From positions 1 through 21,813 of IMG/VR virus record IMGVR_UViG_3300044644_001354: 21,813 nt of DNA. The stretch is one strand, 5' to 3'. The notes beneath the pieces were generated by a model, which did no database searches, had not been told where the DNA came from, and worked only from the letters and a program-made list of their open reading frames with translations. Shown here one piece after another: positions 1 through 21,813 of the stretch; within the stretch, counting starts at the first letter, position 1, and each line of letters opens with the position of its first letter. A program made the translations under genes and the position numbers. This DNA comes from a virus.

Positions 1-166
1 TCTTCGGTTCAGCGCGAGCGGGTTTCGGTTTCGCAGGGGCAGAGGCCGGCGAGCCGACCTCCGCCACCCACGAGCCCTTGAAGTTGTCGGGCACCTCGAA
101 CTCGGTGCCAGGGCGGACACGGGCTCCTTGGAAGAAGCCCATCGAGATGGCCACGACTTTCTTCAT
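1..166 (-). CDS. Small conserved phage protein, 3' end cut by window edge
   Basis: This reading frame starts at ATG 164-166 and runs off the left edge, giving at least 55 residues (begins MKKVVAISMGFFQGARVRPG). A short beta-rich N-terminal part, with EFEVPDNFKGSWVAEV around residues 23-38, is followed by an Ala/Pro/Lys-rich tail. Small proteins with an FxVPxxxKGSW-like core are common in tailed-phage structural operons near the capsid genes, but I cannot assign a function. It starts 11 bases beyond the cement-protein stop, so it probably belongs to the same leftward late transcript. The C-terminus is not visible. Confidence 0.65.
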   Translation of the reverse strand, partial: MKKVVAISMGFFQGARVRPGTEFEVPDNFKGSWVAEVGSPASAPAKPKPARAEPK

Positions 167-177
167 GGGCTACCTAC

Positions 178-651
178 TCAGGCCTGGCTCGGAGAGTCGT
201 AGGCCTTCCAGCGAGCCACGTCTTCGGTCAGGAAGGCGTTGATCTTGCCGGCGTTCAGGGCCGTCGTGCCCGTGACCTGCTGCACGGCCAGGTAGCGCTC
301 GTAGGCAGCGCCCTCGAGCGGGAGCTGGATCGCAAACAGGGTGGTGCCTGCAGCGATGGCCGTGGTGCCCGTGGTGAACGCGCGCGAGGTCGCGTGCACC
401 GTCTGGGTGCCGTTGGTGGCGATCGTGTCGGTGCCGTCAGACACCAACTGGAAAGCCACGGTGCCGGCAGCGCTTGCGGTGGTGATGCCGGTGTCAACCG
501 TCACCACCAAGTACAGGGCCATGTCGCCACCGAGGTCCCGGGAGGGGGACACGGCGCCCAGGTCGATGATGTCGCCCAGGTTGTAGGTGCCGGCGGCGCC
601 GGTGTTGCACGAGACTGCATCGCAGAACTCGGTACGCTTATCGAGGATCAT
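178..651 (-). CDS. Bbp16-type capsid cement (decoration) protein
   Basis: The 157-residue product begins MILDKRTEFCDAVSCNTGAA and is a Gly/Thr/Ala-rich, mostly beta protein. The MILDKxTEFxDA start and overall length match the Bbp16 family of BPP-1-like phages, which binds the outer capsid surface and stabilises it. It lies directly downstream of the major capsid gene, the usual place for cement proteins. A clear ribosome site (AAAGGA) stands about 9 bases before the ATG, in a leader resembling that of the capsid gene, as expected for two abundant virion proteins. Family assignment is from recognised sequence features; the role is known from the family. Confidence 0.85.
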   Translation of the reverse strand: MILDKRTEFCDAVSCNTGAAGTYNLGDIIDLGAVSPSRDLGGDMALYLVVTVDTGITTASAAGTVAFQLVSDGTDTIATNGTQTVHATSRAFTTGTTAIAAGTTLFAIQLPLEGAAYERYLAVQQVTGTTALNAGKINAFLTEDVARWKAYDSPSQA

Positions 652-681
652 GGTGTGGTTCCTTTCGATTCAGTGCTGCGA

Positions 682-1677
682 TCAGACCACGCGGGTCTCG
701 GTGTTGATCAGGGCGTCGGTGCGGCGCACGGGGATGTCGTCGAACGTCATCACGCGCTTGCCAGAGACCGTCTCCCAGGTGAGGTTGGAGCTCACCCGCT
801 CGAGGATGCCCAGGCGCAGCTTCTCGCGCAGCGTGCGGTTCATGTAGAACACGGCGCGGCCCTTGCCGAAGCTGGGGATGCGCTCGCTCGCCTGCACCAT
901 CCAGTTGATCAGGTTCTTGGTGTTGGCGATCGTGCCGAGCTCGGAGATGTCGATGTTGGCGATGCGCACGAAGTAGCGCCAGTCGCGGATCGTCAGGCCA
1001 GCGTCCCAGCGGTAGTGGGTGCGGTAGCCTTCCATCCGGCCGCCGGCGCCGTCGACGTTCTCGATCGTCACCTGGCCCTTGTCGGACATCTGCAGGCCAG
1101 CCTGCGAGCCCTTCGGGTAGATGCCGAAGCCCGTCTGCGGACCCCACACGCACAGCCAGATCGACGTCAGGTCACCACCGGAGCCGCTGAAGGCGTCGAT
1201 GATGTTGTCGGCGTTCTGCGCGGACAGCGAGTTGTAGCGCGGGGCCAGGCCGGTGAAGGCCTCAGGCTCGGTGCCTTCGTTGCCGTAGAACAGCGTCGAG
1301 GCGTGCTCCTGGGAGATCGACTCGATATGGGCAGCGTCTTCGCTCAGGCGGAACGCGGCGGTGTTGCCGTTCAGGTCGGCCAGGGCCTTGTCGACCTCAG
1401 CGTAGGCCTCGAGCATGCCGCACGAGTCAGTGACCTGCGCGGTGGTGCTCTTGCCGGGCTGCACGCCGCCGTACAGCTTGCGCCACGTCGGGGTGGGCAG
1501 GCCGGTGCGGACCGTGGTCTTGTTGCCGGTGGGCAGGTTGCCCTCGACCCAAGACATGTCGGTCAGAACTTCGTTCGACTGGTTCAGCAGCTCGACGATG
1601 GTGTCGATCTTGCCATCGGGGTCCAGACGCTTGGAAACGTCCAGCAGCGTCGGGTTGTTTGCAGCGAGGGTAGCCAT
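682..1677 (-). CDS. Major capsid protein (BPP-1 type, HK97 fold)
   Basis: The 331-residue product (MATLAANNPTLLDVSKRLDP...) resembles the major capsid proteins of BPP-1-like podoviruses. Recognisable stretches include VKRL-like DVSKRLDPDGK near the start, LPTGNKTTVRTGLPTPTWRK around 49-68, a central DLTSIWLCVWGPQTGFGIYPKGS segment, and a C-terminal DDIPVRRTDALINTE, typical of this family. The protein should form the icosahedral shell. No N-terminal delta domain is evident, consistent with a separate scaffold gene upstream (1691-2272). A strong ribosome site (AAAGG) precedes the ATG. The cement gene follows 30 bases downstream. Confidence 0.9.
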   Translation of the reverse strand: MATLAANNPTLLDVSKRLDPDGKIDTIVELLNQSNEVLTDMSWVEGNLPTGNKTTVRTGLPTPTWRKLYGGVQPGKSTTAQVTDSCGMLEAYAEVDKALADLNGNTAAFRLSEDAAHIESISQEHASTLFYGNEGTEPEAFTGLAPRYNSLSAQNADNIIDAFSGSGGDLTSIWLCVWGPQTGFGIYPKGSQAGLQMSDKGQVTIENVDGAGGRMEGYRTHYRWDAGLTIRDWRYFVRIANIDISELGTIANTKNLINWMVQASERIPSFGKGRAVFYMNRTLREKLRLGILERVSSNLTWETVSGKRVMTFDDIPVRRTDALINTETRVV

Positions 1678-1690
1678 GGTGTGTTGCCTT

Positions 1691-2272
1691 TCAATTCATG
1701 GAGGGGAACAGTTTTCGGGCCGGGTCGGTCGCGGCGCTTACAGGCGCGCCTTGCACGAAGCGGTCTTCGCTGATGGCCTTGCCGGCGCGATAGAACGCTC
1801 GGATCACCTCGGGGTGGTTGCCCAGCCCGGTAGCGTTCAGCACGTCCCGCAGCTCGGGGGTGCCGAAGGTGTCCAGCGCCTTCTTGGCCACCGCTAGGTT
1901 CTCCTGGAGCTTGTCGCCGCCGAGATCCTTGTCGGCCTTGACCTGCTCCACCCAGCTCTGCACCAGCTCGGTGTGCTTCTCGGCTTGACGCTGGGCCATC
2001 TTGGCGCCGACGTCCGCAACCTTTTGCGCACCCACCTGGTCGAGCTTGAGCTCCTTGGCGATCGCCTTGAACTCGTCAGCCGCGACGCTGTCGAGTTCCA
2101 CGCCCTCGGGCATCGTGAGCTCGTAGCTCTCGGGCACGGCAGGCGCGGTGGCCTGAGTGCCCGCAGGAGCGGGGCTCGCGTTGTCCGCCGGCGTTGCGGC
2201 AGTTCCATCACTCGTCTTCGGTTCCCCAGCGTCGTTGGCAGGTGTGCTGGTCCCCGCAGTCAATTCATCCAT
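1691..2272 (-). CDS. Capsid assembly scaffold protein
   Basis: The 193-residue product has an Ala/Pro/Thr/Gly-rich, probably disordered N-terminus (about 1-45), a charged helical middle rich in Lys, Glu and Gln (about 60-130), and a short basic C-terminal part ending DPARKLFPSMN. This low-complexity start plus helical body, immediately upstream of the major capsid gene, is the usual signature of a podovirus scaffold, which templates the procapsid and then leaves. Position and composition carry the call, since scaffold sequences diverge quickly. The start overlaps the end of the Bbp19-like gene by 8 bases, suggesting coupled translation. Confidence 0.75.
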   Translation of the reverse strand: MDELTAGTSTPANDAGEPKTSDGTAATPADNASPAPAGTQATAPAVPESYELTMPEGVELDSVAADEFKAIAKELKLDQVGAQKVADVGAKMAQRQAEKHTELVQSWVEQVKADKDLGGDKLQENLAVAKKALDTFGTPELRDVLNATGLGNHPEVIRAFYRAGKAISEDRFVQGAPVSAATDPARKLFPSMN

Positions 2273-2591
2273 CTTTGCCCTGGTACTCTTTCAGGAGTTT
2301 GAAATACCCTTCAGGCGAGGCCTCGAGCACTTCCGCTGTGATGAACAGGCCGAGATGTCGCTTGCCCTCGTTGAACGCCATAACGCTTCCGCTATGGTTG
2401 AACGTGGTGCGGTTGACACCGGCCTCCTCCAGCAGACGACTCACGACGCGCCGACCTTGGGGATGGGCCATCAGCCACTTGAGATCCTCGAGCTCTCTGC
2501 GACGTTTCTCGCGTGCCACCGTCTCTTCGACTTCAGCTTCGCGTTCCTGGCTTCGCAGGTCTGTCAGTTCTCTCATGGTTGACGGGGGCAT
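2265..2591 (-). CDS. Bbp19-like phage protein
   Basis: The 108-residue product has a charged helical N-terminus (about 1-40, rich in Glu and Arg) and a conserved C-terminal domain with LMAHPQGRRVVSRLLEEAG, FN-GS, FNEGKRHLG and YFKLLKEYQ. These elements match the Bbp19-like phage domain found between portal and scaffold or capsid genes in BPP-1-like phages. The family's job is not established; the constant position suggests head assembly or a minor virion component. The gene lies 33 bases after the portal stop and overlaps the scaffold start. An internal start at Met6 cannot be excluded. Confidence 0.8.
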   Translation of the reverse strand: MPPSTMRELTDLRSQEREAEVEETVAREKRRRELEDLKWLMAHPQGRRVVSRLLEEAGVNRTTFNHSGSVMAFNEGKRHLGLFITAEVLEASPEGYFKLLKEYQGKDG

Positions 2592-2610
2592 CGTAGGAGC
2601 GCCCCGCGCT

Positions 2611-2624
2611 CAGACGGACACGCC
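2611..2624. repeat. 14-bp direct repeat copy 1 (just past portal stop)
   Basis: CAGACGGACACGCC on the plus strand reads GGCGTGTCCGTCTG on the coding strand and follows the portal TAA directly. An identical copy lies at 4709-4722, just past the large-terminase stop. In both places it reads in frame as Gly-Val-Ser-Val after the stop. Confidence 0.6.
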
Positions 2625-4352
2625 TTACTCGACCATCGCAGGGCTCGGGCTCGAGTAGCCCTGCAGCATGCCCATCACGTCGCGCAGTTGGTCGGTGTTG
2701 ATCTCGCTCGCGGTCTTCGCGCTCTCGACCACCTGAGGCGCGGTGGCGGCCGAGGCTTGCGCTTGCATGGCCTGGGCACGCTGAGCGCGGATCTCGGCCA
2801 CGTCAGCGTCTGACACGACCAGTGCCGGGTTGACGCCAAACGCCTCGCCCAAGTCGTCGATGACCTGGTCGAAGTTGATCTTGTCCAGCACTTCAGGTCT
2901 AGCCGCGGCGATCTGCATCGCGCTGCCGACCATGCGTTCCATGCCGTTGACCGCGACCGCACGCTGAGCCTGGGCCAGCACGCTGATGAACTCGATGTTG
3001 AGCTCGGTGCCGGCGATCTCCTCGGGCGGCGGGGGCAGCACCCCAGCGTCCACCAGGCGGTCGAACGTGATGTCGATGAGCGGGCTCAGCAGCTCGTTGT
3101 GCAGGCGCTCGAGCACCGGGCCCAGCATGAGCAGCTTCTCCTCGTGGCGCTCGGCGACCTCGGTGGCCGTCATGCGACCGTTGGTGGGCTGGCTGGCCAG
3201 CATCAGGAACAGGTCAGCGTAGTAGGCCTGGCGGATGCGGTCGCGGGTGTCGCCGATCGACTGCAGCAGGAAGTCCAGGCGCAGGTTGACGTCGAACGCC
3301 GTGCGCACACCACCGCTCGGGTTCATCGCGTCGACGTACATCACCCCGCCCGGCAGGCGCGACTGCGACGAGTTCTTGTAGGCGGTGGGCACTTGCAGCG
3401 GCGGGTTGACCTGGTACTCGATGGCCTGGGCCTTGCGCTGCTGCTCGAACTGCAGTTGCTTCACGTCGCCCAGCGCCTCCATGCCGGGCGAGCGACCGTA
3501 GATGTCGTTGCCGGTCACGGTCCAGCGCGGGCACAGCCCAGGGAAGCGCTTGAAACCGGACTCGCTCAGGTACTGGTCCCAGGACTCCTTGCCGGGCTCG
3601 AAGTAGCACGACTCGAACGGCATGTTCTTGCCGTCGACTTTGCGATAGTCGCGCTCGCGTCGTGGCTGGATCATGTGCACCACGTCGACCCACTGGTCGT
3701 AGGCGCCCTTGTCCCAAAGGTTGCGCACGGTCGCGCTGCAGTTGGCCTTGCCGAACTGCTCGACCATCTGCGCCACCGTCATCTTCATCTCACGCGCCAG
3801 CGTGTCGACCTTGCCCTTGTGGTTGGTCGACAGGTAATACTCGCCGACGGTCAGCGGGTAGTGGTGGATGACGTTGTCGAAGTCGGGCAGCACCACGCTG
3901 GCCCAGGTGCCGAACGCGCCGAGTTCCTCGTAGCAGCCGTGCAGGGCGTTGTACGTGTTGGAACTTGCAAACACGGCGCGCATGAGCTCTGCGCTGTCGT
4001 GCAGCCACTGCTTCACGGGCCCGAACTCCATCAGGTCCTTGTCGGGCAGGCCGAGGCGGAACCACGGGCGCGCGGGCGAGGTGACGCCCGACATCATGCC
4101 GGCGGCCAACGTGCGGACGCTGAAGATCGCGGTGTTGTCGTAGATCAGCCCGTGCTTCTTGTTGCCCTGGTTGGTCTCGCTCGTGATGAACCGGCCGGCG
4201 CGCGGGAACTGGTACTGGGCGATGTCGCGCCAGTGCATGTCCCAGCTCGAGCGCTCGGTCTTGAGCGCCGACAGCCGGGCGAGCTTGCGGTTGATGTCGA
4301 AGCCGGTGCCCTTCGGGCTTTGGCCGGCGTCGGGCCCCGCGCCGTACAGCAT
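2625..4352 (-). CDS. Portal / head-to-tail connecting protein
   Basis: The 575-residue product matches the T7-like head-tail connector family of podoviruses (Pfam head-tail connecting type). Recognisable parts are the N-terminal WRDIAQYQFPRAGRF, the DNTAIFSVRTLAAGMMSGVTSPARPWFRL block around 70-100, an aromatic YLSTNHKG stretch, ELGAFGTWASVVLPD, and the late RMTATEVAERHEEKLLMLGPVLERLHNELLSPLID segment. It should form the dodecameric ring for DNA entry. Length is usual for the family. The Ala/Gln-rich C-terminus (about 525-575) looks flexible. The ATG lies 3 bases beyond the stop of the preceding miniprotein, with only a weak ribosome site, so translation is probably coupled. Confidence 0.92.
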   Translation of the reverse strand: MLYGAGPDAGQSPKGTGFDINRKLARLSALKTERSSWDMHWRDIAQYQFPRAGRFITSETNQGNKKHGLIYDNTAIFSVRTLAAGMMSGVTSPARPWFRLGLPDKDLMEFGPVKQWLHDSAELMRAVFASSNTYNALHGCYEELGAFGTWASVVLPDFDNVIHHYPLTVGEYYLSTNHKGKVDTLAREMKMTVAQMVEQFGKANCSATVRNLWDKGAYDQWVDVVHMIQPRRERDYRKVDGKNMPFESCYFEPGKESWDQYLSESGFKRFPGLCPRWTVTGNDIYGRSPGMEALGDVKQLQFEQQRKAQAIEYQVNPPLQVPTAYKNSSQSRLPGGVMYVDAMNPSGGVRTAFDVNLRLDFLLQSIGDTRDRIRQAYYADLFLMLASQPTNGRMTATEVAERHEEKLLMLGPVLERLHNELLSPLIDITFDRLVDAGVLPPPPEEIAGTELNIEFISVLAQAQRAVAVNGMERMVGSAMQIAAARPEVLDKINFDQVIDDLGEAFGVNPALVVSDADVAEIRAQRAQAMQAQASAATAPQVVESAKTASEINTDQLRDVMGMLQGYSSPSPAMVE

Positions 4353-4355
4353 CGG

Positions 4356-4535
4356 TCAGCCGCCGAGCAGGGAGGTGCCGCCGGTGCTGAGCGCGCCCGA
4401 AGACACACCAGAGGGGCCCGTCAGCATCGTGCCCATGCCGCCCGCCGGCCGTGTCTTGCGACGCGCTGCCATGGCGTCAGGCGCCTTGGCCTCCTGCGGA
4501 GGGGGCGGAGGCGGGGGGATGTTGGGGGATGACAT
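4356..4535 (-). CDS. Pro-rich miniprotein upstream of portal
   Basis: A 59-residue frame starts at ATG 4533-4535 with a good ribosome site (AAGGAGA, about 11 bases upstream). It begins [20 protein letters not shown] and ends with [23 protein letters not shown]. Small proteins with this layout (poly-Pro start, basic middle, TLLTGPxGV...TLLGG end) are frequent in tailed-phage head operons and are often overlooked for their size; their role is not known to me. Its stop falls 3 bases before the portal start. Its first 59 bases overlap, in another frame, the tail of the HNH remnant. Confidence 0.85.
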
Positions 4536-4725
4536 GCAAATTTTGGTTCTCCTTGCGCCGCCGGTTTCGCGCTTGTTCTAGGCGCGTCGCCCAACGGCAG
4601 TTGGATGGCTCGTAGTTCCCGTTAGGGTCTATGTGGTCCAACGTTCGATCGTCGGGCCGCTCGCCCATGTCTTCCAGGAATGATGCGAAGTTATCCGCCC
4701 AACGACGACAGACGGACACGCCGCG
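4477..4725 (-). pseudogene. HNH endonuclease remnant fused in frame behind the terminase stop
   Basis: Reading on past the large-terminase TGA in the same frame gives [13 protein letters not shown], then [21 protein letters not shown] and [20 protein letters not shown]. This is the second half of a phage homing-type HNH protein, whose full form usually reads YGGRGIxVCxRW...LDRIDNxGNYxPxNCRWAT. The first half (the region before GGRG) is absent, and the only possible start is GTG 4717-4719. The DH and NxxNxRW residues of the HNH core are still present, so decay is mainly by truncation. The end runs through the next gene's start in another frame. It could instead be a short translated peptide of up to 80 residues; I favour a remnant. 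Confidence 0.7.
4709..4722. repeat. 14-bp direct repeat copy 2 (just past terminase stop)
   Basis: CAGACGGACACGCC is identical to 2611-2624. On the coding strand it sits 3 bases after the terminase stop and encodes the GVSV part of the HNH remnant. Confidence 0.6.
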
Positions 4726-6072
4726 TCAGAACCCGGCCAGCGGGTCGTAGGCGGTGACGTCGGTCTGGCGGTCGAACTGGCGCGGGTGGTGGCCCGCCAG
4801 CACCGCGGCCTGGCGGCGCAGGTCGCGCTCCTTGACCACGGGGTAGGAGAACGTGAGCGCCAGCGCGTCGCCCAGGTCGGGCGAGGGCAGGCCCCGCGAC
4901 TTGAGCTCGTCCTTGCTCTCCAGCACAACGCGGTCCTGGTTGTCGAAGCTGTAGGTCGGTGCAGCCAGGTCCTGCTTGAGCGCGGTGTCTTTGGGGATCA
5001 CCCCGCCGGCCAGCAGCCACTCGCGCATCTCGAACCAGATCTCGGCCCGCTTGTTGAGGTAGCGGGGCTTGGAGGCCCGGCCACCGAAGTGCACCTCGAC
5101 GACCTCGTGGCCCATCTGCCGGAGCTTGTCGATCACTCCGGCCCCGTTGCCTGCATCGCAAAACACGGCGTCGGCCTGGTAGTCGGCCATGGCCTGGCTC
5201 ACGTAGGCGGCCAGCGCCATGTTGTCGATCTTGGTGTAGACCTTGAACCCGCGGCAGTACAGGCCCTGGCGCACGGCGATCACGCTGCGGTCGTCGCCAA
5301 AGCGCGCGGGGTCCACCCCCAGGATCACGGGCGCGAAGTCGTACTGCTCGCGGCGCACATGTCTGCGTGTGGCCTCCTCCACGTCCGACAGGCTGATCAG
5401 TTGCTCGTCGCCCGCGGCGCTGAAGTCGCAGAGGTACTCGCGCCTCCAGGACATCTCCGGCAGCTCGGACTCCAGGCGGGCCACCTCGCTCGGTGGCAGC
5501 GACTCGGTGTCGTGCACCGTGTAGAGCGCAGCGTGCCAGTCGGGCTTGTCGCGCGCGTCGAAGAACAGCTTCGAGAACAGGTTGATGCCCTTGGGCGTGC
5601 CGATGAACAACGCCCACCCGAGCCGGTCAGACAGCGCCGGCTGGATGATGTCGTCCCACACCTCGGGCTTCATCTGCGCGGTCTCGTCGAGCACCACCCC
5701 GTCCAGGCGCACGCCCCGCATGCGGTCGGGGCTGTCGGCCCCGTAGACGCGGATCACGGCCTGGTTGTTCGTGAACCGCACCCACAGCTCGGACTCGTTG
5801 ATCTCGACCAGGCCCCGCATCAGCAGTGGCGCCACCTTCTGCTTCAGGCGCAGCCAGGCGATGGCCTTGGCTTGCTTCAGCAGCGGGGCGACGTAGAAGA
5901 ACAGCCCGAGCTCTTGGTCGAAGCGCAGCGCCTTGTCGATGAGCTCAGCGAGCGCGAGCTCGGTCTTGCCGGCCCGCCGGTGCAGCGCCAGCACCGTGAA
6001 GCGCTGGCGGTTGAGGTGGCACTGCTTCTGCCAGGCGCGAGGCCTGTAGCCCAGGTCGATGACTTGCGTCAC
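4726..6072 (-). CDS. terL: Terminase large subunit (ATPase and nuclease)
   Basis: The 448-residue product is the packaging motor that cuts concatemers and pumps DNA through the portal. Visible motifs in order: Walker A HRRAGKT (about 31-37), Walker B GVVLDET (about 125-131), the coupling motif FIGTPKG (about 156-162), and an RNase H-fold nuclease with GVDPARFGDD (about 252-261), FCDAGNG (about 304-310) and a late DLGDALALTFSYP with the third acidic residue. All expected catalytic residues are present. The start ATG overlaps the small-subunit stop by 4 bases (ATGA). Directly after the stop is the HNH remnant, but the C-terminal YDPLAGF looks like a normal family end. Confidence 0.95.
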   Translation of the reverse strand: MTQVIDLGYRPRAWQKQCHLNRQRFTVLALHRRAGKTELALAELIDKALRFDQELGLFFYVAPLLKQAKAIAWLRLKQKVAPLLMRGLVEINESELWVRFTNNQAVIRVYGADSPDRMRGVRLDGVVLDETAQMKPEVWDDIIQPALSDRLGWALFIGTPKGINLFSKLFFDARDKPDWHAALYTVHDTESLPPSEVARLESELPEMSWRREYLCDFSAAGDEQLISLSDVEEATRRHVRREQYDFAPVILGVDPARFGDDRSVIAVRQGLYCRGFKVYTKIDNMALAAYVSQAMADYQADAVFCDAGNGAGVIDKLRQMGHEVVEVHFGGRASKPRYLNKRAEIWFEMREWLLAGGVIPKDTALKQDLAAPTYSFDNQDRVVLESKDELKSRGLPSPDLGDALALTFSYPVVKERDLRRQAAVLAGHHPRQFDRQTDVTAYDPLAGF

Positions 6073-6500
6073 ACGAGGTCGTGGATGTCGATCGCGTGGC
6101 CTGGCACGCCGGTGGCGATCACCACCTGCTGGGTCTGCACCGGCCCACCGTCAGCCCCGGTCTGCTCGATGCGCTCGGCGAAGACCTTCTTGCGCCTGCC
6201 CTTGAGCAGCAGGGCCAGCAGGGAGTCGCTGTAGACCGTCTTGGTGCCCACAAGCTGCCCACCCTGGTACACAGGCTCCTCCGTGCCCTCCACGGCCCTC
6301 CTACGGGCCTCACGCTCGAGTTTGTCGGCCGCCATGTCGATGGCCTCGTCGACCACCTTGGCGAACTCAGGGTCGTCCTGGCGGCGGCGGAACACGGTCG
6401 AGCGGTCAATGCCGGCCGCCGCGGCGGCGTCGGTCAGGATGCCGCACTCGGCCAGGTGGGCGAGGAAGGCGTCGGTCCAGAGGTGTCGGGTGTTGCCCAT
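6069..6500 (-). CDS. terS: Terminase small subunit
   Basis: The 143-residue product has an N-terminal helix-turn-helix (AHLAECGILTDAAAAAGIDRSTVFRRR, about 14-40), then WxD-less charged helices with DPEFAKVVDEAIDMAADKLEREARRRAVEG, a short EEPVYQGGQLVGTKTVYSDSLLALLLKGRR segment and a C-terminal tail. The block EPVYQGGxLVGxxxxYSDxLLxxLLK is characteristic of small terminase-type proteins next to podovirus and siphovirus TerL. It should recognise the packaging site and recruit the large subunit, whose gene overlaps its end by 4 bases. Confidence 0.88.
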   Translation of the reverse strand: MGNTRHLWTDAFLAHLAECGILTDAAAAAGIDRSTVFRRRQDDPEFAKVVDEAIDMAADKLEREARRRAVEGTEEPVYQGGQLVGTKTVYSDSLLALLLKGRRKKVFAERIEQTGADGGPVQTQQVVIATGVPGHAIDIHDLV

Positions 6501-6512
6501 GATGCCTCGACC

Positions 6513-6782
6513 CTACCCGCGCTCGTTGTCGTCACGGACACGCACCCACCCGGCCGCCACCTGGCCGCGCCGGTAGCCGTGGATGATCTTCCAGATGCTG
6601 CCCTTGCTGACCTCCATCTTCCGGGCGATCTCTGCCAGGCTCATGCCGTCATCGCGCAGAGCATGGACCAGCTCGACCTCGTGGTCGGTGAGCACCGCGC
6701 CAGGGTGCTCCTGTCCAATCCGCCGGCGCCGATCGTTGACCGGGACCAGTCGGGACTTTGCAGACTTTTGCACGCTCACCAT
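6513..6782 (-). CDS. Small helix-turn-helix protein upstream of terminase
   Basis: The 89-residue product has a basic N-terminus and a resolvase-like helix-turn-helix, LTDHEVELVHALRDDGMSLAEIARKMEVSKGSIWKIIHGYRR (about 31-72). The MSLAEIARKMxVSKxSIxxII pattern resembles the DNA-binding part of invertases and of some phage regulators. There is no catalytic domain. It starts just below the candidate origin (AAAGG about 7 bases before the ATG) and ends 12 bases before the small terminase gene. It could be a late-gene regulator, an accessory packaging protein or an origin-binding protein; the sequence does not decide. Confidence 0.75.
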   Translation of the reverse strand: MVSVQKSAKSRLVPVNDRRRRIGQEHPGAVLTDHEVELVHALRDDGMSLAEIARKMEVSKGSIWKIIHGYRRGQVAAGWVRVRDDNERG

Positions 6783-6851
6783 TCCAGGGCCTTTCTGTTG
6801 AAAATTTCAAAGACCAGGGTCAGGGGGTTCACCGTGGGGCTGCTTGACAAC

Positions 6852-6961
6852 TGCACCGTGCACCGCCTCCCTAAAGGTCGGCGGTGCGGTGCGGTGCAGT
6901 TATCCACAGGTTGCACCGTGCACCACGATGTGCACGGTGCATCGCGGTGCACGGTGGTGCA
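6852..6961. repeat. Iteron-like inverted and direct 13-bp repeats
   Basis: TGCACCGTGCACC occurs at 6852-6864 and again, identical, at 6912-6924. The reverse complement occurs at 6929-6941 with one change (TGTGCACGGTGCA). A further reverse copy, with a 3-base insertion, spans 6946-6961. Each unit contains the palindrome GTGCAC. Confidence 0.8.
6900..6908 (+). promoter_or_regulatory. DnaA box
   Basis: TTATCCACA is a perfect match to the strongest E. coli DnaA-box form and sits between iteron copies one and two. A single 9-mer can occur by chance, but the location in a repeat cluster next to a primase gene supports function. Confidence 0.6.
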
Positions 6962-6996
6962 GGTGATTTCTTGCATGTTCGCAATCCTTTGCACGT

Positions 6997-8976
6997 TCAC
7001 ATGACCGCGATGCAACCATCGTCGCCAATCCAATAGGGAGCCGTGTCCCCATTGCACAGGCTCTCCAAGGCCCGCTTCGCGTGCTGCTTGCGCGTATCCC
7101 GCTTGCCATCAGTGGGCGCCGGCATGCGCTTCACGGCCTCGGCCAGCACGGGTCCGACCTCAATGCCTGCCGTCTGGCTCTTGGCCATCTCCTGAATCAC
7201 TGCGTTGACGATCACCTCGTTCGGCCCCAACTGGCGCAGCAAGCGCACGCCCTGGAGCTCAGCCTCGGCCACCACACAGGAGGTGACAGGCTCGAGGTCC
7301 TCATCCACGCCGACCTGCACCACGTCGAGCGCGAAGCCCCACTCCAGCCCATCCTCACCGTCCTTCGCCTTCGACAGGCGCAGCGCCCGCTGGCCCGACT
7401 CGGTGCGCACCACCTCGATCTCGGCGTCCGCGGCAGCGCGCAGCCCCGACCAGCCCCGGGCGCCCTTGGTCTGGTCCTTGCCACTGTGGTGGATCAGCAC
7501 CACCAGCGCGCCTGTGAGCTCGTGCAGGCGCTTGCAGTGGCCCAGCGCCTTGCCCATGTCCTCGCCCGCGTTCTCGTTGGCCCCTGGCGTGGTCTGCGCC
7601 AGCGTGTCCACCACGATGACGCTGGTGTCGCCGGCCGCCAGCACGCCCGCGGCGAGGTCCTTCGCGTCCTCCAGCAGCATCAGGTTCGGCGCCCCGTTGA
7701 GCACGCTCACGGGCACCTGGGTGAGGTCGACCTTGTGGTGCTGGGCGTAGGCCGCCAGGCGCTTGCGGAACCCGTCAGCGCCCTCCGCAGCCACGTAGGC
7801 CACCCTCCCCTGCCGGACCTTGCGACCGCGCCAGGGGCGGCCCTGGGCAATGGCCAGCGCCAGGTCCAGCACGACGAACGACTTGCCTGCACCGCTGGCG
7901 CCGTAGATGACCGCCAGGCCCGACTGCGGCAGCACCCCCTTCACGATCCAGGGCGATGCGGTGGCGCTGGCGAAGGTGTGCACCGGCTCGAACTGAAACC
8001 GCAGCGGCTTGCCGCTGGCCTTGGCCGCCTCCACCGTCTCGGTCACGAGCACCTCGAACTCCTCGGCGCTGGCCGGGGCACCACCTGCAAGGGATGCGCC
8101 GTGCTCGTTGGCCAGGTGCACGAAGCTCTTGCCGGTGACCACCGGGCCTGCACCCTTGCCGAAGCTGTCCCACCGCTGGCGCAGGATGTCGCGGCCGGGG
8201 AACTTCGCACCTCGCTCGCTCCAATCGCACCAGTAGTCGAACCCCTCGCCCCGCGTCTCGTGGTGCAGCGCCATGCCGACCTGGAGCCACTCGTCGTGGC
8301 CGGTGTCGGGGTCAAGGTGCTCGAGGCCCTGCTCGATCTGGCTGGGCGTGAGGCCCAGCACCGGGTCGTCGTGGCTGGTGGTCGGCCCGTCCTTGCGCTG
8401 GAACCGCTGGCGCACCAAGCCCATCACCTCCTCCCCGATCGGGGCCACGGTGTTCTCGTTGCCGAGCACGTCGCAGATCTCCAGGCGGTTGCCGGTGACG
8501 GTCACGAACCCCTTGGTGCTGAAGGTCTCGAACCCGTAGGCACCCTCGAATGACTTGCGGTTGAACAGCAGGCCACGCAGCAGCACCCGCACGCCGGTGC
8601 CCGACGGGCTCCACTCCGCGTAGCTGGTCGATGCGATCGCCTCCACCTCAGGGTGGAGCTGGCCACCGCTGACGCATCGGTCGAAGTCGAGCGCGGTCAG
8701 GTTCCAGTCAGGCAGCAGTGCGATGCCCACGCCGTCGAACCCGCGGCGGGCGGCTGCACTGCGTGCGGCGTCGAACGTGGTGAGCTGCTGCCTGTCCTCG
8801 GGGGAGCCCTGCTGCCCCTGGCGGCGTCGCCCGTTGGGGTAGTACGGGACCTTGCGGGGCTTGTCCTCGCCCTCGTGGTACTCGAGCCGCCACATCAGCC
8901 AGCCCGGGATCTCCCGCAGCTCATCTGGGACTGTGACGGTGTTGAGGTGTGCGCTGAGTTTGGTCACGGCGGTCAT
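6997..8976 (-). CDS. Replicative primase-helicase (Prim-Pol, PriCT and RepA-like ATPase)
   Basis: The 659-residue product joins three parts. Residues about 15-190 look like an archaeo-eukaryotic primase-polymerase, with LDFDR (96-100), SPSGTGVR (123-130) and FSTKGFVTVTG (152-162) as its active-site blocks. Residues about 205-295 match a PriCT-type domain (DEWLQVGMALHHET, YWCDWSERG). Residues about 345-560 are a RecA-fold ATPase with Walker A GASGAGKS (359-366), Walker B VIVVDTLAQ (453-461) and VLIHHSGKD (493-501). It would prime and unwind phage DNA. It starts 2 bases after the methyltransferase stop and ends at the candidate origin. Confidence 0.88.
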   Translation of the reverse strand: MTAVTKLSAHLNTVTVPDELREIPGWLMWRLEYHEGEDKPRKVPYYPNGRRRQGQQGSPEDRQQLTTFDAARSAAARRGFDGVGIALLPDWNLTALDFDRCVSGGQLHPEVEAIASTSYAEWSPSGTGVRVLLRGLLFNRKSFEGAYGFETFSTKGFVTVTGNRLEICDVLGNENTVAPIGEEVMGLVRQRFQRKDGPTTSHDDPVLGLTPSQIEQGLEHLDPDTGHDEWLQVGMALHHETRGEGFDYWCDWSERGAKFPGRDILRQRWDSFGKGAGPVVTGKSFVHLANEHGASLAGGAPASAEEFEVLVTETVEAAKASGKPLRFQFEPVHTFASATASPWIVKGVLPQSGLAVIYGASGAGKSFVVLDLALAIAQGRPWRGRKVRQGRVAYVAAEGADGFRKRLAAYAQHHKVDLTQVPVSVLNGAPNLMLLEDAKDLAAGVLAAGDTSVIVVDTLAQTTPGANENAGEDMGKALGHCKRLHELTGALVVLIHHSGKDQTKGARGWSGLRAAADAEIEVVRTESGQRALRLSKAKDGEDGLEWGFALDVVQVGVDEDLEPVTSCVVAEAELQGVRLLRQLGPNEVIVNAVIQEMAKSQTAGIEVGPVLAEAVKRMPAPTDGKRDTRKQHAKRALESLCNGDTAPYWIGDDGCIAVM

Positions 8977-8978
8977 GG

Positions 8979-10655
8979 TCAGACGAGGTTGGCAAGGCAG
9001 TCGATGCGTGCGCCTATCCAGCGCACCACTGGAACAGCCCAGCTATTGCCGAGCGCCTTGTAGCGCGGCCCATCAGGGCAATCGCTTGCGGGCTTCTTGC
9101 GCCACGGGATGGCGGTGTAGTTGTCTGGGAAGCCTTGCAGGCGCTCGCACTCGACGGGAGTGAGGCGTCGGACTTGCATGGCCGGCTGCTTGATGACGGC
9201 TGGTCGGTTTGCGTGGCCGCTCATCCCCATGTTGGCGTCAATCGTCCCGGCGATGTCATCCTCCATCCAATACCCTTGACCAGACTCCCGCATGGCGTGC
9301 ATCACCGCCGCCGTCGCGCACCCCTGCCTGCTGCCGGTGCCAATGGCATGGCACAAATCGGCGCTGCTGATCGGGTCTTGCGTGGGGTGGAAGGCGATGG
9401 CTTGCGGTTGACCGCCGCCAGTGGGCGATGGTTGCGTCAGTGTGAAGGCCAGATCGTCCTGCCATTTTGGTGTGGCGTCTGGTCTGATCGCCACGGGAGC
9501 GGCTATCGCGCCAACACCAATCCCGCCACGCCCACCGTTGGGCGTCAGCAGCGCATTGGCTGTGCCGTCCTGCCGATACTCAAGCTGGTGCGTATCGCCT
9601 CGGCCACGGATGGCTAGGGTGTAGGGCTGCGTCACCGGCACCAGCATCGGTCCCGAGCTGGTGTCGCTGCTGTCGGGCTGCTTGCCGTAGTTGCTGGTCA
9701 GCGTGGGAGCGATGTCACGATGCACCGGCACCAGCGGAGTCCCCCGCCCCGTGCCGTCCTCGCTGGCGTCAAAGCCTTCGCCGCGCAGTGTGTGGACGGT
9801 TGCCGGGTAGGCCGCAATCGGCGCCTCATGGTTGCAAGTCAGCGTCGGGCCACGGTCGAAGCCGATCTCGGCCCCGCCTTGACCGTGCGCCATGGTGATG
9901 ACCTGCAGGGAGTCAGCGCTGTCTACATCGCGGCCAAGCCCGTTTGAGCCACCGCCGTTAGAGCAGCCTGCAATTGTGGGGGCAGCGTTTTGCCACGCTT
10001 CTCTGCTCGGCGCAGTATCCCTGCGCACGCCGTCGAACTCAAAAAGAACCGCTGCGGGATCGAACCCGTCTCGAGCACTTGCGACAACGAACACACGGCG
10101 GCGTCGTTGGGCCACTCCGAAGTATTGGGCGTCGAGGACTCGCCACGCCACTGCTCTCTGGGGGCCAAACACACAACCAGCGTTCTGCCACTTCCCCCCT
10201 GGTGGCTGGAGTGGATCATCTTCGCCGGCAAGTCCCGCAAGAAAGCATCCAAAGGCGTTGTCTTTGGTGTTGAGGACTCCGGGTACGTTCTCCCAGAACA
10301 CGATGCAGGGGTCTTGGCCGTCGGTGCGGCGCTGGTCGTCGATGGCATTGGCGATCTCACAAAAGACCAGCGACAGGTTGCCGCGGGCGTCGTCAAGGGA
10401 CCGGCGCAAACCGGCAACGGAAAAGGCTTGGCACGGCGTGCCGCCGCACAGGATGTCGGGAGCCTCCACCACACCCAGCGCGATCAATGCCGCGATCTCG
10501 GTCATGCTTCCCAGGTTGGGGACCTCCGGGTAGTGATGCCCCAGCACCTCACTGGGGAAGGGTTCAATCTCCGAGAACCACGCGGCCTTCCAGCCCAGCG
10601 GTCCCCACGCAACGCTCGCGGCCTCAATGCCGCTGCACACAGATCCGAATCTCAC
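8979..10655 (-). CDS. DNA cytosine-C5 methyltransferase
   Basis: The 558-residue product carries the standard C5 motifs: SAM-binding FGSVCSGIEAAS (3-14), catalytic GGTPCQAFSVAG with Cys75, ENVPG (122-126), QRRRRVF (183-189), and late RRLTPVECERLQGFPDNYT and ALGNSWAVPV blocks. Between motifs VIII and IX lies an unusually long region (about 190-495) with repeated short PTL(T/S)-like units followed by Gly-rich stretches (PTIAG, PTLTC, PTLTS, FTLTQ, GTIDA). This should hold the target-recognition part. No restriction enzyme is adjacent, so it is probably an orphan enzyme protecting phage DNA. It lies between the Cro-like regulator and the primase, with 2-base gaps on both sides. Confidence 0.9.
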   Translation of the reverse strand: MRFGSVCSGIEAASVAWGPLGWKAAWFSEIEPFPSEVLGHHYPEVPNLGSMTEIAALIALGVVEAPDILCGGTPCQAFSVAGLRRSLDDARGNLSLVFCEIANAIDDQRRTDGQDPCIVFWENVPGVLNTKDNAFGCFLAGLAGEDDPLQPPGGKWQNAGCVFGPQRAVAWRVLDAQYFGVAQRRRRVFVVASARDGFDPAAVLFEFDGVRRDTAPSREAWQNAAPTIAGCSNGGGSNGLGRDVDSADSLQVITMAHGQGGAEIGFDRGPTLTCNHEAPIAAYPATVHTLRGEGFDASEDGTGRGTPLVPVHRDIAPTLTSNYGKQPDSSDTSSGPMLVPVTQPYTLAIRGRGDTHQLEYRQDGTANALLTPNGGRGGIGVGAIAAPVAIRPDATPKWQDDLAFTLTQPSPTGGGQPQAIAFHPTQDPISSADLCHAIGTGSRQGCATAAVMHAMRESGQGYWMEDDIAGTIDANMGMSGHANRPAVIKQPAMQVRRLTPVECERLQGFPDNYTAIPWRKKPASDCPDGPRYKALGNSWAVPVVRWIGARIDCLANLV

Positions 10656-10657
10656 GC

Positions 10658-11011
10658 TCAGTCGGCGGTGCCGCCCTCAGACTCGGCAAACAGATCCGCC
10701 TGACGCGGATCAACGATCGGGAAGTGCGAGGCGACGGCGCGGTCGCCGAGGCACCGCCTCGCGTACTCGCACCCGCGGCAGGCCTCTGCCACGTCGGTGC
10801 GGTAGACGATCGGCAGCCGGCCCTTGCTGGCCTTGGCCATCGCCTTGGTCGCGGCCTCGATCTCGCCAGCGCGCGACGCGCTTACCTCGCGGAAGCCGCC
10901 CGCGTAGTGGTACAGCATGGCCCTCGAGGTGCCGACCGTCTGGGCCAGCGCCTCCTGCTCCTGGGGGGTGGCGGCCATCATCCAGGCCTTCATGGGGGTA
11001 ATCGTGCTCAT
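10658..11011 (-). CDS. Cro/YdaS-like regulator with Cys motif
   Basis: I place the start at ATG 11009-11011 (117 residues, MSTITPMKAWMMAATPQEQE). A longer frame runs upstream through the control region but adds no conserved-looking sequence. Residues about 15-50 form a YdaS/Cro-type helix-turn-helix (EQEALAQTVGTSRAMLYHYAGGFREVSASRAGEIEAA). The C-terminal half has an ACRGCEYARRC motif (Cys78, Cys81, Cys87). It is divergent from the repressor and first in the leftward unit, the position of a Cro-type lytic regulator. The HTH and position support the call; the role of the cysteines is unknown. Confidence 0.78.
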   Translation of the reverse strand: MSTITPMKAWMMAATPQEQEALAQTVGTSRAMLYHYAGGFREVSASRAGEIEAATKAMAKASKGRLPIVYRTDVAEACRGCEYARRCLGDRAVASHFPIVDPRQADLFAESEGGTAD

Positions 11012-11096
11012 GGCAGTCAATAGGTGAAGTGGGGGCCCGACTGTAGCATTTTGTAAAGTGCTTGCACAGCCTGCTATGACGTGCCAATGTAGGCGG
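11012..11096. promoter_or_regulatory. Divergent early control region
   Basis: This 85-base gap separates the divergent Cro-like and repressor genes. Rightward, TTGTAA (11051-11056) and TATGAC (11075-11080) are separated by 18 bases and could be the repressor promoter. Leftward, TACAGT (complement of 11040-11045) is a possible -10 for the lytic unit, but no good -35 is seen. Operator site A (11042-11057) overlaps the leftward -10 and the rightward -35, so one bound protein could affect both. Confidence 0.6.
11042..11057. promoter_or_regulatory. Operator site A
   Basis: TGTAGCATTTTGTAAA shares the left arm TGTAGCA with the other sites of the family; the right arm is degenerate (TTGTAAA). It nearly equals site E. 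It sits in the divergent promoter region. Confidence 0.6.
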
Positions 11097-11522
11097 GTGA
11101 TCACGGTCTACGACACGAGGCGGGAGAACCTGCGCCGGCTCATCGGCCAGTGGGGCGGGCCCACCTCCCTGTCTCGCAAGCTCGGCCACGCGAACGGGTC
11201 CTACCTGGCGCAGATCGCCGGGCCCAGGCCGTCGCGCGAGATCAGCGAGAAGACCGCACGCGAGATCGAGACGAAGCTGGGCCTGCCGGCCGGCTGGATG
11301 GACCAGGACCACCCGGCCGGGGGCCAACCACTCAACGACCAAGCATTGACTGAGGTCGTCAAGGCGGTGGCCACCGTGCTTCGTGACGCGGGTCTCAGAC
11401 CTGACCCCGAGACCTACGGCACCCTTGTGCAACTCGCCTACGACCGTGCCAAGCTGACCGGCCGTCTAGACGAGAACCACATCAAGCAACTGACCAACCT
11501 ATTCCGGGGGAGCGGCAAGTGA
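11097..11522 (+). CDS. Putative phage repressor (HTH, no peptidase domain)
   Basis: I choose GTG 11097-11099 (141 residues, starting with ITVYDTRRENLRRL after the first residue). ATG 11076 is in frame but would overlap the predicted -10. Residues about 6-65 form an XRE/Cro-like helix-turn-helix: LRRLIGQWGGPTSLSRKLGH, NGSYLAQIAGP, REISEKTAREIETKLGLPAGWMD. The last 65 residues are helical, with no LexA/S24 self-cleaving domain. Its divergent placement from a Cro-like gene and the operator in between point to the lysogeny repressor. The family form is common in Burkholderiales phages; the repressor role here is inferred from context. Confidence 0.75.
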   Translation: MITVYDTRRENLRRLIGQWGGPTSLSRKLGHANGSYLAQIAGPRPSREISEKTAREIETKLGLPAGWMDQDHPAGGQPLNDQALTEVVKAVATVLRDAGLRPDPETYGTLVQLAYDRAKLTGRLDENHIKQLTNLFRGSGK

Positions 11523-11671
11523 GCAACGAAGAGATCAAGCAGAGGATCGCGTACCTGATCGAGCACGGCGGTGTGTGGGACGACCCGTTGGGGGATCTGC
11601 GGCGGCAGGTGCGGTGGGCCTTGGCTATCTCGCTGGTGACCCTGCTGCTAGTGACCCTGCTGCACCTCTGA
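11519..11671 (+). CDS. Membrane miniprotein coupled to repressor
   Basis: GTG 11519-11521 overlaps the repressor stop (GTGA). The 50-residue product has a charged N-terminal half (SNEEIKQRIAYLIEHGGVWDDPLGDLRRQVR) and one C-terminal membrane segment (WALAISLVTLLLVTLLHL). I do not recognise a family. Translational coupling means it would be made whenever the repressor is made, so lysogenic expression is plausible, for example in exclusion or host interaction; this is a guess. It ends just ahead of a terminator. Confidence 0.6.
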   Translation: MSNEEIKQRIAYLIEHGGVWDDPLGDLRRQVRWALAISLVTLLLVTLLHL

Positions 11672-11693
11672 TCTCGAGGTAGATGAACGAGAA

Positions 11694-11717
11694 CCCCACC
11701 AACGTGTGGGGTTTTTT
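11694..11717 (+). terminator. Rho-independent terminator after repressor operon
   Basis: CCCCAC (11694-11699), a 6-base loop, GTGGGG (11706-11711), then six T (11712-11717). It closes the repressor transcript and lies just before operator B, separating lysogenic from early lytic transcription. Confidence 0.88.
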
Positions 11718-11728
11718 GTTGCCTGCGT

Positions 11729-11744
11729 TTTAGCATGTGCTACA
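11729..11744. promoter_or_regulatory. Operator site B with overlapping promoter
   Basis: TTTAGCATGTGCTACA is an imperfect palindrome and is identical to site D. A possible promoter is TTGCCT (11719-11724), 16 bases, TACAGT (11741-11746); the -10 overlaps the right arm. The gene start lies about 35 bases downstream. Confidence 0.75.
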
Positions 11745-11778
11745 GTCGAGCCATCGACAACGCAACTGGAGCAACGAC

Positions 11779-12057
11779 ATGCCCGAACTCTATGACCACA
11801 AGGCCGCCATCGCCGGCCGAGTGCACCGCCGTCGCGTCGAGCGCCGGGTCTACCCGGCCCGCACGAAAGTGTGGTGCACCGCCGACTACGTGCGCGCCTA
11901 TTTCGCCCTGAACACTGCCCAGAGCGGGCGCTTCTACAAGTCAGCCGAGGTCCACGCCTACGCCCCTGGCGAGCAGTCGCACGCCGAGTGGTTCCAGACG
12001 ATGAGCCGCACCCTGCAGCACCCGGTCGACGACGTCGTGGTCGAAACCACTGATTGA
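11779..12057 (+). CDS. Hypothetical early protein, 92 aa
   Basis: ATG 11779-11781 has a GGAG ribosome site 9 bases upstream (MPELYDHKAAIAGRVHRRRV). The product is basic in its first third, then WCTADYVRAYFALNTAQSGRF, and ends acidic. No motif or family is recognised. It is the first gene behind operator B, so probably among the earliest lytic genes; such genes often encode host-takeover or regulatory proteins, which is only an inference from position. A second operator (site C) follows the stop, so this gene may form its own transcript. Confidence 0.7.
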   Translation: MPELYDHKAAIAGRVHRRRVERRVYPARTKVWCTADYVRAYFALNTAQSGRFYKSAEVHAYAPGEQSHAEWFQTMSRTLQHPVDDVVVETTD

Positions 12058-12071
12058 CCCCTTCCCCCACC

Positions 12072-12089
12072 CTGTAGCGTCTGCTACAG
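12072..12089. promoter_or_regulatory. Operator site C (strongest palindrome)
   Basis: CTGTAGCGTCTGCTACAG has two perfect 7-base arms around a 4-base centre. The right arm carries the TACAGT -10-like hexamer (12085-12090). No convincing -35 is seen. A half-site TGCTAAA follows at 12105-12111. Confidence 0.75.
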
Positions 12090-12125
12090 TTCATTCCCCG
12101 CAACTGCTAAACCGAAAGGTTACCT

Positions 12126-12590
12126 GTGAGCATCAACGTCACCCTCACCTTCGCGGACGTCAGCGAGCTGCTGACGTTCTTCACCACCATCCAGGCGCCG
12201 GCCAGTGGCGTGAAGGTCCAGCCCGCAACTGCGGAGGCGGCCATCGCCCCAAAGTCCGCGAAGCCGGCGGCCAAGCCGGCACCCGCTGCGCAGACTGCCC
12301 CTTCCGCTCCTACTGCCGAGGCGGCCCAACCCCCGGCACCCGCTGCGCCCGCGCCGAGCACGCCGCAGCCGGTGGCCGAGACGCCCACGGCAGCACCTGC
12401 CGCTGCGAGCTCTGTCGCCTACCCTGACCTGCAGAAGGCGGTGCTGACCCTGCACAAGCTGGACCCGACCGCGGCGGTGCCGATCGCCAAAAGCCTGGGC
12501 GCCGACACGTTCAAGGCGCTGCGCCAAGACCAGTGGGCCGAGGCCCACCGCCTGGTGACCGAGGCCATCACCGTCCGGAGCGCAGCGTGA
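12126..12590 (+). CDS. Two-domain protein with Ala/Pro linker
   Basis: The start is GTG 12126-12128 behind AAAGG. The 154-residue product has a short N-terminal segment (SINVTLTFADVSELLTFFTTIQ, about 2-23), a long Ala/Pro/Thr linker (about 30-100), and a helical C-terminal domain (YPDLQKAVLTLHKLDP, IAKSLGADTFKALRQDQWAEAHRLVTEAI). The C-terminal LGADTFKALRxDQWAEAHRL pattern resembles small tail domains in phage replication or recombination proteins, but no function is known to me. It overlaps the DUF2800 start (GTGA), so it probably works with that nuclease and the DUF2815 protein. Confidence 0.75.
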   Translation: MSINVTLTFADVSELLTFFTTIQAPASGVKVQPATAEAAIAPKSAKPAAKPAPAAQTAPSAPTAEAAQPPAPAAPAPSTPQPVAETPTAAPAAASSVAYPDLQKAVLTLHKLDPTAAVPIAKSLGADTFKALRQDQWAEAHRLVTEAITVRSAA

Positions 12591-13852
12591 CCGAGGCCGC
12601 CCACTCCAAGCTGAGTGCGTCGGCGGCCGACCGCTGGATGGCCTGCCCGGGCAGCGTCGTGCTGTCCGAGGGCCAGCCCGACAACACCAGCGAGTACGCC
12701 GCCTGGGGCAGCGTCGCGCACAGGGTGGCCGACGAGTGCCTGACCAAGTCCAAAGACCCGGTCACGTTCATCGGCCTGAAGTACAACCAAGACGGTTACA
12801 CGTTCACGGTCGATGACGAGATGGCCGACTGCGTGCAGACCTACCTCGGCAACCTGCGCGAGATGACCGCGGGCGCGGACCTGTTTGAGTCCGAGACCCG
12901 CACCAACTACAGCACCTGGCTCAACGTCGACCAGGCTCTAGCCTGGGGCACGGCCGACGCCACCGCGCTGATCGGCACCGAGCTGCAGGTGCATGACCTC
13001 AAGACCGGCCGCGGTGTTGAGGTCGACGCGGTCGAGAACAGCCAGATGATGCTCTACGCCGGCGGCAAGCTGCTGGAGATGGAAGCGCTCGGCATTGAGG
13101 TCGAGACCGTGCGCCTCGTGATCCACCAGCCCCGCGTGCGCCAGGCGCCCAGCGAGTGGCACCTGACGCGTGACGAGCTGGCCGACTGGCTCATGGGTGA
13201 CGCCCGCCAGGCCGCCCAGCGCGTGCTGGTGGCCAAGGAAACGCACGGCACCAGCAAGTGGGACGAGACGTTCCTGCGCTCGGGCGACCAGTGCCGCTGG
13301 TGCCGCGCCAAGGCTACGTGCCCAGCGCTGCGCAACGAGGTATCCATTGAGGTGCATGGCGTGGCCGCCGCGTCGCCAGATGAGTTCGCTGACTTTGTCA
13401 CCGCAACACCCAACGCCGCACTGCCTTCCGATGCTAATTGGCTCGCAGCCTGCCTGTCCAAGGTCGACCTGATCGAGGACTGGTGCTCGGCCATCCGCGC
13501 CGAGTCGCTGCGCCGACTGTCGGCCGGTGCGCCTGTGCCCGGCTACAAGCTGGTGCAGGGCAAGCGCGGCAACCGCCAGTGGGCCGATCCTGCCGAGGCA
13601 GAGAAGGTGCTGCGCGAGCAGTTCCGACTGCCCGTCGAGAAGGCCTACGACCTGAAGCTGATCAGCCCCACGACCGCCGAGAAGCTGGCCAAAGCCGGCG
13701 AGATCGGCCCCCGCCAGTGGGCCAAGGTCATCCCCCTCATCGTGCAACGAGACGGCGCCCCCAGCGTCGCCCCGGTGTCCGACAACCGTCCCGCGATCAC
13801 CGTCCAGCCGGTCGCGGAGGCTTTTGAAGTCCAGGCTGGCGACCTCGTCTGA
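12587..13852 (+). CDS. DUF2800-type RecB/Cas4-like nuclease
   Basis: The GTG start (12587-12589) overlaps the previous stop; 421 residues (begins VTEAAHSKLSASAADRWMACPGS). The HSxxSPSxxxRWxxCPGS-like opening, GTADA (121-125), HDLKTGRG (136-143) and Q153MMLYA match the PD-(D/E)XK core of DUF2800 phage exonucleases. Cys20 together with Cys236, Cys239 and Cys245 (QCRWCRAKATCPAL) could hold an iron-sulfur cluster as in AddB and Cas4. It probably processes DNA ends in recombination-linked replication. The DUF2815 gene follows 14 bases downstream, a standing pair in many phages. Confidence 0.85.
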   Translation: MTEAAHSKLSASAADRWMACPGSVVLSEGQPDNTSEYAAWGSVAHRVADECLTKSKDPVTFIGLKYNQDGYTFTVDDEMADCVQTYLGNLREMTAGADLFESETRTNYSTWLNVDQALAWGTADATALIGTELQVHDLKTGRGVEVDAVENSQMMLYAGGKLLEMEALGIEVETVRLVIHQPRVRQAPSEWHLTRDELADWLMGDARQAAQRVLVAKETHGTSKWDETFLRSGDQCRWCRAKATCPALRNEVSIEVHGVAAASPDEFADFVTATPNAALPSDANWLAACLSKVDLIEDWCSAIRAESLRRLSAGAPVPGYKLVQGKRGNRQWADPAEAEKVLREQFRLPVEKAYDLKLISPTTAEKLAKAGEIGPRQWAKVIPLIVQRDGAPSVAPVSDNRPAITVQPVAEAFEVQAGDLV

Positions 13853-13866
13853 AAGGAACCTGAACC

Positions 13867-14457
13867 ATGACTACCCCTACCCGCTTCCGCCTGGACAACG
13901 TCCGCGTCGACTGGCCCAACCTCTTCAAGGGCGAGCAGTTCCAGGGCACCGGCAGCTACCGCTGCGGCGCCGCACTGATCGTGCCGGGCGACCACCCCCA
14001 ACTGCCGGTGATCAACGCCGCAATCGAGGAGGCCGCCAAGGCAAAGATGAAGGACGCGACCAAGGCCGCGCTGTTCATCAAGTCCGCCCGCGCCAAGGGC
14101 AAGGTCTGCCTGTCCGACGGCGACCTCAAGGCCGCCAAGAACCCGCACTACGAAGGCACCTGGGTGCTGTCGGCCAACTGCAAGGGCGGCGACACCGAGG
14201 CCGAGGCTGAGAAGCCCACGGTCTACGACCAGTTCCGCAACCAGGTCACCGACCCGGCCAAGAACCCGATCTACCGCGGGTGCTACGTGAACGCGCTGGT
14301 CGAGGTCTACGCCGACAACCGCTACGGCGAGCAGGTCAACTGCAAGCTGGTGGGCATCCAGTTCCGCAAGGACGGTGACGCCTTCGGCAGCGCGCCGGCC
14401 CGGGCCGATGACTTCGACGACGTGGCCGAGGGCGCTGACGCCGACGCCTTCGTCTGA
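13867..14457 (+). CDS. DUF2815-type single-strand DNA-binding-like protein
   Basis: The 196-residue product (MTTPTRFRLDNVRVDWPNLF...) matches DUF2815: a VRxxWPNLFxxxxFxGxGSYRCGAALIV opening, GKVCLSDGD around 80, NPHYEGTWVLSANCKGG, and RGCYVNALVEVYADNRYGEQVNCKLVGIQFRKDGDAFG, ending in an acidic tail (DDFDDVAEGADADAFV). The predicted beta-rich body with acidic tail resembles single-strand-binding proteins, and members sit beside DUF2800 nucleases and phage polymerases. A good ribosome site (AAAGGA) precedes the ATG. The binding role is family-based inference. Confidence 0.82.
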   Translation: MTTPTRFRLDNVRVDWPNLFKGEQFQGTGSYRCGAALIVPGDHPQLPVINAAIEEAAKAKMKDATKAALFIKSARAKGKVCLSDGDLKAAKNPHYEGTWVLSANCKGGDTEAEAEKPTVYDQFRNQVTDPAKNPIYRGCYVNALVEVYADNRYGEQVNCKLVGIQFRKDGDAFGSAPARADDFDDVAEGADADAFV

Positions 14458-14474
14458 CCCGCCGAAAGCGGGTC
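14456..14474 (+). terminator. Hairpin at end of DUF2815 gene (possible weak terminator)
   Basis: GACCCGC, loop CGAAA, GCGGGTC form a perfect 7-bp stem that begins within the stop codon. No T-run follows, so it may instead protect the transcript end or slow transcription. Confidence 0.45.
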
Positions 14475-14523
14475 GCGCCTATCCTGCCCAGGCCTAGCCC
14501 ACCTGGTACAAAGCCCCTGCATC

Positions 14524-14564
14524 AGCGCCGCCGGCTCCCGCGCACTTGAACGGCCGGCGGCGCT
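14524..14564. repeat. 12-bp perfect inverted repeat before DNA polymerase gene
   Basis: AGCGCCGCCGGC (14524-14535) and its exact complement GCCGGCGGCGCT (14553-14564) flank a 17-base loop. It lies in the 168-base gap (14458-14625) between the DUF2815 and polymerase genes. Apart from the hairpin at 14456-14474 I see no other feature there. Confidence 0.75.
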
Positions 14565-14625
14565 TACAGCGTCGGTGCGACGCAAGCAACGAAGACGTAT
14601 GCAGGGGAACGGGCCACCGAACACC

Positions 14626-16701
14626 ATGACCATCCTTTGGTTTGACTCTGAGACCTACAGCGACGCCGACCTCAAGGCGGTCGGCACCCACGCCTACGCG
14701 GACCACCGCACCACCGAGATCACGGTCGCGCAGTGGGCGATCGACGACGGCGAGCCGGTGGTCGAGGACTGCAGCGAGAAGCTGGGCCCGAGCAAGGCGC
14801 TGCGCACCTGGCTGACCGCGCCAGGCGTCACCGTCGTGGCCCACAACAGCATGTTCGACCGCACCCTGCTGCGGCACTGCTGGGGCATCGACGTGCCGGT
14901 CAAGCGGTGGCAGGACACCATGGTCCGCGCGCTGGCGCACGGCCTGCCGGGCAGCCTGGACAAGCTCTCGGGCATCCTGAACCTGAGCGCCGACGAGGCC
15001 AAGGACAAGCGCGGCCGCGAGCTCATCCAACTGTTCTGCAAGCCCCGCCCGAAGGGCCACACGCTGCGTCGCGCGACGCGGGAGACGCACCCGAAGGAGT
15101 GGGCCGAGTTCCTGGAGTACAGCCGCCAGGACATCGTCTCGATGCGCGCCGTGCACAAGAAGCTGCCGGCCTGGAACTACGGCCCGGGCTCGCCCGAGCT
15201 CGCACTGTGGCACCTTGACCAGCGTATCAACGACCGCGGGTTCGCTGTCGACCTCGAGCTCGCCCACGCCGCGATCGACGCAGTGGCCACCGAGCAGGCC
15301 CGGCTGAAGGAGGAGACCCGCACGCTGACCGCAGGCCAGGTGTCCTCGCCCAGCAAGCGCGACGAGCTGCTGGCGCACATCCTGATGGAGTACGGGGTCG
15401 AGCTGCCCGACATGCGGGCCGACACGCTGCGCCGCCGGATCGAGGACCCGGAGCTGCCCGACGCGGTGAAGCTGCTGCTGTCGATCCGGCTCGAGGCCAC
15501 GAAGACCAGCACCGCGAAGTACAAGGCCCTGGTCAAGGCCACCTCGGTCGACGGCCGCCTGCGCAACACGCTGCAGTTCGCTGGCGCTCAGCGCACCGCC
15601 CGGTGGGCCGGGCGCACGTTCCAGCCCCAGAACATGCCGCGGCCAGACATGGAGCAGGACGAGATCGACCTGGCCATCGAGGCGCTGAAGGCCGGCTGCG
15701 CGCCGCTGCTTATCAACGACGTAATGCGGGCCACCGCAAACACCGTGCGTGGCTGCATCGTAGCACCACCCGGCAAGAAGCTGGTGGTCGCGGACCTGTC
15801 CAACATCGAGGGCCGGGGCCTGGCCTACGTGGCAGGCGAGACGTGGAAGGTGCGCGCCTTCCGCGAGTTCGACGCCGGCCGCGGTGCCGACCTTTACAAG
15901 CTGGCCTATGCCCGCGCGTTCAACATCGACGCGAAGGACGTCGAGAAGTGGCAGCGCCAGATCGGCAAGGTCATGGAGCTGGGCCTGGGCTACGAGGGCG
16001 GCGTGGCTGCGTTCCTCACGTTTGCCGCGGTGTACCAGATGGACCTGGACGAGCTCGCCGAGGCGGTGTGGGGCGTGGCCAGCGCCGAGGCGCTCGAGGC
16101 TGCGCTCGGCATGTGGAAGTGGGCCAGCAAGAAGCGCCGCACGCTCGGCCTGTCGCAGCGCGTGTACGTGGCCTGCGAGATCCTGAAGGCCGCCTGGCGC
16201 GCGGCCCACCCGGCCACGGTGTCGCTGTGGGCTGACCTCGGCAACGCCGCCCGCCAGGCCATCCGCCGCCCGGGCGAGGTGTTCCGCGTGCGCACGATCG
16301 CCGTGCGTCGCGACGGCAATTGGCTGCGGGTGCGTCTGCCGTCTGGCCGCTACCTCTGCTACATCAACCCCGAGGTCGGCGACGACGGGCAGATCAGCTA
16401 CATGGGCGTGAACCAGTACACCCGCCAGTGGGCCCGGATCAAGACCTACGGCGGCAAGCTGGTGGAGAACCTGGTGCAGGCCTGGGCCCGCGACGTGCTG
16501 GCCAGCAACATGGCCGCGATCGACCAGGCCGGCTACGAGATCGTGCTCACCGTGCACGACGAGCTGATCACCGAGGCCCCCGACAGCGAACGCTACAGCA
16601 GCGCCGACCTCGCCAGGCTCATGTCTGTGCAGCCCGCGTGGGCGCCCGACGTGCCGCTGGCCGCGGCCGGGTTCGAGACGCTGCGCTATCGCAAGGACTA
16701 G
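14626..16701 (+). CDS. Family A DNA polymerase with 3'-5' exonuclease
   Basis: I start at ATG 14626, since WFDSET exonuclease motif I falls at residues 5-10; ATG 14599 is possible. The 691-residue product has exonuclease blocks FDSET (Asp7, Glu9), AHNSMFDRTLL (72-82) and YSRQDIVSMR (165-174). Polymerase motif A is VVADLSNIEGR (387-397), motif B RQIGKVMELGLGYEGG (444-459), and motif C LTVHDEL (about 639-645). Catalytic residues are present, although motif A has Asn where Pol I has Gln. There is no 5' nuclease domain. It is the phage replicase. No operator or clear ribosome site lies directly before it, only the inverted repeat. Confidence 0.93.
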   Translation: MTILWFDSETYSDADLKAVGTHAYADHRTTEITVAQWAIDDGEPVVEDCSEKLGPSKALRTWLTAPGVTVVAHNSMFDRTLLRHCWGIDVPVKRWQDTMVRALAHGLPGSLDKLSGILNLSADEAKDKRGRELIQLFCKPRPKGHTLRRATRETHPKEWAEFLEYSRQDIVSMRAVHKKLPAWNYGPGSPELALWHLDQRINDRGFAVDLELAHAAIDAVATEQARLKEETRTLTAGQVSSPSKRDELLAHILMEYGVELPDMRADTLRRRIEDPELPDAVKLLLSIRLEATKTSTAKYKALVKATSVDGRLRNTLQFAGAQRTARWAGRTFQPQNMPRPDMEQDEIDLAIEALKAGCAPLLINDVMRATANTVRGCIVAPPGKKLVVADLSNIEGRGLAYVAGETWKVRAFREFDAGRGADLYKLAYARAFNIDAKDVEKWQRQIGKVMELGLGYEGGVAAFLTFAAVYQMDLDELAEAVWGVASAEALEAALGMWKWASKKRRTLGLSQRVYVACEILKAAWRAAHPATVSLWADLGNAARQAIRRPGEVFRVRTIAVRRDGNWLRVRLPSGRYLCYINPEVGDDGQISYMGVNQYTRQWARIKTYGGKLVENLVQAWARDVLASNMAAIDQAGYEIVLTVHDELITEAPDSERYSSADLARLMSVQPAWAPDVPLAAAGFETLRYRKD

Positions 16702-16723
16702 GGTTTGCCCTAGGTTGCCGTGC

Positions 16724-16739
16724 TTTAGCATGTGCTACA
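16724..16739. promoter_or_regulatory. Operator site D with overlapping promoter
   Basis: TTTAGCATGTGCTACA is identical to site B. TACATT (16736-16741) could be the -10, with TTGCCG (16715-16720) or the shifted GTTGCC as -35. Transcription would begin about 16748, at the ATG of the next gene. Confidence 0.75.
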
Positions 16740-16748
16740 TTTTCACGT

Positions 16749-16883
16749 ATGCGCAAGACACTACCCACCTGGCCCTTCCCGCCCAAGCTGCTGGACTACC
16801 CGGTCCTGCCGCCAGGCGTCAAGGCTGTGCGCATCCCGCAACCCAAGCCGGCCATCAAGGATCTGCCGCCGGCGCTCTTCTGA
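16749..16883 (+). CDS. Pro-rich miniprotein, possibly leaderless
   Basis: ATG 16749-16751 opens a 44-residue frame: MRKTLPTWPFPPKLLDYPVL, then a VKAVRIPQPKPAIKDLPPALF end. It is Pro/Leu/Lys-rich with no known domain. No ribosome site precedes it, and the predicted transcription start coincides with the ATG, which would give a leaderless message. Placement exactly between operator D and the next ribosome site favours a real gene. It might still be untranslated leader for the next gene. Confidence 0.5.
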   Translation: MRKTLPTWPFPPKLLDYPVLPPGVKAVRIPQPKPAIKDLPPALF

Positions 16884-16893
16884 AAGGTAAACC

Positions 16894-17067
16894 ATGAACA
16901 CCACCCGCAAGTTCCCGCGCACGCTGCAGCAAGCCTTCCCGCAAGATCGCGAATGGGCGTACAGCATCGAGCGCCACCGCGCACCGATGCCTCTGTGGGA
17001 GGCTGCGCTGGCCTGGGCCTCCATCACCGGCGTGTCGGTGCTGATTGCTTGGGCGATCGCAGCATGA
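16894..17067 (+). CDS. Small phage membrane protein, 57 aa
   Basis: ATG 16894-16896 follows AAAGG. The 57-residue product has a soluble start (MNTTRKFPRTLQQAFPQDRE, then WAYSIERH) and a C-terminal membrane segment (WEAALAWASITGVSVLIAWAIAA). The RKFPRTLxxAF opening is familiar from many small proteins in Burkholderiales phages whose role is unknown. It overlaps the next gene by 4 bases (ATGA). Confidence 0.75.
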   Translation: MNTTRKFPRTLQQAFPQDREWAYSIERHRAPMPLWEAALAWASITGVSVLIAWAIAA

Positions 17068-17279
17068 AGCCCGACCACCCGACCTTCCCGGGCTGCAAGG
17101 GCGACTGCCAGCAAGGCCGGCGGCCCTGCCTGCACCCCGAGGAATGCTTGCCCGACAGTCCGCCGCTCACCCGCAACGGGTGCTTCACCATCCTGGGCGC
17201 GGCGGTGTTGGCCTGGGCGCTGGTGGCGCTCGCCTTCTTGGCGGCCCTTGCCCTGCACAACTGGTGGGCCGGGCTGTGA
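17064..17279 (+). CDS. Small Cys-rich membrane protein, 71 aa
   Basis: The 71-residue product starts at ATG 17064 within the previous stop. It has a Cys-rich first part with CKGDCQQGRRPCLHPEEC (four cysteines, about 11-28) and one membrane segment, FTILGAAVLAWALVALAFLAALAL (about 41-64). The cysteine pattern could bind a metal or form disulfides, depending on topology. No family is recognised. It is coupled at both ends by overlaps (ATGA and GTGA) to its neighbours. Confidence 0.7.
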   Translation: MKPDHPTFPGCKGDCQQGRRPCLHPEECLPDSPPLTRNGCFTILGAAVLAWALVALAFLAALALHNWWAGL

Positions 17280-17542
17280 GAGAACGCGACATTGAGGAGT
17301 ACCTGGTCAAGCGTGTCCAGGCGATGGGCGGCGAGGTCCGCAAGGCCGAGTGGATCGGCCGCCGCGGGGCACCGGATCGGCGCGTGATGCTGCCGGGCCG
17401 GCTACCCGTGTGGGTCGAGCTCAAGGCCCCGGGCGTCAAGCCTGAGGCGCACCAGATCCGCGAGCACAACCGCATGCGCCGGCTCGGTGAGCTGGTCGAG
17501 GTGGTCGACAGCCTGGCCGCGGTCGAGGGGCTGCTGCGGTGA
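17276..17542 (+). CDS. VRR-NUC domain nuclease
   Basis: GTG 17276-17278 overlaps the previous stop. The 88-residue product is a single VRR-NUC domain of the PD-(D/E)XK group: helical RERDIEEYLVKRVQAMGGEV, GRRGAPDRRVMLPG with Asp34, VWVELKAPG with Glu48 and Lys50, and Gln60 in EAHQIREHNRM. All expected catalytic residues are present. Phage members sit beside SNF2-like helicases as here and are thought to cut branched DNA, by analogy with stand-alone VRR-NUC enzymes. Size is normal for a phage stand-alone form. Confidence 0.88.
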   Translation: MRERDIEEYLVKRVQAMGGEVRKAEWIGRRGAPDRRVMLPGRLPVWVELKAPGVKPEAHQIREHNRMRRLGELVEVVDSLAAVEGLLR

Positions 17543-17730
17543 TGCGCTGCCCACACTGCGGGGTCTGGACCCGCGTGCTCGAGACCCGCACCCGCGAGGA
17601 CGGCACCCGCCGCCGCACCTACGAGTGCGCCAACCTGCACAAGTTCAACACCGTCGAGCGGGTGGAGCTCGTGCAGCACGGCGGCGCCCGCCAGAGCAAG
17701 AAGGCCGAGCGTGCAGTACAAGCCGCGTGA
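17542..17730 (+). CDS. Zinc-ribbon protein (NrdR N-terminus-like)
   Basis: ATG 17542 overlaps the nuclease stop by one base (TGATG); GTG 17539 is an alternative. The 62-residue product reads MRCPHCGVWTRVLETRTRED, then RRRTYECANLHKFNTVERV, close to the zinc ribbon at the start of NrdR, but with no ATP-cone. The first pair is Cys3/Cys6. The second pair shows Cys29 and then His33 where NrdR has Cys. The C-terminal half is basic and low-complexity. It could bind DNA or partner the helicase, which begins 20 bases before this gene ends. Confidence 0.72.
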   Translation: MRCPHCGVWTRVLETRTREDGTRRRTYECANLHKFNTVERVELVQHGGARQSKKAERAVQAA

Positions 17731-19099
17731 CTACCAGCAAGCGATCGTGGCGCACATCGCTGCGCACGAGCGCTGCAACGTGTGGGCGGGCATGGGCACC
17801 GGCAAGACGGTGTCCACCCTGACCGCACTGCAGGGCCTGGCACTGGTCGAGGACCCCTTCCCCGCCCTCGTGCTGGCGCCGCTGCGGGTGGCCTCCAGCA
17901 CCTGGCCCAGCGAGCTCGCGAAGTGGGCGCACCTCCAGGGGTTGAAGATCGCCCGCGCGATCGGCTCGCCGGCCGAGCGCGACGCCGGCATCTTTGCCCA
18001 CGCCGACATCGTCTGCATCAACTACGACAACGTGGAGTGGCTGGTCGACAGGTGCGAGCGGTTCCCGTCGTTCCCGTACCGCACCGTCATCGCCGACGAG
18101 TCGACCAGGCTCAAGGGCTTCCGCGTCAAGCAAGGCGGCAAGCGCGCCCAGGCCCTGGGCAAGGTCGCGCACAAGCATGTGCGGCGCTGGGTCAACCTGA
18201 CCGGCACGCCCGCGCCCAACGGGTTCCTGGACCTGTGGGGCCAGCAGTGGTTCATCGACGCCGGTCAGCGCCTGGGCCGTTCGTTCTCGGCGTTCGAGGA
18301 TCGGTGGTTCAAGGTCAAGCGAGCACCCGGCCAGAAGTACGGCGGCGCCGTCACGCTGCTCGAGGGCGCGCAGGCCGAGATCGAGGGGCGCATGGCCTCG
18401 TGCACGCTGACCGTGCGCGCGGCCGACTACATCGACCTGCCGCCGCTGGTGGAGAACGTGGTCGAGGTGGAACTGCCACCAACCGCGCGCCGACACTACC
18501 GAGAGCTCGAGCGCGAGATGTTCACGGTGCTGGCCGGTGGCGTTGAGGTCGAGGCGTTCAACGCTGCAGGCCGCACAATGAAGTGCCTGCAGGCCGCCAA
18601 CGGCGCGCTCTACACTGACGACAAGGGAACATGGAAGGAGCTGCACGATGCCAAACTTGATGCCCTCGCGTCCGTGGTGGAGGAAGCTGCTGGGAATCCA
18701 ATCCTGGTCGCCTACCAGTGGAAGAGCGACCTCGCCCGACTACAGCGTGCGTTTCCTCAAGGTCGGGCGCTGGACACTGACCCTCGAACGATCGAGGCGT
18801 GGAACCTGGGACGGATACCACTGCTATTCGTTCACCCTCAGAGCGCTGGCCACGGGCTCAACCTCCAGGACGGGGGGAACATCCTCGTGTTCTTCGGCCT
18901 CTGGTGGGACCTCGAGACGCACGAACAAGTGATCGAGCGCATAGGCCCGACACGCCAGGCCCAGGCCGGCTACAACCGGCCGGTGTACGTGCACCGCATC
19001 GTGGCCCGCGACACCGTCGACGAGCTCGTGCTGGCGCGGCTGCAGACCAAGGCGTCGGTGCAGTCGATCCTGTTGGACGCCATGAAAGGAAGACGATGA
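17711..19099 (+). CDS. SNF2-like superfamily 2 DNA helicase
   Basis: GTG 17711-17713 lies inside the zinc-ribbon gene. The 462-residue product has Walker A GMGTGKT (27-33), the DExx box VIADES (126-131), motif III LTGTPAPNG (163-171), and a second RecA lobe with SAGHGLNLQ, FFGLWWDLETHEQ and ERIGPTRQ, followed by a helical HRIVARDTVDELVLARLQTK end. This is the compact phage SNF2 form, expected to remodel DNA or forks together with the VRR-NUC nuclease. All helicase motifs are intact. The next gene starts in its stop codon (ATGA). Confidence 0.9.
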   Translation: MQYKPRDYQQAIVAHIAAHERCNVWAGMGTGKTVSTLTALQGLALVEDPFPALVLAPLRVASSTWPSELAKWAHLQGLKIARAIGSPAERDAGIFAHADIVCINYDNVEWLVDRCERFPSFPYRTVIADESTRLKGFRVKQGGKRAQALGKVAHKHVRRWVNLTGTPAPNGFLDLWGQQWFIDAGQRLGRSFSAFEDRWFKVKRAPGQKYGGAVTLLEGAQAEIEGRMASCTLTVRAADYIDLPPLVENVVEVELPPTARRHYRELEREMFTVLAGGVEVEAFNAAGRTMKCLQAANGALYTDDKGTWKELHDAKLDALASVVEEAAGNPILVAYQWKSDLARLQRAFPQGRALDTDPRTIEAWNLGRIPLLFVHPQSAGHGLNLQDGGNILVFFGLWWDLETHEQVIERIGPTRQAQAGYNRPVYVHRIVARDTVDELVLARLQTKASVQSILLDAMKGRR

Positions 19100-19224
19100 G
19101 AGAAGAGTACGAAGGACAGGGCCTTGCGCGGTTTGCCTGGACCATGGTAGCGCTGGCCCTCATCGGCGCGTTGTCGGCGCTGGGGTGGATTGGCTGGGGG
19201 CTGTGGGAGTGGGTCAAACCATGA
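19096..19224 (+). CDS. Membrane miniprotein, 42 aa
   Basis: ATG 19096-19098 overlaps the helicase stop, with AAAGGA about 8 bases upstream. The 42-residue product has a charged start (MREEYEGQGLARFAW) and one membrane segment (TMVALALIGALSALGWIGWGLWEWV). No family is recognised. It overlaps the next gene by ATGA, so the chain of coupled genes continues. Confidence 0.65.
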   Translation: MREEYEGQGLARFAWTMVALALIGALSALGWIGWGLWEWVKP

Positions 19225-19400
19225 GCTTCATCCCGCCTCTGCCGCCAGGCTACGTGTTCAGCTTGGCGAAGCGGCAGAACCTGCTGCTGGGTTTCAGCCG
19301 GACGCTCCCGATCCTGTACCTGGACGAGGCGACAATGACGTGGCGAGAACTTGACCGGCACATCAGCAAGGTGCATCCTGCACTTGCGTCTAGCACTTGA
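19221..19400 (+). CDS. Hypothetical small protein, 59 aa
   Basis: ATG 19221-19223 overlaps the preceding stop. The 59-residue product begins MSFIPPLPPGYVFSLAKRQN and contains LYLDEATMTWRELDRHISKVHPAL. It is soluble, with no recognised domain. It is the last gene of this coupled string before a 131-base control region with three operator-like sites (19401-19531). Confidence 0.65.
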   Translation: MSFIPPLPPGYVFSLAKRQNLLLGFSRTLPILYLDEATMTWRELDRHISKVHPALASST

Positions 19401-19444
19401 TCAAAGACGCCCGAGCACTGAATCCCTCGCAAGGCTCGGCTGCC

Positions 19445-19460
19445 TTTAGCATTTTGGAAA
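19445..19460. promoter_or_regulatory. Operator site E
   Basis: TTTAGCATTTTGGAAA has the conserved left arm and a degenerate right arm, very like site A. TATACA (19468-19473) lies 17 bases after TTTAGC and could be a -10. Confidence 0.55.
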
Positions 19461-19501
19461 GGCAGAATATACATTATGCGTCCCAAAACGGGGGTTGACG
19501 G

Positions 19502-19517
19502 TATAGCGTCTGCTAAA
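19502..19517. promoter_or_regulatory. Operator site F
   Basis: TATAGCGTCTGCTAAA has both arms well matched and shares its GCGTCTGC centre with site C. A good -35-like TTGACG (19495-19500) touches it, but no well-spaced -10 is obvious. Confidence 0.7.
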
Positions 19518-19523
19518 GGAAAC

Positions 19524-19539
19524 TGTAGCGCATGCTTGA
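19524..19539. promoter_or_regulatory. Operator-like site G over the start codon
   Basis: TGTAGCGCATGCTTGA matches the left arm and TGCT of the right arm, then departs. It overlaps the ATG at 19532-19534, so binding could block the gene directly. Confidence 0.4.
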
Positions 19540-19939
19540 GATCAACGCCCTGCCAGGCCGCCACTTGCGCGAGCTCATTGAGCGAATCGGTGAGCGGCGC
19601 GTGCTGTTTGAACTGAACGTCCACCGCACCACGCTGCGCCGCTGGCTCTCGGGCCGGGTCCAGATCCCAGGCCGCCAGCACCAGGTCATCCGCCTGCTGC
19701 TCGGGGACCTGCCCGGGACGTGTGGCAAGTGGACCGGCTGGCGCTTCCACGACGGCGCTCTTTGCTCTCCCGGCGGCGACACCTACCGACCCGGCGATGT
19801 GCTGTCGCTCATCATCCTGCGCCAGCAGCTCACGGCCCAGCGCCGCGAGCTCGAGGCGCTCAAGATCCGCCTGGCAATTGCCGAGGAAGCCGTCGAGCGG
19901 CTGGCCCCGGCCGCCAACGACAGCCGGGCCTGGGGTTAG
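19532..19939 (+). CDS. DUF3653-like phage regulator
   Basis: ATG 19532, with AAGGA 11 bases upstream; 135 residues. The N-terminal half has a helix-turn-helix-like stretch (RRVLFELNVHRTTLRRWLSGRVQIPGRQHQVIRLLLGDLPG, about 22-63). It is followed by WTGWRFHDGALCSPGGDTYRPGDV, matching the W-GW-F--G-L-SP-G pattern of DUF3653 phage proteins, and a C-terminal coiled-coil-like helix (about 95-125). It is set apart from the early unit by its own control region with sites E, F and G, so it is probably regulated separately, perhaps as a switch toward late expression. The family name is from memory of the pattern. Confidence 0.7.
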   Translation: MLEINALPGRHLRELIERIGERRVLFELNVHRTTLRRWLSGRVQIPGRQHQVIRLLLGDLPGTCGKWTGWRFHDGALCSPGGDTYRPGDVLSLIILRQQLTAQRRELEALKIRLAIAEEAVERLAPAANDSRAWG

Positions 19940-21315
19940 AGCCCGCCGAGCTTGGTGATGTAGAAGTAGAACGTGCCCGAGGTCGAGGCGACCGGGCTCA
20001 CCTCGAGCTCGTTGTTGGTCGTGTCCAGCGTGAACGTGAACGAGGGGTGGCTGGCCGACCCGCCGGCGGTGAGGCCGTTGGAAGACACCACGGTGGCCGC
20101 CGAGCCGCCGGTCGACTTGGTGACCATCACCAGGTAGGCGGCCACGTTGGTGGCGCTGTCGGCGCTGTAGCGGTCGTTGCCGGCGACGATGTGCAGCAGG
20201 CCGCTGTACTGGGCCGTGCCGCCAAAGAGCGACCTCAGGTTGAGCAGCACGGTGTTGGCCCCGGTGACGCTCAAGGCGTCCACCCGCAGCGAAGCCACCG
20301 GGCGACCGACCAGGCCGGCCGAGATCTGTTTGTTGATGAACCGCCCACCCTCGATGCGCAGCGCGTGGTTGGCGGCCACCGCGTTGGTGGCGACACTCAC
20401 CGAGCCGGTGACCGCGTACTCGTAGAAGTCCTCGACCGTGACGTCGATCGTGCTGGTGTCGACCTGCTCGGAATAGATCGAGCCGTAGCCCAGGCCCGCC
20501 GTGTCGCAGTTGGTGGCAAAGCAGCGGGTCAGCGTGGCGCGGCAGCCGTCGATCGTGTCGGCCGCATCGCGCGCCGCACTGGCGAACACGTAGAACGCCG
20601 AGCGCCCGCAGTCCTCAGCCCCGCAGGCGGTGAAGGTCACGCCGGCTAAGTTGCTCATGAAGTAGCCGTACAGGTTGGTGTCGGAGGCGCAGGCCACGAA
20701 CGCCGAATACACCATGTCGCGCAGACCAAAGCCGGAAGAGGTGTTGTTGAGCGCGTAGCAGTTCTCGACGTAGGTCGAGGTGTGAAAGCCATTGAACGCG
20801 AAGCCGGTCTGGTTGCTCTTGGCCCGGCAGCCCTTCAGCGTCAGCATGAAGTTGTCGGCGAACGAGAATCCCTCGCCGGTGCAGGACTGCACGAACACCC
20901 GCTCGAAGGTGTGGTGCGAGCCGTTGGTGAAGGCCACGCCCGAGGCCACCCGCCCCGAGCCCAGCAGGTGCAGATCCTTGAGCCCGCAGTAGGTCTGGTT
21001 GGTGGCGGTGACGATCGCCGCGCCGCTGAACCCGGTCCGAGCCTCGATCACAGTGTTGTGCAGGCCCTCCCCCACCAGGGTCAGAGAGGAGAGGTTGTCG
21101 ACGTGGGCGGTGTCGAGCACGATCGGCGCGCTCACCATGTAGCGCCCGCGTGGGAAGTAGATGACGTTGCCGGTGACGGTGTCGACGTTGGCATCGGCGG
21201 CGGCGATCGCCGCCTGGATCGCGGCGCGGTCGTCGGTCACGCCATCGCCACGAGCACCGTAGGCTTTGACGTTGACCGGGGCGTCGGTCATGGAGTACGG
21301 AACACGGGTCGTCAC
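19936..21315 (-). CDS. Tailspike with right-handed beta-helix (pectate-lyase-like)
   Basis: The 459-residue product starts at GTG 21313-21315, overlapping the holin stop; an ATG start at 21291 would remove 8 residues. NVKAYGARGDGVTDDRAAIQAAI (about 14-36) is the hallmark opening of the Pectate_lyase_3 beta-helix found in phage tailspikes. It is followed by many short turns rich in Asn, Gly, Thr and Cys, and a beta-sandwich-like end (about 395-459, FTFTLDTTNNELEV, FYFYITKLGGL). It probably binds and may cut a host surface polysaccharide. Little sequence precedes the helix, so there is no full head-binding domain. Its stop overlaps that of the convergent regulator gene. Confidence 0.82.
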   Translation of the reverse strand: MTTRVPYSMTDAPVNVKAYGARGDGVTDDRAAIQAAIAAADANVDTVTGNVIYFPRGRYMVSAPIVLDTAHVDNLSSLTLVGEGLHNTVIEARTGFSGAAIVTATNQTYCGLKDLHLLGSGRVASGVAFTNGSHHTFERVFVQSCTGEGFSFADNFMLTLKGCRAKSNQTGFAFNGFHTSTYVENCYALNNTSSGFGLRDMVYSAFVACASDTNLYGYFMSNLAGVTFTACGAEDCGRSAFYVFASAARDAADTIDGCRATLTRCFATNCDTAGLGYGSIYSEQVDTSTIDVTVEDFYEYAVTGSVSVATNAVAANHALRIEGGRFINKQISAGLVGRPVASLRVDALSVTGANTVLLNLRSLFGGTAQYSGLLHIVAGNDRYSADSATNVAAYLVMVTKSTGGSAATVVSSNGLTAGGSASHPSFTFTLDTTNNELEVSPVASTSGTFYFYITKLGGL

Positions 21316-21707
21316 TTGCTCCCTTTCATCGCAGCCGCGGCTGCTGGGATGATCTTCTCGGCCGAGCGCCCGATGACGTAGCCGCCCAGGCCCAGCTCGA
21401 CGATCGACCAGAGCTTGAGGTACTCGGCCTCGCTCAGGTTGGGGGCGGCCCAGCCGAACCAGCGCGCCACGATCAGGGCGCCGAAGGTCAGCATCAGGAT
21501 CGGCCGCCAGGAGGAGGCCAGCCAGTTCTCGCTCGCCGCCTCAGTCTTGACGATCTCGGCCCGGCCGGTGAACTCGGCGAGCTCACCCTTCTGCGCGAGC
21601 TCCAGCATGGCGAGCTTGGCCTGGTCGCGCTGGGCCGGGTCCGGCCAGAGCCGGTCGATGAGCTTGCCGCCCACGTCCAGGGCGGCGGTGATCGGGTCGT
21701 GCGCCAT
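21312..21707 (-). CDS. Holin of the 3TM family
   Basis: I start at ATG 21705-21707, which has GGAGG 5 bases upstream, giving 131 residues (MAHDPITAALDVGGKLIDRL...). The IDRLWPDPAQRDQAKLAMLELAQKGELAEFTGRAEIVKTEA pattern, then SWRPILMLTFGALIVARWFGW and LWSIVELGLGGYVIGRSAEKI as membrane segments, fit the Holin_3TMs family, which forms membrane holes for lysis. The endolysin is not in the window and may lie beyond the right edge or left of base 1. The gene overlaps the tailspike start (GTGA). Confidence 0.85.
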   Translation of the reverse strand: MAHDPITAALDVGGKLIDRLWPDPAQRDQAKLAMLELAQKGELAEFTGRAEIVKTEAASENWLASSWRPILMLTFGALIVARWFGWAAPNLSEAEYLKLWSIVELGLGGYVIGRSAEKIIPAAAAAMKGSK

Positions 21708-21813
21708 CAGGCCTCCATCAAGTCCGCGATGCGGATGGCCCATCCCCTGCTGAAGGAAGGCCAGTTCTTCAAGCTGGTCATGAACCGCAGCCGCTGGGCC
21801 AGGATGCTTAGCC
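21707..21813 (-). CDS. C-terminal end of an unidentified late gene, cut by window edge
   Basis: A frame open to the right edge ends at the stop 21707-21709, overlapping the holin start (TGATG). The visible end reads LSILAQRLRFMTSLKNWPSF, then SRGWAIRIADLMEA. It is too short to identify. The tight stop-start overlap is the same as for the neighbouring late genes, which supports a real gene upstream of the holin. An internal ATG at 21779-21781 would give only 24 residues. Confidence 0.5.
   Translation of the reverse strand, partial: LSILAQRLRFMTSLKNWPSFSRGWAIRIADLMEA

Follow-up and report, generated by a model that had tools for sequence, protein, structure and literature searches.

How did the rear part of an HNH endonuclease gene come to lie, in frame, directly behind the stop codon of a phage terminase gene? 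The window, that is, the whole stretch of 21,813 nucleotides that was analysed (positions 1 to 21,813 of IMG/VR virus record IMGVR_UViG_3300044644_001354), encodes on its minus strand, in this order, the small terminase subunit, the large terminase subunit (terL; 6072-4726, 448 aa, TGA at 4728-4726, PHROG_2 with E 4e-54), the HNH fragment, a 59-aa proline-rich protein (4535-4356, with a TTG at 4539 and an ATG at 4535) and the portal or head-to-tail connector (4352-2625, PF12236 with E 2.9e-179). As noted in a preliminary description of this DNA, the fragment (4725-4477, minus strand) follows the terL stop in frame: a CGC at 4725 opens it, and the frame closes at 4477 after 82 codons and a stop, corresponding to the full-length gene from R105 onward, as family matches and comparison with the relative L002 indicate. 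It is considered highly probable that an HNH gene was acquired and then half deleted between promoter-like direct repeats, leaving the fragment as a probable regulatory region. The best terL relatives in bacterial assemblies are those of a Comamonadaceae MAG and a Limnohabitans MAG (63% each). Elsewhere in the window, a 745-codon open frame on the minus strand (16731-14497) and a 708-codon plus-strand frame overlap; neither the former nor the minus-strand frame at 17648-18646 (333 codons) matched a PHROG at E <= 0.001.

The fragment matches PHROG HNH families with E-values of 1.3e-24 (PHROG_3377) and 3.2e-24, and the full-length protein of L002 matches PHROG_374 with an E-value of 3.5e-64. Using tblastn, the remnant had matches in 714 of 50,697 phage records at E <= 1e-5; among the 40 matches listed, many phage groups are present and several are annotated as HNH endonuclease. 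The three full-length HNH genes gave no match in Pfam, and the remnant gave DUF6966 alone, under its cut-off. A profile of the HNH family found nothing among solved structures at E <= 0.1, and Foldseek found nothing at E <= 0.001, with a second look giving a best Z of 5.3 to chains whose titles are not those of HNH nucleases. Since neither Pfam nor solved structures gave a match, the N-terminal domain of the protein is termed DNA-binding only in a putative sense.

The state of this site in related phages was obtained by searching IMG/VR with terL, which resulted in 45 loci, 16 of which (L001-L016) are relatives with a terL identity of at least 76%. The preliminary description had pointed to the terL-portal junctions of relatives as the place to look, and these proved informative: the HNH gene is full in 4 of the 16, truncated in one and not found in the sequence compared in 11. 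In the tblastn search of all 45 terL loci, full-length genes were found in L002, L006, L012 and L013, and the truncation of the window type was found in L007 only. All four lie between terL and portal. The DNA of the gene does not differ between L006 and L013; hence, the four loci represent three distinct intact genes. The two relatives L001 and L002 have terL proteins 100% identical to that of the window. In L002, a complete HNH gene of 186 codons (ATG at 3154) lies between terL and the proline-rich gene. In L001, which is as close as L002, there is no HNH gene, and 74 nt separate the terL stop from the start region of the next gene; the sole HNH match of L001 by tblastn is this next gene in another reading frame. 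In L010, 162 bp past the terL stop were compared, and the start of the next gene is already reached at offset 64. An empty (L001), a full (L002) and a truncated (window) allele are thus seen at one site, a presence/absence polymorphism with flanks that are approximately 99% identical. In L006 and L013, an extra small gene (MCAVGSSQETS...) is located after terL and its box, ahead of the HNH cassette; this gene is also located behind terL in L009, where no HNH was found.

The relation between the truncated and the full allele can be read directly from the alignment. The window matches L002 in two parts, at 99.39% over L002 positions 1-3124 and at 99.25% over positions 3464-4801; the two parts share 17 bases of the window and, given a difference of 356 between their offsets, the window equals the L002 arrangement minus 356 bp. 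The endpoints of this deletion lie in an imperfect 17-bp repeat, GACGC[TC/GG]CGTGTCCGTC, of which L002 has one copy behind terL (GACGCTCCGTGTCCGTC) and one inside the HNH gene. The window has a single junction copy, GACGCGGCGTGTCCGTC (4727-4711, minus strand), at the overlap of the two L002 matches, and it carries the letters of the internal copy at both mismatches (L002 behind terL, TGACGCTCCGTGTCCGTC; L002 inside the HNH gene, GGACGCGGCGTGTCCGTC; window, TGACGCGGCGTGTCCGTC). This indicates an exchange within the shared GACGC, or within the 10-bp block with later conversion. A point against the deletion model is that the repeats match exactly over only a short length where the exchange probably took place, namely 5 bp, or 10 bp in the case of later conversion of the mismatches. 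What had been described as the possible scar of a homing event is a scar of an HNH gene; the homing event itself did not make it, and a later deletion between direct repeats did. The front half had been reported as missing, and it is: residues 1-104 of the L002 gene are gone, and the L007 fragment likewise matches L002 from residue 105. The gene start and residues 1-104, absent from the window, are both present in L002, L006, L012 and L013.

The in-frame position of the fragment had also led to the proposal that read-through gives the terminase an HNH tail; the terL TGA would then be passed by a programmed or a leaky mechanism. The frame after the TGA is open for 82 codons and the next base is a C; UGAC is a weak stop context in bacteria. 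The terL genes of L001 and L002, however, end at the same TGA and are followed by a frame without HNH, and since TGA-C is also present there, the stop context is not tuned to a tail. The repeat has the same phase in both copies (R-S-V-S-V behind terL, R-G-V-S-V in the HNH gene), which is why the fragment falls in the terL frame; the phase match is a one-in-three chance set by the repeat, and the deletion length of 356 is not a multiple of three. The tail would also lack residues 1-104 and be altered at a constant residue, and the same fused form is present in only one of the 16 close relatives, L007. Read-through thus finds no support and is regarded as extremely improbable.

Between the junction and 4477, the window differs from L002 at a single position, 4634 (minus strand), which changes LDRID to LDHID; the comparison with L007, down to 4527, gives the same single difference. 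The HNH core had been described as retained. This holds for the invariant columns of a 16-row alignment that lie within the fragment, but not for the R of LDRID: a pattern open to any residue at this position gave 74 motif matches in 80 HNH loci, and all 74 have an R there. The R-to-H change fits a loss of protein-level selection on the gene, as far as one change can. The fragment also overruns the start of the next gene at ATG 4535, as had been observed; this overlap was not made by the scar, since the intact gene of L002 ends identically (...SAGGQGA*). As modelled by AlphaFold (mean pLDDT 80.5, pTM 0.52), the L002 protein has a strand-rich N-terminal part, a poorly predicted linker at residues 65-75 and the first helix of the nuclease part at residues 79-92. 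In the fragment modelled alone (mean pLDDT 70.3), the two strands and the helix of the core are kept.

These models bear on the possibility that the new junction gave rise to a working mini-HNH: an 80-codon ORF beginning with GTG at 4719 would yield the nuclease domain on its own. This ORF is present, a beta-beta-alpha core is predicted in it, and the L007 fragment is unchanged relative to L002 across the 190 bases compared. However, by eye, no sequence resembling a ribosome-binding site is present upstream of the GTG, and the mini-HNH would lack the first helix of the nuclease part in the model. The fragment is also modelled more weakly than the full-length protein, and it has an H where all motif matches have an R. 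A mini-HNH is therefore decidedly unlikely.

The truncated allele of L007 is informative in another respect. The contig of L007 stops 199 bp past the terL stop, and the comparison covers that far. The L007 terL has many differences from that of the window, the last of which is at 4760; from 4759 to 4527, where the comparison ends, the two differ at 4634 only. The 21-bp word that spans the junction was found in one IMG/VR contig, that of L007, in a search from which the genome of the window may itself be absent. One alternative is a chimera formed during assembly or amplification, as the contigs come from uncultured phages and two near-identical alleles could be mis-joined. Against this, the 21-bp junction is also present in the L007 contig from metagenome 3300043468, which may be independent of the window's sample; the terL joined to it there has many base differences from that of the window, and the exact word common to the repeat copies is 10 bp, whereas usual assembly k-mers are longer than this. 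A chimera is therefore considered very improbable. A crossover in the last ~35 bases of terL would most simply explain the sharing between L007 and the window. Either the truncated allele would have moved between lineages, or the intact allele would have moved and been deleted twice. L007 thus suggests allele transfer between lineages, for which homing would not be required.

The repeat at which the deletion took place holds the first box of an element that recurs in these phages. This two-box element, CGTGTCC[G/T]T-N18-[T/C]A...T, is found in the orientation of terL. In the window, box 1, CGTGTCCGT, is located at 4720-4712 (minus strand); its distance of 5 nt from the terL stop is the one found in L001 and L002. 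Box 2, TAACTT, follows at 4693-4688 (minus strand) after a spacer of 18 nt. Another copy, CGTGTCCGT-N18-TACGAT, lies behind the portal gene (2622-2590, minus strand). In 15 of the 16 relatives, box 1 follows the terL stop at a distance of 1-5 nt; in L008, box 1 and the terL end overlap. In eight related records, whose counts are not independent because of this relatedness, 38 copies of CGTGTCCGT were found, 37 on the terL strand and one on the opposite strand; the reversed pattern, as a control, was found once. Among 32 distinct box-1 contexts, [TC]A...T is present at spacer 18 in 22, and at each of the 29 other spacers in 0 to 4. Without the three contexts internal to HNH genes and the two in HNH leaders, this becomes 19 of 27 at spacer 18 and at most 3 elsewhere. 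The 10 contexts without [TC]A...T at spacer 18 include three with AACAAT or GACAAT there, one with CACAAT one base nearer and six with nothing alike. The fixed spacer, the single orientation and the frequent position before genes fit a promoter, and this sequence pattern makes it likely that the element is one.

Several genes have an ATG 6 nt past box 2, which would make their transcripts nearly leaderless. A second HNH gene in L006 (1959-1720, minus strand) is antisense to structural genes and has an element just upstream (2034-2002, minus strand), CGTGTCCGT-N18-CAGAAT, with the ATG 6 nt past box 2. Its box is the sole one opposite the terL strand in the eight records searched, and the G-I-E-V codons of the gene contain no internal box. 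A search for PF00940, the single-subunit phage RNA polymerase, as a user of the element gave 0 matches in 7 records, and 14 control genomes also gave 0.

The intact HNH genes contain this element within their coding region. It reads CGTGTCCGT-N18-TAACTT in L002 and CGTGTCCGT-N18-TAAATT in L006/L013 and L012, and it spans the codons from G-V-S-V to K/N-F. The mark of an embedded promoter, the consensus and spacing of the genome's own elements within an ORF, is thus present in three distinct HNH genes. As these share an ancestor, the internal box counts as one observation rather than three. Among 80 loci retrieved using the HNH protein, 43 rows matched the motif pattern, and the box was compared at that position only; it is exact in four rows (three distinct genes, all at this site), and the remaining 39 have 2 to 7 mismatched bases. 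In a three-way DNA alignment of the HNH genes, 304 of 561 columns are identical, and the longest identical runs are the start of the next gene (16), the stretch with the ribosome-binding site (13) and the GGCGTGTCCGT box (11). The fourth run of at least 9 is TCTGACGGTC near the 5' end (10). The ribosome-binding-site stretch, CGGCGCAAGGAGA, is identical across the three distinct intact genes; in the window it lies inside the remnant at 4560-4548 (minus strand) and holds the ribosome-binding-site-like AAGGAG (4554-4549) for the next gene.

The internal element could also be a chance codon match without a promoter role, in which case the deletion would still have occurred via the repeats and the remnant would be plain debris. 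When codons are chosen at random among synonyms, the box alone arises in 2.8-3.2% of draws if the codon usage is taken from five ORFs of the window, one being unverified, in 4.6% as calculated from four annotated window genes and in 5.4-5.6% with the HNH genes' own usage; together with TA...T, it arises in 0.3-0.7% of draws with the usage of the window ORFs and in 0.8-1.5% with that of the HNH genes. An internal box is thus expected in approximately 3-6% of synonymous codings, and box 2 of the window is weak, as TAACTT sits at the edge of the box-2 range. Against this reading, box 1, spacer and box 2 occur together in three distinct genes here and box 1 in none of the 39 other homologue rows. 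In addition, the G, V and S codons of the box are identical in all three genes, compared with 36 of 104 shared-residue codons overall, and embedded promoters are known from free-standing homing genes of T4 (PMC2988022). Conservation of the internal box in the three genes is suggestive of a role, not proof of one, and a chance match is judged to have a substantial, although minority, probability.

A hairpin is predicted across the HNH start codon in L012 (4355-4400, GCAUGCCC...GGGCAUGC), L006 (4646-4691) and L002 (3124-3169), with z-scores of -2.58, -3.92 and, weakly, -1.31, respectively. Because its 5' arm is in the promoter spacer, it would form only on read-through transcripts.

The preferred explanation, acquisition followed by deletion between promoter-like repeats, can be set out as follows. 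In this phage group, a free-standing endonuclease gene of the HNH homing type would have entered the interval between terL and the gene that follows it. Recombination or slippage between the box behind terL and the box inside the HNH gene would then have deleted the 5' part of the latter. The 356 bp lost comprise the -10-like box of the HNH gene, its start and residues 1-104, predicted to form the N-terminal domain and the opening helix of the nuclease part. The internal box site has taken the place of the site behind terL, and the ribosome-binding site of the next gene has stayed. A dead nuclease fragment is left, which probably serves the next gene as its 5' regulatory region: the promoter-like boxes are as far from terL as those of the empty allele, and close to the 3' end of the fragment there is a ribosome-binding site. 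The truncated allele would likely be a site that the intact HNH gene cannot use. The sequences themselves establish the deletion with its two ends, the three states of the allele and the recurrence of the two-box element; we infer that the element works as a promoter, that the HNH gene homes, that the truncated allele resists homing and that there is any selection to keep the fragment.

A broader proposal is made tentatively, with confidence a little short of even. Embedded promoters may also be an exit for homing genes, by excision of the front between two copies, and the window would be an example, a regulatory region that is probably resistant to homing and has spread to L007. Because the inserted gene would carry a copy of the phage's promoter in the orientation of the one behind which it sits, recombination could excise the nuclease front and leave exactly one promoter and the ribosome-binding site of the next gene. 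With empty, intact and truncated alleles in near-identical phages, the loss step of a homing gene becomes readable to the base. Truncated homing genes and embedded promoters were already known; the deletion between two promoter-like copies is new. In the literature searched, no homing gene deleted between two promoter copies was found, which does not exclude one in print.

Truncated genes of this kind have been described in several phage groups. In lactococcal Skunavirus phages, 56 of 268 HNH endonuclease genes are truncated according to passages of one study (PMC12724721), and these remnants, like the one described here, are partly deleted and vary among relatives. The words 'promoter' and 'deletion' are absent from the main text of that study, and its passages give no repeat mechanism (PMC12724721). 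The same passages describe HrdP, a GVE2-like HNH protein encoded between terL and portal in all 89 Skunavirus genomes and thought to serve packaging (PMC12724721). The neighbourhood is the same here; however, no HNH was found in 11 of the 16 close relatives. For Xanthomonas oryzae phages and hegG/hegJ of T5, passages of another paper describe degenerate HNH/HNN-AP2 genes, graded decay and gain-and-loss models (PMC2248197). The window likewise has a phage HNH gene at a stage of decay, but there the decay proceeds by domain loss, insertion and frameshift, and a deletion between promoter repeats was not found in those passages (PMC2248197).

The closest comparison is with T4. In the passages of the T4 review, the free-standing homing genes segG, segA, segE, mobB and mobC have promoters of downstream genes embedded in their coding regions, and I-TevIII is named as inactivated by a large deletion, for which the passage gives no comparable detail (PMC2988022). 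As with the T4 homing genes, the gene described here is intergenic beside essential genes and has promoter-like elements inside and upstream of the nuclease ORF, and the predicted hairpin over its start codon resembles the control of I-TevI, segB and mobE (PMC2988022). The review argues that embedded promoters favour retention, since a deletion that removes the promoter would harm the phage (PMC2988022). In contrast, the deletion in the window, running from the upstream to the embedded copy, removes most of the nuclease front and yet spares one promoter-like site. If the element is a promoter, a phage would be able to shed a homing gene and still keep the downstream promoter, which bears on the retention argument made for T4 (PMC2988022).
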